From positions 1-64,000 of the forward strand of contig CAMNSS010000009.1 in the NCBI GenBank assembly GCA_946555345.1: a stretch of DNA of 64,000 nucleotides, read 5' to 3'. The translations under genes and the position numbers were made by a program. The notes beneath the pieces were generated by a model. The model worked only from the letters and a program-made list of their open reading frames with translations, was not told the origin of the DNA and did no database searches. This document shows positions 1 through 64,000 of this stretch, piece by piece. Positions within the stretch are counted from its first letter, which is position 1; each line of letters begins with the position of its first letter. The DNA is from an uncultured Eubacterium sp. GTDB lineage: Bacteria > Bacillota > Clostridia > Peptostreptococcales > Anaerovoracaceae.

Positions 1-131
1 TCCAAGCCGCCCCTTTCCTCCTGTCATTCCCAATCCTTGAAAAACCACAGTTCCGCCAGCTTTTCCCCATCCTTTGCCGCCCTTGCGGACAATGTGTTTT
101 CAGAAAATATGAAAAAAATAGAAAAAAACCA

Positions 132-160
132 GTTACATTTTTGAAATTTTATAGTATAAT
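132..160 (+). promoter_or_regulatory. sigma-A-type promoter of the permease-hydantoinase pair
   Basis: GTTACA (132-137), a 17-bp spacer and a perfect TATAAT (155-160) give a predicted start near 167. That leaves a leader of about 43 nt before the permease ATG, too short for a riboswitch. The 131 bp to its left are not clearly coding; I see no supported gene start there. Confidence 0.6.
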
Positions 161-209
161 TAAGGTGCTATCGTTAACAATTTATTTATTTTTTAAATGG
201 AGGTGTTTT

Positions 210-1781
210 ATGTCAACGTACACACAAGTTGAAAAAGGCGGTCTGTTTGAATTGACAGATGCAGCTCGTGCGGAACTTGTGTCTTCAAAATATTACAATG
301 AAGACCTGGCTCCGACATCGATTTCACAGAGAAACTGGACTACATACAACATTGCGATGCTGTGGGTAGGAATGGCTATCTGTATCCCGTCATTATCACT
401 GGCATCCGGACTTATCACGATGGGCGTGTCCCCTTGGTTATCCGTATTGAACGTAGCCTTGGGCAACATCATCGTCCTGATCCCGATTCAGCTTAACTCG
501 CAGATCGGTACGAAATACGGTATCCCGTTCCCACTGTTCGCAAGGCTGACATTTGGTACGCGAGGCGCACAGCTTCCTGCTATCCTGAGGGCAATCACAG
601 CCTGCGGATGGACTTCCGTGCAAGCATGGGTAGGCGGCGGCGCTGTAGCGGCGATCATCGGATGCTTTGCAAGCAAATTCGCAGACGCCGGATGGACGAT
701 CGGGCTTCCTTCCTGGGGCGGCATCCAGACAGTTGCGGCTGGGCAGTTTATCGGTTATGTCATCTTCATCCTCTTCATCGGATGGGTTGCTTACACCGGC
801 ATGGACCGAATCAAATGGATCCAGAACATCGGCGGTCCGTTGCTCATCGTCGTAATGATCGCACTGCTGATCTGGTCAGCATCCGTTGCCAGCGAAGCAG
901 GCTATGGCTTCATGGAAGTTATGCAGCAAGGAAATGATACCGAATTGATCAATGCGTCAGGCGGTATGTGGAACGTATACATGGGCGGCCTGATGGGCAA
1001 TATCGCATTCTGGGCTACCATGGCGCTGAACATCCCGGACTTCTCAAGATATGCAAGATCCCAGAAGGATCAGTTCAGGGGACAGCTTTACGGAATGCCG
1101 CTGCCAATGGCAATCTGCGCATTCATCGGCGCATACTTTGCGCAGGCTACGAAGCTGGCTTATGGCGAAGCAATGTTCGACCCTACCAACGTATTCTATC
1201 ACTTGGAAAATAAGATTATCGTATTCATCGCAGCGCTGGGCGTTGTAGCAGCTACCGTTACGACCTGCGTAGCGGCAAACGTAGTAGCGCCTGCAAACGG
1301 GTTCTCCAATATAGCGCCTAAGAAAATCTCCTATAAGATCGGCGTAGTGATTACGATATTCATCGCATTCTTCATTTTGCAGGCATGGTGGATCTATGGT
1401 TCCGGCGGCGCATACTTCACATGGATGAACGCTTACGGCACGATCCTCGCACCGATTGCGGCAATCTTTATCGCAGACTACTTCGTTTGCAAGCAGAGAA
1501 GAGCTGACATCGCCAGCCTGTTCAAGGGCGAAAACGGAAGATACTGGTACTCCGGCGGAATCAACTGGGCAGCTATCATCGCATGGTTTGTTGCATTTAT
1601 TTTCCCACTGCTCACTTACTTCGGCGTATCCGGGTCATTCTTCACATTCATCAATTCCATCAACTATATCTGGTCGTTCATCCTTGGTTTCGTCGTATAC
1701 GTTATCCTGATGAAGACCAATATGGCAGGAAATTCATTCGTAACAGAAGAAGATCACGAACAGTTTACAGACAGAGCTTAA
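210..1781 (+). CDS. NCS1-family nucleobase/hydantoin permease
   Basis: A 523-residue integral membrane protein with about twelve hydrophobic segments. It resembles the nucleobase:cation symporter-1 family, which imports cytosine, allantoin, hydantoins and related rings. Family-like stretches include the N-terminal RNWTTYNIAMLWVGMA segment and PFPLFARLTFGTRGA. The start at 210 is chosen because AATGGAGG lies just upstream; an in-frame start at 141 has no ribosome-binding site. It is followed by a hydantoinase-type cyclic amidohydrolase, so the likely substrate is a hydantoin or dihydropyrimidine. The exact substrate cannot be read from sequence. Confidence 0.88.
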   Translation: MSTYTQVEKGGLFELTDAARAELVSSKYYNEDLAPTSISQRNWTTYNIAMLWVGMAICIPSLSLASGLITMGVSPWLSVLNVALGNIIVLIPIQLNSQIGTKYGIPFPLFARLTFGTRGAQLPAILRAITACGWTSVQAWVGGGAVAAIIGCFASKFADAGWTIGLPSWGGIQTVAAGQFIGYVIFILFIGWVAYTGMDRIKWIQNIGGPLLIVVMIALLIWSASVASEAGYGFMEVMQQGNDTELINASGGMWNVYMGGLMGNIAFWATMALNIPDFSRYARSQKDQFRGQLYGMPLPMAICAFIGAYFAQATKLAYGEAMFDPTNVFYHLENKIIVFIAALGVVAATVTTCVAANVVAPANGFSNIAPKKISYKIGVVITIFIAFFILQAWWIYGSGGAYFTWMNAYGTILAPIAAIFIADYFVCKQRRADIASLFKGENGRYWYSGGINWAAIIAWFVAFIFPLLTYFGVSGSFFTFINSINYIWSFILGFVVYVILMKTNMAGNSFVTEEDHEQFTDRA

Positions 1782-1820
1782 TTAAAAATAAGGTCTTGAA
1801 GAACTTTATATGAAATCGGT

Positions 1821-1847
1821 AAGAGCCTTTGAGACCCAAAGGCTCTT
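1821..1847 (+). other. perfect 11-bp hairpin between permease and hydantoinase genes
   Basis: AAGAGCCTTTG (1821-1831) is exactly complementary to 1837-1847, with a 5-nt loop. No run of T follows, so it is not a classical intrinsic terminator. It may protect or process the mRNA, or lower expression of the second gene relative to the first. Confidence 0.6.
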
Positions 1848-1882
1848 GCTGTTATCACGTTTATAAAAGGAGGGAACAAGTT

Positions 1883-3310
1883 ATGGATTTATTAATCAAA
1901 GGCGGCACTGTCGTTACCGCTACTTCCAAGTTCAAGGCAGACGTAGCTGTTAAAAACGGTAAGATCAGTGCAATCGGGGCAAACCTCAAGCCTGAAAAGA
2001 AAACGGAAGTCGTTGATGCGAAGGGCAAACTGGTTTTGCCTGGCGCAATCGACGGCCATACGCACCTCGCTATGCCTTTTGGCGGCACGATCGCCACAGA
2101 CGATTACCACACCGGCACAAGAGCAGCTGCATGCGGCGGTACTACTACAGTATTTGACTTCGTCCTGCAAGGCGTTGGGGAAACGATGGACGCCGCACTG
2201 GAACGAAGAGATGCGATCTGCAAGGAAGACGGCCCTGCGATCGACTACTCGTACCACATCGGCGTTGGTGATGTTACAACTCCTGAAATGCTGGCATCGA
2301 TGGATGAATGCGTGAAAAGGGGCATTACCTCTTTCAAAGTATTCATGGTATACGATTTCGGCGTAGATGACGGCCAGTTCTTTGAAACACTGCAGCACGC
2401 CGCTAAAATCGGCGCGCTGGTAGGGGTACACGCAGAGAACAGGGACGTAAACAATGCGCTCATCAAGCAGTATCTCTCTGAAGGCAAAACGGAAGCATGG
2501 TGGCATTACATGGCAAAGAACGAAGCCGTCGCCGGAGAAGCTGACGTGAGGGCAATCAACCTGGCGAAAATGGCTGGCGCATCCCTGTACATCGTCCACC
2601 TCGACAACAAACAGGGCGTTGACGCCGTTGCACAGGCAAGGGCAGAAGGCTATCCGATCTTTGCGGAAACCTGCCCGCAGTACCTCGCATTCACCAAGGA
2701 TGTTTATAAAGATGGAATCCCTGCACTGGGACTTAGGGCGCGCGACTTCGTATGCTCCCCTCCAATGAAGGGCAAAGAATCCATGGATGCGCTGTGGAAC
2801 GGAATCAAGACAGGCGCAGTATCGACGCTGGCTACCGACCACTGTCCGTTCTTGCAGTCAGAAAAAGACTGGGGAATCACCAAGAAAGACGGAACGCCTG
2901 GCGACTTCACGACCATTCCAAACGGATGCGCTGGAATCGAAAATATGTACCCGTACATCTTGTCGGAAGCAAACAAGGGCAGGATTTCTTTCGAGAAGGC
3001 AGTAGAAATCTCCGCCACAAACCCTGCTAAGCTGTTCGGCATCGACTATTGCAAGGGCGCGATCGAAATCGGCCTTGACGCTGACATCGTAATCTACGAC
3101 CCGAAGAAGGAATTCGTCGTTAAGAATGCAGAAAACCAGCACGGCGCGCTTGACCACACGATTTGGGAAACGTCCAAATTCAAGGGCTACCCTGTTGCAA
3201 CGTACTCAAGGGGTAAGCTGGTATTCGACGGCAAGGACTATGTCGGCCAGAAGGGCGACGGCCAGTTCGTAAAATGCAAGAAAATTCACCACAAGACGCC
3301 TGAACTGTAA
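1883..3310 (+). CDS. hydA: dihydropyrimidinase / hydantoinase (cyclic amidohydrolase)
   Basis: A 475-residue enzyme of the metal-dependent amidohydrolase superfamily that hydrolyses the ring amide of dihydropyrimidines or 5-substituted hydantoins to N-carbamoyl amino acids. Visible hallmarks are the metal-binding GAIDGHTHL near residue 55, the probable carboxylated lysine in SFKVFMVYDF, the histidines in GVHAENRD and YIVHLDN, and the metal-binding aspartate region ATDHCPF. The length fits the family. The start is set by AAAGGAGGG ending ten bases before the ATG. It lies about 100 bp after the permease gene and is followed by a strong terminator, so the two form a small uptake-and-hydrolysis unit. 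No N-carbamoylase gene is present nearby. Confidence 0.92.
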   Translation: MDLLIKGGTVVTATSKFKADVAVKNGKISAIGANLKPEKKTEVVDAKGKLVLPGAIDGHTHLAMPFGGTIATDDYHTGTRAAACGGTTTVFDFVLQGVGETMDAALERRDAICKEDGPAIDYSYHIGVGDVTTPEMLASMDECVKRGITSFKVFMVYDFGVDDGQFFETLQHAAKIGALVGVHAENRDVNNALIKQYLSEGKTEAWWHYMAKNEAVAGEADVRAINLAKMAGASLYIVHLDNKQGVDAVAQARAEGYPIFAETCPQYLAFTKDVYKDGIPALGLRARDFVCSPPMKGKESMDALWNGIKTGAVSTLATDHCPFLQSEKDWGITKKDGTPGDFTTIPNGCAGIENMYPYILSEANKGRISFEKAVEISATNPAKLFGIDYCKGAIEIGLDADIVIYDPKKEFVVKNAENQHGALDHTIWETSKFKGYPVATYSRGKLVFDGKDYVGQKGDGQFVKCKKIHHKTPEL

Positions 3311-3381
3311 AGCAGGCAGGTGAAGTATGGCCCTATGCTTTTGGGCATATGCAAAATGCAAACGGACATTTTCCAAAGAGG

Positions 3382-3420
3382 GGCGCAACATGGAGGGCAA
3401 TCCCATGTTGCGCCTTTTTT
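3382..3420 (+). terminator. rho-independent terminator of hydantoinase operon
   Basis: GGCGCAACATGG (3382-3393) pairs perfectly with 3403-3414 and is followed directly by TTTTTT. This is a textbook intrinsic terminator 70 bp past the hydantoinase stop. Confidence 0.92.
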
Positions 3421-4030
3421 GATATATTGTTTCCAGGCAAGAAAAAACGACCTATGGCGTGATTTCATCACAAAGCATTTCACGCAAGGCACTTCATCTG
3501 GGATATTCTATTTTAAGGCGTGCCGCACAACACCTTTATCTTCGTGCAGGATTATAATGCGATTTTCATCGCCCCAAAAATTGGCGGGCTGATTTCCCTT
3601 AAAAAGGATATGAAAAAGCTGTCACACTCATCGAAATGGCTAAAATTGGGCAGCAAGCCCCCTTGTTTATCACTTTCTACTCTGTTTTCAAGCGTTACAG
3701 CGGCATTTGCAAAACCGGCAAGCCCTCTTTTCACCGAAGGACAGCTCCGGTATTTAGAACGCTTGAAAATAAAGAAGCATTTATGCAAAACGTTACGATT
3801 GCTACACAAATAATTGCATTTTACATAAATTACCAAATTGTACATCAGTTTCATATTGCGCCGGTAAAGCTCCGCCCTTGATACGCTTTTCTTTCCCTGC
3901 GAAAACCTGCCGTCCCCGGCCGGCAACACATTTCTCATTTAGCATAAAATGGAAATCAGCAGATTCATTTAATTTATGCTTTTTCTTCTACCCCACTTAT
4001 GTTAGAATAGATGTGTATTTACTGAATTAC
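3421..4030. other. gene-poor interval, nothing recognised
   Basis: About 610 bp between a terminator and the next gene. Open frames exist on both strands (for example 3552-3938 minus) but none has a ribosome-binding site or recognisable motif. A TAGAAT at 4003-4008 could be the -10 box of the next gene, though its -35 is poor. Confidence 0.4.
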
Positions 4031-4047
4031 ATGTGCGGAGAAAATCT

Positions 4048-6675
4048 ATGAAAAAGAATGTACGAGCCAGGCGAAAAAAGTATAACAGCAGAAAGAAATA
4101 TATCCTGCCGATGATCGTCCTCAGCGTATTGCTGGTAATCTCGGTAATCGGCGTATATGCGGCAACAACGCCTGATTTTAAAGATGACGCTACCGGACTG
4201 CAATACGAAGTCCTGACAGAAGCCACAACTGGCGCTGACGCTGCAAATGGAACGGTAAAAATCGTCGGATACGAACCGCCGGCAGATGCGGGTTCCGCCC
4301 TCACGATTCCTGCCAGCGTCTCACATACGGCTGACGATGGAAATACCTATAACTATACCGTAACAGAAATCGGCGGTCCGGCAAGCGCACTTGGCAATAC
4401 AACCGGCGCATTCGAGGGCAATACGACGCTTACCGCGGTTTCCTTCGCATCGAGCAGCGCCGTAACCGCCATCGATGCCAATGCATTCAAGGGATGTACC
4501 GCCCTGGAAAGCATCAATTTCACGAATGCTACAGCCTTAAAAACCTTCGGAAAAGGCGCATTCGGAGAATGCAGCGCCTTGAAGGTCATCGATTTGAGCA
4601 ATACAAAGCTCGAATCCATCCCTAGTGAAGCGTTCAAAAACTGCCATAAGCTGAGCGGCATATCATTTCCGGGCAGCTTGACAACCATCGGCAGCGATGC
4701 GTTTTCCGGCTGTGCATTACTGACCACGATCCACAATTTACCGAATGCTGCTGAAATCGCGGCGGGCGCATTTTACGGATGCTGTTATCTTGACAAGGAT
4801 ATTTTCAAAGACATGAAGTCAGCTCCGGATCCATTTGATGAAAGCAAGGTCATTTCCAACTTGATCTTTAACACGAGAGGAACTTCTGTGACTAAGGTCA
4901 CTGCCGCTGACGGCGTGCCTACCGGAAGCCCAGATGTACCTGCGCGGCTTTTCAACGGCCAAAAATACAATGTTTGGCTTAAGACGCCGAGCGGTTATGA
5001 GCTTTCCGGGCTGGACCTTCGTTCCAATGCGAGCATCCCTGCTAATTATGAAATTAACCCGGATAAATTCACACTCGTTGATAATACGGCTGATACCGTT
5101 TCACGAACAGATACATACCAATTTGAAATCCCTTCCGACTGGGGAAAAAATCCTTTATACATATTTGCAGTTGCCACTTCCAAAGCAGCCAGCGGCGCAC
5201 CGACCATCACCACGGAAAGCTTGCCAAACGGTCTCGCAGGGGAAGCCTATCCTGAAACCAAACTGGAAGCTGACAGCGATACGCCAGTCACCTGGTCAAT
5301 CGCCAAAGACAGCCTGCCGCCAGGATTGGCATTAGATCCTGCAACCGGTATCATTTCAGGAACGCCGACTGACACCGCAGGCAAAACATATAAGTTCGTC
5401 GTGCGGGCAACCAACAAATTCTCATTCCACGAGAAAGCATATGAAATCGGGATTTATGACCATAACCTCCAGAAACCGAACGGGCTTCATTGGGAGCAAA
5501 ACGTCCACAACGACACGATCTATGCCGCTTGGGAACCACTGGAAACCCCGATCGGCGACATTACATATATTGTAGAGCTTTTCGATGAAAACGGCACGAA
5601 AATCGCAGAGAAAACGCAGACAGTAGGTAGCAGCGAAGCGCTGGACAGCGAATTTACATTGGTGAACTTTACACAAGAAATTAAAGACGCCGGAATCGGC
5701 GAATACACCTTTACCGTAAATGCGACCAGCAAGGATCACGGTAGCAGCGGCAGGAGCGGGATGAGCGAACCGCTGGAATACGGATACATTTACCATACGA
5801 TTACTGCGACATCCGACGCCAACGGCACGATTACCCTGGCGCAAGCATCCAGCGATTTGAAAGGCGTAACATTCACGCAAAGCGATGATAAAAGCACGAT
5901 CACGGTTAAGGTCCGCGACGGCGTGATCAGCGAAAGCAGCCCGCTGACGTTCACGATTACACCGAATAAAGATTACCAGGTGGATAGCATTACATTGGAT
6001 GGCGCTAAGGTAGCCGCATACGATACCTACAGCTTCCATACAGTAAGCGAAGACCACATCCTCAAAGCGTCCTTTGACCTTGTATCCAACAGGATCGACG
6101 GGATCAGCGCTGATGCATATTATGTAAAGGGCAATTCAGCCGCATTCCAGGCGATCGGGGACGGCATGGATATCCAGCCTGCCAGCAACGGAGACATCCG
6201 CTGGCGGCCTGATCGATGGCAATTAAGGGACACGAATACGGCGCAACTTTGGACAAAGGCGCCGTATGAAGATACCGTAGATACCGCAAAACTCGAAGTG
6301 GGAGACTACACGCTGGAAGTAACCTTCCAGCAGGAGCAGTATTCCGCAACTGACGGATGGAAAGCGACTGGACAGGAAGACACGAGGACAGTTACCTTCC
6401 ACGTCGTAGCATCCGCTGCCAATATTCCGGATGATCCATCCGGCGGCGATAATAATGGTGGAGATACCAACGGCTCCACAGGCGGCGGCACGACTGGCGG
6501 CGGAAGCAGTTCCGGCTCATCGGGCGGTGGTGGCGGACTCACGGATACGATAACGTCTTACCTGTCAAATCCACGTACCGGGGACAATGTTAAGGTTGGC
6601 ATCTGGGGTGCGATCGCATTGATATCCCTTGCGGGAATCGGATTCTGCACGTTCAGGATGTTTAAATTCAGCTAA
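4048..6675 (+). CDS. BspA-like leucine-rich-repeat surface protein with NPxTG-type sorting signal
   Basis: An 875-residue exported protein. A basic N-terminus and hydrophobic segment (about residues 13-32) form the signal. BspA/LRR_5-type repeats such as GAFGECSALKVIDLSNTKL follow (about 95-250). A putative Ig-like He_PIG domain comes next (about 383-457, LPPGLALDPATGIISGTPT), then a bacterial repeat with the DYQVDSITLDG pattern (about 582-680). A Gly/Ser-rich spacer (about 795-830) leads to NPRTGDN, a hydrophobic helix and a short basic tail, which looks like a sortase signal. ATG 4048 is preferred over GTG 4033 because GGAG lies 7 nt upstream. Such proteins usually mediate adhesion. The window's class B sortase (31608-32564) is distant but could be the enzyme. 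Confidence 0.85.
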   Translation: MKKNVRARRKKYNSRKKYILPMIVLSVLLVISVIGVYAATTPDFKDDATGLQYEVLTEATTGADAANGTVKIVGYEPPADAGSALTIPASVSHTADDGNTYNYTVTEIGGPASALGNTTGAFEGNTTLTAVSFASSSAVTAIDANAFKGCTALESINFTNATALKTFGKGAFGECSALKVIDLSNTKLESIPSEAFKNCHKLSGISFPGSLTTIGSDAFSGCALLTTIHNLPNAAEIAAGAFYGCCYLDKDIFKDMKSAPDPFDESKVISNLIFNTRGTSVTKVTAADGVPTGSPDVPARLFNGQKYNVWLKTPSGYELSGLDLRSNASIPANYEINPDKFTLVDNTADTVSRTDTYQFEIPSDWGKNPLYIFAVATSKAASGAPTITTESLPNGLAGEAYPETKLEADSDTPVTWSIAKDSLPPGLALDPATGIISGTPTDTAGKTYKFVVRATNKFSFHEKAYEIGIYDHNLQKPNGLHWEQNVHNDTIYAAWEPLETPIGDITYIVELFDENGTKIAEKTQTVGSSEALDSEFTLVNFTQEIKDAGIGEYTFTVNATSKDHGSSGRSGMSEPLEYGYIYHTITATSDANGTITLAQASSDLKGVTFTQSDDKSTITVKVRDGVISESSPLTFTITPNKDYQVDSITLDGAKVAAYDTYSFHTVSEDHILKASFDLVSNRIDGISADAYYVKGNSAAFQAIGDGMDIQPASNGDIRWRPDRWQLRDTNTAQLWTKAPYEDTVDTAKLEVGDYTLEVTFQQEQYSATDGWKATGQEDTRTVTFHVVASAANIPDDPSGGDNNGGDTNGSTGGGTTGGGSSSGSSGGGGGLTDTITSYLSNPRTGDNVKVGIWGAIALISLAGIGFCTFRMFKFS

Positions 6676-6740
6676 GGCACAGCGGTTTCGATCCAAATTC
6701 AGCTAGCCAGAGCGCTACACACAAAATCAATTTACTTATA

Positions 6741-6799
6741 ATGAAAAAGAATCGGCTTGGGGCACCCTCCGTAAGGAAGATGCCCCAAGGCTTTTGTAT
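6741..6799 (+). repeat. left inverted repeat of the element, with internal hairpin
   Basis: Begins ATGAAAAAGAATCGGC, then a 9-bp perfect stem CTTGGGGCA (6756-6764) / 6781-6789 around a loop with GTAAGGAAG, and ends GGCTTTTGTA. The right copy (18847-18909) has the same order on the minus strand. As an RNA the hairpin would stop transcription entering from the left neighbour. Confidence 0.65.
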
Positions 6800-6842
6800 C
6801 TTAAGTTTAATAATAGTTGTGTTAAAGCGGTGTAGCCAATGG

Positions 6843-8561
<1,719 letters not shown>

Positions 8562-8620
8562 CTATGATACCATATCGGCCGTAATTATTCAACGCTTTAA
8601 TGCGGTAAATTCAATCTTTT

Positions 8621-8885
8621 CTACTCTTTTTTCAAAACAATGCGTTCTACTTTGTCTGTAATATTCTCGCCCGCATCTTCCTTGAAAAAGGCTCTGACCA
8701 CATAGAGCGCACCGTCAATCTCTTTTACAAAGTTCAACGGCTCAAGATACATACTTTGCCGAAACCACGCTATACGCTCTTCTTTGGTAAGAGTGGCAAG
8801 ATAGTCGGTTTATCTCATCGAGCAGCGTGTAAATTTCTCCTGTTCGTTCTATAGTGTTACCCTGATTGTCTACAGATATCATCAT
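8621..8885 (-). pseudogene. frameshifted small transposon protein (TnpW-like)
   Basis: An 85-90 codon gene starts at ATG 8885 behind AAAGGAG, overlapping the mobA stop (ATGA). It reads well to ...GEIYTLLDEIN, then loses frame near 8815. The rest (DYLATLTKEERIAWFRQS through YVVRAFFKEDAG to KKE stop at 8621) is intact in another frame. Removing one C in the CC at the junction joins the two halves. The C-terminal pattern resembles TnpW-type proteins of Tn4451 relatives, but that assignment is tentative. The frameshift may be real or a sequencing error. Confidence 0.6.
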
Positions 8886-9993
8886 TCGTATCGCTCCTTT
8901 CTCTGTGATTTTCTGTTCTGTTCGGCTTCTTTCGCCCTGTATTCATTGGCATAGAGGAAATCGGTTTTCTCTTGGATTTTGACTGACCTTTCTTCAATGC
9001 CCTTGTTCAGTTTCAGTTGTTTTCTGAGTTCCGTTATCCTCTCCGTAACCTTAGATTTTTCTTCTCTCAAAGTTTCTTTTTCGGCGGGTGCTGCTCTTCG
9101 GATTTTGTTTTGCAGCTTGGTGCGGCAGACGATCTGTTTATCTATTTCAGCCTGCAATTTCTCTCTGTCTGCATACAAATCGTCAATCGTTTCAATACCG
9201 TATTTGCTCATATACCGCACCTGCTCAGAAAATTCATCGAGCCTTTTTAAGTCCTCTTTGAGACACGGACTTGTAGTCTTGTAATCCGTATTATTAGGTA
9301 GAACGCCTAACAGATAGCAGTAGTGCAGATAGAGTTTGTAGATATGGCTTGTCCTTTTGAAAGGCTGAAATTGATTGCCTCCCGTACATCTTCACGGTAC
9401 ACATTATATCTTGTCGGCTTGCCGCTTTTTTCATCAAGCCACACCTGCCTTGACGGCGCTTTGTGCGGATTTTCTATGACGGATAGTCCGTGTTCTCTGC
9501 ATATACGGTCGGATATATCACGGAGTTTTCTCTGTTCAGTTTTGGAATAATTGTATTTCTTTCCGTCAAGAAAGGAAACAGAGTTAAAGCAAAAATGATT
9601 GTGCAGATGGTCTTTGTCAAGGTGAGTAGTAACGATAACCTGATACTTATCTCCCCACATTTCTTTTGTGGTCCGCAAGCCGATTTGATGTGCCTGTTCG
9701 GGCGTAACCTCATCGGATTTGAAACTTTGATAACCGTGCCAAGCGATATATCCGTTTTCCTTGCCGTACTGTCTTTTCGTTAAAATCATCTGCTGTAATG
9801 CAATCTCTTTGAGACAGTTGATAGTCGAAACATACTCTCCCTGATCGGTGGTTTCGGGGCGGCTGACATAGGAAAATATATTGTAGAGGTCTTGCAGGTC
9901 AGCGGTTCTCGCCACCGTTTTTTCCGGGTTTTCCACATAGGCAATGAGGTCTTTTAATTTGCCTTCAATATGCCATAAACTTGTCGTAGCCAT
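8882..9993 (-). pseudogene. mobA: MobA/VirD2-family relaxase, broken by internal deletion and frameshift
   Basis: The relaxase nicks oriT and leads the DNA strand into the recipient. The N-terminal HUH region is intact: HLDKDHLHNH near residues 124-133 binds the metal. After INFSLS (about 9360) the frame runs into a stop at 9307. A second frame carries on from KRTSHIYKLYLHYCYLLG to the real end KERYE at 8882. Family members have a further stretch, probably tens of residues, between these two parts, so DNA seems to be missing as well as a frame lost. It overlaps mobC by one base and the next gene by ATGA. The element is probably not self-sufficient for mobilization. Confidence 0.8.
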
Positions 9994-10295
9994 TATGATG
10001 CCTCCTGTAAATCGAGGATCAGACCTTCGATTTCCTTGCAGATTTCAAGGGCAGAAGGCTCGAATCTTGCACAGCTTTTGAAACCGCTATGGACTGCGTA
10101 GAGTGCTTCGAGCATTTCCCAAAATTCTTTTTGGGGTTGTGATTTAGGCTTCTTTCCTTTGCAAAGCTGGCGAATAAATGCCGATTCCGACAGCCCGTAC
10201 GCTGCCGCACAGCGTTTCAGTTTTTCGTTTTCTTCTTCGGTCAGCCGTACTTTGATACGCACTTTTTTATTGTTTTCTTTGTTCAAAAATATCAT
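9993..10295 (-). CDS. mobC: relaxosome accessory protein MobC
   Basis: A roughly 100-residue basic protein with an N-terminal ribbon-helix-helix-like part (KVRIKVRLTEEENEKLK) and the MobC signature around AYGLSESAFIRQLCKGKKP. MobC proteins bind oriT and help the relaxase open the strands. Its stop overlaps the relaxase start (TAATG), so the two are translationally coupled. The ATG at 10295 touches its GGAG. A TTG three codons later is better spaced and may be the real start. A triple stem-loop (oriT candidate) lies just upstream. Confidence 0.85.
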   Translation of the reverse strand: MIFLNKENNKKVRIKVRLTEEENEKLKRCAAAYGLSESAFIRQLCKGKKPKSQPQKEFWEMLEALYAVHSGFKSCARFEPSALEICKEIEGLILDLQEAS

Positions 10296-10330
10296 CTCCG
10301 TTCTTGTTTTTTAGGTTTGTAAGGGGGTAT

Positions 10331-10401
10331 TCAGGGGTGACTCCCCTGAGTTAGTCCACACCCGTAAGCGGTGTGGATTTGGATTGTGGGGGTCACAATC
10401 C
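10331..10401. other. candidate origin of transfer: three consecutive stem-loops
   Basis: TCAGGGG/CCCCTGA (10331-10349), TCCACACC/GGTGTGGA (10355-10377, loop CGTAAGC) and GGATTGTG/CACAATCC (10381-10401) lie end to end 36 bp upstream of mobC. Clustered inverted repeats upstream of mobC are typical of MOBP-type oriT regions. The nick site is not identified. Confidence 0.55.
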
Positions 10402-10571
10402 GATGCTCGCTATTCCTGTGGACATCAACTTTTCTTCGCCGCTTTACCCGAATGTTGTTCCTGTCCCTGCCTTTTTTCAGCGGCGTTGTCTTGCTCACTC
10501 TCCGAAAGAGAGGTCATCGCAAAATCATATCCCATTCAGACGGTCATTCAGTTATCAATCGGCAAAAACAA

Positions 10572-10649
10572 AAAGCCGATACACAGAGATATCAAAAATC
10601 GGCGGGAGCTTTGCTCTCGCTTCAAAATGATGTTCTATGTATCGGCTTT
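10572..10649 (-). terminator. long hairpin, possible terminator or element-specific structure
   Basis: AAAGCCGATACA (10572-10583) is perfectly complementary to 10638-10649. Inside it a second hairpin forms (GCGGGAGC 10602-10609 with 10613-10620, one wobble). On the minus strand it is followed by TTTTTGTTTTT, so it could be a second stop for the hsd transcript or protect the mob region from it. The rest of 10402-10834 shows no convincing gene. Confidence 0.45.
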
Positions 10650-10834
10650 GAAATTCAAAGACGGGATTGTTTGTTCATCCGTTCACTCGCTGACAGTACC
10701 AAAAAGCATAAAGTGCGGACGGCGGTATTTTCTCTTAGCATACACGCAGGCATTAGGCGGCAGTACCGCATTCTCAATCAAAACATCTTGTATTCGGTTG
10801 TAATCCTCTTTTAAGAGGGATTACATTATATCAG

Positions 10835-10872
10835 AAAACCCGCCCAAAATCAAGATTTCTCCGGCGGGTTTT
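10835..10872 (-). terminator. terminator downstream of hsdR
   Basis: AAAACCCGCC (10835-10844) pairs perfectly with GGCGGGTTTT (10863-10872). It lies about 105 bp past the hsdR stop and has A/T flanks on both sides, so it may work in both directions. Confidence 0.75.
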
Positions 10873-10978
10873 GAATATTTTTCAGAAATTATGGGAATAC
10901 TATTTAATTTAAGATAATAAGATGCGGTTTTCTTCGCAAATTCATTTACTCTACAGTTTAAATCTTGCGTATTTTTAC

Positions 10979-13900
10979 TCAGTTCACATACTTTTTGAAA
11001 TTCTCCGCCTGTTCCAGCACCTCTTTATAAACATCATCAATTGTTACCGGAGGATAATCAAATTCATCGAGCAAGAGAATCAAGTCAACCTGTAAATTAG
11101 CTTTTATATCATCACGGGTTGACCAGTCCGTATATCGAGCTTTATCATCTACGATCTTCTTAATTCGCTTGGATAACTCGATCATCTTATCATCGGGATA
11201 GTCAAACTCAAACTTTTTAGCGACAGCTTTCAGAATATCATAAAACGCTTTTTCCTCATAGTCGATACCCATTCCCTTAAAAGAGTCCCTTTCTTTTTTC
11301 AGTTCCTCCAAAAGCCGGGTAAGCTGCTCTGCAACATCATCAAGAACTTCATTTGCGTATGCTTCATCTCTGCGGCGATTATTGTACTCATCTACAACTC
11401 GTTTCAGTCTGTCCGCAAACTCTATGCCCATAATTTTATTGACCTTCTTGAACTCGTCGATTGCCTGTGAAAGAAGCCGCTGCAAGATCTTTATCTTTGT
11501 ATTCGGAAGCTGTATCCCATTGATTTTATCCATATATTCGTCGCTGAAAATATCGACCGAGATATGCTTGCCCGTTTCAAACAGCTCCTCGATTCCGTCT
11601 GATTGGATAGCACCTTCCAGCATTTCACGCACTCTTGCATTCATCTGAGAAATATCGGGAGCATCCCCCTTTGTCAACTTGAAAAGAACAGAGCGCACAG
11701 CACAATAAAAATGGATATAGTCCTTGTCCTCATCGCTGAATTTATCGCTGGAGCTGCACAAATTAAACGCCTGTTTCATTCTCTTTACAGCCGCCATAAA
11801 ACGGATTTCAAGTTCTTCCGAAAGCTGCACATATTCAGTAGCTTTATTAAGACAGGCACGCTGCTCCGTGGGCGACCCGTTAAAGAAATCACTGCTGTTG
11901 AAATTATGGAACATCTGCCCCAGCACCTCTAACTGGTCTTTGACAATAGTCACAGCCTGTTCCACACCTTCAAACTCATCGCATTCAAAATTGGTGTACT
12001 TTTTAAGCGCTGTGTTCATATTTTTCTTAATGCCGATATAGTCAACGATCAATCCCTTGTCCTTACCCTCGCAGACACGATTTACACGGGAAATCGTTTG
12101 AATCAGGGTATGCTGCTGAATCGGTTTGTCTATGTATATGGTGTCAAGCTCCGGCACATCAAATCCCGTCAGCCACATATCCACAACGATTGCGATTTTG
12201 AAATTGGACTTTACATTTTTGAACTGTCTGTCAAGCTCTTTGCGGTCGTCCTTCGTTCCGAGCATATCAAAAAGTTCTTTTTCGTCATCTTTGTTGCGGG
12301 TCATCACCATTTGGATTTTCGGCGTCGGCTTTAGCTCTTTCTTATCTTCCTCGGTGAGAACCGCTCCATCGTCCGAGATTTTCTTTTTCGCCCATTCGGG
12401 ACGCAGCTCTACAATGATTTTATACAAATCATAAGCGATATTGCGGTTGGCGCAGACAAACATAGCCTTGCCCGCAACGGTTGCGCCCTCTGAGACACGG
12501 GTTTCATAATGATTTATAAAATCCTCGGCAACGGCTTGCAGTCTGTCGGGATCGCCTATAATGACCTCCATTTTCGCTACGGCTTTTTGGCTCTCCTCGA
12601 TTTGATGTTCGTTTGCTCCCTCTCGCTCGCACTGTGCATAGTATTCCTCAATTTGGCGGACTTTCTCCTGATCCAGCATAACCGTTGCCGCCCGACCGTC
12701 ATAAACGAGATTAACTGTGATACCGTCCTTCACGGATTCCGTCATTGTGTAGGAATCGACCACTCCGCCGAACACCTCAATCGTTCCGTCAACGGGCGTT
12801 CCCGTAAATCCCACATAAGTCGCATTAGGCAAAGAGTCGTGCAGATACTTTGCAAAACCATAAGTGCGTTCTACGCCGGATTCGGTAATACGCACCTTTT
12901 GGTCAAGATTGATCTGACTTCTGTGCGCCTCGTCGGAAATACAGATCACATTGTTTCTGTCGGTCAAAAGCTGCAAGTCCTCGGTAAATTTCTGAATGGT
13001 CGTGAGATAAACGCCGCCGCTTGTTCTGCCCTGCAACTCTTCACGCAGTTTCTCACGGGACTCTATGCTGACAACCGTTTCATCACCTATATACTTTTTG
13101 GAAGCTACAAACTGTTTGGAAAGCTGATCGTCAAGGTCTGTCCGATCGGTAATAATCAATATTGTCGGGGAATGGAAATAAGTGCTTTTCATCAGCATAC
13201 GGGTGAGGAAAAGCATTGTGTAGCTCTTACCGCAGCCTGTCGCACCGAAATATGTACCGCCCTTGCCGTCCCCTCCGGGACGCATATGCTCCTTTATATT
13301 CTGAAACAGCTTGTTTGCGGCGAAGAACTGCGGATAGCGGCAAACGATTTTCAAATCCTTATCCGAGTTGTCGGGAAAATAGATAAAATCCTTGATTACG
13401 GCAAGCAGTCGGTCTTTGCGGAACAAGCCTTTCATCATTGTTGCAAGTGAATTGATTCCGTCAAGCTCTTTATCCTCAGAATTAATTTTTCTCCACGCAT
13501 AGAAGAAATCATACGGACTGAAAAAAGAGCCGTACTTATTGTTTACGCCGTCGCTTATCACGACAAACGCATTGTATTTGAACAGTTCGGGAATATCACG
13601 GCGATAGCGGACGGTAAGCTGTTTGTATGCGTCCATAATCGTTGTATTTTCCTGAACGGCGCTCTTAAATTCAAGCACAACGACCGGAATACCGTTGACA
13701 AACACAATGCCGTCGGGAATACGGCGCTGATTGGCAATCCCCTCGATTTCAAACTGATTGACCGCTTTGAATATGTTATTTTCGGGCGTGTCGAAGTCAA
13801 TAAGCTGAATATGTATATCCTTTTGCATCCTGTCCTCACGGTTGAAGATGAAACCATCGCAGATCAGCTTAAAGACTGATTTATTCGCTTCATATATTGT

Positions 13901-14119
13901 ACCGGAAATGCCACGCATCATTAAAACAATGCTGTCAACCTCGCTCGGAGTAATATTGTTCTTAGCATAACGACCGAAAAGGTATTGCTTCAAATCCTCG
14001 ACAAGCAAAACCTCGCTGATTTCTCTATGTATTTGTTCGCCGTTCAAATAGACATATCCCTCGTCCTTGAACAGCTCCATTATTGACATTTCCAAAGCGT
14101 GTTCGTTAAAGTTTGCCAT
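10979..14119 (-). CDS. hsdR: type I restriction enzyme, R (endonuclease/translocase) subunit
   Basis: A 1046-residue motor and nuclease subunit. The N-terminal PD-(D/E)xK nuclease has IPDG (Asp near 136) and EFK (near 150-152). SF2 helicase motifs follow: Walker A GATGCGKS (near 294-301), DEAH in ISDEAHRSQ, GFTGTP, and motif VI QTISRVNRV. A C-terminal helical region probably contacts HsdM. The length fits the family. ATG 14119 is preferred over GTG 14128 because CAGGAG sits 8 nt upstream. It is last in the operon, after the DUF3644 remnant, and reads through without damage. Confidence 0.95.
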   Translation of the reverse strand: MANFNEHALEMSIMELFKDEGYVYLNGEQIHREISEVLLVEDLKQYLFGRYAKNNITPSEVDSIVLMMRGISGTIYEANKSVFKLICDGFIFNREDRMQKDIHIQLIDFDTPENNIFKAVNQFEIEGIANQRRIPDGIVFVNGIPVVVLEFKSAVQENTTIMDAYKQLTVRYRRDIPELFKYNAFVVISDGVNNKYGSFFSPYDFFYAWRKINSEDKELDGINSLATMMKGLFRKDRLLAVIKDFIYFPDNSDKDLKIVCRYPQFFAANKLFQNIKEHMRPGGDGKGGTYFGATGCGKSYTMLFLTRMLMKSTYFHSPTILIITDRTDLDDQLSKQFVASKKYIGDETVVSIESREKLREELQGRTSGGVYLTTIQKFTEDLQLLTDRNNVICISDEAHRSQINLDQKVRITESGVERTYGFAKYLHDSLPNATYVGFTGTPVDGTIEVFGGVVDSYTMTESVKDGITVNLVYDGRAATVMLDQEKVRQIEEYYAQCEREGANEHQIEESQKAVAKMEVIIGDPDRLQAVAEDFINHYETRVSEGATVAGKAMFVCANRNIAYDLYKIIVELRPEWAKKKISDDGAVLTEEDKKELKPTPKIQMVMTRNKDDEKELFDMLGTKDDRKELDRQFKNVKSNFKIAIVVDMWLTGFDVPELDTIYIDKPIQQHTLIQTISRVNRVCEGKDKGLIVDYIGIKKNMNTALKKYTNFECDEFEGVEQAVTIVKDQLEVLGQMFHNFNSSDFFNGSPTEQRACLNKATEYVQLSEELEIRFMAAVKRMKQAFNLCSSSDKFSDEDKDYIHFYCAVRSVLFKLTKGDAPDISQMNARVREMLEGAIQSDGIEELFETGKHISVDIFSDEYMDKINGIQLPNTKIKILQRLLSQAIDEFKKVNKIMGIEFADRLKRVVDEYNNRRRDEAYANEVLDDVAEQLTRLLEELKKERDSFKGMGIDYEEKAFYDILKAVAKKFEFDYPDDKMIELSKRIKKIVDDKARYTDWSTRDDIKANLQVDLILLLDEFDYPPVTIDDVYKEVLEQAENFKKYVN

Positions 14120-14124
14120 TGCGG

Positions 14125-15187
14125 TCACTCCTGAAGATAATCTTCTATTCTAAGTTTTTCTTTGCATTTACTATGTATATTTTCTTTTTTAAAATCAAAA
14201 TCCGATACCAATCTAATAATAAAATTTGCCCATTCAACAGTATACAAATAATCATTGTGCGGCTCATCATATATGCAATACTTAGTCATAGTATCAAATT
14301 TAGATTCTGCATTCGTAGTAGGACGAACGCCAAATGCTTTCCACAGGTCAGTGTGGTTACTTTGACTGAGTTCAACATTCGTCTTTTCTTTCACGATATT
14401 TCGTACATCGATCGGTTTTAACATATTGGCATTAGACACAGGCTGTTTAACGATCTTGTCTTTGATAATTGCAGAAACTTTTTGATAATTGCTTTTGTCC
14501 TCATCACTTAATGCATTCCAGTTAACAAATTCTACCGCCAAATCAGAACGATTTGTATTGCTTATTTTGGGAATTTGAAGTAGTTTAATACTGTATTCTT
14601 GGCTATCGTATATCTCTTGGGAAAGTTCCGTTTTGTATTTATCAATGTATTTTTTATATCCTGCATATCTTTAGAGAGCAAATCTTTTTGAGCAACTAGC
14701 TGTTCATTTGCTCGCAAATGGGAAAACTGCAATGCATATGCCAAGCAAGTATTTATTGAATAATCCTCGCCAAACAAAGAAACTACCGTATTTTCATAAT
14801 TGTAGAGCAATGCTTGACACTCTCCGAAAAGTAAAATATCCAAAGCAGAAGAGTTCCAATAACGATGTTCGATTTTATTTCTGATTCCAATAAAGAAGTT
14901 TAAATTGGCAATGGTTGCTTCCGTCAATTTGTATTCATTAGAATTTTTCTGAAAATACTTTATACATTCTTTTAATTCCCACGCCTTTTTCTCTCCATCT
15001 ATAATCTTATATCTGCCGTTTTTTTCTTTGTAAAATATCGTTCGCCAATAGTTACTTGAAAATAGGCATGAAAAAGCTTTGTCCAAGAGATAATCATCAA
15101 GATTATGTAGTTCTCGATTCGAAATTTTGTCTTTGGACGGTTATATGTTTCTACAGCTGTTAGTGCACTATTTAAAGAATTTTCCAA
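14125..15187 (-). pseudogene. DUF3644-family gene broken into three frames
   Basis: Three frames together spell one DUF3644-type protein. Piece 1 (from 15187) runs LTAVETYNRPKTKFRIENYI to HAYFQVTIGERYF. Piece 2 runs YKEKNGRYKIIDGEKKAW to KDMQDIK. Piece 3 runs KKYIDKYKTELSQEIYDSQ to YLQE (stop 14125). Adding one T in the T4 run of TATTTTAC near 15030, and one A in the A6 run at 14650-14655, restores a continuous frame. The start is also odd: the ribosome-binding TAGGAG near 15230 is followed by ATA ATT rather than ATG. DUF3644 genes often sit in restriction loci. Function is unknown. Both breaks are in homopolymers, so base-calling error is possible. Confidence 0.75.
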
Positions 15188-15246
15188 TATAGTTTTAGGC
15201 TTGCCTTGTCTTAGTGTAATTATAACAAACTCCTATAAATGATAAT

Positions 15247-16416
15247 TTAGCGGCTTGATAAGGTTTGCAAAACGGTTTCTGCCATTTTGTTAAGACTTCT
15301 TATTTCAGCCCAATTACTCATCATCATCTTTAAGTGTGGAATATGCTGTTTATTGAAAGTGTCAATAATAGATCGTGCGGGCAGTACAATAGCTACATCT
15401 TTGATGTTGTCAGCACTTAAATTATCTTGAGCACTTCCCGCAGTTCCGTCAGGCTGAAGGTGACGAACAACTCTGCTATAGAGAAGTGTTGAATATAGAA
15501 ATGGTGCTTTATCAATAGGATTATCGCCCAAGAAGAACTTTCCTACACGCTGATTGACAACAATAGGTTCATCGCATAGCGGAACAATACCGATTTTACC
15601 AGTTGTTGCACCTGTCATCGCAATGAGTATATCGCCACTCTGAACATAGAAATTATTGGCTTTACTGGCGTGTTCGGCTTTCACGCAGTCGCAATTATCC
15701 AAATCAATCGTGTTGTTTACGATGTTTGCGATTTTAATAACCTTGTACCCATCGGTAGTCCACCAGTCGCTCTTAAATGCAAAGCCTGACTTGACATCGC
15801 AATAACTACCTATGCTTCCTTTTTTCCAGCCATTAGGAAGTTCCTCGCTTTCGGTGGTATAACCATCGAGCATAAGGTTATAGTCAACGGCGCATTGTTC
15901 AGCTAAATTATCATTTATCCTTTTCTTCAATGCAATTCTATCCGTAACGGTTTTATACGCCTTAACAATATTTCTCTGTTCTTCGATTGCAGGAACGGGA
16001 AGTTTAACCATACACAGTTCATTCCAATCGAATATTTCTCTTACACTGCCGTGAGATTTAAAACGGGCATATCTGTCAAACTCAGGGCGTGAAAACCATA
16101 ACATTAGATATTCGGGGTCAAGTTCTTCTTTATTGCTCACCTCAAAAACTGTGTAAGAGCTTGAAATAATGCAATCGTCACCGTCCAAATACGCAATAGA
16201 GATTTTCTCTCCGTTTCGAGAAGTAACAGGACCGTATGCAAACTGTCCTGTTCTAACTATTTTATAGCTTGACAAATCTGTTCCCACAATATTTGCTATG
16301 GAAGGAATGAATTTCTTTTCGATACTGACGCCAAGCAAATTGGTGATGGATAAATCCCTGTTTCTTTGATCTACGAGCTGTATATAGTTTCTTAACTGTT
16401 TATAGTTCGATTTCAT
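15247..16416 (-). CDS. hsdS: type I restriction-modification specificity subunit
   Basis: A 389-residue subunit that chooses the DNA target. It contains two half-repeats, each a target-recognition domain followed by a conserved helix: VPAIEEQRNIVKAYKTVTDRI closes the first, and the second opens at LPNGWKKGSIGSYCDVKSGFAF. The start overlaps the end of hsdM by 17 bases, so translation is coupled. The second spacer helix is shorter and less regular than the first. The recognition sequence cannot be predicted. Confidence 0.93.
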   Translation of the reverse strand: MKSNYKQLRNYIQLVDQRNRDLSITNLLGVSIEKKFIPSIANIVGTDLSSYKIVRTGQFAYGPVTSRNGEKISIAYLDGDDCIISSSYTVFEVSNKEELDPEYLMLWFSRPEFDRYARFKSHGSVREIFDWNELCMVKLPVPAIEEQRNIVKAYKTVTDRIALKKRINDNLAEQCAVDYNLMLDGYTTESEELPNGWKKGSIGSYCDVKSGFAFKSDWWTTDGYKVIKIANIVNNTIDLDNCDCVKAEHASKANNFYVQSGDILIAMTGATTGKIGIVPLCDEPIVVNQRVGKFFLGDNPIDKAPFLYSTLLYSRVVRHLQPDGTAGSAQDNLSADNIKDVAIVLPARSIIDTFNKQHIPHLKMMMSNWAEIRSLNKMAETVLQTLSSR

Positions 16417-17974
16417 ATCCCAACTCCTTAAACACAGACAGCAAATCAGCCTTTGACTTTTCTTCCTGAATGAGCAGTTCCTTTAATTCGCTTTGCAGAG
16501 TTTTCATTTTGGTATCAAAATCTATATTCTCATCTCTGTTGACGAACTCAATATAGCGGCTCGGTACAAGCGTAAAGCCTTTTTCCGCAACCTCGTCAAA
16601 GGAAGCGGAATAGCAGAACTCAGGGATGTTCTCGTATGTATCTTCATACCCTTCCTGCTGCCAAGCGTGGTAAACAGATGTTACTTTTGCCCGAGCTTCC
16701 TCTGTAAGCTCTACATATTTCTTTTCATACGGACTGCCCATCTGCCGCAAATCCATAAAAAGGATTTCCTTTTCACGGTTGCGGCAGCGTTTCAACTGCC
16801 CGTTCTGTTCAACCGTTCGAGCCTTTTTGTTTTTATTGAGTATCCAAAGGGTAACGCTTATATCTGTCGTATAAAACAGGCTTCTCGGAAGAATGACGAT
16901 TGCTTCTACAAGGTTGTTTCTGATAAGCTGTTCTCTGATTTTCAATTCCGTTCCGTCGTCGGACAATGCGCCGTTGGCAAGCAGAAATCCGGCAACGCCG
17001 TTTTGCGACAGCTTGGAAACAATATTCAGTATCCAGCCATAGTTTGCATTGCTTGTCGGCGGCACTTCATACCCTTGCCAGCGGGGATCGTGTTCCAATT
17101 CATTTGCCGCTCTCCATTCCTTTTGGTTGAAAGGCGGATTCGCCATAATAAAATCGGCTTTCAGATCTTTGTGCTGGTCGTTGGTAAAGGTGTTTGCCGC
17201 CATCTCTCCGAGATTTGCGGAAATGCCACGAATAGCTAAGTTCATCTTTGCCAGCTTAAAAGTGGTATTCGTATATTCCTGCCCGTATATCGACACTTTT
17301 TTCTTGTTGCCGCTGTGCGCTTCAACGAACTTGATAGACTGCACGAACATACCGCCCGAACCGCAGCAGGGGTCGTAGAGGATACCGTCATACGGCTCAA
17401 TCATTTCTGCAATCAGATTGACGATACATTTAGGCGTATAGAACTCTCCTTTGCCTTTGCCCTCCGCAAGAGCAAATTTTCCGAGAAAGTATTCATACAC
17501 ACGCCCGATAATGTCGTTCTCCTTATCATCTGTATTGATACGGTCAATTTCATCCAGCAAAGAAGCCAGCTTTGCTGTGTCGATATGTAAACGGGAGTAA
17601 TAGTTATCCGGCAATGCCCCTTTCAGCGCCGGATTTGTTTTCTCTATCGTATAAAGAGCTGTATCAATTTTCAGGGCAATATCGTCCTGCTTGGCGTTCT
17701 CCATTATGTATGACCAGCGGCTTTCTTCGGGCAGAAAGAAAACATTGTCCTTTGTATAGAACGCAATGTTGTCTATAAACTTCTCGCCGTATTTCTCAAA
17801 GATTGCTTTTCTTTGCGCTTCAAATTTATCGCTTGCAAATTTAAGGAAGAACAGGCTGAGGACAACATGCTTATATTCTGCCGGCTCGACAGAGCCACGG
17901 AGCTTGTCCGCACTTTTCCACAGTGCTTCTTCCATTGTTATTTCTTTTTTCGGTTTAGCGGCTGCTTTCGCCAT
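16400..17974 (-). CDS. hsdM: type I restriction-modification DNA adenine methyltransferase
   Basis: A 524-residue N6-adenine methyltransferase subunit. The N-terminal helical HsdM domain (KSADKLRGSVEPAEYKHVVL) precedes the SAM-binding motif DPCCGSGGMF and the catalytic NPPF in FIMANPPFNQKEW. The family context GEFYTPKCIVNLIAEMI is present. It heads the structural genes, just after an Xre regulator, in the order M-S-(DUF3644)-R. No damage is seen. Confidence 0.96.
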   Translation of the reverse strand: MAKAAAKPKKEITMEEALWKSADKLRGSVEPAEYKHVVLSLFFLKFASDKFEAQRKAIFEKYGEKFIDNIAFYTKDNVFFLPEESRWSYIMENAKQDDIALKIDTALYTIEKTNPALKGALPDNYYSRLHIDTAKLASLLDEIDRINTDDKENDIIGRVYEYFLGKFALAEGKGKGEFYTPKCIVNLIAEMIEPYDGILYDPCCGSGGMFVQSIKFVEAHSGNKKKVSIYGQEYTNTTFKLAKMNLAIRGISANLGEMAANTFTNDQHKDLKADFIMANPPFNQKEWRAANELEHDPRWQGYEVPPTSNANYGWILNIVSKLSQNGVAGFLLANGALSDDGTELKIREQLIRNNLVEAIVILPRSLFYTTDISVTLWILNKNKKARTVEQNGQLKRCRNREKEILFMDLRQMGSPYEKKYVELTEEARAKVTSVYHAWQQEGYEDTYENIPEFCYSASFDEVAEKGFTLVPSRYIEFVNRDENIDFDTKMKTLQSELKELLIQEEKSKADLLSVFKELGYEIEL

Positions 17975-17998
17975 AGTAAAAACCTCGCTTTTCTATAT

Positions 17999-18208
17999 TC
18001 ATTCGTCTTCAGGTAAAATTTCCATAATATCATCCATCGTACAATTAAGGACACGACATATTTTCACTAAAACATCGGTGGTTACATTATCGCCCCGGTT
18101 CAGTTTGTTAATAGTGTAGCGACTGATTCCGGCTGCATTAAGCAAATCGCTCTTTTTCATATCTTTATCTATGAGCAGTTTCCAAAGTTTCTTGTAGCTG
18201 ATCGCCAT
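17999..18208 (-). CDS. Xre-family small helix-turn-helix regulator
   Basis: A 69-residue single-domain Cro/C1-type DNA-binding protein. KSDLLNAAGISRYTINKLNRGDNVTTDVLVKIC is the helix-turn-helix (shown in part). The start at 18208 follows GGGAGG with 8-9 nt spacing. It lies directly upstream of hsdM in the same orientation, so it may time methylase and nuclease expression, as controller proteins of R-M systems do. That role is an inference from position. Confidence 0.88.
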   Translation of the reverse strand: MAISYKKLWKLLIDKDMKKSDLLNAAGISRYTINKLNRGDNVTTDVLVKICRVLNCTMDDIMEILPEDE

Positions 18209-18373
18209 TTTCTGTGACCTCCCACTTTGAACACACAATTATACATATTAGAGCATAGCATATTTTTGCAAGAATTTCAATAGGAATGGGAGCGTTAGCA
18301 ACTATAATGTTTAATTTTATGTTGCAGAACCAATAAAACTCCTGAGTACTTTTTGGTTTGCTGTTAACGGTTA

Positions 18374-18407
18374 TCAAAAAGCGGCGAGAAACTTATCCCC
18401 GCCGCTT
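18374..18407 (-). terminator. terminator of tnpV
   Basis: AAGCGGCG (18379-18386) pairs with CGCCGCTT (18400-18407). On the minus strand a T-run follows. It starts 4 bp past the tnpV stop. Confidence 0.8.
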
Positions 18408-18410
18408 ACA

Positions 18411-18791
18411 TTATGCAAAAACAATCTCTTTATTTACAATTTCCATTGCACACGCCTGTATGTTATTAAGCCGTCTAACCCATTCCCAGATATTTTCAGC
18501 CTTTAATTGTTCTGTAATCCCATGTGCCTGCTTCATCTGTTCTATGAGCACTTTAAAGCGTTCCTCCGCCTGTTCGTCAATATCGGCAAGGCAGCTGTTT
18601 AACTCGCCGCTTGTGAGCAAGTTTGCATAAGTCACTCGCTTATGCTCCTTCAGATAGCGTTTGCACCGCTGTCCCCATATGCCGATGGGTTTCGTTTCTT
18701 TTTCGGTGGGGAATGCAAGGTCGGGTAAATAATAATTGCCTTGCAAAGTATAACTAATACCTGTTTTTTCATCAATGTAATGCTGTTTCAT
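18411..18791 (-). CDS. tnpV: transposon-encoded protein TnpV
   Basis: A 126-residue protein matching the TnpV family of Tn4451-type elements. Diagnostic stretches are YIDEKTGISYTLQGNYYLPD, PIGIWGQRCKRYLKEH, VTYANLLTSGELNSCLADID and ENIWEWVRRLNNI. Its function is unknown in the family. The start at 18791 follows GGAGG with 9 nt spacing; ATG 18806 overlaps that site and is less likely. It is the outermost gene at the right end, mirroring the recombinase at the left. Confidence 0.9.
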   Translation of the reverse strand: MKQHYIDEKTGISYTLQGNYYLPDLAFPTEKETKPIGIWGQRCKRYLKEHKRVTYANLLTSGELNSCLADIDEQAEERFKVLIEQMKQAHGITEQLKAENIWEWVRRLNNIQACAMEIVNKEIVFA

Positions 18792-18846
18792 TTTGCAATC
18801 CTCCAATATGATTGATTTTTACCTACAATCCTATCATTCTGACTGA

Positions 18847-18909
18847 CTACAAAAGCCGAAGGGAGACAACTTCCTTACGAAGTGTCTCCCTTCGCCGGTT
18901 CTTTTTCAT
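18847..18909 (-). repeat. right inverted repeat of the element, with internal hairpin
   Basis: On the minus strand it reads ATGAAAAAGAACCGGC, a 12-bp perfect stem (18857-18868 with 18883-18894) around a loop with CGTAAGGAAG, then GGCTTTTGTA. Order and key words match the left copy. The hairpin would stop minus-strand transcription entering from outside. Confidence 0.65.
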
Positions 18910-19127
18910 TGACAGGCTATGTTGTATTTCCAAAAGCTCCAGTGGATATTCGGGACAAGCCGCTATATCGCATACAGCAGGATTTCTTGCATGATAAAAA
19001 ATGTGCAAGGCGGTATGAAAGATTTCTTGACGCAGATCTTGTCCGCTTCTGGCGGTGCTTTGCGAAAGATTTCTTTAAAGCATATAGAAATATTGAATAT
19101 GGTATTTTCTGCACTGATATGATATAA
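18909..19127 (+). CDS. short ORF of unknown function or gene remnant
   Basis: An open frame from TTG 18909 to TAA 19127, about 72 codons, contains FPKAPVDIRDKPLYRIQQDF and RFLDADLVRFWRCF. It ends two bases into a clear terminator in the same orientation, which supports its being the end of a real gene. There is no good ribosome-binding site and the 5' end abuts the mobile element. It may be the 3' remnant of a host gene cut by insertion. I do not recognise it. Confidence 0.3.
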   Translation: MTGYVVFPKAPVDIRDKPLYRIQQDFLHDKKCARRYERFLDADLVRFWRCFAKDFFKAYRNIEYGIFCTDMI

Positions 19128-19160
19128 AGCCGCATGGATTTCTTTCCCTGCGGCTTTTAT
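19126..19160 (+). terminator. rho-independent terminator
   Basis: AAAGCCGCA (19126-19134) pairs perfectly with 19149-19157, followed by T-rich TATTCTTT. It closes the plus-strand ORF that stops at 19127. Confidence 0.8.
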
Positions 19161-19268
19161 TCTTTAAACAATATGGCGCAAAGGCGGAATGCCCCTTCGC
19201 CCAATGCTAACGATCATCTAATGATCCAGGATTGATTCGAGCTTTTATCAACTCTTGATTATCATGCG

Positions 19269-19781
19269 CTACAGCGTCAAAGACGGCGCATTATATGTCC
19301 TCGCTGCCATTTCAGCATCTAAGCTGTAAAGTCCCTTGCTGTCGCTGCCAAACAGTTCAAACTTCTTAACATTGTCGTCTGCCGTATCCTCTTCTTCGGC
19401 CTGTTCCTTCACAAACCAGTCGAGGAACTGCATCGTCCTGAAATCCTTTTCTTCATAAGCCGCTGCATAAATATCATGAATCAGCCCAGTCACCAGTCTT
19501 TCATGCTCTGCGCCTGCTTTCAGCGGGTCGATAAATTCCTTAAATTCCTTATCCGGCTTTTTGATCGCTTCCAGTACAACGGATTCCCCATTCTGCTGCA
19601 AATAGTCCATGAAGAGCAGCGCATGATCCCTTTCCTCCTGTGCCTGGATCTTGTACCAGTTAAAATATCCATCAAGACCCTCGTCCTTATAGTAATTCGC
19701 CATATCCAGATACAGATAGGCCGAATAAAACTCTGCGTTTACCTGTGCGTTTAATAAATCAACGATTTTTTTTGATAACAT
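19269..19781 (-). CDS. ftnA: ferritin (non-haem iron storage)
   Basis: A 170-residue ferritin that oxidises and stores iron in a 24-subunit shell. The ferroxidase ligands are visible: Glu17, Glu50 and His53 in QEERDHALLF, Glu94 in AEHERL, and the acidic EQAEEED helix. Length and four-helix pattern match FtnA-type ferritins of Bacillota. GAGGAGG precedes the ATG. It is monocistronic, with its own promoter at 19872-19901. The stop lies 3 bp from the GCGCTACA word that also occurs at the left side of the mobile element. Confidence 0.95.
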   Translation of the reverse strand: MLSKKIVDLLNAQVNAEFYSAYLYLDMANYYKDEGLDGYFNWYKIQAQEERDHALLFMDYLQQNGESVVLEAIKKPDKEFKEFIDPLKAGAEHERLVTGLIHDIYAAAYEEKDFRTMQFLDWFVKEQAEEEDTADDNVKKFELFGSDSKGLYSLDAEMAARTYNAPSLTL

Positions 19782-19871
19782 TTTCTTACCTCCTCATCAT
19801 TTTTCATACATTTGCACGTTCCAGGCAATCGCAATGCGTCCGCTATTTCGATTGCCATTTTTTACTTCATT

Positions 19872-19901
19872 ATTGTAGCACAGATGAGCGCAAGCTGTCC
19901 A
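19872..19901 (-). promoter_or_regulatory. promoter of the ferritin gene
   Basis: On the minus strand TGGACA (19901-19896), an 18-bp spacer and TACAAT (19877-19872). This predicts a leader of about 85 nt. I see no clear Fur-type 19-bp box here. Nothing else is recognised in 19902-20089. Confidence 0.5.
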
Positions 19902-20089
19902 TATCTTTTTACCAAAATAGTCCATATTGATTTCAAATCCCCGCCCTTTTCCACGCTCACAGCCGAAAACCTCATTAAAGTTCCTTTTGTCTTGCACGAT
20001 GCCGGTCGAAGCTACACGCCAGAATTTTACATGAGCCTAACTGAAACGATATACCAAAATGATTTCATCGACCCGGCCAAAAATACGCA

Positions 20090-20722
20090 TTAAAATTCTT
20101 TCTTCCCGTAGATGCGCACGGAAACCGCCATCGACAAAAGCAGCACGGTTGCTGCAATCACCCATAACAAGCCCATCATCCCCCATTCATTTTGAAACAG
20201 GGCAATATCCTTTGCACCATCCAAAATATCGGCAAATGGCGATGATCCCACGCCTAATGCAAGCAATACGAGCAGCGCAATCACGCCGATATAGACAAAC
20301 CGCCCCTTTTCTACGCCAAACTGGAACATCACCGGCATGAGAATGCTATTTAAGATGATCCCAATCGGGGAAGCGTATAGCACAACGATAATACTTTCCT
20401 CCAGATCGCCTGAAATCAGCAGGCTTCCCGCAAAAGAAACGATAGCCACCGCAACGATCACAAGCAACATAAACAAGAATTTTGACTGCACCAGTTCTTT
20501 TCTGCATACCGGCATCGTAAGCGCGAAGCGATTCCAGTGGTTCTTTTCATCGTAGGCCAAGGACGCCAGGGGAATCATCACGGTGAACATCTGCATCACG
20601 CCGCTAAAAAAACCGCTATCATCCCACTTAATGCCAATGCCAACCCATAGGGCGGCAATCAACAGATATAGCACAACCTGCCCCTTTATATTGATAAAAT
20701 CCTTTAAAACTAGCCCCTTCAT
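20090..20722 (-). CDS. ABC-2 type transporter permease
   Basis: A 210-residue membrane protein with about six hydrophobic segments. It opens MKGLVLKDFINIKGQ, typical of small ABC-2 permeases paired with GntR/YtrA-type regulators. The SLAYDEKNHWNRFALTMP motif is characteristic of the same group. Its start overlaps the ATPase stop (ATGA), so the two are coupled and form one transporter. The exported substrate is unknown; related systems deal with cell-envelope stress or peptides. Confidence 0.85.
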   Translation of the reverse strand: MKGLVLKDFINIKGQVVLYLLIAALWVGIGIKWDDSGFFSGVMQMFTVMIPLASLAYDEKNHWNRFALTMPVCRKELVQSKFLFMLLVIVAVAIVSFAGSLLISGDLEESIIVVLYASPIGIILNSILMPVMFQFGVEKGRFVYIGVIALLVLLALGVGSSPFADILDGAKDIALFQNEWGMMGLLWVIAATVLLLSMAVSVRIYGKKEF

Positions 20723-21567
20723 CTCGTTCCCTCCTTCACAAAATATACCATGATGTCTTCAATTGACGCATCGTCTATCGTAAATGCAGGATTTACTCCC
20801 GCTCTTTTCACGAGCGCTTCCACGCCAAATGCACCTTCCCGGCAGGCAACCACAGCCGCTTCATCCACCGCCTGAAAATCCGCCTTGCTGCATTTTAATA
20901 TGCCGTACGTTTCCAAAAGCGAATCTTTGCTTTCGCTGAAAATAACTTTGCCTTCATGGAGAAACGTGATATAATCGCAGATTTTCTCCAGGTCGCTCAG
21001 AATATGGGAAGATATGAACACGCTGTTCCTGTCGTCCTGCACAAAATCCCGAAAAATTTCAAGCACTTCATCCCGCACGATCGGATCAAGCCCCGTCGTT
21101 GCCTCATCTAAAATCAACAGCCTGCTGTCATGCGAAAGCGCAACCGCAATCGATAGCTTCATTTTCATCCCGCTGGAATAATCCTTAATTTTCTTGTCTT
21201 CCGGCAAACGAAACTTCAACGCATATTCGTGGAAATCCGCACGATTCCACGTCCTGTAACAGCTTGCCATGACCTTATCGATATCCTTCACCCTCATATC
21301 CTCTGGAAAATTGCACGAATCCATTACTACGCCGATATGCTCCTTTAATTCCCGGTCCTGTACGGCAAAAGGTTTTCCCAAAAGCTCAATTTGCCCCGCA
21401 TCCAAATGAACCAATCCCAGCATCGCTTTGATTACGGTCGTTTTCCCTGCGCCGTTTTCTCCGATCACGCCCATAATATAGCCAGACGGCAGTTTGATGT
21501 CCACTTGCTCCAGCTGAAAAGCATCATATGTTTTGGTTACGCCTTTGATGTTTATCGCATTCTCCAT
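20719..21567 (-). CDS. ABC transporter ATP-binding protein
   Basis: A 282-residue ATPase: Walker A GENGAGKTT, Q-loop region, signature DYSSGMKMKL, Walker B LLILDEATTGLDP, and the switch histidine in VFISSHILSDLE. ATG 21567 follows AGGAGGG. A much longer in-frame extension to 21777 runs through direct repeats and is rejected. It partners the ABC-2 permease and sits downstream of a GntR regulator in the same orientation. Confidence 0.93.
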   Translation of the reverse strand: MENAINIKGVTKTYDAFQLEQVDIKLPSGYIMGVIGENGAGKTTVIKAMLGLVHLDAGQIELLGKPFAVQDRELKEHIGVVMDSCNFPEDMRVKDIDKVMASCYRTWNRADFHEYALKFRLPEDKKIKDYSSGMKMKLSIAVALSHDSRLLILDEATTGLDPIVRDEVLEIFRDFVQDDRNSVFISSHILSDLEKICDYITFLHEGKVIFSESKDSLLETYGILKCSKADFQAVDEAAVVACREGAFGVEALVKRAGVNPAFTIDDASIEDIMVYFVKEGTR

Positions 21568-21656
21568 TGTCAAATCCCTCCTGTTGATTCCTAAACCGTT
21601 TCTCCCTTTTCCTGCTTGTGTTTCGTTTACGAAGCGATTGCTTTCTTTTGGCAAAC

Positions 21657-21800
21657 GGCAACACTGGTTCAATAACACTTGATTTTTGAAAACCGCCGCT
21701 TGCCGTTCTTGCTTCATCCTGTGACGTCGGAGTCTGTTTGCGCATTTCGCCAGGTGGCAACACTGGTCTAATAACACTTAGTTTTTAAAACCGCCGCTTG
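21657..21800. repeat. two imperfect 45-bp direct repeats
   Basis: 21657-21702 and 21756-21800 share GGCAACACTGGT, AATAACACTT and CCGCCGCTTG in the same order (a few mismatches and one indel), offset 99 bp. They lie between gntR and the ATPase gene. No gene is seen in 21568-21952. Confidence 0.6.
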
Positions 21801-21952
21801 AAATTCCTTACGTCTCTGCCAGGCGACAGACCAGTCGTTTCAGCTTCAGCACGATACAATCTGCTCCCGCCGGCGGCTCGCCATTTTTGCTCTGCCTTGC
21901 GACGATTTGCCGGGCTACCGTTTGAGATACCTGACGCCTGGCTCGATGCGCT

Positions 21953-22339
21953 TCACTTCCCCCGCATTTCCTCTTCATAAAAAAACGTCAGCATTTCCTG
22001 CAAATCATCCGCAGACAAATCGCAAGCCCTGGATAAACTGATAATCTCTTTCATATGCACTTCTATCTTTTTCAAATATTCTTCTTTGATACGTTCCGTG
22101 TTTTTCTCAGCGACGAAGCTGCCTTTCCCTGTCATGGTGACAATAAATCCATCGCGTTCCAACTCCTCATAAGCGCGTTTCGTCGTAATGACGCTGATGC
22201 GAAGCTCCTTCGCCAAAAGGCGCATAGACGGCAGCGCCTCCCCAGTTTTAAGTACTCCAGTCAATATCATTTCCCTAATCTGCGCACTAATCTGATCGTA
22301 AATAGGCTTCCCGCTGGAATTGCTGATGATAATATCCAC
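21953..22339 (-). CDS. GntR-family transcriptional regulator (YtrA type)
   Basis: A 128-residue regulator. The winged helix covers KPIYDQISAQIREMI through GEALPSMRLLAKELRISVIT to GFIVTMTGKGSFVA; a short C-terminal helical tail replaces the usual effector domain, as in the YtrA subgroup. The GTG at 22339 is preferred: AGGAGGAAGGAG lies just upstream, and the in-frame ATGs further up fall on the operator or before that site. It likely represses itself and the ABC transporter by binding the palindrome at 22361-22385. Confidence 0.88.
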   Translation of the reverse strand: MDIIISNSSGKPIYDQISAQIREMILTGVLKTGEALPSMRLLAKELRISVITTKRAYEELERDGFIVTMTGKGSFVAEKNTERIKEEYLKKIEVHMKEIISLSRACDLSADDLQEMLTFFYEEEMRGK

Positions 22340-22360
22340 ACTGCTCCTTCCTCCTTTCAT

Positions 22361-22385
22361 ATTGTATATATTTATTATATACAAT
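22361..22385 (-). promoter_or_regulatory. GntR/YtrA operator palindrome
   Basis: ATTGTATATA (22361-22370), 5 bp, then TATATACAAT (22376-22385): a perfect 10-bp inverted repeat about 20-45 bp upstream of the regulator start, with TATA-like content that probably overlaps the promoter -10. Confidence 0.7.
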
Positions 22386-22588
22386 ATCCACGCTATGTCA
22401 AGAGCGGTTTTAATTAAAATTTCTAAATGTTATTTTTGCATAGGCTTAGGCTTTTAGCCGCTGTTTCAAAATACGGTCAAATTTTGGGGCAGTATTTTAA
22501 ATACAATATTAATATGCGGGATGAAAAATATACTCATTCTGATTGCGTCTTGCCAGGCACAAACGCAACCAACTTAAAGTAAAGCGGG

Positions 22589-22954
22589 TTTCACCGTTGC
22601 GGCGATCAAAACCACGCCAAACGGGGAACAACGGTGAACAATGAACATAAAATTGATGCTGTAACATGAAAACCAGAACGCCCAAACGCCTATGCCAATC
22701 CTGCTGGCGGCGTTAACATAGAAATTTCACCGTTTGGGCATGGACGAAAAGAGAAAACGGTGAAACTTGCGGAGCAAGAAGCACAAAATAAACGCCAGCC
22801 ATATACCGTCCATGCCAGATTTCACCGTTTTACACCCTAATAACAACTGAAACAGTGAAACGAATAAAACAAAAAACGCAGAATAATTGCCAGGCAAACG
22901 CTCCCATACTAAATTTCACCGTTTCGAGTGCCAAAACCACACAAAACGGTGAAA
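22589..22954. repeat. array of 41-bp paired-motif units (TTTCACCGTTT / AAACGGTGAAA)
   Basis: Four units: 22589-22629, 22725-22765, 22820-22860 and 22914-22954. Each has an 11-bp left arm, 19 variable bases and an inverted right arm, spanning exactly 41 bp. Unit 1 has a two-mismatch right arm and an extra good arm 10 bp further (22629-22639). Units 2 to 4 start 95 and 94 bp apart. Linkers and inner 19-mers differ. The same unit recurs at 47202-47336. It is not CRISPR: arms are too short and alternate in orientation. Confidence 0.85.
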
Positions 22955-23003
22955 TCCATAAAGACCTATCAATATTTAAATCGCTTTCATTACGAACAAC
23001 CCG

Positions 23004-23789
23004 CTACACATACTGAATATCCGCTTTATTCACCCGCTGCGGGATGTGCAAATAATCCTCGCCTTCAGGATATCCGAGCATAAATGCGCCATAAAAGCTG
23101 TTGTCCTCCGGGAGTTCAGGAAGAAGCGCCTTGATTTCCGCCAGGTTATTGCACATCCGCTTCAGATATCCAGCCCAGCACGTCCCCACGCCCTTTGCCT
23201 GCAAATAAAGCTCCGCCGTCGCCATGGCAATCGCCGTATCCGTCTCCGGGGAAATCGCGCGATCCCACGCATACGCCAAAAGGAGCGTCTTTGCATTTCC
23301 CATCACCACGTTATTGCCGATGGCAAACTCCGAAGCAATTTCAGGCGATACACCGGTTTTTTCCACGCAATCCAAAATGCAATCCATGATCTTATTAATG
23401 GTGTCCTGCGATTCTATGATGATCCACTTCGTCGGATGCTGGTTCTTCGCACTAGGCGCCCAGGCCGCCAGCCCCAACGCTTCTTCGATGATGCTCCTTG
23501 GTACCTGCTCCTCCCGAAAATGCCTGTAAGAGCGGCGCATCAAAATATGATTTTTGAGGTCCTTGTCAAAATCATCTCCCAGAACGGGTAACCCGCCTTC
23601 CAATACCGCTGGATTCTTCCTATACGTGATCGCGCCTGTCGGGCATACCGCACCGCAATGCATACACTTCAAACAGACCTTCCGTTTCGCCCGCTGCGGC
23701 TTCCCATCAACCTCCTCCAGCACGGTAAACGGACATACCGCAAGGCAGGCTTTGCATCCAATACATTTTTCTCGATCGACTTTTATCAT
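23004..23789 (-). CDS. nitroreductase fused to an N-terminal 2[4Fe-4S] ferredoxin domain
   Basis: A 261-residue redox protein. Two 4Fe-4S motifs start it: CIGCKACLAVCP (residues 8-19) and CLKCMHCGAVCP (about 38-49). A nitroreductase-family flavoprotein domain follows, with RRSYRHFREEQVP and AAWAPSAKNQHPTKW for FMN binding. Such fusions in anaerobes move electrons from ferredoxin clusters to FMN and a small substrate, which is unknown. ATG 23789 follows GGAGGG; an in-frame start at 23840 has no such site. The gene ends 50 bp from the paired-motif array. Confidence 0.92.
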   Translation of the reverse strand: MIKVDREKCIGCKACLAVCPFTVLEEVDGKPQRAKRKVCLKCMHCGAVCPTGAITYRKNPAVLEGGLPVLGDDFDKDLKNHILMRRSYRHFREEQVPRSIIEEALGLAAWAPSAKNQHPTKWIIIESQDTINKIMDCILDCVEKTGVSPEIASEFAIGNNVVMGNAKTLLLAYAWDRAISPETDTAIAMATAELYLQAKGVGTCWAGYLKRMCNNLAEIKALLPELPEDNSFYGAFMLGYPEGEDYLHIPQRVNKADIQYV

Positions 23790-23855
23790 ATTTCCCTCCG
23801 TAACTGCATTTCGTTCATTTTTACTACAATTCGATTCCAACGTACCGCTTCATTT

Positions 23856-24060
23856 TTGCAAAAGCGCCGTTTCTGTTTTCGCAGTATCCATTCCTATGAA
23901 TCCGCCATTCAGTCTTACAAAAAAGCTCCGCCCGCTTTTATGGAAGACGCCATTCGCTCTCGTGAAAACACTGCTCGGTTTTGTAAAAGAAGCCGCCCGT
24001 TCTTGTGAAAAGTTCCATCGGTTTTTGCAAAAACGTTATTCGTTCTTGTAAAAAGCTTCG
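23856..24060. repeat. degenerate tandem repeat with a 21-22 bp period
   Basis: A word like TTGTGAAAA or TTGCAAAA recurs every 21-22 bp, clearest from about 23915 to 24055 (CGTGAAAA 23961, TGTAAAA 23982, TGTGAAAA 24004, TGCAAAAA 24026, TGTAAAAA 24047). Related text continues loosely to 24230. The whole 23790-24757 stretch has no supported gene; I looked for a T-box leader before gltX and found none. Confidence 0.55.
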
Positions 24061-24757
24061 TTCCCTTTTAGAACAAAGCCTGCTTCGCCGATTCTTTTTC
24101 AGCGGCGGACTTTGTTACATTTCGTCATATCGCTTACAGCGATATTTCCTACATGATGAAAAAACGCCATTCATTCTTATTGCAGGCATTGTTCATTTTC
24201 ATGAAAAGCACCATTCTTATCATAGACAAAGTTTTTGCATTCGTCAATTTTTTCGCGGAAATTTTTTTCGCGTCTGCGCTAGGGAAAGGTACGCTGACGG
24301 GTCAGTCGATTTTCTGCCAGAAATAATGCACAATCCACAAAAATAACGCCATCCTAGAAAGCTCGCAAGCGGGATTGGAACGAAACCGCCCACAATACCT
24401 GCATTCTTACAGAACCGATATTGCAAGCGGAGCAAAAGGCTGATAAAATATATTATATTGCTCGGCGGGGATTCACAAGTGTCCGCAAAAATTTACCAGC
24501 ACAATCGCCGCTGCATTATCACTGGGCAGAAGCGAGACGCTGATACGGCCGCTACTGCATGGCAAAAGCAGAACAATGAATGGATTGGCGAGCGGGAGAA
24601 GCCCCGGTCAGCCGCTACAAGAAAAAACTCAATTGGCGGCTATGGGAAAGCCCCAATTCTCTGCTATGCGAAAATCAAATTGAACAGGCCTTCATTGATG
24701 CCCTTCCGCGATACAATCAAAGCCCTGCACTTACAGATGAAAAGGAGACAAAACGAT

Positions 24758-26419
24758 ATGGATTACAATAAACTGGCGGAACTGCTCTTTCCGCAAATAA
24801 GCAAATCACCTGACGATTACGAAACGCTTTTTCCAAAGCGGCAGCTCGCCGACGGCACGATGGTGACGAGGCTGGGGCCAAGCCCGACCGGGTTCATCCA
24901 CTTGGGGAATCTCTACGGCGCTTTCGTCGATGAACGGCTGGCGCACCAATCCGGCGGCACGTTTTACCTGCGCATCGAAGATACCGACGACAAACGCTAC
25001 GTCGAAGGCGCAGTGGAGACGATCATCACCGCGCTGGAATTTTTCGGCATCCAGTTTGACGAGGGCGCTTTGCTCGACGGGGAAAAGGGCAGTTACGGGC
25101 CGTATTACCAGAGCAAGCGGGGAGAAATTTACCAATGCTTTGCAAAGGAGCTGCTCAAAAAAGGAATGGCCTACCCGTGCTTTTTGACAGAAGACGAGCT
25201 TGCCGAAATCCGCAAGACCCAGGAGGAAGCCAAGGAAACGACCGGAATTTACGGGAAATACGCCGAAAAAAGCCGCAGCCTTTCCATGGAAGAAATCGAA
25301 GCGAACATCAATGAGGGAATGCCTTACGTAATCCGACTCAAATCATCCGGAAACCACGACCTTCCGGCGGAAAAAATCAGGCACATCGAGGTAAAGGATG
25401 CAATCAGGGGCGTTCTCAATATGCCAGAAAACAACCAGGATATCGTCATCCTAAAAGCCAACGGGATTCCGACTTATCATTTTGCCCACGTGATCGACGA
25501 TTATCTCATGCGGACAACCCACGTCGTAAGGGGCGAGGAATGGCTCATGTCCCTGCCGATCCATGTGGAGCTGTTCGAAAAGCTGGGCTTTGCAATGCCG
25601 ATCTACTGCCATACGGCGCAGCTTTTAAAACTCGATAACGGCAACAAAAGAAAGCTGAGCAAGCGGAAAGACCCGGAGCTTTCCCTGGACTACTACAGGC
25701 AGGAAGGCTATCATCCGAAGGCTGTGAAAGAGTATCTCCTGACGATTTTAAATTCCAATTTTGAAGAATGGCGCATGGAAAATCCGGACGCCCCGATGGA
25801 GGAGTTTCCATTCACAACGGAGAAGATGAACAGCGGCGGCGCCTTGTTTGACTTAAATAAGCTGAACGACATTTCCAAGGATGTACTGGTAAAAATCCCC
25901 GCTGCCGAATTGTGCGCATTCATGACGCAATGGGCGCGGGAATACAGGCCGGAAATCCTGCCGCTATTTGAGGGGAACGAGGATTACATCGAAAAAATTC
26001 TCGATTTGGGGCGCAGCGGGAACAAGCCGCGCAAGGATCTGGTGTATGCAAAGCAGATTTTTGAATTTATCAGCTATTTCTTCGATGACTATTTTAAAAT
26101 CGAGGACACAATCCCAGAAAACGTCAGCGACGAGGATGCGGCTGAAATTTTACGCAAATACCTGGAAAGCTACGACCACAGCGACGACCAGAGCCAGTGG
26201 TTTGAAAAAATCCGCCAAATCGGCGCAGAAATGGGGTACGCCGCAAAGCCGAAGGACTTCAAGAAAAACCCGGATCAGTACAAAGGCCATGTCGGTCATG
26301 TCAGCACGGTGATCCGCATCGCCCTCATGGGCAGAAGCCAGTCGCCTGATATCTGGGAAATCCAGCAGATTCTGGGCGAGGAACGGACAAGGCAGCGGAT
26401 TGAACTGTTGATTTCGTAG
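24758..26419 (+). CDS. gltX: glutamyl-tRNA synthetase
   Basis: A 553-residue class I synthetase that charges tRNA with glutamate. The HIGH-type motif is PSPTGFIHLGNL (residues 41-52), followed by YLRIEDTD. The KMSKS-type motif is KRKLSKRKDPE (about 298-308), and AHVIDDYLM plus HVVRGEEWL are family hallmarks. ATG 24758 is chosen for AAAGGAG 9 nt upstream; the frame stays open to 24458 but that part has odd composition and no such site. It is the only plus-strand housekeeping gene in this half of the window and is followed by two hairpins, the second a good terminator. Confidence 0.94.
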   Translation: MDYNKLAELLFPQISKSPDDYETLFPKRQLADGTMVTRLGPSPTGFIHLGNLYGAFVDERLAHQSGGTFYLRIEDTDDKRYVEGAVETIITALEFFGIQFDEGALLDGEKGSYGPYYQSKRGEIYQCFAKELLKKGMAYPCFLTEDELAEIRKTQEEAKETTGIYGKYAEKSRSLSMEEIEANINEGMPYVIRLKSSGNHDLPAEKIRHIEVKDAIRGVLNMPENNQDIVILKANGIPTYHFAHVIDDYLMRTTHVVRGEEWLMSLPIHVELFEKLGFAMPIYCHTAQLLKLDNGNKRKLSKRKDPELSLDYYRQEGYHPKAVKEYLLTILNSNFEEWRMENPDAPMEEFPFTTEKMNSGGALFDLNKLNDISKDVLVKIPAAELCAFMTQWAREYRPEILPLFEGNEDYIEKILDLGRSGNKPRKDLVYAKQIFEFISYFFDDYFKIEDTIPENVSDEDAAEILRKYLESYDHSDDQSQWFEKIRQIGAEMGYAAKPKDFKKNPDQYKGHVGHVSTVIRIALMGRSQSPDIWEIQQILGEERTRQRIELLIS

Positions 26420-26673
26420 GGGATGGCTGCAATCAAAATAGTCCGGTTATGCCTGAGCAAAAAGTGAAATCCAAATCGCTCCGCCAAATAAACGCCCGCA
26501 CATCGTTTTAACCATATGAGACTGCACGATAGATAGCTGGAAATTAAACCCATAAAGATAAAAACGGGAAACGGCTGCCATAGAGGAGAGAGAAACAAAC
26601 AAATCAAACCATGGAAAATCGCCGGGGCAACCCTAAAAACGATCTGCGTCCTAGAAAAAGCGCGCCGGAGAAA

Positions 26674-26714
26674 ATGCTTCGCAAAGTGCTTCAAAAAAGC
26701 ATTTTACGAAGCAT
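26674..26714 (+). other. strong 16-17 bp hairpin downstream of gltX
   Basis: ATGCTTCG (26674-26681) pairs with 26707-26714, and inside it AAAGTGCT pairs with AGCATTTT, leaving a 7-nt loop. There is no T-run of its own. With the terminator 22 bp further it could be a 3' UTR structure or part of a small RNA. Confidence 0.55.
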
Positions 26715-26735
26715 CGCCCCAAAATGGATGGTTTT

Positions 26736-26780
26736 GTGTGCATCGGAATCTTTGATTCCGTCTTGCACACTTTTTATTTT
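26736..26780 (+). terminator. rho-independent terminator, probably for gltX
   Basis: GTGTGCA (26736-26742) with TGCACAC (26764-26770), inner stem CGGAATC/GATTCCG, then TTTTTATTTT. It lies about 320 bp beyond gltX. No other gene is supported in between, so either the gltX 3' UTR is long or a small RNA ends here. Confidence 0.85.
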
Positions 26781-26898
26781 ACACAAAGGCTTTAATCAGC
26801 GAATAAGCCAGCTATAATCCTAGCGACAGCCCCATCGCCACAAAAACTACCATTCGTTATTCCTGTAATAATCAGCATCAAAATTTTAATTTCTTTTA

Positions 26899-26927
26899 TT
26901 GCAGTTACGGAAACGATTTGTTATAAT
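26899..26927 (+). promoter_or_regulatory. promoter of the type I toxin mRNA
   Basis: TTGCAG (26899-26904), a 17-bp spacer and perfect TATAAT (26922-26927). The predicted start near 26934 gives a leader of roughly 98 nt that carries CAAGACAGCCGG (26971-26982), able to pair with the 3' side of the locus. Confidence 0.6.
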
Positions 26928-27031
26928 TACAGCAATAAGTAAAATAATGGTAATTAATTGATATATTTACCAAGACAGCCGGGAGGACGCATTGCTACCC
27001 GCTTCGAGCCAATCGAAAGGGGGTGGCGCTT

Positions 27032-27115
27032 ATGGTTACATACAGCTTTTTAGTCCAGTTTGTGATTATGCTCTGCGCAGTCATAACGCTGGTGCTTTAT
27101 GCCCATAAAAAATAG
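27032..27115 (+). CDS. small hydrophobic type I toxin-like peptide (Fst/holin-like)
   Basis: A 27-residue peptide that begins MVTYSFLVQF, continues with one transmembrane helix rich in V, I and L, and ends YAHKK. Size, single helix and basic end fit type I toxins of Bacillota such as the holin-like and Fst groups, which damage membranes when overproduced. AAAGGGGGTGG precedes the start, an unusually strong site typical of these genes. The 11-mer GGGTGGCGCTT at the ribosome-binding site (27021-27031) is repeated at 27170-27180, so the convergent RNA can mask translation. The family call is by pattern only. Confidence 0.7.
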   Translation: MVTYSFLVQFVIMLCAVITLVLYAHKK

Positions 27116-27201
27116 CCGTCCTGCCCTAACAAAGTAGACAACTATTTTTTAGTATCTATTTGCCGGAGCGGGTGGCGCTTCACCTTACCGGCTGTCTTGT
27201 T
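27107..27201 (-). ncRNA. putative convergent antitoxin RNA
   Basis: Predicted from a strong minus-strand promoter (27208-27236) to a hairpin AAAAAATAG/CTATTTTTT (27107-27115 with 27142-27150) that would work as a shared, two-way terminator. The RNA of about 95 nt contains AAGCGCCACCC, complementary to the toxin ribosome-binding region, and overlaps the toxin mRNA 3' end. The geometry resembles the par/fst locus of plasmid pAD1. Confidence 0.6.
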
Positions 27202-27207
27202 AAGTAT

Positions 27208-27236
27208 ATTATACAGAACACGATCAAAAGTTACAA
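27208..27236 (-). promoter_or_regulatory. promoter of the antitoxin RNA
   Basis: On the minus strand TTGTAA (27236-27231), 17 bp, TATAAT (27213-27208). It faces the toxin gene. No gene is seen between here and 27492. Confidence 0.65.
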
Positions 27237-27492
27237 CTATTATTTCGGCTTATTGAAAATTTCCGAAAAATTTTTCTCATTGAAAGACAATCCTTGCACC
27301 ATGACATGGCCAAGGAACAGGCTCTCCGTCCTTCCACTCTTCCGCCAGGCAACAAAACCCCAGAAAACCGCTTTCAAACGATTTCCCAGCAAAATACACA
27401 GAACCTGAGAGGTTTTCGATATGGCGGAAGAAGAATATACTGCCCTCTCTCTATAACGCCAAAAATTAAATTGCGCAACAAAACCCCAGGCT

Positions 27493-28197
27493 TTATGATT
27501 CATCGCCTGGCTCGTACTCCCCATAATATTTATTATAGTAGTATCCCGTCTTTTCCACCTTGACCTTGTTCAGCACTGCGCCTAAAATTTTACAGCCGCT
27601 CAGCTCAAGCTGCTTCTTCACGCTGGCAACCATCCTGCGGCTGGTAGCCTCTGCTTCGATGACCAAAATCACGCCGTCACACTTCGGCGCAATCACGGCG
27701 GCGTCGATCACCGGCCCGATGGGCGGCGCATCGATCACCACCATCTCATAACTATCCCGCAAAACCCTTATCAAATCATCAAACCGGCGGCTGTTAAAAA
27801 GCTCCGTCGGGTTTGGCGAGAGCGGTCCTGTCATGACCAGATCCATGTTCGGAACATTTGTCGCACAGATAATATCCTTCAGTGCAGCCTGCCCGGAAAG
27901 GTAATGCGACAAGCCCTGCACAGGCGTTTTCCCCCGCTCGATCTTATACCGGCTGATCATTACTGATTTCCGCAGGTCTGCATCCACCAAAATAACCTGC
28001 TTCCCGCTTTCTGCCATGGAACGCGTCAGTTCAAAAGCCGTGACGCTCTTTCCCTCGCCCGGTGCGCTGCTCGTAAACAATACCGTCTGTATGCCTGCGC
28101 CAGAAAACTGTATGTTCGTCCGCAGGGAATTAAACGCCTCCCGACGGGAGTAATCCAGCTTTTCCATCCCATTTAAATTAATCACGTTCATGTTCAC
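27493..28197 (-). CDS. cpsD: capsule biosynthesis tyrosine autokinase (CpsD/CapB type)
   Basis: A 234-residue BY-kinase that phosphorylates itself on tyrosines and, with its membrane partner, sets polysaccharide chain length. Walker A SSAPGEGKS, Walker A' ILVDADLRK and Walker B VVIDAPPI are present. The C-terminal YYYNKYYGEYE cluster provides the phosphorylation sites. The start is GTG 28197 (AAAGG 6 nt upstream) or ATG 28191. It directly follows the Wzz-like gene (13 bp) and is the last gene of the capsule operon. Confidence 0.92.
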   Translation of the reverse strand: MNMNVINLNGMEKLDYSRREAFNSLRTNIQFSGAGIQTVLFTSSAPGEGKSVTAFELTRSMAESGKQVILVDADLRKSVMISRYKIERGKTPVQGLSHYLSGQAALKDIICATNVPNMDLVMTGPLSPNPTELFNSRRFDDLIRVLRDSYEMVVIDAPPIGPVIDAAVIAPKCDGVILVIEAEATSRRMVASVKKQLELSGCKILGAVLNKVKVEKTGYYYNKYYGEYEPGDES

Positions 28198-28209
28198 ACG
28201 CTGCCTTTC

Positions 28210-28947
28210 TCAATATTCTTCTTTACTCTTCTTTCCCTTTGCTTTTTTCTTCTTTTTATCCCCTGCATACGGCACTACCCCCAGGGTATTCAAGCCCAGG
28301 TATCTTTCAATATCATCCTGGCTCCTGATGCTGTCATTCAGCACGTGCAAAACGATAACCGCAAGAGCCGAGATGAACAACCCCAGGACAAAACCCAGCA
28401 CGATATTCATTACCTTATTTGGCTTGACCGGATCTGGCGGAACGATTGCCGTTTCAACCATGGTCGGCTCATCCGTCTGCATGATTTCCGAAATCTTCCG
28501 CTTGGCGACCTTTGCAAATTCGTTCGCCATGTCAGCGCTCACTTCCGGATCGTCGCTGCTTATGCTAATCTTGATAATCCGCGTATTATTCGGGTTTTCG
28601 ATGCTGATCATTTTCTCCGTAATCACTTCGTTCTCGAAATCCAGCCCCAGGTTTCTCTTCACCTGGTTGACAACCGGCCTGCTCGTGATTAGCTCCATGT
28701 AATCCATCGCCAGGGATGAGCCGACCTGGATGTCCGCCAGCGACGTGATGGACGTGGACTGCGTCAGTATGTAAAGCTTCGACGTCGCCTGGTAAGAAGG
28801 CGTCGCCAGGAAAAAGCTCCAAGCAGCCGCAGCACCCGCAAAAATGATGCCCGCCAGCAATATGGCCAAAATGCGCCTGCGGAGGACATAGAATATTTCC
28901 CGCAGATCTATTTCTATTTCATCAAACGCTTCTCTTCTCTCTTTCAT
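28210..28947 (-). CDS. polysaccharide chain-length regulator (Wzz / CapA type)
   Basis: A 245-residue membrane protein with two transmembrane helices (about 28-48 and 178-200) flanking an extracellular domain. The N-terminal EIDLREIFYVLRRR and the PPDPVKPNKVMNIVLGFVLG segment are classical Wzz-family marks. A cytoplasmic tail very rich in lysine probably docks the kinase. It activates the kinase encoded next and controls polymer length. It sits between the phosphatase and kinase genes, as in streptococcal cps loci. Confidence 0.92.
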   Translation of the reverse strand: MKERREAFDEIEIDLREIFYVLRRRILAILLAGIIFAGAAAAWSFFLATPSYQATSKLYILTQSTSITSLADIQVGSSLAMDYMELITSRPVVNQVKRNLGLDFENEVITEKMISIENPNNTRIIKISISSDDPEVSADMANEFAKVAKRKISEIMQTDEPTMVETAIVPPDPVKPNKVMNIVLGFVLGLFISALAVIVLHVLNDSIRSQDDIERYLGLNTLGVVPYAGDKKKKKAKGKKSKEEY

Positions 28948-28968
28948 CTACTCCTGCTCCTTTACCGT

Positions 28969-29742
28969 TCATATATACTCATTGCGGATCAACTTAATAA
29001 TGTTCGCATTGATAATGCGCCTTGCCTCGTCAATACCTGCGATTTTCACAATCTCTTCTACTGCCGAATGCATGACCGGTTTCCTGCTGTTTGCATTGTG
29101 GCAGTCGCTTGCCACAAAGTGAACCAGCCCTTCCATAAGCAACACCCGGCACCAGGATCTCCGTTTGTCCGATCTGCCACTGGAAAGAAATCCCCGGGCA
29201 TTGACCTGCATATAAGCGCCCTGCTCGATCAAAGCATCGATGCGCCCGATGTCCTTATAAAGGCAGCCATACCGCTCCACATGGGCCAGGATCGGGCGAT
29301 ACCCTTCCCTGACACAGCTCCTGACAGCCTCTGCCAAAAATTCATATTCTGCATCAGTGGAAAATTCGACCAGCAAGTAATCCGTCCCGCCGATGGTCTT
29401 CGCCCTGCCAGCCTTCACATCCTCCAGGATGCCGGAGCTGTAGTAAAGCTCGTTCCCCATGTAAAGCTTCATGTGCGGGTATTCCTGCCTCATGCACTTC
29501 TTGACAGCGTCGAAAACCTGTTCTGCCCTGCCGGGGTCATACCCGGGGTTGCGCCTGCCGTAATGCGGCGTGGCGATGATGACGCTGATGCCCTCCTGGT
29601 CTGCCTGCCCTGCCATCTGCATGGTTTCTTCCATATCCCTTGCGCCATCGTCAAGCCCCGGCAATATATGGCTGTGGATGTCCATCAGCCTCCACCTAGG
29701 CGCTGCCGGTTCTGTCTTTGATCCCATCCTGCTACTTTGCAT
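28969..29742 (-). CDS. cpsB: tyrosine-protein phosphatase of the PHP family (CpsB/YwqE type)
   Basis: Manganese-dependent phosphatase that removes phosphate from the autokinase. PHP metal motifs are in place: MDIHSHILPGLDDGA, ATPHYGRR, GNELYYS, LAHVERYG and ASDCHN. ATG 29742 has GGAG 6 nt upstream and overlaps the previous gene by 11 bases, giving 257 residues. ATG 29685, at MDIHSH, is the alternative and matches typical family starts. The frame stays open to 29940 only as a shadow of the upstream gene. Confidence 0.9.
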   Translation of the reverse strand: MQSSRMGSKTEPAAPRWRLMDIHSHILPGLDDGARDMEETMQMAGQADQEGISVIIATPHYGRRNPGYDPGRAEQVFDAVKKCMRQEYPHMKLYMGNELYYSSGILEDVKAGRAKTIGGTDYLLVEFSTDAEYEFLAEAVRSCVREGYRPILAHVERYGCLYKDIGRIDALIEQGAYMQVNARGFLSSGRSDKRRSWCRVLLMEGLVHFVASDCHNANSRKPVMHSAVEEIVKIAGIDEARRIINANIIKLIRNEYI

Positions 29743-30691
29743 TGCCTTCTCCTGCCTTGCTTTCCATTTCACGGCTCGTCTTCTGTACAACCTTCGTCGG
29801 GTCGTAATTCTCCTGGCCAAACAATTCCGTGTGCAGCCTGCTGACATTGCTTTGCAGCGTCTGCGGCATGATATAACCTGTCTCATGCAAAGTTTCCGGC
29901 GATGTGGTGAATGGCCATATGATATTTGCCGTATGCTCATATACCGCCATTTCCGTCAAGGTTGCCGTTACCTTGTCCCTGCTCATGCCCCGCCGGACCG
30001 CTTTTTCAAGCAGCTCGTCCATGACCGGCGCCAGTTCGGAGGATTTCATGGTTTTCACCTTGGCAAACGCCGCCATGAATACGGTCTGCATATTATGGCC
30101 TGTCCTGGCGAAATCCACGGCTTCTGCGCCCATCATCACCTGGGCAGACCCGTCATCAGCCGCTATTTCAACGCCCCCGATGGAATCCACCAGGCCTGCG
30201 ACCGCATCCCATTCAAGCGCCAGCCCTTCCCGGATGTTTAAATCGAGGTTCTGGTTTATCACTTTAATAAGCCGGTCCATCCCGCCGTCATTATATGCAT
30301 CTGCCGCAGCGCCATACTTTCCCTTCTGTATTTTTAAATATGTATCCCCATCTATAGAGAACATTTTCATTTCATCTTGATTATTATGGATGCTGATGAT
30401 GATGAAATCATCGTTTGCCTGCCCGCTTTCATCCGTCTGGCTGCTTTGTCCAATGCCAAAAACAACCAGGTTTCTGTAGTCCTTTAACGCTTCATCCACG
30501 CCCGGGCCGATCCCGAGGTATTCATCCCCGTAAATGGTCGTTTCCTGCCCTGCGCTAGCCGGGTCATCCGCCCTTGCGCCCCGCACGCCAACGGCGATAA
30601 TCGCAATCAGCACGAAAAGCGCGGCTATGATCCCAGCAATCAGCAGAATCCGTGTCGTTTTTCCCTTTTTTCCTTGCGTTCTTCCTGCCAT
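29732..30691 (-). CDS. LytR-CpsA-Psr-like protein with altered active site
   Basis: A 319-residue membrane-anchored protein: basic tail, one transmembrane helix (about 14-36), then an LCP-like extracellular domain. LCP enzymes attach polymers to the wall. Here the usual SIPRDT is SIDGDTY, the conserved arginine being absent, and the later RMxRQ-type motif reads GHNMQTVFM. Binding and catalytic arginines therefore seem lost, and it may be a non-catalytic relative. ATG 30691 follows GGGAGGAG. A second, normal LCP gene lies at 32561-33742. Confidence 0.75.
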   Translation of the reverse strand: MAGRTQGKKGKTTRILLIAGIIAALFVLIAIIAVGVRGARADDPASAGQETTIYGDEYLGIGPGVDEALKDYRNLVVFGIGQSSQTDESGQANDDFIIISIHNNQDEMKMFSIDGDTYLKIQKGKYGAAADAYNDGGMDRLIKVINQNLDLNIREGLALEWDAVAGLVDSIGGVEIAADDGSAQVMMGAEAVDFARTGHNMQTVFMAAFAKVKTMKSSELAPVMDELLEKAVRRGMSRDKVTATLTEMAVYEHTANIIWPFTTSPETLHETGYIMPQTLQSNVSRLHTELFGQENYDPTKVVQKTSREMESKAGEGNAK

Positions 30692-30867
30692 TGTCTCCTC
30701 CCTAGTCCATCCAGCCAAGGCCGCCCGCATTGCGGACAGCCCCGCCGGATGCCATGGCTCTTGGCGGCCGGGCATATGCCCAGCCGCAAAATCCTATTTC
30801 CGCCACACAAAACCAAATTGTAACCTATTTTATGTTCTAGCTGCCTGCGGCCGTAAAGCCGCCCGCA

Positions 30868-31461
30868 TTAGAATCCCGTCTTAGGAGACTTACCTTTATT
30901 AGCGGCTGCATCTATAGTTACGGCTGCTGCTGCATCCGTGTTGGCCTGCTGCTTGATCATAGCCAGGTAAACAGGGGACAGGCCATCAAGTGTAACCTCG
31001 ATTGTACCATCCGCTTTTACCTCGCACGGCACAACTTCCCAAACGCCTGGGGATTTCTCGTGCAGCACATAAACAGTTGTGCCAGCTTTTACGCCAGGAA
31101 CAGCCATGGTGAATTTAACGGTGCTTCCTGCTACAGACACCACTGAGCCGTTTTCCTGGTACGTAAGGTTCATTGCATCCAGGATGACAATTTCTTCATT
31201 AGCCTTCACAGTAACGCCGGTTTTCTCTTTCACGAGATTCTCTGCTTCCGTTTTGCTTATCTGCGTCTGCGGCGGTATCGCCGTGCCGATAATGTCGCCA
31301 CTCGCAGAGCTGCCGTCGATCGTCACCGTCCCCTGGCTAACCTTGCCTGGCGCGGGGTCTGCCGGGCTTGTGTTTTCATCAGCAGCGAATGCGCTCGTGC
31401 TCATTGCCATGAGCAGAGCCATCGCTGCAACAGCTGCAATCAGTTTGCTCAGTTTTCTCAT
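30868..31461 (-). CDS. small secreted protein ending in SPKTGF
   Basis: A 197-residue exported protein: signal peptide (residues 1-27, cut after SAFA), then a probable beta-sandwich region (TVKFTMAVPGVKAGTTVYVL, EVTLDGLSPVYLAMI) and an alanine-rich linker. It ends NKGKSPKTGF and stops. SPKTG resembles a sortase motif, but the hydrophobic helix and basic tail that should follow are missing, and no other frame downstream supplies them. AAAGGAGGGG precedes the start. The neighbouring gene encodes a class B sortase. Function unknown. Confidence 0.8.
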   Translation of the reverse strand: MRKLSKLIAAVAAMALLMAMSTSAFAADENTSPADPAPGKVSQGTVTIDGSSASGDIIGTAIPPQTQISKTEAENLVKEKTGVTVKANEEIVILDAMNLTYQENGSVVSVAGSTVKFTMAVPGVKAGTTVYVLHEKSPGVWEVVPCEVKADGTIEVTLDGLSPVYLAMIKQQANTDAAAAVTIDAAANKGKSPKTGF

Positions 31462-31507
31462 TATCTTCCCCTCCTTTCTCCAATAGTCCCGTTTTGTGTG
31501 GCATTTA

Positions 31508-31534
31508 TATTAAAATGACCGGGTCATTTTAATA
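31508..31534 (-). promoter_or_regulatory. 13-bp perfect palindrome upstream of the SPKTGF protein gene
   Basis: TATTAAAATGACC, one central base, then its exact inverse. It ends 46 bp before the start codon, with TAATAT at its edge as a possible -10. It looks like an operator, so this gene may have its own regulated promoter inside the cluster. A terminator role is less likely because no T-run follows. Confidence 0.55.
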
Positions 31535-31607
31535 CCGTAAATATATCCCATGGGCGTTCTCTTTGCCGCCCGTTTGCCTTGGCGCAGCAAGCGATCCTTT
31601 TTTCCCT

Positions 31608-32564
31608 TCACTGCCCCTTCTCCACGGCGTCAACCAAAAGCCCGCTCACGATCCAGCGCTGGTTCGGATGCCCGGCAATGCAGGTCGATAAGGAAACCAC
31701 ATGGCTTCCCGGCTGCACGCTGACGTTTCCGTTGATATGCCCCGTCATCTGCGCTTTCAGGTCTGAAACATAGCGGCTAAATTCCGCATCGTCCCTAAAC
31801 GAACCATAATCACCCAAGATGTACCTGTCATCAAACGCCACGGCCGCAAAGATATGGTACTTAAATGTCCGGCCTGGCTGGTAGATATAGAAATACGGGT
31901 TCTCCTGAAAAAACGCTTCATCCTCATATTTATGGAGCTGCGAGAACATCGTCTTGTTTTTTAAATTATGCCCGTAGACGACCGTTACGGGGTCGCTGAA
32001 ATCAACCATGTTGTACTTTTCGATATAGATCGACCCAGGAAGCCCCGCTTTGTGGTCGATGGTCGTGTTGAGGTAGTAGTCATCCGCCTTTTCCACGCTG
32101 CACAAGACCGGGTAATCCACGTTCGTCCCTGGGACTTTGAGCCAGCCGATGACATCTGTGTTGATTTCCCATAACGCTTCAAAATCAACGGTATTTCCGT
32201 ACGGGTCTGCTTTGGTATCGATCACTGCCTGCTGCATTTGCAGGTACGCATCCTGCGACCGCTCCGGGTCTGCCCCTGTCATGTATCGATACAGGGCAAT
32301 CCCGCCGATGAGGGCAGCCAGCATAACGGCTACGGCAATGCCGGCGACCAGTTTTTTCCGGTTCTTCTGGGGCGGCCTCTGGTGTTCTTCCATGCCTGCG
32401 CCTGCAAAGCCTGCGCTCTGCTGCCCTGGCGGCTTTTGCATTGGCGGCTCCTGGTTTTCGGGGGAGATTGTTTCCGTCTGGCCCATATCTTGTCTATTCA
32501 TCCCATTTTTCCCGTTCATCGGGCTTTCCTCAGTTTTCCTGTTTTCTTCACCCATTTCCTTCAT
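31608..32564 (-). CDS. class B sortase
   Basis: A 318-residue membrane transpeptidase. A long charged, proline-rich cytoplasmic N-terminus precedes one transmembrane helix (about 72-92). The sortase barrel shows the class B pattern NTDVIGWLKVPGTNVDYPV, catalytic His in VVYGHN, Cys in SLSTC and Arg in NQRWIVS. Its start overlaps the LCP gene stop (ATGA). Likely substrates are the SPKTGF protein next door and the NPRTG-type protein at 4048-6675. Placement in a capsule cluster is unusual. Confidence 0.9.
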   Translation of the reverse strand: MKEMGEENRKTEESPMNGKNGMNRQDMGQTETISPENQEPPMQKPPGQQSAGFAGAGMEEHQRPPQKNRKKLVAGIAVAVMLAALIGGIALYRYMTGADPERSQDAYLQMQQAVIDTKADPYGNTVDFEALWEINTDVIGWLKVPGTNVDYPVLCSVEKADDYYLNTTIDHKAGLPGSIYIEKYNMVDFSDPVTVVYGHNLKNKTMFSQLHKYEDEAFFQENPYFYIYQPGRTFKYHIFAAVAFDDRYILGDYGSFRDDAEFSRYVSDLKAQMTGHINGNVSVQPGSHVVSLSTCIAGHPNQRWIVSGLLVDAVEKGQ

Positions 32565-33742
32565 TCCTCCTGCCCTGTTTCCTTGGCTTCTTCATAGAAA
32601 ATGCCGATTACCAGCTCTTTCAGTTTTTTCTGGTCTGCAATGTAAACATCGTATTTCACGTCATAATCTACGCCGTATTCCTCCATGTACGCCTTGCCGG
32701 TCATGCCATCGCCTGGAATCCGCACGACTTCCATCTGTTCCGCCGCTATCTGTGAAAAGCGATCCGTGAAGGAAACCATGTCCTCCGTGGTAATGTTGGT
32801 GTCCATATTAGCGCCTAGCCGCTCATAAAGATTAAACAGGCTCTCTACGCTTTCATCGGCAAAGCTTTTCAACTTTTGCAGGTACGCGAGGATGTACTGC
32901 TTCTGCCTGTCCATGCGCGAAAGCGTACTGCCATGGACATTGGTATCCCGGTAATGGACATAGTCAAACGCCATGTTCCCGTCCAAATGTACCGTGCGCC
33001 CCTGGACAAAGGATGGATGCAAGCCTGTCATATTTTCGAGGACCTCCACGTCCACGCCGCCTGCCTCATCGTTTAAAACCGGCACGGCTTCAAAATTGAC
33101 GGCACAGTATTTCTCAATAGGAATGCCATACAGCAATCTGGAAACCGCCTCCACCATCAATTCCCCGCTCTGCTCCGGCGTCCTGCCGAATGCATACTGG
33201 TATGTCAGCACCAGATCCTTTTCGCCAGCCTCGTTGCCGTCCTCGTCCGTTACCGTGACAGGCGTTACCGTCTCGCGCGGGATCGCGATGATGTCCATTG
33301 AATTTTCCGCAGAATCCAGGCTCACAAGCAAAATGGCGTCCGCCATGCCGAGGCTTCCCGTGCCGCGCCTCGCATCCATCGGCAAATCCTTGTCAATCCC
33401 CATGAAAAGGATGTTGGTGCGGCTTTCATCATACCGGTATTCCTTGCCGCTGTAGAGGATCGTCCTCTCCTCCTTCGTCTGCTCTTCCTGCGGTTTTTGC
33501 CCAGCGAAGATCTGGAATACGATTATGAGCGCCACCAGGATCATGGCAACCACCGCCACCAGGATCACTGCAAGCGTACGGTTGGAAAGCCCCTTGCGCA
33601 AAGAAGCTTCCCCGGGCGGATTGTCCGCAAGGTTTTGGCGGTCGGGAACCGCCATGCCTGTTTCCCCGGGCGGATTGCCGCGCTGGACATCCGCCCCGGC
33701 CTCGTATTCAGTTGTGCAGTTTTTCCCTGCTGGCTGTGTCAT
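32561..33742 (-). CDS. LytR-CpsA-Psr family wall-polymer transferase
   Basis: A 393-residue protein with a cytoplasmic tail, one transmembrane helix (about 55-75) and an LCP domain. Conserved residues are present: FMGID, DAILLVSLD, AIPRETVTPV with the key arginine, FDYVHYRD and SRMDRQKQY. LCP enzymes transfer polyprenyl-linked glycopolymers to peptidoglycan, so this is the probable capsule anchor. ATG 33742 follows GGGAGG. It starts 21 bp after galE and is coupled to the sortase gene. Confidence 0.9.
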   Translation of the reverse strand: MTQPAGKNCTTEYEAGADVQRGNPPGETGMAVPDRQNLADNPPGEASLRKGLSNRTLAVILVAVVAMILVALIIVFQIFAGQKPQEEQTKEERTILYSGKEYRYDESRTNILFMGIDKDLPMDARRGTGSLGMADAILLVSLDSAENSMDIIAIPRETVTPVTVTDEDGNEAGEKDLVLTYQYAFGRTPEQSGELMVEAVSRLLYGIPIEKYCAVNFEAVPVLNDEAGGVDVEVLENMTGLHPSFVQGRTVHLDGNMAFDYVHYRDTNVHGSTLSRMDRQKQYILAYLQKLKSFADESVESLFNLYERLGANMDTNITTEDMVSFTDRFSQIAAEQMEVVRIPGDGMTGKAYMEEYGVDYDVKYDVYIADQKKLKELVIGIFYEEAKETGQEE

Positions 33743-33763
33743 GATTTCCTCCCTTGGGTGATT

Positions 33764-34807
33764 TCACAAGCCCTTTGCTTGCCTCTGCATCCTTCCGCTA
33801 TTCTTGTATCCTTCCGGGTTCTGTTTCTGCCAATTCCATGCATCCCGGCACATATCCTCCAATGTCTTCCCTGCCTTCCAGCCCAAAACGACCTGCGCTT
33901 TGCTCACATCCGCATAGCTTTCCGCAACGTCCCCCTTGCGCCTTGCTGTAATTTGGTAAGGGATTTCAACGCCGTTTGCCCGCTCGAATGCCCGCACGAC
34001 TTCCAAAACGCTGTATCCTTTCCCCGTTCCCAGGTTGAATACTTCCATCCCCCTGTGCTCCTGCGCATATTGCAGAGCCTTCACATGGCCCTTCGCCAAA
34101 TCCACCACATGGATATAGTCGCGAATCCCGGTTCCGTCCTTCGTGTCGTAGTCATTCCCAAAGATGCTGAGTTTCCCTAATTTGCCCGATGCGACCTGCT
34201 GTATGTACGGCATCAGGTTGTTCGGAATCCCCTTGGGGTCTTCCCCGAGCAGTCCGCTTTCGTGGGCTCCGACTGGGTTGAAATAGCGCAATATAACTGC
34301 AGTAAACCCCGTCTCAGCCTTAGCAACATCCCTTAAAACCTGTTCGCACATAAGTTTTGTCCACCCATACGGGTTGGTGCATCCCGTACCCATTCCCTCA
34401 TCAAAAGGCGCTGTTTGCGATGTTCCGTATACGGTCGCCGACGAGCTGAAAATGATTGTGTCCACCCCAAAGGCCTTCATCGTTTTCAGCGTGGCAATCA
34501 GTGAGGAAAGGTTGTTTTCATAATACTTCAACGGCTGTTGCACCGATTCTGCGACCGCTTTGTATCCGGCGAAGTGTACCACTGCATCGATTTTGTGCTT
34601 CAAAAAAACCTGCCGCATCTTTTCTTCATCGCCCGCATCAGCATCATAAGCCGCCAGCCTTCCCGCCACTTTCCCGATACGGCTTATGATTTCAGGACTA
34701 CTGTTGCTGTAGTTATCCACGACGATTACTTCATGCCCTTCGTTTATTAATTCAACTGCTGTATGGGAGCCTATGTACCCGGCTCCGCCTGTCAGTAAAA
34801 TGTTCAT
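33764..34807 (-). CDS. galE: UDP-glucose 4-epimerase
   Basis: A 347-residue short-chain dehydrogenase-type epimerase that interconverts UDP-glucose and UDP-galactose (or the N-acetyl forms). The NAD-binding GGAGYIGSH is at the N-terminus, the catalytic Ser/Tyr region reads SSSATVYG and PYGWTKLMCE, and RYFNPVGAHESG is the GalE hallmark. ATG 34807 is chosen from the family start MNILLTGG. It supplies a galactose-type donor for the capsule. It lies 43 bp after the phosphatase gene. Confidence 0.94.
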   Translation of the reverse strand: MNILLTGGAGYIGSHTAVELINEGHEVIVVDNYSNSSPEIISRIGKVAGRLAAYDADAGDEEKMRQVFLKHKIDAVVHFAGYKAVAESVQQPLKYYENNLSSLIATLKTMKAFGVDTIIFSSSATVYGTSQTAPFDEGMGTGCTNPYGWTKLMCEQVLRDVAKAETGFTAVILRYFNPVGAHESGLLGEDPKGIPNNLMPYIQQVASGKLGKLSIFGNDYDTKDGTGIRDYIHVVDLAKGHVKALQYAQEHRGMEVFNLGTGKGYSVLEVVRAFERANGVEIPYQITARRKGDVAESYADVSKAQVVLGWKAGKTLEDMCRDAWNWQKQNPEGYKNSGRMQRQAKGL

Positions 34808-34850
34808 CGCTCCGCATTTCCCTCCACCAAGGATTATTGTGCCAAAATGC

Positions 34851-35357
34851 TCATTTGGCTTCTTTTTCAAAAGATATAACCCATTCTATAAATTCCCGGA
34901 CAGCCCCGTCCCCGCCATTTTTAGAGCAAACGCAGTCTGCCATATCTTTGATTGCTTTCACCGCATCCGCCGGACAGCCTGCCAGCCCGCCAGCAGCCTT
35001 GATTGGTTCCATGCACTGTAAATCCAATATGTCGTCCCCTATATATGCGCAATCTTCATACGAGTAATCCACATTGTCTTTTTTCCCCTGTTCAGCTAAT
35101 ATTTCCGTGAGCTTGCGCCTCTTATCCCGCACGCCTTGATATACATATTCAATATCCAATTCGTTACAGCGATTCTCCAGCATCCTGCTGCTGCGCGCGG
35201 TAATAATGACCGGGATCATCCCATGCTCCGGGAGCATCTCTTTGATTGCATATCCGTCTTTCACGTCAAATGATTTGAACAATTCCCCATCTGCCCCCAT
35301 ATGGATTTTTCCGTCCGTCAACGTCCCGTCAACGTCCATCACAATAAACTTTGCCAT
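34851..35357 (-). CDS. KdsC-like HAD phosphatase
   Basis: A 168-residue HAD hydrolase without a cap domain, like KdsC and the phosphatase part of bacterial CMP-sialate systems. Motif I is MDVDGTLTDG, motif II Thr in IITARSS, motif III Lys in RDKRRK, motif IV GDDILDLQ. KdsC enzymes remove phosphate from 3-deoxy-keto-sugar acids before CMP activation. Here it probably acts on the product of the neighbouring aldolase/ThDP enzymes. No kdsA or neuB gene is in the window. Confidence 0.88.
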   Translation of the reverse strand: MAKFIVMDVDGTLTDGKIHMGADGELFKSFDVKDGYAIKEMLPEHGMIPVIITARSSRMLENRCNELDIEYVYQGVRDKRRKLTEILAEQGKKDNVDYSYEDCAYIGDDILDLQCMEPIKAAGGLAGCPADAVKAIKDMADCVCSKNGGDGAVREFIEWVISFEKEAK

Positions 35358-35374
35358 GATGCTAATCTTTTTCC

Positions 35375-36971
35375 TCAGTTATGTAAAATGCTTTCAATCT
35401 TTGCCGCAATATCCTCGTCAAGAAGCGGCCTCGTTTCCCCAGAATCCCAATGGATCTTCGGGATCAGCATCGTATCCTCCGGCATATTGATGTCGAGCAA
35501 GCACGCCTCATCGTCCGTAAACCATCCGGCATACTGATCAAGCTCATGATACGTTGCGATTGCCGCCGCCTTTATCCCGTATGCATCGGAGATTTTTTTA
35601 AAGTCCGGCACGGAATAACCACTGCTTGCAGTCGTCTGCGCAAACCTCGAACCATATGAAACGTGCTGTATTTCACTTATCTTGCCTAAGACCCCATTGT
35701 TTAAAATAAGAATCTTGATTGGAAGGTTTTCCCGCTTTACTGTCTCCAATTCCTGTATATTCATCTGAAAGCCGCCATCGCCCGTAATGCAGTAAACGAT
35801 CCCTTTGCCATTTGCGATTGAAGCGCCGATTGCGAACGGAAGACTGCATCCCATGGAGCCATACCCCCCGCCGATCAATATTCTGCCTTCATTTCCTTTC
35901 AATGCCAGCGACTGTGCGCACCAGCATTCATTTTGCCCTACATCAACGGCAACTGTCGGATTTTCCGGCAAAAGGGAAGCTATTTTTTCGACGGCAAGAT
36001 TTCCGGTTTCCCTGTCGCTTTTTTCTAAAAGGCTCTTTGCTTTTAAGCATCTGTTATGCCAGTCGGAATAATCCGGCACATTCTCCGCCAAGAGCAGCTT
36101 CATGAACTCCGTTGCATCCATCAAATACTTCTCTTCATCTTCCTTTATATTGCGGCTCAGTTCATATTCATCTATATCAGCGCGTATCAGCTCTGCATTT
36201 GGGGCAAAATTGCCTAAAATATGCCCTACCTGCCTTAACCCCAGCCTGGCTCCTACGGAAATCAGCAGATCACATTTTGAAAGGATGATATTTGCGATCC
36301 TGTTCCCATATGTTCCAATAAATCCAATCCGCATCTCATCCTGCGCCATGTCTACGGCATTCATGGTCGTAAGCACAGGTATTTTCGTCTTTTTGGCAAA
36401 TTCAATTACCAGGCTGGCAGCCCCTGCTGAACGTGCGCCATTACCGACAAGCAATACGGGTCTTTTGGATGTTGTATGGAAAATCAATCAAAACGCCCCC
36501 TTTCCTCCCCAGCATAGCCATGTTGTACGCCCGGGAAATTATTTCTGGAAATTCTTCTGCATCGCCGGGCGTCACAGAGTATTTCGTGATATGCCTTGCC
36601 ATGGAAACGATATCCATCTCTTGAAACCCATTCTGCCTGATGCCTGAAAACCCTTTTATCTCATTCGTAGGAACATTCCCGCATATCCCCATTACAGGAA
36701 TGCCGTCGAACCATGCATCCGCAAGCCCCCCGAGCGCATTGACCGCACCGGGGCCAGACGTTGTAAAATAGACCCCCAGCTTGCCGCTCGTCCTCGCATA
36801 GCCATTGGCGGCAAAGGAACAGCCTTGTTCATTGTAACAAACATGGACATTGATCTCCTTCCTGCCATGCAACGCATCCATAAAAGGGGCGATATACCCG
36901 CCCGCATATCCAAATACATCCGTTATTTCTTTTTTTACCAGGAAATCAACTAAATACTCTGAACAATTCAT
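35375..36971 (-). pseudogene. acetolactate-synthase-like ThDP enzyme, split by a single frameshift
   Basis: Two frames make one enzyme of about 530 residues. The N-terminal part (36971 to about 36465) has the ThDP-activating glutamate in YNEQGCSFAANGYAR. The C-terminal part (to 35375) has central domain PVLLVGNGAR and the ThDP motif GDGGFQMN...NN. Frame is lost at the T4 run 36463-36466; removing one base gives PYNIQRPVLLVGNGAR. Family members join two keto acids or decarboxylate one. The gene sits 8 bp after an aldolase gene and is followed by a KdsC-like phosphatase. Everything else looks intact, so a recent mutation or base-calling error is likely. Confidence 0.82.
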
Positions 36972-36979
36972 GGAACAAC

Positions 36980-38011
36980 CTATCTCCTTTTCCTGTATTC
37001 TTCATACGTGTTTTGCAATAAGGTAAAATCGCCTTTTGAATAATCTGCCCCGTACCGTTTTCTTTTTTCAAGATCCATGCTATGGATGATTTCATATGCC
37101 TCTTTTGCCGTGCATCCGGTATTGTCCTTGAGGTAATTTACATTATCAATGTGCGAACTCTCGCATCCGCAGATAAACATCGGAAGATCATACCCCCAGC
37201 AGATTGTTTTTCTAAGCGGTACGATGTATTTCTCTATTGTTTCCAAAAGGATTGGCATGTCATAATGTTTGCCGTATCTCGCATTGAGGAAACTTGCGAT
37301 TGCTTCGGTGCAAGCATTTCCCGCACCTCTTCCCATGCCCAGCAAGGAACCGTCTACCGCCACGCTCCTATCCGTTTCTGCAGCCATCGTGATTAATTGT
37401 TCGGCAAGGGCGCATGACAGGCGCAGATTGTCATGTGAATGCAAGCCTATCTTTATCGCATCGTCAAGAAGTTTGTCTGCCTGCCCGAATATCTCACATA
37501 ACGCATCCAGATGCATTGAACCGAACGTGTCAACGATGGCAAATGCTTCCGGCTTTATTTCATTCACATCTCCTATGAGTTCTTCCCTCTCTTCATCGGT
37601 ATAGCCCGGCGCATCCATCGGCTGGACGAACACATGATAGCCTTTGGATTTCGCCGCCTTGCAAAATGCAAGCGCCTCTTTCCGTTCATGCTTTGCAAAG
37701 GAGATGCGAAGGCTTTCAAATGATTTCCCGTCACAATCATCAAGCAATTCTATTGAATACCTGCTGTTATCGCAAAACCCTACAAACTCGCTGTCTCCCT
37801 TAAAGGAAGGAATATACTTTCTTGCGTCCTTGGAATTATTGTATACAAGGGATTCGCCATCGTTCTTCCTCTGTAGGAATCCTGTCTCGATATAGTCAAT
37901 CCCGGCGCGCACAAGCCCATCGATAACCCCGTCTATAAATTCCGGGGGGAAATTCTTTCCTGCCAGATAGCCGCCATCCCTGATCGTACAATCCGATATC
38001 TGTATGCTCAT
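36980..38011 (-). CDS. DRE-TIM metallolyase-type aldolase
   Basis: A 343-residue TIM-barrel enzyme related to 4-hydroxy-2-oxovalerate aldolase and HMG-CoA lyase. It has the metal-binding DCTIRDGGY at residues 7-15 and LHSHDN at 190-195, with GMGRGAGN after. Such enzymes make or break a C-C bond beside a keto acid. Homologues of this form (aldolase catalytic domain next to a ThDP enzyme) occur in surface-polysaccharide loci. ATG 38011 follows AAAGGAG and sits 1 bp after the cytidylyltransferase stop, so the two are coupled. Confidence 0.85.
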   Translation of the reverse strand: MSIQISDCTIRDGGYLAGKNFPPEFIDGVIDGLVRAGIDYIETGFLQRKNDGESLVYNNSKDARKYIPSFKGDSEFVGFCDNSRYSIELLDDCDGKSFESLRISFAKHERKEALAFCKAAKSKGYHVFVQPMDAPGYTDEEREELIGDVNEIKPEAFAIVDTFGSMHLDALCEIFGQADKLLDDAIKIGLHSHDNLRLSCALAEQLITMAAETDRSVAVDGSLLGMGRGAGNACTEAIASFLNARYGKHYDMPILLETIEKYIVPLRKTICWGYDLPMFICGCESSHIDNVNYLKDNTGCTAKEAYEIIHSMDLEKRKRYGADYSKGDFTLLQNTYEEYRKRR

Positions 38012-38012
38012 A

Positions 38013-38693
38013 TCATTTGCTCTCCTTTGTACTCATGTATCGGTAAACCGCTTGTGCTGTCTCCATTTCATATTCCGTGTCTATATCGATGCATTCCATC
38101 CCCTCAACTTCAACCAAGCATGGTTTTATGCCTATCCTGCGGTTATACCGCTCAAAGACTTCACGAGAAAATACAAACGCTCCAGAAGTTTCCATATAGA
38201 CCGGCTCAAGCTCCTGCGTCCTGGGGAATTTGTCCGGGTCAAAATTTACAGGCCTGCCCTTTTCCCACATGAACGTCTGTGTGCGTTCAACCGTAAATGC
38301 GGAATCATATTCTCTGGAATTAGCAACAGCATCAATGCATCGGTCTATGCTTTCTGTCTTTGTAAATGGGGCCGTTGCATGGGACACCACATAATAATCG
38401 GCATCCACTTCTTTTATAAATTCCCGAATGATATCATTGCAGTTAACGGTATCCATGTCCAAATAGCCCGGCCGTTTCAGGAACTTAACGCCGTCTATTA
38501 AATACGCTTCAATCCTTTCGTCGCTGCAATATACATATACGCTATCAATGAACTTGCTTTTTACAAGCGTTCTTAAAATAAACTGCACCAGGGGCGTGCC
38601 GTCGCAAAATCGGCGGATATTCTTTTCTTTTACCCGTTCGCTGTTTAATTTAATTGGCACCATTGCGACCGTTTTCATTTTGATATCCCGCAT
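38013..38693 (-). CDS. CMP-sugar synthetase (acylneuraminate cytidylyltransferase family)
   Basis: A 226-residue nucleotidyltransferase. The N-terminal loop VPIKLNSERVKEKN matches the CTP-binding motif of NeuA/KdsB enzymes, and TAPFTKTESIDRCID and IDTEYEMETAQ are family features. It should join CMP to a keto-acid sugar. It overlaps the flippase gene by 19 bases. The adjacent aldolase, ThDP enzyme and phosphatase suggest the sugar is not ordinary sialic acid or Kdo. The sialyltransferase-like gene at 41434-42534 could use the product. Confidence 0.88.
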   Translation of the reverse strand: MRDIKMKTVAMVPIKLNSERVKEKNIRRFCDGTPLVQFILRTLVKSKFIDSVYVYCSDERIEAYLIDGVKFLKRPGYLDMDTVNCNDIIREFIKEVDADYYVVSHATAPFTKTESIDRCIDAVANSREYDSAFTVERTQTFMWEKGRPVNFDPDKFPRTQELEPVYMETSGAFVFSREVFERYNRRIGIKPCLVEVEGMECIDIDTEYEMETAQAVYRYMSTKESK

Positions 38694-40108
38694 AACTTAC
38701 CCCTCTTTTTCTGAATACCTGCGCCAGCGATACATATGCCGGCTACCATATACCTGAGAAGCCCTATATCGTATACTGCGATGACGAGTAATGCGCCTGC
38801 TGTAAAAATAACCGATATTGCGGCAATCTTCTTCGCATTATATACAGCGCCTCCATCCATATACTGCCTGCATACCTTTTTCATGAAAAAGTAATGGCAT
38901 ATGCTCAGCAACACATAGCAGAAAAGCGTCGTAAATCCTGCCGCTATAAATCCATATTGTTTTATCATAAAATAGTTTAATACAATGTTTGCCACTGCGC
39001 TGACCAGCGATGCGATGGCAACATACCTCGTCTCGCCCCAATAGTATTCTATGTTGGCAAACAAATTGAATAAAAACATAAACATATTGCTCATTGCGAC
39101 AGGGGGAATGACATAGACGGCGTCAAAATATTCTTCCGGCGCCAGTATGTAAATGATTTCCGGCGCAAATAAAACAGCGAAAGCATTCAATCCTCCCACG
39201 CATATGAGCAGCCGCAGCGCAGCTTTTCCCACTTTCTCCTTTTCATTGTTTTGAATCGCTTTATATGTATACGGCACGAAGGAATTTAAAATCGCCATAT
39301 TGAGGATTTGCAACGCTGTGGCCGCTTGGTATGCCACGGAATAAATTGCTGCATCCGCTCCCCCGCACATCCGCTCAATCATGATGCGGTCCGATTGCTG
39401 CAAAACAACCAGGGAAAGAAAATGCGGGATAAGCGGCAAATTGAATTTCAGCGCATACCGCCAGTATTCCTTATGATAAAGGCTACGGTTGCAGCGCAGT
39501 AAATGCACGAATACAATCCCGTATACAACGATCGATGCGCTTACCCTGCCAAATATTGCTGCAAAACCTTTATCATCCGACACAAGGATTAATGGGATCG
39601 AGATCAGCGGAATCAGCAACGTCATGAAAAGCGTCATCAAAACGACTTTCTCCGCTTTATAATCGTATCTTTTTACCGCACAATAGTATTCAAATGACGG
39701 CATGAAAAGGAGTTCGATAAACATCAGCGCCATTACCGGAAAGGAAAGACCCGATGCTTTTTCCCAACTGCTTGACAGGGGAATGTATATAAGAAACAAT
39801 GCAATCGTTATTGCCGTGCTCAGCCCCTGCAAAGAGGCAATGAAGTTGCTCCTGTCATCCCCGTACTTCGTCATTCCATTGTTGATCAGGTAATTCCACA
39901 TATTGAGCGTCGCAAATATCATGATAATCTGATACCACGACAAGAATACGGAATACTGCCCGTATTCTTCCGCAGGCATGAGCCTGGTAAATACAGGCAC
40001 GACAAGGAATGCGATTCCCTTCTGCATCAGCCCGCATATCATGAAAAGCACGGATGCCCTCATCGGCAGGGACATGGCATGATATTTTGCCTTAATGGTA
40101 TTCCACAT
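38675..40108 (-). CDS. polysaccharide flippase (Wzx-like)
   Basis: A 477-residue membrane protein with about twelve to fourteen helices and the MATE/Wzx-type opening MWNTIKAKYHAMSLPMRASV then PVFTRLMPAEEYGQYSVFLSW, a family signature. It moves the lipid-linked repeat unit to the outer face of the membrane. It starts 5 bp after the PP-loop gene. No damage is seen. Confidence 0.9.
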   Translation of the reverse strand: MWNTIKAKYHAMSLPMRASVLFMICGLMQKGIAFLVVPVFTRLMPAEEYGQYSVFLSWYQIIMIFATLNMWNYLINNGMTKYGDDRSNFIASLQGLSTAITIALFLIYIPLSSSWEKASGLSFPVMALMFIELLFMPSFEYYCAVKRYDYKAEKVVLMTLFMTLLIPLISIPLILVSDDKGFAAIFGRVSASIVVYGIVFVHLLRCNRSLYHKEYWRYALKFNLPLIPHFLSLVVLQQSDRIMIERMCGGADAAIYSVAYQAATALQILNMAILNSFVPYTYKAIQNNEKEKVGKAALRLLICVGGLNAFAVLFAPEIIYILAPEEYFDAVYVIPPVAMSNMFMFLFNLFANIEYYWGETRYVAIASLVSAVANIVLNYFMIKQYGFIAAGFTTLFCYVLLSICHYFFMKKVCRQYMDGGAVYNAKKIAAISVIFTAGALLVIAVYDIGLLRYMVAGICIAGAGIQKKRGKLCGISK

Positions 40109-40113
40109 AAAAG

Positions 40114-41394
40114 CTATTTCCCTTTTCCTTCCATTCTCGCCTTCATGACGTCTCCTCCCCTCTGCCCTTCGCCCAGCCGCTTTGACCAGCCTTTTTCATA
40201 CCATAGCTTCATGAACGCCTTATTGTTCCTGAGCTTCTTTTTCAAGAAATAATACGGCGTAAAAACAAATATTTTTTTAAAGTATGTTGCGGCGGGGACA
40301 TGGACATGATTTCGTTTCATGCTCATTAAGATATCCGTCGTAAAAGGGGGATGATCCACCGAAAGCTCGCGTGCAATCTTTGATGACAAATGCGTTTTAT
40401 ATTCTTCCACATCAAAAACCGTACCGAATTTTTCCAATTTATTTAACGAATACAGTTCCGTCATCGTCCTCAAGCATTTCACACAGTACCCGCAATTTTC
40501 CGATTCCCCGCAGACAGTCAATGACTTCTGCACGACGGGATGATCCGCAATATAAGCTACTTTTTCAATGCGGTTCACCTCGCACCCGGAATGGTAAAAC
40601 CTAAGCCCTTCAACGCTCGTTAATGGCACCGCAAATGGTTCCATGAAACCTGCATCCTCATTAGAAAATTCGAGTATGTCCGCCTCATATGTCGAAGCCC
40701 AATAATATGTGCCAAACAATTTACGGAGCGCATGCACAAAACTTGAGGTGACTACATAATCCCCTCCCTTTAATGTTTTTTTATATTGATTTAAAAGCGA
40801 TATATTGGAATTTACACAAACAAATTCCACGCCGAGTTCTTTCGTGATAGGGGAAAACTTATATTTCAGGTCCGCAAACCACCGCTGGTCGATGGCTTCC
40901 GACATTCCCGTCAATGCCGCCCCGTTGACTGCAAGGAGGACATGGGTAACCCTTTTCGACGGATATTCGCTATCCAGATGGGAAAGAACCGAATAAAATG
41001 AATCCACTCCGCCTGAAAACCCTGTTCCCGCAACGCCTGCGGATTCCGGTACCTCGCCGGTTGTTTTCCCGGTCAATTTAACCGGAAAAAGACCTTTGAG
41101 TTTTTTTGAATAAACGGTTATCAAATACTGTTCCAACTGATATTTCAGGGTTTCCGACAATGGCGCTTGGTATTCAATGTCACACTTTTTCTCCATTGCC
41201 AGTTCCAATAAAGCCAGTACAAAAGCATCGCTGCGGTCATGCGTCAAATATTTTCCCCATTTTTTTTCGGTCTCGAAAAAAAGGGTCTTGTTGATCACCT
41301 GCCCATCGAAACACCATGCCGTGTCTGCGCTTAACCGCATATGTCCTTCGCTTTCGCTTATGTAAGGAGTCTCTATTTTTATGTAGTTGCCCAT
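40114..41394 (-). CDS. QueC-like PP-loop ATPase of unknown role
   Basis: A 426-residue protein. A PP-loop ATP-pyrophosphatase motif, FSGGVDSFYSVL, lies in the middle. A cysteine cluster follows in CGESENCGYCVKC, the arrangement seen in QueC, which turns a carboxylate into a nitrile via an adenylate. An N-terminal region of about 140 residues and a basic C-terminal tail are extra. In a capsule cluster it may make an amide or nitrile on a sugar acid, or modify a carboxylate by another route. ATG 41394 is chosen from composition; the ribosome site is weak. No queuosine genes are near. Confidence 0.75.
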   Translation of the reverse strand: MGNYIKIETPYISESEGHMRLSADTAWCFDGQVINKTLFFETEKKWGKYLTHDRSDAFVLALLELAMEKKCDIEYQAPLSETLKYQLEQYLITVYSKKLKGLFPVKLTGKTTGEVPESAGVAGTGFSGGVDSFYSVLSHLDSEYPSKRVTHVLLAVNGAALTGMSEAIDQRWFADLKYKFSPITKELGVEFVCVNSNISLLNQYKKTLKGGDYVVTSSFVHALRKLFGTYYWASTYEADILEFSNEDAGFMEPFAVPLTSVEGLRFYHSGCEVNRIEKVAYIADHPVVQKSLTVCGESENCGYCVKCLRTMTELYSLNKLEKFGTVFDVEEYKTHLSSKIARELSVDHPPFTTDILMSMKRNHVHVPAATYFKKIFVFTPYYFLKKKLRNNKAFMKLWYEKGWSKRLGEGQRGGDVMKARMEGKGK

Positions 41395-41433
41395 TCGCTC
41401 TAAGCCTCTTCCAGTATGCATGATAATAACACA

Positions 41434-42534
41434 TTACAATATGTCGCCCAGCCTTTTGGATAAATGGATTCCGGACAAAGACAGTCCGCCGCCTTCGGAA
41501 AAAAGCCTCTCTAAAGCCTCTATCGACGGCTTTACCGCTTTGTTGCCAGCCACGTCGCACAGCGGATACAAAAAATATACGTCAGGATGTTTCGCAAGCA
41601 GCAGGTTGATTGTAAGGACGCTGGTAGACGTTGCCGTAAGGAAAACGTGGTTGCTAAAATCGTAATTGAGCTGTATCGCTTCCCACGGAACGTCAGAATT
41701 TTTATCAATATGCAGCCCAGCCTTTTCAAATGCCCCGGTATTGTCCCTTGGATGGAGCTTGACCAAAAGGTTCTCTTTCCCGACAAGGTCTGCAATCCGT
41801 TTCGCCAAACCGACTTCGCCGATCGGATGCCCGCCCTCAAAATCGCCTACGCTGGAGAAAAAGATATACTGTTGCTTATATGCAAGCCTGCCTTCATCTA
41901 ATTGAAAAACGCCGGATACCGTTTTTTTGAACGCCTCGTTCTCATTTAACAGGGGGATTTTTACCGTGCTGCATTTTCCCTTGTAACGCTCCGGATAATA
42001 GCAGTAGAACTTTTGGCACAAATCGGCAACCCGCTTTTTCCCGGTTACCATCTGCAATAGATAAACTGCTTTCATCCGGTTGGACAGCTCGCGGAAATTT
42101 CCATGCCTTGCCGCAATGTCATAGGAAAGGATGCTTTCTTCGTACTGGGAACAGGCAAGCCTATTATTTTTCCTGTACAAACACTCCCCGATTGCAACCG
42201 TTGACAAATTATTATTGAAATACATAAATTCATCAAAAATAACCGTATCAAGCAAACGTATCCCGCAATCAAGCTTCCCGGCCTGGGCTGAAAAAATGCC
42301 TGCAATTTTTTTAATCAATCCATGCCCGCCGTAATCCAGGGCTTTGGTTTCCAAAAACCCGGCCGCTTCAAAACAATTTAATGTTTTTAAATTCCGGACG
42401 ATTTGCCTCGCATTCTTGGAATGGTCTGAAAGGAGAACGGCCACGTAATCGTTTTGCAATAAAGTATGTTTTAACTGAATCACTGTAAGCAGTTGAAAAT
42501 ATGTGTTGCAGACACACAGTACCTTCTTTCCCAT
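41434..42534 (-). CDS. sialyltransferase-like glycosyltransferase (GT52/polysialyltransferase type)
   Basis: A 366-residue transferase. It starts with the typical KKVLCVCNTYFQLLTVIQLK and later carries the HP motif in LLVKLHPRD and the Ser/Thr motif in TATSTSVLT, as in bacterial sialyltransferases that use CMP-sugars. With the CMP-sugar synthetase three genes downstream, it is the likely acceptor-side partner. ATG 42534 overlaps the polymerase stop (TGATG). The donor sugar is not known. Confidence 0.8.
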   Translation of the reverse strand: MGKKVLCVCNTYFQLLTVIQLKHTLLQNDYVAVLLSDHSKNARQIVRNLKTLNCFEAAGFLETKALDYGGHGLIKKIAGIFSAQAGKLDCGIRLLDTVIFDEFMYFNNNLSTVAIGECLYRKNNRLACSQYEESILSYDIAARHGNFRELSNRMKAVYLLQMVTGKKRVADLCQKFYCYYPERYKGKCSTVKIPLLNENEAFKKTVSGVFQLDEGRLAYKQQYIFFSSVGDFEGGHPIGEVGLAKRIADLVGKENLLVKLHPRDNTGAFEKAGLHIDKNSDVPWEAIQLNYDFSNHVFLTATSTSVLTINLLLAKHPDVYFLYPLCDVAGNKAVKPSIEALERLFSEGGGLSLSGIHLSKRLGDIL

Positions 42535-43718
42535 CAGCTCGTTCCTGCATTCCATTTGCATTGTCTTTCTGCTTGCGATATGGCAAAATATGCGCCCAAT
42601 ATGCAGTATAGCATCGCTTCCCTGCCGCTAAATTCCAGCAAACTTATCATCAAATAGGCAGCCACCATTGCGGTGAATGGTTTCCTGACGATGTTGCTTT
42701 TCTCTTTTATTACGAAAGCGATGATCAAAATGCAATACCAGCAGCCACCAATCACGCCCAGCTCGCAAAATAATTGGATCGGCAAACAATGAATATTATC
42801 CTCGCTGTAATTTAATGGCGATACTGTTTTAATAGCGTCCATTACATTTCCCATGCCTACTCCCATCGGGTATTTTTCTATGATATCCGGCGCATATCTC
42901 CACATATTAAGGCGTCCTAATGAACCTCCGTCACTACCCACTGTTGCAAACCGGGCTAAAATAACATCAAAGATTTCCATTTGTACTTGCAAAAAAACCA
43001 TCACAGCTATGATCGCTAAAAAGAACGCAAGGATAATCCTTATTTTATGCTTGGCATCATAAGCAGACGTTATGATAAAAAACACAAAGGAAAAAGCATT
43101 TAAGAGCATTCCTCCCCGGCTTCCTACAATGACTGCATATACAGTACACAACGCAAGAATAACCCATCTTTTATTGCTCTTGTACATCGGGATGGCAAGG
43201 ATCGCAAGCCATGTCGCATCTATGTTGACGCCCCCTCCTGTCAGGGTAAATATATGGGGATGCGCCATTTGGGATATATGATTAACATAAACGATAATGG
43301 CATCGATTTGTACAAAAATATTTATGTATGAGATGATTAAGAAAAGTATACTCACGCGCTTAAATATGAGCAGCCAGTCTTCTTCACCAAAATTGATTCC
43401 CAATGTCCGAAACATTGTAAGAAACATTACAATACCAACAATATAATTCACGATCCATTGATCAATTCCCCACTTTGAGATATTGAATATTGAAACCAGC
43501 AACATATACCCTGTAAAGACCAGCAATGCCTTTGACGGAAACAATAGCCTCCGCCTTGTTATCAGCATGCATCCCATGATAACTATGAAACAATAAAAAA
43601 TACCGGATAAAGTTACCCCGCCTGCTTCCCGGATCATCGAGAACAAAATGAAAAGCGAGAATGACCATGATAGCAATTCTTTATTGTTTATCGTTGCTTT
43701 CTTTTCAATAACAATCAC
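42534..43718 (-). CDS. O-antigen polymerase / ligase-like membrane protein (Wzy)
   Basis: A 394-residue protein with about ten to eleven hydrophobic helices and a larger external loop after LNMWRYAPDIIEKYPMGVGMGNVM, the region typical of O-antigen polymerase/ligase proteins. It would polymerise flipped repeat units. The first codon is GTG at 43718 with a weak ribosome site. It starts 28 bp after the glycosyltransferase gene. Confidence 0.85.
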   Translation of the reverse strand: MIVIEKKATINNKELLSWSFSLFILFSMIREAGGVTLSGIFYCFIVIMGCMLITRRRLLFPSKALLVFTGYMLLVSIFNISKWGIDQWIVNYIVGIVMFLTMFRTLGINFGEEDWLLIFKRVSILFLIISYINIFVQIDAIIVYVNHISQMAHPHIFTLTGGGVNIDATWLAILAIPMYKSNKRWVILALCTVYAVIVGSRGGMLLNAFSFVFFIITSAYDAKHKIRIILAFFLAIIAVMVFLQVQMEIFDVILARFATVGSDGGSLGRLNMWRYAPDIIEKYPMGVGMGNVMDAIKTVSPLNYSEDNIHCLPIQLFCELGVIGGCWYCILIIAFVIKEKSNIVRKPFTAMVAAYLMISLLEFSGREAMLYCILGAYFAISQAERQCKWNAGTS

Positions 43719-43746
43719 TTTATTATCCCAAAATGCAATAAATGCT

Positions 43747-44724
43747 TTACTTCTTCAATAACTTCCATATCCGCAAAAATGTTTTCTTTCCTAAAATCGA
43801 CAACAGCGACGCAATGCGCGCCTTCAGCCTGCCATTCGGATGGAAAAGAACCCCGAGCCTCAACCCTTTGATCTTTTCCCAGGCTATAGCCTTTAATTGT
43901 ATGTCATTTGCAACATCAGCGCCCATCAACGCATGAAAATACATGCTGAGGCATCTGCAATCAGCATCTTTTTTTAATTGCGGGCAATCACGAACAATTT
44001 CATTGCGCTGCGATTCAACCATAAAAATGCCATCCCAATAACGTTTACTGTTATTTGTGCTATGCAAAATGCTGCCTTCCCGCTGGAGATAAAAATATAA
44101 ATGCTCCCCTACATAGACCACTTTTTTGCTTTTTAAAAAAAGCTTATATGTTGTCCCAATATCCTCATAGGCATATCCCGCCGGGTATCTTACTTCCATG
44201 AATAAATCTGCACAATACAGTTTCGCCCAAGCGGCCGCATCGTACAAATCCTGCTTAAGCATTACAGATAAGGCTTCTTCTGCCGTCATCAATAAAGCGC
44301 CGTCATAATCCCTGAGCGGCCGCTTCAAAGTCTTTATGTTTGCATCGGCGTCCAACATCACGTATGATTCCGCACAAATGGAAACATCCGCATTGCCGCT
44401 AATGATTGCCCTATATAATTTTTCTATGTAATCCCTGGCAACAAAATCATCGCTATCGACAAAAGTTACATATTTCCCGTGCATCACATCCAGCCCGGCA
44501 TTCCTTGCATCAGACAATCCGCCATTTACTTTATGTATGACCCTGATCCTAGGATCGGACAGCGCCGCTTCATCGCACATTTTGCCGGAATCATCCGTTG
44601 AGCCGTCATCGATCAATATAATTTCAATTTCCCGGTAGGTTTGATTACATATGCTATCAATGCACCGCCGTATATATCTTTCAACATTATAAACAGGAAT
44701 AATGACTGTTATTAATTGGCTCAC
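43747..44724 (-). CDS. family 2 glycosyltransferase
   Basis: A 325-residue GT-A enzyme: VIIPVYNVERYIRRCIDSI, then LIDDGSTDDSG, GGLSDARNAGL and the metal-binding DSDDF. This is the standard order for GT2 enzymes of capsule loci. The C-terminal part has hydrophobic/basic residues for membrane contact. Its start overlaps the PHP gene stop (ATGA). The sugar donor is unknown. Confidence 0.92.
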   Translation of the reverse strand: MSQLITVIIPVYNVERYIRRCIDSICNQTYREIEIILIDDGSTDDSGKMCDEAALSDPRIRVIHKVNGGLSDARNAGLDVMHGKYVTFVDSDDFVARDYIEKLYRAIISGNADVSICAESYVMLDADANIKTLKRPLRDYDGALLMTAEEALSVMLKQDLYDAAAWAKLYCADLFMEVRYPAGYAYEDIGTTYKLFLKSKKVVYVGEHLYFYLQREGSILHSTNNSKRYWDGIFMVESQRNEIVRDCPQLKKDADCRCLSMYFHALMGADVANDIQLKAIAWEKIKGLRLGVLFHPNGRLKARIASLLSILGKKTFLRIWKLLKK

Positions 44725-45467
44725 ATTTTAATCCCTTTCATACATTTTTCTTTCATACATTTCAACCGTTTTTTCCGAGGCATTTTCATTATGCGGACAA
44801 ACTTCGTCACGGAATGTGAAAGTTTAATGCACGGTTTGCTGTATAGGCACGACTTAGACAAAGCCTCTATAAATTTTTCAGGGTTTTCTACATTATGGAT
44901 ATCATGTTCAAGGTAGTTCCTTCCGATTTCTATCCCCGTATGGGCATCGGACCCTATCGTTTTTTGCAGCTGGTATTTTTCGGCAATCCTGGATTGTTCC
45001 CTTGAAAAAGAAGGGTCAATATTTCTTCCATTATGGCTTTCAATGCATATTACTGAACCTAAAATTTTTTGAAGGCTATGCTCCTTCAAAACCGTTTTCT
45101 CACGTTTCTTATCATATGGATGCGGTATATACAGTAACCCGCCCTGCTTTCGGATTGCCTGCACTGTATCCTCTACCGTAAGATTCCCGCTGATATTTTC
45201 ATTCAAAAAAAGCCCGATAACCTCCCCTGAATCCGTCATGATTTCTTCGCCGATAATGACCTGTATTTTGCCGCCACGTTCCTTACAGTATTCCTTGAAG
45301 GCTATCGCGCCATCAATCGTGTTATGATCTGTTATGGCGATCTGGTCAATTCCATGGATTCGGCATAACCAGTACAATACGGGCAGGCTGAGCATACTGT
45401 CATGCGAATATCTGGTATGTATATGAAGCTCCAGTTTATGCCTGCCGTTCTTTCTTTTAAAACTCAT
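44721..45467 (-). CDS. PHP-domain phosphoesterase
   Basis: A 248-residue protein with a metal-dependent PHP domain: LHIHTRYSHDS, ITDHNT, IGEE, YIPHPYDKK and GSDAHTG. Relatives include AMP/3',5'-nucleotide phosphatases and histidinol phosphatases. The C-terminal tail is very basic. It overlaps the phosphoribosyltransferase gene by 11 bases, so the pair may act in sequence, for example transferring phosphoribose and removing the phosphate. That is inference. Confidence 0.85.
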   Translation of the reverse strand: MSFKRKNGRHKLELHIHTRYSHDSMLSLPVLYWLCRIHGIDQIAITDHNTIDGAIAFKEYCKERGGKIQVIIGEEIMTDSGEVIGLFLNENISGNLTVEDTVQAIRKQGGLLYIPHPYDKKREKTVLKEHSLQKILGSVICIESHNGRNIDPSFSREQSRIAEKYQLQKTIGSDAHTGIEIGRNYLEHDIHNVENPEKFIEALSKSCLYSKPCIKLSHSVTKFVRIMKMPRKKRLKCMKEKCMKGIKM

Positions 45468-46119
45468 TGTTTCGTTTTGCTTCTTTATAAAGCCGCATAA
45501 ATTTCAAATGCTCTTTATGGTCATTGGCCCATGGCCCCATTACGATCATATTGTCAAAAATATGATAGTCCACCTTTACGATATCCTTGCTTCCATCAAA
45601 AACCGACAGTGCGGCAGTCTTTATTTTAGTGGAAGGATAATGCTTTTGCAATGTGCGAAGACACTGAAGCATTGTATTGCCCGTATCAACAGCATCGTCA
45701 ACCAGCAAGATTGAATCAATGCCTTCACGTTCTGCATCATGAAATTCATATGAGACTGCCCTGCAATTCTTAATTGCATGGTTTCCGCTGCATTGCTCCC
45801 TCTTGCGAAGCCATATTTTTAATTTACCCGGCAATGCTTTGAGGACTGGGTGCAGCAGTTTCTTTAATTGGTTTCCGCTTCGTTGCGCCCGTATTTCTTT
45901 TAGCGGCACATCATAATGCTCCGCCATTATTTTCCCGATTAGGCAGGCGCCGGAAGCAACAAATACTACCAGATCCGGCTTTTCTCCAACTGTATCAATT
46001 AATTGCAATGTAATTCTTTTGATATCGGATAAATTAACTGTTTTAACGCCCGCTATATGTTCCATTTCAAACCCATACAATTCATGCTGCTTCCTTACAG
46101 CTTCATTACATCGCGCCAT
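45457..46119 (-). CDS. phosphoribosyltransferase-like protein
   Basis: A 220-residue protein with the type I PRTase signature ILLVDDAVDTGNTML (PRPP loop) and a middle region rich in lysine and arginine. PRTases of this form usually act on bases; in polysaccharide clusters they might provide a phosphoribosyl residue. It overlaps the initiating transferase by 14 bases and the PHP gene by 11. No purine-salvage genes are adjacent. Confidence 0.82.
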   Translation of the reverse strand: MARCNEAVRKQHELYGFEMEHIAGVKTVNLSDIKRITLQLIDTVGEKPDLVVFVASGACLIGKIMAEHYDVPLKEIRAQRSGNQLKKLLHPVLKALPGKLKIWLRKREQCSGNHAIKNCRAVSYEFHDAEREGIDSILLVDDAVDTGNTMLQCLRTLQKHYPSTKIKTAALSVFDGSKDIVKVDYHIFDNMIVMGPWANDHKEHLKFMRLYKEAKRNNEF

Positions 46120-46900
46120 CTTTTTTCACGACTGAAACGACTGTCTGCGCCAATATTTTCATGTCGAGCAAAGGCGACATATTTTCTATGTAATGCAGCT
46201 CCATTTTCTGGCGTTCCCCACGTTCATATGTACTGTCATTTCTGGCGTAAGCCTGCCAATAACCCGTAAGTCCCGGTTTTATTGATGTAATCCGCTTCTG
46301 CTCATCTTCGGAATAATACTTTTCCAATTCGTCCCTGAGCAGCGGCCTTGGCCCTATCACTGACATATCCCTTTTGAAACAGATATTGACCAAAATCTGC
46401 GGAAGTTCGTCGAGCGACAGGCGGCGCAGCTTTGCGCCGAAGCATTTACTGCCGTCGCCTGGCTTTTTATATCCCAAAAGCCTCGGGTCATCTTTTAATT
46501 TGTACTCTTTTTTGTATTCCGCAACCTGTTCATCTGTCAGCATCTTTTCCAGGTTATCCGCATCCTTTACCATGGAACGGAACTTCCATACAAATATTTC
46601 CCTCCCATCTTTGCCGATGCGTTTTTGGACATAAAAAGGATTGCCAAAATCCTTGCTTATGATAATCAGCATGATAACCAGGATGGGGATAATCAAAACT
46701 ATGCTTACGCAAAGAGAGGACAAAAAATCGAAGCATTGTTTCGCAGCGTGGTAGCCCTTCGCCGCCTGCCTCGTTTGTCCATATGCTTTATAAGCGCCCC
46801 CCGCCGGGCGGTTTGCTGCTTTCCCTGTCACGCTATGAATCATCACATCCTCATGCATTATTCTATTTTCTTCTTGCGCCTGATCCGTGAGTAGTTCCAC
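46106..46900 (-). CDS. undecaprenyl-phosphate sugar-1-phosphate transferase (initiating)
   Basis: A 264-residue bacterial sugar transferase. One transmembrane helix (about 58-80) is followed by the catalytic part: VWKFRSMVKDAD, LSLDELPQ, MSVIGPRPLLRDEL and KPGLTGYWQA. These motifs define the PssY/WcaJ family, which places the first sugar phosphate on undecaprenyl phosphate. A GTG at 46900 with AGGAG 7-8 nt upstream is the start. It is the first gene of the capsule operon. Confidence 0.93.
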   Translation of the reverse strand: MELLTDQAQEENRIMHEDVMIHSVTGKAANRPAGGAYKAYGQTRQAAKGYHAAKQCFDFLSSLCVSIVLIIPILVIMLIIISKDFGNPFYVQKRIGKDGREIFVWKFRSMVKDADNLEKMLTDEQVAEYKKEYKLKDDPRLLGYKKPGDGSKCFGAKLRRLSLDELPQILVNICFKRDMSVIGPRPLLRDELEKYYSEDEQKRITSIKPGLTGYWQAYARNDSTYERGERQKMELHYIENMSPLLDMKILAQTVVSVVKKDGAM

Positions 46901-47018
46901 GATTTAACTCCTAATGTCATGTCTGTGCAACATAATATGAATTACGTTGTATATACAATGTGAATTATGCGGTAATACATAGACTGTTTTGTAATAAGCA
47001 AATTTTCTTCGTTCATAT

Positions 47019-47047
47019 AGTATAACTTTTTCGATAGGGATTTTCAA
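47019..47047 (-). promoter_or_regulatory. promoter of the capsule operon
   Basis: On the minus strand TTGAAA (47047-47042), 17 bp, TATACT (47024-47019). The leader is about 110 nt and contains TTGTATATACAA (46947-46958), a perfect 12-bp palindrome that could bind a regulator. Genes from here to 27493 lie close together in one direction. Confidence 0.7.
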
Positions 47048-47136
47048 TATATTTTTACCCTTGCCGGGACATTCGCTTTGCCGGAATCCAAGCGCCTTTA
47101 AAGAATAAAAAGATATTTCCATCAGTTGCTCATATA

Positions 47137-47162
47137 CATAAGTTAGCATTTGCTAACTTATG
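47137..47162. promoter_or_regulatory. 12-bp palindrome upstream of the capsule promoter
   Basis: CATAAGTTAGCA, TT, then the exact inverse to 47162. It lies about 90 bp upstream of the -35 box. It may be an operator or, on the plus strand, a hairpin before an A/T-rich stretch. Between this and 47416 only the paired-motif array is recognised. Confidence 0.5.
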
Positions 47163-47201
47163 GTTTTAAAAAACTTTTTTGCCTTTAATTCTTTTATGGC
47201 A

Positions 47202-47336
47202 GTTCACCGTTCGAGCAATCATTATGAGTCCAAACGGTGAAATTCGCATGGAAAAAGCATAAAACCGTTCCCCGCAAAAAGTTCTTTGCATCAACTTTCA
47301 CCGTCCTGATTCCCGAAAATAAGCCGAACGGTGAAA
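47202..47336. repeat. second array of 41-bp paired-motif units
   Basis: Units 47202-47242 and 47296-47336, each exactly 41 bp (arms GTTCACCGTTC/AAACGGTGAAA and TTTCACCGTCC/GAACGGTGAAA around 19 variable bases), starting 94 bp apart. Same design as 22589-22954. It ends about 80 bp before the ahcY stop codon. Confidence 0.8.
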
Positions 47337-47416
47337 TTCATATGAAAGCGGCCCGGAATAATCGAACCTTTTAAGCTGCCACACCTGCCCGGCTTCATCT
47401 CAAGCCCACATCGGCC

Positions 47417-48667
47417 TTACAACTGCCAGCTATCCAGGTAATTCTTCTGATCCTCCGTCAAGGTATCAATTTCGATCCCCCAGGCAGCGAGCCTTCTGCG
47501 CGAAATCACATCGTCGATTTCGCCGGACACGTCAATCACCTTGTTTTCCAGCTTCCCATGATTTTCCTTAATGTACATAGCCGACAAAGCCTGTACCGCA
47601 AAGCTCAAATCCATGATTTCTGCCGGATGGCCGTCCGCCGCCGCAATGTTCGCCAGCTTTCCTTCGCCGATGACATTAACCATCTTCCCATTTTCCAGCG
47701 TATAGCCGGTAATGTTTGCACGGGTTTCCTTCGAGGAAACCGCCGCCGCTTCCAGCCCAGCCATGTCGATTTCCACATTGAAATGCCCAGCATTGGCCAA
47801 AATCGCCCGATCCTTCATTTTCAGCATATGGTCCACGGTAATCGTGTGCTTGCAGCCCGTCGCCGTGACGAAAATATCGCCATAAGGCGCAGCCTGCTCC
47901 ATCTTCATCACATCATAGCCATCCATCTTCGCTTCCATCGCCTTAATCGGGTCGATTTCCGTAACGATGACCCTTGCACCCAGCGCCGATGCCCGCATCG
48001 CAATCCCTCTGCTGCACCAGCCGTAGCCCACCACCACGACTGTCTTGGATGCCACGATCAGGTTCGTATTGCGCATGATGCTGTCCCAGACCGACTGGCC
48101 CGTGCCGTACCTGTTGTCGAAGAGATGCTTGCACTTCGCATCGTTGACAGCCACCATCGGGAATTTCAAAACGCCTTCCCGCTCCATCGCCTTGAGCCTG
48201 ATTACGCCCGTCGTCGTCTCCTCGCAGCCGCCCATAACCGCTTCCGCCAGATCCGGCCTCTTGTTGTGCAGCATTTCCACCAAATCGCCGCCGTCGTCGA
48301 TAATGATATGCGGCTTGTGTTCGAGGCACATTTCGATATGCTTCGCATATTCTTCATCGGTCGCCCCGTGATATGCAAATACCGCAAGGCCTGCATCCGC
48401 CAAGGCTGCCGCCACGTCATCCTGCGTCGAAAGCGTGTTGCTGCCGGTCACGGACATCTGTGCGCCGCCTGCTGCCAGCACCAGGCAAAGATACGCCGTC
48501 TTCGCTTCCAAATGCACCGACAAGCTGACCCGAAGCCCCGCAAACGGCTTTTCCTTTTTAAAATCCTCTTCCAGCCCGGAAAGCAAAGGCATATTGTTCT
48601 TGACCCATTCAATCTTCTGATGGCCTGACGGCGCTAATCCAATATCCCTTACATCGTAATTTTTCAT
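47417..48667 (-). CDS. ahcY: adenosylhomocysteinase
   Basis: A 416-residue NAD-dependent enzyme that splits S-adenosylhomocysteine to adenosine and homocysteine. Marks: LSVHLEAKTAYLCLVL, DDGGDLVEMLH, ETTTGV, VVGYGWCSRGIA (NAD loop), NAGHFNVEID and the C-terminal SWQL. The short length and sequence resemble Thermotoga/archaeal types. AAGGAG lies 9 nt before ATG 48667. It is transcribed alone; array 2 follows it downstream. Confidence 0.94.
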   Translation of the reverse strand: MKNYDVRDIGLAPSGHQKIEWVKNNMPLLSGLEEDFKKEKPFAGLRVSLSVHLEAKTAYLCLVLAAGGAQMSVTGSNTLSTQDDVAAALADAGLAVFAYHGATDEEYAKHIEMCLEHKPHIIIDDGGDLVEMLHNKRPDLAEAVMGGCEETTTGVIRLKAMEREGVLKFPMVAVNDAKCKHLFDNRYGTGQSVWDSIMRNTNLIVASKTVVVVGYGWCSRGIAMRASALGARVIVTEIDPIKAMEAKMDGYDVMKMEQAAPYGDIFVTATGCKHTITVDHMLKMKDRAILANAGHFNVEIDMAGLEAAAVSSKETRANITGYTLENGKMVNVIGEGKLANIAAADGHPAEIMDLSFAVQALSAMYIKENHGKLENKVIDVSGEIDDVISRRRLAAWGIEIDTLTEDQKNYLDSWQL

Positions 48668-48770
48668 CGCTTTTCTCCTTCCAGTTCTCCCGCTAAAACC
48701 GCAACACCTAAAATTTAACGTTTCGCTTCAGTTCTAATTTCATTCGCCCCAAACCCACATCCCAACCAAG

Positions 48771-48897
48771 CCGCCCAGCGTTTCGCCGCATTTCAGCTTT
48801 CATCCAAGCCAGGCGCATATTCTAGTCCGCCTGGGTTCCAGCCTATTTTGCGGTCCGCATTCTGTTGCACTCCCGCCCAGCGTTTCGCCGCATTTCA
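48771..48897. repeat. 25-bp exact direct repeat in intergenic DNA
   Basis: Identical 25-mers at 48771-48795 and 48873-48897, beginning CCGCCCAGCGTTTCGCC, are offset 102 bp. The 48668-48941 interval has no gene. Confidence 0.7.
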
Positions 48898-48941
48898 TAT
48901 CTCGTCTCCACACGGGTTCGCATCAAGCGCAGGCTTTCATC

Positions 48942-50771
48942 CTATTCCACCGTAACCGACTTCGCCAGGTTTTTCGGCTTATCGATATTGCATCCTCTTT
49001 CCTTCGCCACATAATATGCAAATATCTGGAGCGGAATCACCGCCAGCACAGGCGACACCTCGTCGATGCACTGCGGCACATAAATCACCTCATCCGCCAC
49101 CGTTTCGATCTCCGTCTTTCCTTCCTTGCAAAGCCCGACGATCCGCGCGCCCCTCGCCCTGATTTCCTCGACATTGGAAACCATCTTTTCATAGAGGAAA
49201 TCCTGCGTCGCCAGCGCGAACACCAGCGTCTCCGGCTCCATCAGAGCGATCGTCCCATGCTTTAGTTCGCCCGCCGCGATGGCAAAGGAATTAATATAGG
49301 AAATCTCCTTCAGCTTGAGCGAGCCTTCGTACGATACGCCCGCATCCAGCCCCCTGCCGATAAAGAAGACCTGCTCCTTCCGATGGTACTTCTTCGCGAT
49401 GGCGGCAATTGCGCTTTCCTGCGCAAGAAGCGTCTCTACCTTGTCCGGCAGCGCCTTCAATTCATCTAATATTTTCGTGTAATAAGCCTTGTCGATCGTG
49501 CCTTTCGTGCTTCCCATGTAAAGCCCGATCAGGTACATACAGATGAGCTGCGTCGTGTACGCCTTGGTAGAAGCTACGGCAATCTCAGGACCAGCCCAGG
49601 TATAAAACACGTCGTCCGACTCCCTTGCCACGGAACTGCCGACCACGTTTACGACGGAAAGGACGCGCGCGCCTTTCCGCTTCGCTTCCCGAAGAGCCGC
49701 CAGCGTATCCAGCGTTTCCCCCGACTGGCTGATAGCGATGAACAGCGTATTTTCATCCACGAACGGATCTCTGTATCGAAATTCCGATGCGATATCCACT
49801 TCCACCGGGACTTTCGCCATTTTTTCAATCACCAGCTTGCCGACAAGCCCCGCATGGTATGCCGTACCGCAGGCGACGATATAGACCTTGTTGAAGCCCT
49901 CGATATCCTCCTTCGTCATGGAAATGCCGTCCAGCTTGATGCTGCCGTCATCTGCCACCCTTCTCGTCAAAGTCTCAAAAATCCCCTTTGGCTGCTCGTG
50001 GATTTCCTTTAACATGAAATGCTCGTAGCCTTCCTTTTCCGCTGCGTCGGCATCCCAGGTAACATGGTATACGTCCCTCTTCACCTTGTCCCCGGCTTCA
50101 TTGTATATGGTGATATGATCCTTCGTCAAAACGACCGTTTCGTTGTTTTCGATGAAGTAAACCTCCCTGACGTATTTCAGCAGGGCAGGAATATCGGAAG
50201 CGATGAAATTAAAGCCCTTGCCGATCCCAGCCACCAGCGGGGCGTCCTTCCTTACGGCGACGATCTTGTCTGGTTCGTCCGCTGCGATCGCACACACCGC
50301 ATAAGCGCCGCGCATCTCCGCTACCGCCTTGTTGACAGCCGCCAGCAGATCCCCGTCGTAAAAAATCCCGATCAAGTGTGCGATGACCTCCGAATCCGTC
50401 TCCGATCGGAAAACAACACCATATTCTTTAACCAGCCATTCTTTAATTTCCTGGTAATTCTCAATGATTCCATTATGTACGATGGCGATGGAATGATCCC
50501 CATTACTGTGTGGATGAGAATTGAGATCGGACGGCGCGCCATGTGTCGCCCACCGCGTATGACCGATGCCCGCCGCACTGTCAAACGCCGGCTCGCCGAT
50601 AATCTTTTCGAGGTTCTTGATCTCTCCCACGTGCTTTTTAATCTGGATTTTCCCATCGATCGGCAAAGCGATACCGGCTGAATCATACCCTCTGTATTCC
50701 AGCCGTTTTAACCCATCGATCACCTTTTCCTTCGCGTGTCCTTGTCCTACGAATCCAACGATACCACACAT
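48942..50771 (-). CDS. glmS: glutamine--fructose-6-phosphate aminotransferase
   Basis: A 609-residue enzyme that makes glucosamine-6-phosphate for peptidoglycan. The N-terminal nucleophile Cys follows the start (MCGIVGFVGQ), with HTRWATHG and SDIPALL. Two SIS domains follow (ISQSGETLDTL, IGRGLDAGVSYEGSLKLKE). The end KSVTVE is standard. ATG 50771 is chosen because Cys2 must be the catalytic residue; an in-frame ATG at 50792 is rejected. Only 13 bp separate it from glmM, so no glmS ribozyme fits there. Confidence 0.97.
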   Translation of the reverse strand: MCGIVGFVGQGHAKEKVIDGLKRLEYRGYDSAGIALPIDGKIQIKKHVGEIKNLEKIIGEPAFDSAAGIGHTRWATHGAPSDLNSHPHSNGDHSIAIVHNGIIENYQEIKEWLVKEYGVVFRSETDSEVIAHLIGIFYDGDLLAAVNKAVAEMRGAYAVCAIAADEPDKIVAVRKDAPLVAGIGKGFNFIASDIPALLKYVREVYFIENNETVVLTKDHITIYNEAGDKVKRDVYHVTWDADAAEKEGYEHFMLKEIHEQPKGIFETLTRRVADDGSIKLDGISMTKEDIEGFNKVYIVACGTAYHAGLVGKLVIEKMAKVPVEVDIASEFRYRDPFVDENTLFIAISQSGETLDTLAALREAKRKGARVLSVVNVVGSSVARESDDVFYTWAGPEIAVASTKAYTTQLICMYLIGLYMGSTKGTIDKAYYTKILDELKALPDKVETLLAQESAIAAIAKKYHRKEQVFFIGRGLDAGVSYEGSLKLKEISYINSFAIAAGELKHGTIALMEPETLVFALATQDFLYEKMVSNVEEIRARGARIVGLCKEGKTEIETVADEVIYVPQCIDEVSPVLAVIPLQIFAYYVAKERGCNIDKPKNLAKSVTVE

Positions 50772-50784
50772 ATTGTTTATCCTC

Positions 50785-52134
50785 CTATCCAAACCTCTTG
50801 GTCAATAACACAGCCAGATCCTCCGCCAGCTTGGTGATGTGCGATACATCCTGTCCCTCCAGCATCACGCGCACCAACGGCTCTGTCCCCGACGGCCTGA
50901 TCAAAACCCTGCCCTGCCCTTCCAGCTCCTTTTCGGCAGCAGCGATCGCATCCATAATGCCCTGATCCGTCTTGTATTTTTCCTTGTTTTCATTCTTAAC
51001 CCTGGCATTCTTGAGTACCTGCGGGAAAATCTCGATCTCATCGGAAAGCGCAGACGGCTGTTTTCCCGATAGCAGGATTGCCTGCAAAAGCTGCAAGGAG
51101 GAAAGAATGCCATCCCCCGTGGTGGTGTGGTTGCGGAAAATAATATGCCCCGACTGTTCCCCGCCGATGTTGCAGCCCGTCTTTAACATGCTCTCCAATA
51201 CGTAGCGGTCGCCCACGGCGGTCACATCCACGATGCATCCCATTTTTTCTATGTACTGGTGGAATCCGATATTGCTCATCACCGTCGCCGTCACCTTATC
51301 GCCCGGCAGAAGCCCCTTTTCCTTCATCATGGATGCACAAATGCAGATCAGCTTATCCCCGTCGATGATCCTTCCTTTTTCATCGACAGCAATCAGCCTG
51401 TCGGCATCGCCGTCATAGGCAAGACCGAGAAAAGCGCCCTGCCTTAAAACCTCGTCCTGCAATCGTTCCGGGTGCGTCGAACCGCATTTGTCGTTAATAT
51501 TAACCCCATTCGGCGTATTGCCGATTACAGTGATATCCGCCCCCAGCTCCGAATACACTTTTTCCGCTACGCTGTAAGCTGCGCCATTGGCACAATCCAG
51601 CACTAACTTCACGCCCTTGATATCCACATCTATAGTAGATTTGAGAAATTCAGCGTACCTACCCAAGGCATCATCATCCGCTTCAAGGCATTTGCCAAGC
51701 TTATCGCCTGTAATATGCTTGTTTACATCGATATCGCGCAGGATGATATCTTCGATTTCATCCTCAATCGCATCATCCAGCTTGAAGCCATCTCCATTAA
51801 AAAACTTGATCCCGTTGTATTCAAACGGATTATGCGACGCCGATATGACCACGCCCGCATCGGCCTGGTACGCCCGCACCAGGTATGCGATCGCAGGCGT
51901 CGGCAGCACGCCGATCTTGATCACATTGCCGCCTACGGCCAGGATTCCCGCACTGAGCGCATCCTCCAGCATATCACCGGAAAGGCGCGTATCCTTGCCG
52001 ATTAACACGACCGGCCTTTTGATATCCTTGCTGAGGACATATGCGCCTGCCTTTCCCAGCTTAAATGCCAGTTCCGGGGTCAATTCGCTGTTCGCAATTC
52101 CCCTCACGCCATCCGTGCCAAATAATCTTCCCAT
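50785..52134 (-). CDS. glmM: phosphoglucosamine mutase
   Basis: A 449-residue mutase converting glucosamine-6-phosphate to the 1-phosphate. The start GRLFGTDGVRG, the phosphoserine loop SASHNPFEYNG, the metal loop YDGDADRL and the distal RPSGTEPLVRVM are all present. GGAG precedes ATG 52134. It lies between cdaR and glmS, the common Bacillota order, where CdaR and GlmM influence the c-di-AMP synthase. Confidence 0.97.
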   Translation of the reverse strand: MGRLFGTDGVRGIANSELTPELAFKLGKAGAYVLSKDIKRPVVLIGKDTRLSGDMLEDALSAGILAVGGNVIKIGVLPTPAIAYLVRAYQADAGVVISASHNPFEYNGIKFFNGDGFKLDDAIEDEIEDIILRDIDVNKHITGDKLGKCLEADDDALGRYAEFLKSTIDVDIKGVKLVLDCANGAAYSVAEKVYSELGADITVIGNTPNGVNINDKCGSTHPERLQDEVLRQGAFLGLAYDGDADRLIAVDEKGRIIDGDKLICICASMMKEKGLLPGDKVTATVMSNIGFHQYIEKMGCIVDVTAVGDRYVLESMLKTGCNIGGEQSGHIIFRNHTTTGDGILSSLQLLQAILLSGKQPSALSDEIEIFPQVLKNARVKNENKEKYKTDQGIMDAIAAAEKELEGQGRVLIRPSGTEPLVRVMLEGQDVSHITKLAEDLAVLLTKRFG

Positions 52135-52339
52135 AATCGTCTCCTCACTATTCACATAAGCGGGGCGGTTTCCCCGCTAGTTCACATTTCCGGGCGGTTT
52201 TGCTTGCGATTCCGCATTTCCAGGCTGTTGCTGTTTCCCGCCCAGCCCGCATTGACAGGCTTTTCCCCGCTAGTTCGCCCGCATTGCCAAACGGCTGGCA
52301 TTCTGCGCTACCCGGCCGCTTTCACTCTGCACCGCAGAA

Positions 52340-52416
52340 ATGGTTTCCGCCGCCTTTTCCAATAATTTCTTCATGTATCGCTTTTTGTGCTTCGTGCGCC
52401 TTCCGCTCCACACCTT
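52340..52416. repeat. copy of the comF-like gene 5' end and upstream DNA
   Basis: 52340-52375 matches 56322-56357 (one mismatch in 36 bp), which is the start of the ComF-like gene. The next 40 bp also match its upstream part (GCTTCGTG, GCCTTCCGCTCC). It encodes MKKLLEKAAETI on the minus strand and stops after 34 codons. A duplicated fragment, not a gene. The remaining bases of 52135-52482 show nothing else. Confidence 0.65.
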
Positions 52417-52482
52417 TCAGGCGTTTCACTTCCATTTTCATTTCCACGCTGCGCGATTTGAGCCACTCCCAGTCCAGCCCCG

Positions 52483-53418
52483 CTACTCAGCGGCTTTCAC
52501 CGTAACCGTTACCGTCAAAGGTTCATCCTCATGCAGTAAAAAGATATCGTCCGGCAAGTCCAATTCCGCTTCTACTGGCGCAGTAGCCGTGATACCGCTC
52601 AAATCCACCGTCGCTTTTATTTTCTTGATATCCTTTATCACATCGGCAGGACCTGCGATATCGACCGCATCGATTCCAGCAAACTTATCAACCGCATATC
52701 CATCCGCTACGTTTTCCGTCGCTACCTCCAGTTTTACTGACTTTTTAACAAGCCGCTGGACGTTTACCCTGACCTTATCTTCCGATAGCTCCACACCGTA
52801 AACGCGGACATTATCCTTTGTAACGGGAACGACTGTTACGCTCACCCACTTATCTGCCTCTTTTGAAACGATTTGCGAATCCACCGTACCCATCACATGA
52901 TCGATTTTCCCCACGGAGCTTTTCGCGCCTTGCACCGTTACGTCTTTCGGGTCTATTTTAAACACCCAGTCAACAGCATCGTTTTCGCTTCTTGCCGCCG
53001 AGCCTGTGAACTCAATTACAGCTGGCTTCTTTTCCGAAACGAGCGGCTCTACCTTAAAGTGCATGGTGTTGTCCGAAACATTTTCCAGTTTAACCCCTTC
53101 TGGAAGGCTGATATTTATTTTTCCTGTGTTTTTTCCTTTTTGGCAGCTTGATACATCGACATACGCAGTCAGTCCGCTCCTTTTAATATCATGCACCTCT
53201 GACCGCTTCCCGCTGATGGCTGCGCTGATGAAGGTCTCCTGCTCCTGTACCACGGCCAAATCCTTTTCAGCCAATGCATCCGTTCCCGTAAAGGAGACCG
53301 GGATATTGCTTATGTTTTCTTTCGTATTAGGGTCTACCTCGCCCATCACGTACACCCACAGGCAGACGGCAGCAATCAGGGAGATGATTTTAATGAATGT
53401 CTTATTATCCAACATCAT
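52483..53418 (-). CDS. cdaR: YbbR-domain protein, CdaA regulator
   Basis: A 311-residue protein with an N-terminal transmembrane helix (about 8-25) and several YbbR repeats outside the membrane (for example VSFTGTDALAEKDLAVVQ, and KLEVATENVADGYAV). It regulates the diadenylate cyclase CdaA. Its ATG overlaps the cdaA stop by 4 bases, so they are coupled. Confidence 0.92.
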   Translation of the reverse strand: MMLDNKTFIKIISLIAAVCLWVYVMGEVDPNTKENISNIPVSFTGTDALAEKDLAVVQEQETFISAAISGKRSEVHDIKRSGLTAYVDVSSCQKGKNTGKINISLPEGVKLENVSDNTMHFKVEPLVSEKKPAVIEFTGSAARSENDAVDWVFKIDPKDVTVQGAKSSVGKIDHVMGTVDSQIVSKEADKWVSVTVVPVTKDNVRVYGVELSEDKVRVNVQRLVKKSVKLEVATENVADGYAVDKFAGIDAVDIAGPADVIKDIKKIKATVDLSGITATAPVEAELDLPDDIFLLHEDEPLTVTVTVKAAE

Positions 53419-54257
53419 TTATCCCTCCTTATCTTGCTGATCATGCGAGGAATGATGGACATTGTTCCTGTCCGTTCCTCTACGTTCAAGTACATATTGA
53501 GCAAAGTCTTTTCAACCGTTTTCAGATCCAAGAACCTGGACAAATGCCCTTCACTCGCCATGGAGATAATTCCTGTTTCCTCTGAAACAATCAAAACCAG
53601 CGCATCAGAGTTTTCCGTAATGCCTATGCCCGCCCTGTGCCTCGTACCCAGCTCCTTGCTGATCGCATTGCTTTTGGTCAAAGGCAGCACACAGCCTGCG
53701 GCGCATACCCGGCCGTCCCGGATGATGACAGCGCCGTCATGCAACGGCGCGCCTTCATAGAAAATATTGCCTAAAAGCTGCTCCGAAATTTCGGCGTCTA
53801 CCAGCGTGCCGCTTTCCATGATATCGGAAAGCGCAGTTTCCTTTTCAAAAACAATAAGGGCGCCCACCCTGTCCCGGGAAAAGGCTTCAACAGCCTTTAC
53901 GATATGGGACGTGATCTGCTTGCCCTTTTCCTTATCCATCTGGTTCAGGGATGATTTAACGATCTTGCTGCGCCCCATGTATTCAAGCGCCCGGCGCAGC
54001 TCTGGCTGGAACACCACCAGGATTGCGACTGCGCCGAGTGCGACCGTCCCCTTTAAAATCCAGTTGATGGTATGCAAATTGAAAATATCGGACACAAAAG
54101 TAGCAACTACCAGGACAAGTACGCCCTTCAGCAGCTGCTCCACCCTCGTTTTTCTGATAAAGCCTAAGATCTTATAGATTACAACGGCTACGATCAGAAT
54201 ATCTATCACATCTGTAATTCCCATGCCGGAAAATACATTTTCTAAAAACTCCCGCAT
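53415..54257 (-). CDS. cdaA: diadenylate cyclase CdaA (c-di-AMP synthase)
   Basis: A 280-residue enzyme: three transmembrane helices near the N-terminus and a DisA_N domain with the catalytic DGA in PLHDGAVII and RHR in GTRHRAGIG. It makes c-di-AMP, which controls potassium and wall balance. It heads the cdaA-cdaR-glmM-glmS group. It starts about 100 bp after the hpf terminator. Confidence 0.96.
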   Translation of the reverse strand: MREFLENVFSGMGITDVIDILIVAVVIYKILGFIRKTRVEQLLKGVLVLVVATFVSDIFNLHTINWILKGTVALGAVAILVVFQPELRRALEYMGRSKIVKSSLNQMDKEKGKQITSHIVKAVEAFSRDRVGALIVFEKETALSDIMESGTLVDAEISEQLLGNIFYEGAPLHDGAVIIRDGRVCAAGCVLPLTKSNAISKELGTRHRAGIGITENSDALVLIVSEETGIISMASEGHLSRFLDLKTVEKTLLNMYLNVEERTGTMSIIPRMISKIRRDK

Positions 54258-54357
54258 TCATTTGCTCCCAAATTCATTAAACAGCCATCCAATATATTTT
54301 ACAAAAAAAAGGCGCATTTTTCAAGTAGGCAATCCGAGAAATCACCTGAGCATCACA

Positions 54358-54391
54358 AAGATAAAGCGGAGCTTCCGCCCCGCTTTATCTT
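54358..54391 (-). terminator. terminator between hpf and cdaA
   Basis: AAGATAAAGCGG (54358-54369) pairs perfectly with 54380-54391 around a 10-nt loop. A short T-stretch follows on the minus strand. Confidence 0.65.
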
Positions 54392-54406
54392 ATTCGTGCA
54401 TATATG

Positions 54407-54934
54407 TTAATATGTCGTTTCAAGCAGTCCATAATCCTTATCGGCCCGCTTATATACGACATTTACCGAATCGGTCTCCATATTGAGGAAAACGAAAAAG
54501 CTGTGTTCCAGCATTTCCATCTGCAGAATCGCCTCATCGACGGTCATCGGCGCCAGTTCAAACTTTTTCTTCTTTACGACCTGGATTTCTTCCTGCTCCT
54601 CTTCAAACTCAGGCAATCCCGCAAAGCTCAGGTCCTTCTGTCCCTTATGCTTTCTTTGCAGCTTCGTCTTAAATTTTGACATCTGGTTTGACAGCTTATC
54701 GATCACCCTGTCCACAGCGTCGTAAGGATCGGATTCTTTCACTTCTGCCCGGAAAATCGTTCCCTTTGTGTTGATCGTCGCCTCTACCTTATAGCCGCCC
54801 TTTTCCTTGATCACCATGACATTGCCCGTGATTTCATTGGAAAAATACTTATCCAGCTTCTCAAACTTTTTTTCTATAGTCTCCTTTAACTTATCGCTCG
54901 GACTATAATGTTTGCCTGTTATGTTTGTCTTCAT
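54407..54934 (-). CDS. hpf: ribosome hibernation promoting factor, long form
   Basis: A 175-residue HPF. The N-terminal S30AE fold (MKTNITGKHYSPSDKLKETI, KVEATINTKGTIFRAEVKE) binds the decoding centre. A linker leads to the C-terminal dimerisation domain (DEAILQMEMLEHSFFVF, RADKDYGLLE) that joins two 70S into 100S. ATG 54934 follows AAGGAGG; upstream in-frame residues are repeat DNA. It lies behind a duplicated palindromic repeat. Confidence 0.95.
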   Translation of the reverse strand: MKTNITGKHYSPSDKLKETIEKKFEKLDKYFSNEITGNVMVIKEKGGYKVEATINTKGTIFRAEVKESDPYDAVDRVIDKLSNQMSKFKTKLQRKHKGQKDLSFAGLPEFEEEQEEIQVVKKKKFELAPMTVDEAILQMEMLEHSFFVFLNMETDSVNVVYKRADKDYGLLETTY

Positions 54935-55008
54935 AAATAACGACCTCCTTTTTAGGCTTTTCCTTATTGTGCCATGAATCACTTCTGTTTTTCCATCGGC
55001 ATCCATGA

Positions 55009-55140
55009 TTCAATGAACGCTTCCCCTCGGCAACGCCGTTGGAATGTCCTGCGTTCATTATAACGAGCAAGCGCATCGCAGCGAGTTTCAATGAACGCTT
55101 CCCCTCGGCAACGCCGTTGGAATGTCCTGCGTTCATTATA
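55009..55140. repeat. exact 54-bp direct repeat, each copy a hairpin
   Basis: 55009-55062 and 55087-55140 are identical, offset 78 bp. Each begins TTCAATGAACGC and ends GCGTTCATTATA, so AATGAACGC and GCGTTCATT pair; an inner CGGCAACGCCG hairpin is possible. It looks like a REP-type element just upstream of hpf. A related phrase, CCCCTCGGCAACG, is at 63891-63903. Confidence 0.85.
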
Positions 55141-55585
55141 CCACATCTGCTACAAAGTGGAAATGCTTTTTCCCGTAAAGTACAGAAAAATCTGAAAAAG
55201 CGAACTGTACATACGGCGCACCTGACCTGATCTTTGCCCCCACACCTGCCTTACCCGGATTTTCCGGAGGACTTACCTCTAAACTACGCCATGATCACTG
55301 CCGCCTTGCGGATCAGCTTACGTGGGACCTTTCGCCCGTAGCTGGCCTGGCCTTTCAATCACAGACGTGCGCCGTATATACAGTTCGCTTTTTATGCCGT
55401 TTATACCGTCTTGCGTGCAGGCACGCTGCACGTGCTGCATCAAATCCGCCTCAGCCTATGAAATGCCACGGACTTTCGCTGTTTTCTGCTTTTATGTAGT
55501 TTTGCGGGAGACCGCGCAATTCAGCGCCGCCGCAGCTTGCAGGCCTATGCCGCCTCTGATACTGCCGTTTCCCCGTGCTGCGCCG
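55141..55585. other. interval without a recognised gene
   Basis: About 445 bp between the hpf-side repeat and the comF-like gene. The open frames here lack ribosome-binding sites and family motifs. I see no tRNA or riboswitch. Confidence 0.4.
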
Positions 55586-56356
55586 CTAGTTCCTGCATTC
55601 CAAATCTTTCGGCTTCCTGTTGCCGCCTGACGCCAGGGAAAGAAAATAAACTTGATTCGCCCCCGCATACAATAATGCTTTGCTGCAAGCATCCGCCGTT
55701 GCGCCCGTCGTATAGATATCATCTACGAGAAGCAACCGCTTGCCCTTTATCTTGCAACTTCCTCGTTCAGATACCGCAAAAGCGCCAAAAAGAGCCATTT
55801 CCCGCTCGGATGGATTGAGGCTCCGGAGACGGGGCGTTTCTTTCTTGCGAAGCAATACCGCCCCATCCCATGGCACGCCCCAACGTGCGGACAGCCTCCG
55901 CACCAAGAGCGCCGCTTGGTTGTAACCCCGCTGTAGCTTGCGCCCAGCGCCAAGCGGCACGGGAATGATAAGATCCACTTGCAGCCCCTCGCACGATATC
56001 CTGTCATACAGCATATCGCCCAGCTTTTTCGCCAGGTAGCCCTTTCCATTATACTTGTAGTCCAGCAAGACTGCCCGCTCGTGAAGCCCGTAAGCCAGGC
56101 AGCTATACCCTTTCGTAAAATAATGCGCCCGGTCCATACAGTCATAGCACAGCTTGCCCCGATAGGCATCGGGAAGGGCCTTCCCGCATTTTTCACAAGT
56201 CCTGCCGCTTGCCCAGTGAAATTTCCTGATGCATTCATCACACAGGGAATACACCCTGCTGCCGTCTATGAGGCTTCCACAGCAAATACAATATATGTTA
56301 GACGGAAACACAGCCTCGCTGATGGTTTCCGCCGCCTTTGCCAATAATTTCTTCAT
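55586..56356 (-). CDS. comF: ComF-family phosphoribosyltransferase-like protein
   Basis: A 256-residue protein. The N-terminus has zinc-finger CxxC pairs (CICCG, CDEC, CEKCG, CYDC) and the C-terminus a PRTase motif LLLVDDIYTTGATADAC. ComF proteins help DNA uptake and recombination in competent bacteria. AAGG(GG) precedes the ATG. Its first 12 codons and upstream DNA are copied at 52340-52416. It sits downstream of a recD2-like gene. Confidence 0.9.
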   Translation of the reverse strand: MKKLLAKAAETISEAVFPSNIYCICCGSLIDGSRVYSLCDECIRKFHWASGRTCEKCGKALPDAYRGKLCYDCMDRAHYFTKGYSCLAYGLHERAVLLDYKYNGKGYLAKKLGDMLYDRISCEGLQVDLIIPVPLGAGRKLQRGYNQAALLVRRLSARWGVPWDGAVLLRKKETPRLRSLNPSEREMALFGAFAVSERGSCKIKGKRLLLVDDIYTTGATADACSKALLYAGANQVYFLSLASGGNRKPKDLECRN

Positions 56357-56559
56357 GATATCCCCCTTTTATGCTTCGTGTGCCTTCCGCTCCGCACCTT
56401 CGGTATGCCCTTGCATCCTTCGGTCACACATTTCGGCACGCTTCTCCCCTATCCCCATTTAGCCATACGCTTTCCTTCGTCTTCCAGCACGAATCAGCTT
56501 TTATTCTTATGGCGCGCTCCCACCTGCGCCTGCAACATACCTTTGCCGCCTTTATCCGC

Positions 56560-56737
56560 GCCTCCTAACGCGCTTTCCGCCTGTACCATTTATTCACGCG
56601 CTTTGCCTGCGCCTTTCCAGCGCGCTTCTATCTCCGCTTCCCATATGCACACCCCCTTTTTTCCCTTCTCCGCCAGCTATCCGCAAGATGCGCTTTCCAT
56701 ATGTTTTTGATCCGCCTCCTAATGCGCTTTCCGCCTG
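56560..56737. repeat. 24-bp near-identical direct repeat near recD2 end
   Basis: 56560-56583 and 56714-56737 share GCCTCCTAA(C/T)GCGCTTTCC and end CGCCTG, one mismatch in 24 bp. The interval 56357-56744 also has many GCGC-type phrases and no gene. Confidence 0.55.
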
Positions 56738-56744
56738 CACCCCT

Positions 56745-58967
56745 TTACAAACCGCCAAGCCCCAGGTATTTTCCCAGCCTTGTCCCAAGACCGGAGAACC
56801 GTTCCTTGATCCGGTTGTTATCAACCATGCCGTGCAGCTTTCCTTCTGAACCCACCAGCACGACCGCCTTTTTTCCGCGGGTAACCGCCGTATATAGCAA
56901 GTTCCTGCTCGCAAGCACCGGCGGAAACCAGCTGACAGGCATGACCACGACCGGGAACTCGCTTCCCTGGCTCTTATGGACCGTAATGGCATAAGCAAGC
57001 TCCAGCTCATCAAGCTGGTTAAACGCATACGTGACGTGCTTTACATCATCATATACGACCGTGAGTTCATTGAACTGGCGATCCACCTTCTGGACAAACC
57101 CAACGTCTCCGTTGAAGATCCCTTCCCCTTCCGTAAAATCCTCCAGGTTCTTCCACGCAAGCTGGTAATTGTTCCTGATCTGCATCACCTTGTCCCCCTC
57201 CCGGAAAATACGATCCCCAAAGACCTTTTCCGCAAGGCTGTCGTCAGGCGGGTTCAACACTGCCTGCAATTCTTTATTCAGGTTGATGCTCCCCAAAATC
57301 CCTTTCCTGACAGGAGTAAGCACCTGAATATCGGAAGCAGGTGAAATTTCCTCGTAAAAGGCGGGCAGCCGCTTCGTGCATAGCTCCTTGATCGTCTCCA
57401 GCATATCCTTCTCCGCACTGCGCCGCAGGAGGAAAAAATCCTTATCCTTTGCATTGCAATCCGGATAATCCCCCTTATTGATCCTGTGTGCATTCACCAC
57501 GATCATGCTTTCCTCCGCCTGGCGGAAAATTTCGGTCAGTCTTGTACAATAGATATATTCGCTGTCAATGATATCGCGAAGGACATTACCCGCACCCACA
57601 GACGGAAGCTGGTCGGCGTCGCCTACCATGATCAGCCTCGTCCCCGGCCTGATTGCGCTTACAAGCGCATTCATCAAAATCAAATCTATCATGGACGCCT
57701 CGTCGATGATCACGGCATCGTATTCAAGCGGCGACTCCTCCGTTTTGCCAAACCGCATCATGTTCTCGCTTTCGGAAAAATAGTATTCCAGCAGCCTGTG
57801 AATGGTAGACGCATAATGCCCCGAGGTTTCAGTAATCCGCTTGGCGGCCCGGCCCGTCGGCGCTGCGATAGCCGTTTTGAGCCCGCTCTCTTCCAGCACG
57901 TTGATGATCGCATTGATGATCGTGGTCTTTCCCGTCCCGGGACCTCCCGTAATGACGGAAACGCCCATGTTCAGCGATGTCGTTACCGCATGCTTCTGGT
58001 TTTCCGACAAGTGAATGCCCGTGATAAACTCCGTCTTGGCGATGAGGCTTGCGGCGCTGGCCGCAATGGGCTTTAAGCCTGCGGAATTGAGCTGTGCGAG
58101 CAGTTTGCACACGTTCTGTTCCGCCATATAGTACGGCATGAGGAACACGACGTTCCTGTCCTCCAGTTTTTCAAGATGCAGATTCCCTTCAAAAACCATT
58201 GCCGTAAGCTGGTCCTCCACCTGCTCTATGGACAAGCCTAAAAGCTCGCCCGTCTTTTCGCACAGCATTCTTTGCGGGAGAAAGGTATTGCCTTCGCTGG
58301 CAAAGTACGACAGCGTAAATTTAATCCCGCTTTTGATCCGAAACTCATCATCGGCGGAGATACCCATTTTTTCAGCGATCATATCGGCTTTTTTAAACCC
58401 GATCCCAAAGATATCCTCGACCAGCCTGTAAGGGTTTTCCTCTACTGCCTTGATGGTTTCCGGTCCATATATATGATATAGTTTCATCGCATAATCCGCA
58501 CCGATTCCATACTGCTGCAAATGCATGCTCACCCGTGCAAATGCGCGGTGCTTGCCATATGCCTCCGTTATCGCAGCCGCCTTTTTCTCCCGAATGCCGG
58601 AAATCTCAGTCAGCCGCTTTGGTTCTTCTTCCATGATCCGCAGGGTATCCGCACCAAATTTCGATACGATGGCGGCAGCCGTCTTTTTCCCAATGCCTTT
58701 GATCACGCCAGAGGCCAAAAACGCCCGTATGCTGTCTTCCGTGGATGGCATCATTTCTTCAAAGCCTTTAATGGCAAACTGCTCTCCATAAGTGGGATGC
58801 TCGGTAAATTCCCCACGCAGGACATAGCTTCTGCCAACATCTGCATAAGGCAAATTACCTACGGCAGTAAATGCTTCGATTTCCGTTTCAAAAACGGCTA
58901 CCGTATAGCCGTTTTTATCATTCCGAAAGATTACTTCTGCTATCGTTCCCTGTTTTTCTTCCATCAT
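56745..58967 (-). CDS. recD2: RecD2-type ATP-dependent DNA helicase
   Basis: A 740-residue SF1 5'-3' helicase. The N-terminal OB-like and helix-hairpin-helix region (GTIAEVIFRNDKNGYTV, GVIKGIGKKTAAAIV) precedes helicase motifs: Walker A TGGPGTGKTT, IIDEASMID, GDADQLPSVG and AITVHKSQGSEF. It works alone, without RecBC, in DNA repair. The start is ATG 58967 or 58964; no strong ribosome site is seen. Confidence 0.94.
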   Translation of the reverse strand: MMEEKQGTIAEVIFRNDKNGYTVAVFETEIEAFTAVGNLPYADVGRSYVLRGEFTEHPTYGEQFAIKGFEEMMPSTEDSIRAFLASGVIKGIGKKTAAAIVSKFGADTLRIMEEEPKRLTEISGIREKKAAAITEAYGKHRAFARVSMHLQQYGIGADYAMKLYHIYGPETIKAVEENPYRLVEDIFGIGFKKADMIAEKMGISADDEFRIKSGIKFTLSYFASEGNTFLPQRMLCEKTGELLGLSIEQVEDQLTAMVFEGNLHLEKLEDRNVVFLMPYYMAEQNVCKLLAQLNSAGLKPIAASAASLIAKTEFITGIHLSENQKHAVTTSLNMGVSVITGGPGTGKTTIINAIINVLEESGLKTAIAAPTGRAAKRITETSGHYASTIHRLLEYYFSESENMMRFGKTEESPLEYDAVIIDEASMIDLILMNALVSAIRPGTRLIMVGDADQLPSVGAGNVLRDIIDSEYIYCTRLTEIFRQAEESMIVVNAHRINKGDYPDCNAKDKDFFLLRRSAEKDMLETIKELCTKRLPAFYEEISPASDIQVLTPVRKGILGSINLNKELQAVLNPPDDSLAEKVFGDRIFREGDKVMQIRNNYQLAWKNLEDFTEGEGIFNGDVGFVQKVDRQFNELTVVYDDVKHVTYAFNQLDELELAYAITVHKSQGSEFPVVVMPVSWFPPVLASRNLLYTAVTRGKKAVVLVGSEGKLHGMVDNNRIKERFSGLGTRLGKYLGLGGL

Positions 58968-59097
58968 ATTCAATGTTCATCCAATGCTTTTGCCCGGCTG
59001 CCTGCACCTATTCCGGCGGCGCTGTTGAAATGTCCGCCGCAACCTTTTGGCCTAGCAGTTTCGCCCGCACGCCTGCCTCAACCATCCGCCTAGCCGC

Positions 59098-60366
59098 CTA
59101 CCGCAGCCATTTCACCCCGCGGAAAGCGGCTCTGAATTTATTCTTATTAAATTTTGCCGCAAATTTCAACAGCTCTTTTCTCTCATTATATTTCGGCTTC
59201 TGATGCACCACGTCGGGGAGCAAATGCAATAAATATTCAGCCCGCTCCGCATCGTCGGTAATCCCCGCTTCGATGATATCGTCCGCATCGATGGCCAAAT
59301 CCTCTGCAAAGACCGGCTGCTTTTCAGCCAAGATGATCTTGAGGATATGGTCGCGGCCTTCAATTTTCTGCGTACTCAAATCAAAAACCGCCGCCTGCGC
59401 TTTGGAAAGCTTGTCGATAAAGTTGTATTTGTCCCAGCCGCAACGATTGAGAAACCCCTTGATTGCCACATCCGTCCCCAGAAAGTGAATATCCTGCACG
59501 AGCGTTTTCGCGTCCAATAAATACTCCCGGTCCAGTCCTTCATATGGCAAGTATTCCACCGCTTCCCGGTAATATTTATCAAAGCAAAGGTAAATCAACG
59601 CCTGTCTCCTCAGCGGAATATGTTTGGTTTCGTCGATATGCTCCGTCAGCGTTTCATAATCGTTTTCGGCACGTTTGCCTGCAGCAGCGGCCGTCTTTTC
59701 CCCGATGATTCCCGGAAGAAGCCCCAGCCCAGCAACCATCTTCAACGCTTTTCCCGCATATTTTCCATTTACGATGAGCGTGAACTCATACAAAATTTCG
59801 TCTTTGTCAGCTGCCTGCAAAAGAACTGCATTCTGGGCGATGCTTTCAGATAAGCCCCTGCTCAAATCAAAGCCGTATAAAGAAACATAGCGAATCGCTT
59901 TCAACATCTTTTCCGGCGCTTTCTGGAATGCCTCCTGGATATCGCCTGCCGGTTTCAACAGCAAATCTTTGATATCCTGCCTGCCGCCATAAGGGTCAAC
60001 AGGGCTTTTCTGCGGATGCTCCGCAATCGCCTCCGCCGTAAAATCATATTTCCGCACCTGATCCTCTATCTTGCCCCGCATGGTTACGATATCGGCAATG
60101 ATCCCTTCCAGGGAATCCGCCACATTGATATCATCCGAAATAATTTCCTCCGTATCGTCCAGTCGCACCACCTGCTTGCCGATCGCCTCTCCATCAGGGA
60201 AAAATTTCCGAACTTCATCCTGTGGGCAATCCGTGTAAAGATCCCAATCCTGCGGTTCTTCTCCTGCGTAGGAGGCCATCACGCACTGTCCAGCGCAATA
60301 CACTTCATAACCTGCGGTGGTCAGTTTATTGATGATTCGGTTGACATCTTTGGGGATTTTCGTCAT
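59098..60366 (-). CDS. divergent CCA-adding enzyme / poly(A) polymerase family nucleotidyltransferase
   Basis: A 422-residue protein of the class II nucleotidyltransferase fold. The DxD catalytic pair is present in QDWDLYT, but the usual GGxxRD loop is CAGQCVMASYAG. RKYDFTAEAI replaces the RRDFTINA motif, and MLKAIRYVSLYGFDL recalls the later RAIRFA region. It could be a tRNA nucleotidyltransferase with an unusual N-terminus or a related enzyme. ATG 60366 follows AAAGG. It is transcribed between recD2 and a YhaM-like exonuclease. Confidence 0.75.
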   Translation of the reverse strand: MTKIPKDVNRIINKLTTAGYEVYCAGQCVMASYAGEEPQDWDLYTDCPQDEVRKFFPDGEAIGKQVVRLDDTEEIISDDINVADSLEGIIADIVTMRGKIEDQVRKYDFTAEAIAEHPQKSPVDPYGGRQDIKDLLLKPAGDIQEAFQKAPEKMLKAIRYVSLYGFDLSRGLSESIAQNAVLLQAADKDEILYEFTLIVNGKYAGKALKMVAGLGLLPGIIGEKTAAAAGKRAENDYETLTEHIDETKHIPLRRQALIYLCFDKYYREAVEYLPYEGLDREYLLDAKTLVQDIHFLGTDVAIKGFLNRCGWDKYNFIDKLSKAQAAVFDLSTQKIEGRDHILKIILAEKQPVFAEDLAIDADDIIEAGITDDAERAEYLLHLLPDVVHQKPKYNERKELLKFAAKFNKNKFRAAFRGVKWLR

Positions 60367-60544
60367 CTTGGGATACCTTTCTTGGAAATTGCCGGATTTC
60401 ACGATCGCCTAGCCTCGACAGGCTGCCAGACTCATAACGGACTTAACGGCATGACGATTCAGCCACGGTTTGCCAGAGCCGGGCCAGCATAACAATGCTT
60501 GCTAAATTTACACGGCTCCGTCCTTTTCAAAATTTCCAAATTTA

Positions 60545-61510
60545 CTAAAATTCTTCCGAAACCTTATAAATAGTCCTGTTATCCAATGTCCATATCCTGT
60601 CGCTAAAACTGCCCGGCTCTGTCTTATCAACAGCCTCCTGCATATCGTACATCTTCGCATCGATCATATCGAGATAATGGAGCATTTCCGCTTCCGGGAA
60701 AAGCGGTCTCTTCGGGCTTCCAAATTCCGGTTCGTAATGATGGGAAATCAGCATATGCTCCAGCATGATGGTTTTCTCGTTGGAAATCCCCAACTCCCCG
60801 GCCAGCTTGTCTATGCTTTTCACGCCCTGTACCAGATGCCCCAGCATCTTTCCTTCAAACGAGTACCCAGAAGCAATTCCCAGTTCGTTTGCAACGATTT
60901 CGTTCATTTTCTCCATATCATGAAGGATGACGCCAGCCATCACCAGTTCTTGGTTAAGATTGGTGTATATCCCGCATGCTTTTTCCGCCATCATCAGCAT
61001 CCGCTTGACATGATACAAAAGGCCTGCCAGCTCAGCGTGGTGGTTCTTCTGTGCCGCAGGATAGTACATGAGCTTTTCTTTATGGTCCTCCAGCACCCGG
61101 ATGCAGAGATTTTTCAAATCTTGGTCATAAAATGCGTCCGCTTTGCCATAAATATAAGCATACATATCCTCTGCATTTTCCGGCGCTGCTTTTATGTAAT
61201 CCTTCATATCGATGTTGTCTTCTGCCGATGTATGCCGAATCCGGCTTACCCGCAGTTGTTTCATCCCATTCCATTCGGTCACCATGGCTTTGACCTTGAT
61301 CACGCTGCCTTCCTTGATCTTCTCCAAGCCGGGCAACTCCTCGTCAGCAATGTCCCATTTCTTCGCTGAAATTTCCCCGCTACAGTCCGCCAGCAACAAA
61401 TCAAGGTATGCTTTCTTGTTTGAGCCAACCTTCACCGCTACCATCTTGACAATAAAATATGAAATAATTTCTTGCGCAGTCCTGATATCTGAAATATAAA
61501 GATCCTTCAT
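60545..61510 (-). CDS. YhaM-like 3'-5' exoribonuclease (OB + HD domains)
   Basis: A 321-residue protein. An OB-fold (residues about 15-95: AYLDLLLADCSGEISAKKW) is followed by an HD phosphohydrolase domain with NHHAELAGLLYHVKRM, ILHDMEKM and HMLISHHYEP. This order is that of YhaM, which trims RNA ends. It lies near genes of RNA metabolism. Start at 61510. Confidence 0.88.
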   Translation of the reverse strand: MKDLYISDIRTAQEIISYFIVKMVAVKVGSNKKAYLDLLLADCSGEISAKKWDIADEELPGLEKIKEGSVIKVKAMVTEWNGMKQLRVSRIRHTSAEDNIDMKDYIKAAPENAEDMYAYIYGKADAFYDQDLKNLCIRVLEDHKEKLMYYPAAQKNHHAELAGLLYHVKRMLMMAEKACGIYTNLNQELVMAGVILHDMEKMNEIVANELGIASGYSFEGKMLGHLVQGVKSIDKLAGELGISNEKTIMLEHMLISHHYEPEFGSPKRPLFPEAEMLHYLDMIDAKMYDMQEAVDKTEPGSFSDRIWTLDNRTIYKVSEEF

Positions 61511-61862
61511 TGTACCGTTCCCTTTCTTGCGATGGTTTGTATTGCACGGCCGCCAACTGCTGGCCTGGCGATTCAGGCGTCCGCAGGTACGCCGGTTACT
61601 GGCGGCATATCAGCATCCTATGATACGCAATATGCCAAATGGCTCCGGTACAGCCGTTACCGCGCCAAAATGCATTGTTTCTGTGGAAAGGCTGGAAATC
61701 ATTTGCCATTTTTGCCATTACAAAGCCTCCGCCCCCATCTGCCTATTATTTTCATTTTACATGAAAATCGTTGAAAAGGGAAGGAAAATCGGTTCGCACC
61801 TGATTGAAAAAGCCAATGGGCGAGGCGCTATCGCAAACAAAAAACGCCGCCGCATGAAAAGG
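61511..61862. other. interval without a recognised gene
   Basis: About 350 bp upstream of the YhaM-like gene and downstream of the chemoreceptor. Plus-strand frames are open but lack ribosome sites; I see no motif. Confidence 0.35.
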
Positions 61863-63557
61863 CTATTTGTTTTTTAAGCGAAACCGTTCCACCAGGCTCT
61901 TCATAAGCTGCGACTGGCTGGACAATTCTTCGCTTGCGGCTGCGCTTTCTTCCGCAGTGGCCGAATTTGTCTGTACAACACTGGAAATCTGGTCAATACC
62001 CACGGTAACCTGGGAGATAGCGTCAGCCTGAAGGCTGCTAGCCTTTGAAATTTCTTCGATCACGCCTGTCATTTCATTTACGCCATTGACCGCCTGAAGC
62101 AAGGACTGAGCTGTCTCATCGGCAATCTGCGTTCCGTTTTCGACCGCCTTTAAGGAATTTTCGATCAAGGCAGAGGTATTCTGCGAGGCTTCTGCGCTTT
62201 TACTTGCCAAATTGCGGACTTCGTCTGCCACTACAGCAAACCCCTTCCCCGCAACGCCTGCACGAGCTGCTTCCACAGCGGCATTTAAAGCAAGAATATT
62301 AGTCTGGAAAGCAATATCTTCAATGGTCTTAATAATTTTACTGATTTCATTGGAGCAATTACTGATCTCACGCATCGCTTGTATCATCTGCTGCATTTTT
62401 TCATTGCTCACGCCCATTTCCGCACTGACGCTGCCTGCCGCCGTATTGGCCTGCTGCGCACTATCTGCATTCTGCTTCACTTTATCAGAAATTTCATTAA
62501 TCGTAGCTGCAAGCTCCTGAACCGAACTTGCTTGTTCGGTCGCTCCCTGGGAAAGAGCCTGCGCGCCGTTGGACACCTGTTCCGACCCGCTAGCAACCTG
62601 GGATGAACTTTGGCTGATTTGCAGCATTGTATCGTTAAGCCGCCCTGCAATGCCCCGGAAAGAAACCAGCAACGGATAAAAACCGCCCGTATATTCCGCT
62701 TCACAGTCTGAATCCACTGTAAAATCCCCATCTGCCATTTGAGCAAGAAACCTATTTTCATCATCAATAATAGCCCGAAGCTTATGGATTAATCTGCGCA
62801 CCTGATCAGCCAGAATCCCCAACTCATCCTTGGCGGTATAGGAAATCTCTACATCCAAATCGCCCTCTGCCATTTTTATCGCAGCATTCTCTATTTCAGA
62901 AATAGGAATTTTAATCGCTCGTATTACCACAAACGAAAAGAAAATCCCCACAAGAATTACGGCAACAATAACCACCGCCATAATGCAGATAGCAGTTTTG
63001 TAAAGGCAAGAGCTTTCCTCCGTTGCAGTATTGCTGCCTTCTGCATTGTAATCAATAATATCATTAAAAGCACCGTTTAGGGAATTGTAAAGATCCACGC
63101 ACTCGCCTTCCAGAATAGCGCGGGCCTCTTCAATGCGGCCTTGCCTGGCTAACGCTATGATTTCTTCATCGGCTTCATTGTATTGCGCCCAAAGATTCAT
63201 AGCATTATCATAAAAAGCCTTCTCCTCTTTATCAATTAATTTTGCGTATGTAGCTAAGAGGGTATCCATATCCTCTTTTTCTTTTTGGAGGTACTGAAGG
63301 CTGGACTCCCTTACATCATCGGAAATTGCGGTAAGATACCCTAATTCATTCAACCTGATATTGGAAAGGGTAGCGGTCAATTCCCTTCCCGTATCAATGC
63401 TGGGAAGCCAGCTCTTCGTAATATCGCTTGTCATATCGTTCATCCGCCCCATCAGGGAAAATGACATACCACCGATAATGAACATGCCAATCAACGCAAC
63501 GCCTATGAGAATATACAGCTTTAACCTGATTTTTAAATTTCGTATGCAATGAATCAT
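61863..63557 (-). CDS. methyl-accepting chemotaxis protein
   Basis: A 564-residue receptor: transmembrane helix at 12-34, a four-helix-bundle sensor domain (about 36-190, family 4HB_MCP-like), a second helix (about 190-212), HAMP (AAIKMAEGDLDVEISY), and the signalling tip with IAFQTNILALNAAVEAARAG. It senses an unknown small ligand. No che or flagellar genes are in the window. Confidence 0.95.
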   Translation of the reverse strand: MIHCIRNLKIRLKLYILIGVALIGMFIIGGMSFSLMGRMNDMTSDITKSWLPSIDTGRELTATLSNIRLNELGYLTAISDDVRESSLQYLQKEKEDMDTLLATYAKLIDKEEKAFYDNAMNLWAQYNEADEEIIALARQGRIEEARAILEGECVDLYNSLNGAFNDIIDYNAEGSNTATEESSCLYKTAICIMAVVIVAVILVGIFFSFVVIRAIKIPISEIENAAIKMAEGDLDVEISYTAKDELGILADQVRRLIHKLRAIIDDENRFLAQMADGDFTVDSDCEAEYTGGFYPLLVSFRGIAGRLNDTMLQISQSSSQVASGSEQVSNGAQALSQGATEQASSVQELAATINEISDKVKQNADSAQQANTAAGSVSAEMGVSNEKMQQMIQAMREISNCSNEISKIIKTIEDIAFQTNILALNAAVEAARAGVAGKGFAVVADEVRNLASKSAEASQNTSALIENSLKAVENGTQIADETAQSLLQAVNGVNEMTGVIEEISKASSLQADAISQVTVGIDQISSVVQTNSATAEESAAASEELSSQSQLMKSLVERFRLKNK

Positions 63558-63755
63558 GATCTTAATCTCCTTCTAGCTTTTCAGCATATATTTCCAAATA
63601 TATATCGGCATACCCATCCTGTTTCATAAGCAATTTTAAAACAGAAAACTAAAATGCTACTCGTAATATTAAGCCAAATAGGGGGCAAAGGATTCCACAA
63701 AAAAACCAGCAACGGTATGCTGGCTGTGATAAAAAAGATTAACATTATTCTGTGA

Positions 63756-64000
63756 TCAGTTTCGGCCAGCCACCTTATAAATTTCATCGGAAGCGGGCGG
63801 ATCGATCACGATGCCTGCTCCATCCGCATCAGGCTCTTTCTGTGCGCTTCGGTCATCGGCGGCATCTTTCGCCGCATTGCTATCGCCATTCCCCTCGGCA
63901 ACGCTTTTTGTCCTGCCGCAATCACACCTTCCATCAGCCTGGGACGCACAGTCTTTTCCATCTGTCGTGCCAAACAGCCGAATCCCATAACCTTCATGCT
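63756..64000 (-). CDS. 3' end of a gene cut by the window edge (unknown)
   Basis: A minus-strand frame open from the right edge to TGA at 63756-63758 gives 80 residues with no internal stop. It contains HEGYGIRLFGTTDGKD, CDCGRTKSVAEG, an Asp/Ala-rich run and GIVIDPPASDEIYKVAGRN at the end. It has no start in view. It may be the C-terminus of a real protein; I do not recognise the family. Confidence 0.4.
   Translation of the reverse strand, partial: HEGYGIRLFGTTDGKDCASQADGRCDCGRTKSVAEGNGDSNAAKDAADDRSAQKEPDADGAGIVIDPPASDEIYKVAGRN

Follow-up and report, generated by a model that had tools for sequence, protein, structure and literature searches.

The usual explanation for dispersed repeats in bacterial genomes is that transposases copy hairpin sequences. 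MITEs are non-coding, dispersed and bounded by inverted repeats, and phased operator or centromere arrays, which occupy one or a few loci, present a series of protein sites on the same side of the helix. The arrays described here have phasing in common with the last of these, but their copies are instead dispersed in some twenty places. They also resemble the REPINs/RAYT system, which the available part of PMC3116915 presents as short inverted pairs, intergenic and specific to a species, that are scattered through a genome in several sequence flavours and form clusters beside a candidate mobilising gene. According to the same part of PMC3116915, however, the REP is itself palindromic, whereas the arms here are of 8-11 bp, are not self-complementary and change mostly without compensation. 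The arms are thus no REP stem-loops, although two inverted copies do make up a dispersed intergenic unit, as in a REPIN. The units here are set at helical turns, and the word 'helical' is absent from the text of PMC3116915. BIMEs and the GTAG and CGTC REPs, as far as the available part of PMC3733652 describes them, are likewise intergenic inverted-repeat dimers, with spacers mostly of 20-100 bp; unlike the present arrays, they are hairpins that bear a tag, their stems measuring 5-13 bp and their loops 2-20, and no phased four-unit layout was found in that part of the paper. CRISPR repeats differ as well, since the units here vary inside, have only short inverted arms in common and include no identical direct repeats of about 24-47 bp. 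A literature search of limited scope brought up no description that we recognised as such arrays. We file the element as a variant among the dispersed bacterial repeats, possibly forming a class of its own. What stays constant in it is the helical geometry, whereas its letters differ from one species to the next.

The window, a 64-kb stretch (64,000 nucleotides) from an uncultured Eubacterium sp., had previously been interpreted from its letters alone, and this sequence-only reading had placed four exact 41-bp units at 22589, 22725, 22820 and 22914. All four are present at these positions with 19 bp between their arms, and their starts are 136, 95 and 94 bp apart. Units 2 (22725..22765) and 4 (22914..22954) are indeed exact in both arms, whereas unit 3 (22820..22860) bears one mismatch in its right arm and unit 1 (22589..22629), identified by reading the sequence and by the unit scan, is degenerate, with one and two mismatches. 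The extra arm reported near unit 1 was found again by direct reading: it is a right-type arm, AACGGTGAAC, at 22630..22639, about one helical turn beyond the right arm of that unit. A second cluster, absent from the earlier interpretation, is composed of two units, at 47202..47242 (two mismatches and none) and, 94 bp from the first, at 47296..47336 (two and one). Single-arm matches with at most one mismatch number 9 in the window, as compared to a mean of 1.65 and a maximum of 5 in 100 shuffles.

Cluster 1 lies between two genes of the minus strand, both named by eye. A ferredoxin-nitroreductase-like gene (23004..23840) has its 3' end 49 bp from the cluster, and a gene for a GntR-type regulator (21953..22384, with TTG as the listed start) is located on the opposite side. 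A 12/12 match to a sigma-70-type promoter precedes the latter gene on the minus strand at 22374..22401, about 190 bp from the cluster. A perfect inverted repeat, ATATTGTATATA-N5-TATATACAATAT, lies over this promoter at 22359-22387 and is probably the own operator of the GntR-type regulator; a similar sequence precedes the GntR-type gene in three congeners (G009, G005 and G031). Next to cluster 2, an adenosylhomocysteinase-like gene, also named by eye (47417..48667, minus strand), ends 80 bp from the outer end of the cluster.

A genome-wide search, which the sequence-only reading had proposed, revealed many further copies, and their spacing is not freely variable. In the window's own genome (G000, 2.85 Mb, 96% complete), the pattern TTTCACCGTTT-N19-AAACGGTGAAA, with up to three mismatches over 22 positions, occurs 42 times against 0 for the backwards-read control, and it occurs in 0 of 48 congeners, many of which are incomplete drafts (68-100% complete). 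The unit scan was applied to 27 sources, the window included, fetched around exact-arm sites, with an arm gap of 18-20 bp and at most four mismatches. Twenty of these sources hold units, 49 of them in 21 clusters of one to four, after removal of one overlapping artefact unit in L053 from an initial 50; the remaining seven, although all were chosen for exact arms, yielded no unit. A unit at C3:1137, with three mismatches, is among the matches of the genome search and lies outside the fetched stretches. The initial claim that the arms are always 19 bp apart is true of 41 of the 49 units, the gap being 18 bp in seven and 20 bp in one.

All 21 clusters in this genome are intergenic; the open frames that overlap them are of 63-102 codons, and one of 114 codons overlaps a cluster edge by 31 bp. 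The genes beside the clusters are varied and mostly housekeeping-like by eye, without a common theme, and tandem, convergent and divergent gene gaps are occupied alike. Some pairs of clusters are similar outside the arms as well, with borders at the outer arms, as between L052 and the last two units of cluster 1. The intergenic setting, together with the perfect promoter match near cluster 1, would be expected if the units were ordinary operators through which one transcription regulator governs a set of genes. We regard this as improbable, given the lack of a common function among the neighbours as judged by eye, the use of gene gaps of all three orientations, and the fact that array neighbours mostly differ between species. 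Common array neighbours were looked for between G000 and two congeners, G031 and G066, and this candidate was set aside: blastp returned two weak matches, at 24-25% identity, and a strong one, at 58% over 184 aa, three in all.

Another motif, TATGTAAA (mostly TATGTAAAC), is found inside or less than 100 bp from four of the 21 clusters (L022 at 1429 and 1682, L050 at 2091 and 2323, L055 at 2879, and L058 at 2234 and 2528) and at none of the other 17. These four are exactly the clusters with long unit spacing, 217-281 bp, and the motif may be the sign of a second subtype, to which a further factor would bind.

The distances between neighbouring units in G000 are 79, 92, 94-95, 103-105, 114-116, 126, 136, 217, 239, 250 and 281 bp, close to whole multiples of 10.4 bp save for 79 bp (7.6 turns), with 92 bp (8.85 turns) fitting poorly. 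When 43 spacing classes from 14 arm-by-genome groups were pooled, the best period was 10.40 bp (R=0.845, phase offset 0.32 bp), and 0 of 20,000 uniform draws subjected to the same period scan reached this R. Spacings up to 160 bp (39 values) gave R=0.851 at 10.50 bp, with 0 of 5,000 draws as high. Fitted singly, the groups gave 10.35 bp for G000, 10.60 bp for G031, 10.70 bp for G066 and 11.55 bp for G072/G005, and for every group none of 5,000 draws was as strong; on distinct values only, the best period of G000 shifts to 11.20 bp, and the 147.6 bp spacing in G072/G005 amounts to 14.19 turns. The input, hand-typed from the scans and averaged into classes, had a single value for every spacing class in a given arm-by-genome group; G063 was entered as 84 (157 minus 73, for one decayed unit), and the 103 of G034 was left out, on the reading that it covers two steps and an intervening unit that escaped detection. 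Since spacings are partly inherited within a family, the classes are not independent, and the phasing is to be read as strong rather than as an exact probability.

With successive units at whole helical turns, bound proteins would face the same side of the DNA. In the mechanism that we propose, each unit (36-41 bp, with two inverted arms) would be bound by a symmetric protein or a pair of dimers, and the bound proteins would stack or loop into one complex, whatever role that complex may have. The elements, commonly of four units with a-b-a spacing, have spread among intergenic places and would be retained by selection on the arms; the arm letters, and presumably the recogniser too, change between species under a constant layout. 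We consider it likely that the array is a dispersed, lineage-specific, non-coding repeat, the working parts of which would be phased double-stranded protein sites with arms under selection. To judge from the sequences, its layout suggests a protein-binding repeat of a kind about which little is known. The suggestion, made from the window alone, of paired protein sites on one helical face accords well with the phasing of about 10.4 bp and with the conservation of the arms between two species, from which we infer the binding.

On the other hand, the alternative put forward with it, an RNA hairpin of constant size, fares poorly. As RNA hairpins, the units would act as termination, stability or processing signals, and in RNA folding of three units, with both strands taken for one of them, all outdid most of their shuffles (z -3.0 to -5.8). 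However, the arm deviations are mostly one-sided: 35 are one-sided, one is compensated and one affects both sides without pairing in 41 G000 units; the corresponding numbers are 12, four and one in 75 G031/G066 units, and 11, zero and zero in 24 G072/G005 units. In G031/G066, compensation is nevertheless seen at 4 of 17 deviating arm positions. Since the arm changes are mostly uncompensated, an RNA hairpin is very unlikely; moreover, RNA gives no ground for the helical phasing of whole units, and the window from 22300 to 47500 (25,201 bases) contains no Rfam match at gathering score. The rejection of CRISPR and of a simple REP in the sequence-only reading agrees with the features tested here.

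Several congeners keep the layout with different arms, and by the author's count there are 13 arm types, in units of 36-41 bp. Four-unit arrays are common and their spacing follows a-b-a, such as 73-94-73 bp. The TTTCGACGT arms, first encountered in G031 by a motif-free search, make up 56 units in G031 and 22 in G066, in arrays spaced 73-(84, 94 or 105)-73; in this genome search, which allowed up to two mismatches per unit, stray matches were limited to one each in G014, G032, G006 and G005, against up to three in the control. The TTTCAGCG arms, found in G063 by a motif-free search, also form 13 units in G006, with spacings of 72-94-73 and 83-83-83, and elsewhere the search gave three in G032 and one each in G061, G009 and G004, with 0 in the control. 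Pairs of TTTTGCAGTC number 14 in G072, five in G005 and 0 in the other 47 genomes, and their units are spaced by 135-137 or 147-148 bp, that is, by 13 or 14 turns. In G023, motif-free searching brought out two arm types, TCYATRAA and TTTCAGCT; a TCYATRAA locus spaced 42-72-62-72 predicted others, and 42-72-62 was found in 300 kb newly fetched from this genome, while the pattern had 0 occurrences in the 1.25 Mb examined of six other genomes. Further spacings are 62-105-63 in G030, 40-135-40 and 41-135-41 in G065, and 72-72-72 in G031, and additional arm types turned up near rpn-like genes and, in G030, next to the adenosylhomocysteinase gene. No arrays were seen in samples of 145 kb of G022, 200 kb of G008 and 195.5 kb of G024. 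From such constancy of geometry one would predict a DNA-binding protein that is oligomeric and whose specificity changes fast, and the variety of arms would offer many natural site and protein swaps for testing.

In two gene gaps there is an array in each of two species, with arms that differ between them. The gap between the nitroreductase-like and GntR-type genes carries cluster 1 (22589-22954) in G000 and two pairs with TTTTGCAGTC arms in G005 (L100), and the stretch downstream of the adenosylhomocysteinase gene carries cluster 2 (47202-47336) in G000 and a different-armed array in G030 (L093). Such shared gaps may be hot spots; alternatively, the sites may have been inherited while their arms changed.

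When TTTCNNCG, the commonest arm shape, was scanned across the order, 92 of 393 sampled genomes had a match. High counts were confined to the genus of the window (55 in G031, 25 in G000, 23 in G066 and 12 in G006), and the rest, at 0-4, were like the backwards control; the sample excludes G063, G005 and G072, and the scan concerns this one arm shape. A phage origin was also considered and rejected, as TTTCGACGT pairs occur in two viral contigs, with one unit each, and TTTCACCGTT pairs in none. In a scan of the genome_contigs set for the exact pair, the sole match comes from Streptomyces caatingaensis, where one unit inside a long GC-rich hairpin looks unrelated.

Homologous copies of the element lie at non-orthologous places. 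In G031/G066, 5 of 33 alignments of at least 120 bp between non-orthologous copies span the whole element, both ends lying no more than 4 bp from the outer arms (as for L184 with L193 and L190 with L194), and most of the others cover part of it; the alignment of L181 with L181b runs past both element ends, as part of a larger duplication. The G072/G005 copies are similar throughout, and their likeness mostly ends at the outer arms, although several share some of the right flank. In this respect the elements resemble MITEs, in which terminal inverted repeats bound homologous copies, and they might be relics of an internally deleted transposon, with the outer arms as its terminal inverted repeats and the inner arms as extra transposase-binding sites. 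The helical phasing would then reflect the assembly of the transposase at the time of copying. The copies that are alike exactly between their outer arms, their dispersal beside unrelated genes and the symmetric look of the element halves, with a-b-a spacing, would all be accommodated. However, the inner arms recur at helical steps, which is not a known feature of MITEs, and no target-site duplication stood out in 43 elements of three groups (17, 10 and 16), which old copies could have lost. In the stretches examined, no gene lies between two half-elements, and an autonomous partner with the same ends was not seen in the fetched stretches, which are part of each genome.

In three orthologous array pairs of G031 and G066, identity is 213/216 in the arms, 217/276 in the inner segments, 297/361 in the linkers and 498/606 in the flanks, so that non-arm identity is 79-82% and the arms differ from the linkers with p=4e-11. 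In the most diverged pair, L145/L192, the arms are identical at 72/72 positions and the inner segments at 50/92. The three pairs are those with an array in both species, a choice that favours conserved arms; since up to two mismatches per unit would have allowed far more than three differences in 12 units, this choice alone is an unlikely explanation. Selection keeping the arms in place is the best reading of these sequences. Arms conserved so far beyond the linkers are unlike what dead copies would retain, and we hold the MITE-like origin to be possible but on balance doubtful. The preferred reading remains that of phased double-stranded protein sites.

A fourth pair, L188/L196, was left out of the arm comparison because G031 retains one unit there (L188, 4832-4872), as against four in G066 (L196, 6217-6497); one against four units is as expected from recombination between outer units. 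In addition, the inner segment of L145 unit 1 matches that of L192 unit 4 better inverted than neighbours do (17/23 against 7).

As for the recogniser, relatives of the rpn genes (COG5464, PMC10327210) lie near several arrays in this genus. The available part of PMC10327210 states that the ends of the rpn region are variable, that there is no evidence of autonomous transposition and that the preferred DNA substrates of rpn nucleases are an open question; no mention of such arrays was found in that part. In the genus, PF12784 (Rpn) gave 33 matches, 30 of them with a locus, and arrays are present at 8 of these 30 loci, from five genomes, as compared to 12 of 487 same-genus windows of about 3.3 kb (p=4e-6), the control windows being unmatched for accessory DNA and at least 8 of the 12 array-bearing ones representing arrays already in the described set. 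A stricter array detector gave 7 of 30 loci against 10 of 487 windows. An Rpn profile built from 20 such proteins matches 18 of 49 genomes overall and 8 of the 9 array genomes found independently of rpn (p=0.0007, in a comparison of related genomes uncorrected for kinship and with rpn fragments counted as matches). One Rpn-family gene of G031 is flanked by two arrays, and another comes after an array of nine units; at L181, the two complete arrays between which an rpn-like gene is located are duplicates of each other, 92% identical.

Such co-location, with arms that differ between rpn loci, would fit arrays that are the cognate sites of Rpn-superfamily (PD-(D/E)XK) nucleases, each rpn lineage having its own arms in a pairing like that of REPIN and RAYT. 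Several genomes speak against this pairing. G000, G066 and G063 have no PF12784 match, for which reason Rpn, put forward as a general partner on the basis of G031, had been marked down before co-location partly revived it. The sole match of the Rpn profile in G000 is a divergent YhgA-like gene (E=8.8e-5; Pfam Transposase_31 at 18.4 bits, with a cut-off of 21), and its 3.6-kb locus contains no array. G066 and G063 have only Rpn fragments with stops, even though the arms of G066 are conserved, the profile has no match in G005 (74% complete), and arrays are present at 0 of 9 plasmid rpn loci of other taxa, fetched from the 44 listed. We therefore take the link between Rpn and the arrays as a lead, short of a result: that the arrays are the cognate sites of these nucleases is a tentative proposal which we rate as rather unlikely, and a member of the Rpn nuclease superfamily, though the best guess for the recogniser, is an equally speculative candidate. 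It is similarly doubtful, if conceivable, that four-site phased double-stranded arrays in many species of one genus, with a sequence co-evolving with an Rpn-superfamily nuclease, constitute a new class of element. Were this co-evolution true, rpn genes would gain the cis-sites that they seemingly lack, in a double-stranded counterpart of the REPIN-RAYT system, and a common family of defence nucleases would be tied to sites on the host chromosome.

Two rpn-related loci have features of their own. In G000 (contig C16), the YhgA-like gene lies directly behind a frame that, by eye, resembles the end of a restriction-enzyme subunit (L352, 2-1270 and 1414-2319). In G031 (contig C54, L306/L179), an rpn-like gene and a shorter second copy stand in tandem, each followed by an array of GTCTCCAAA with a 72-bp period, and ahead of the first of the two genes stands an array of nine units whose arms belong to a different type.
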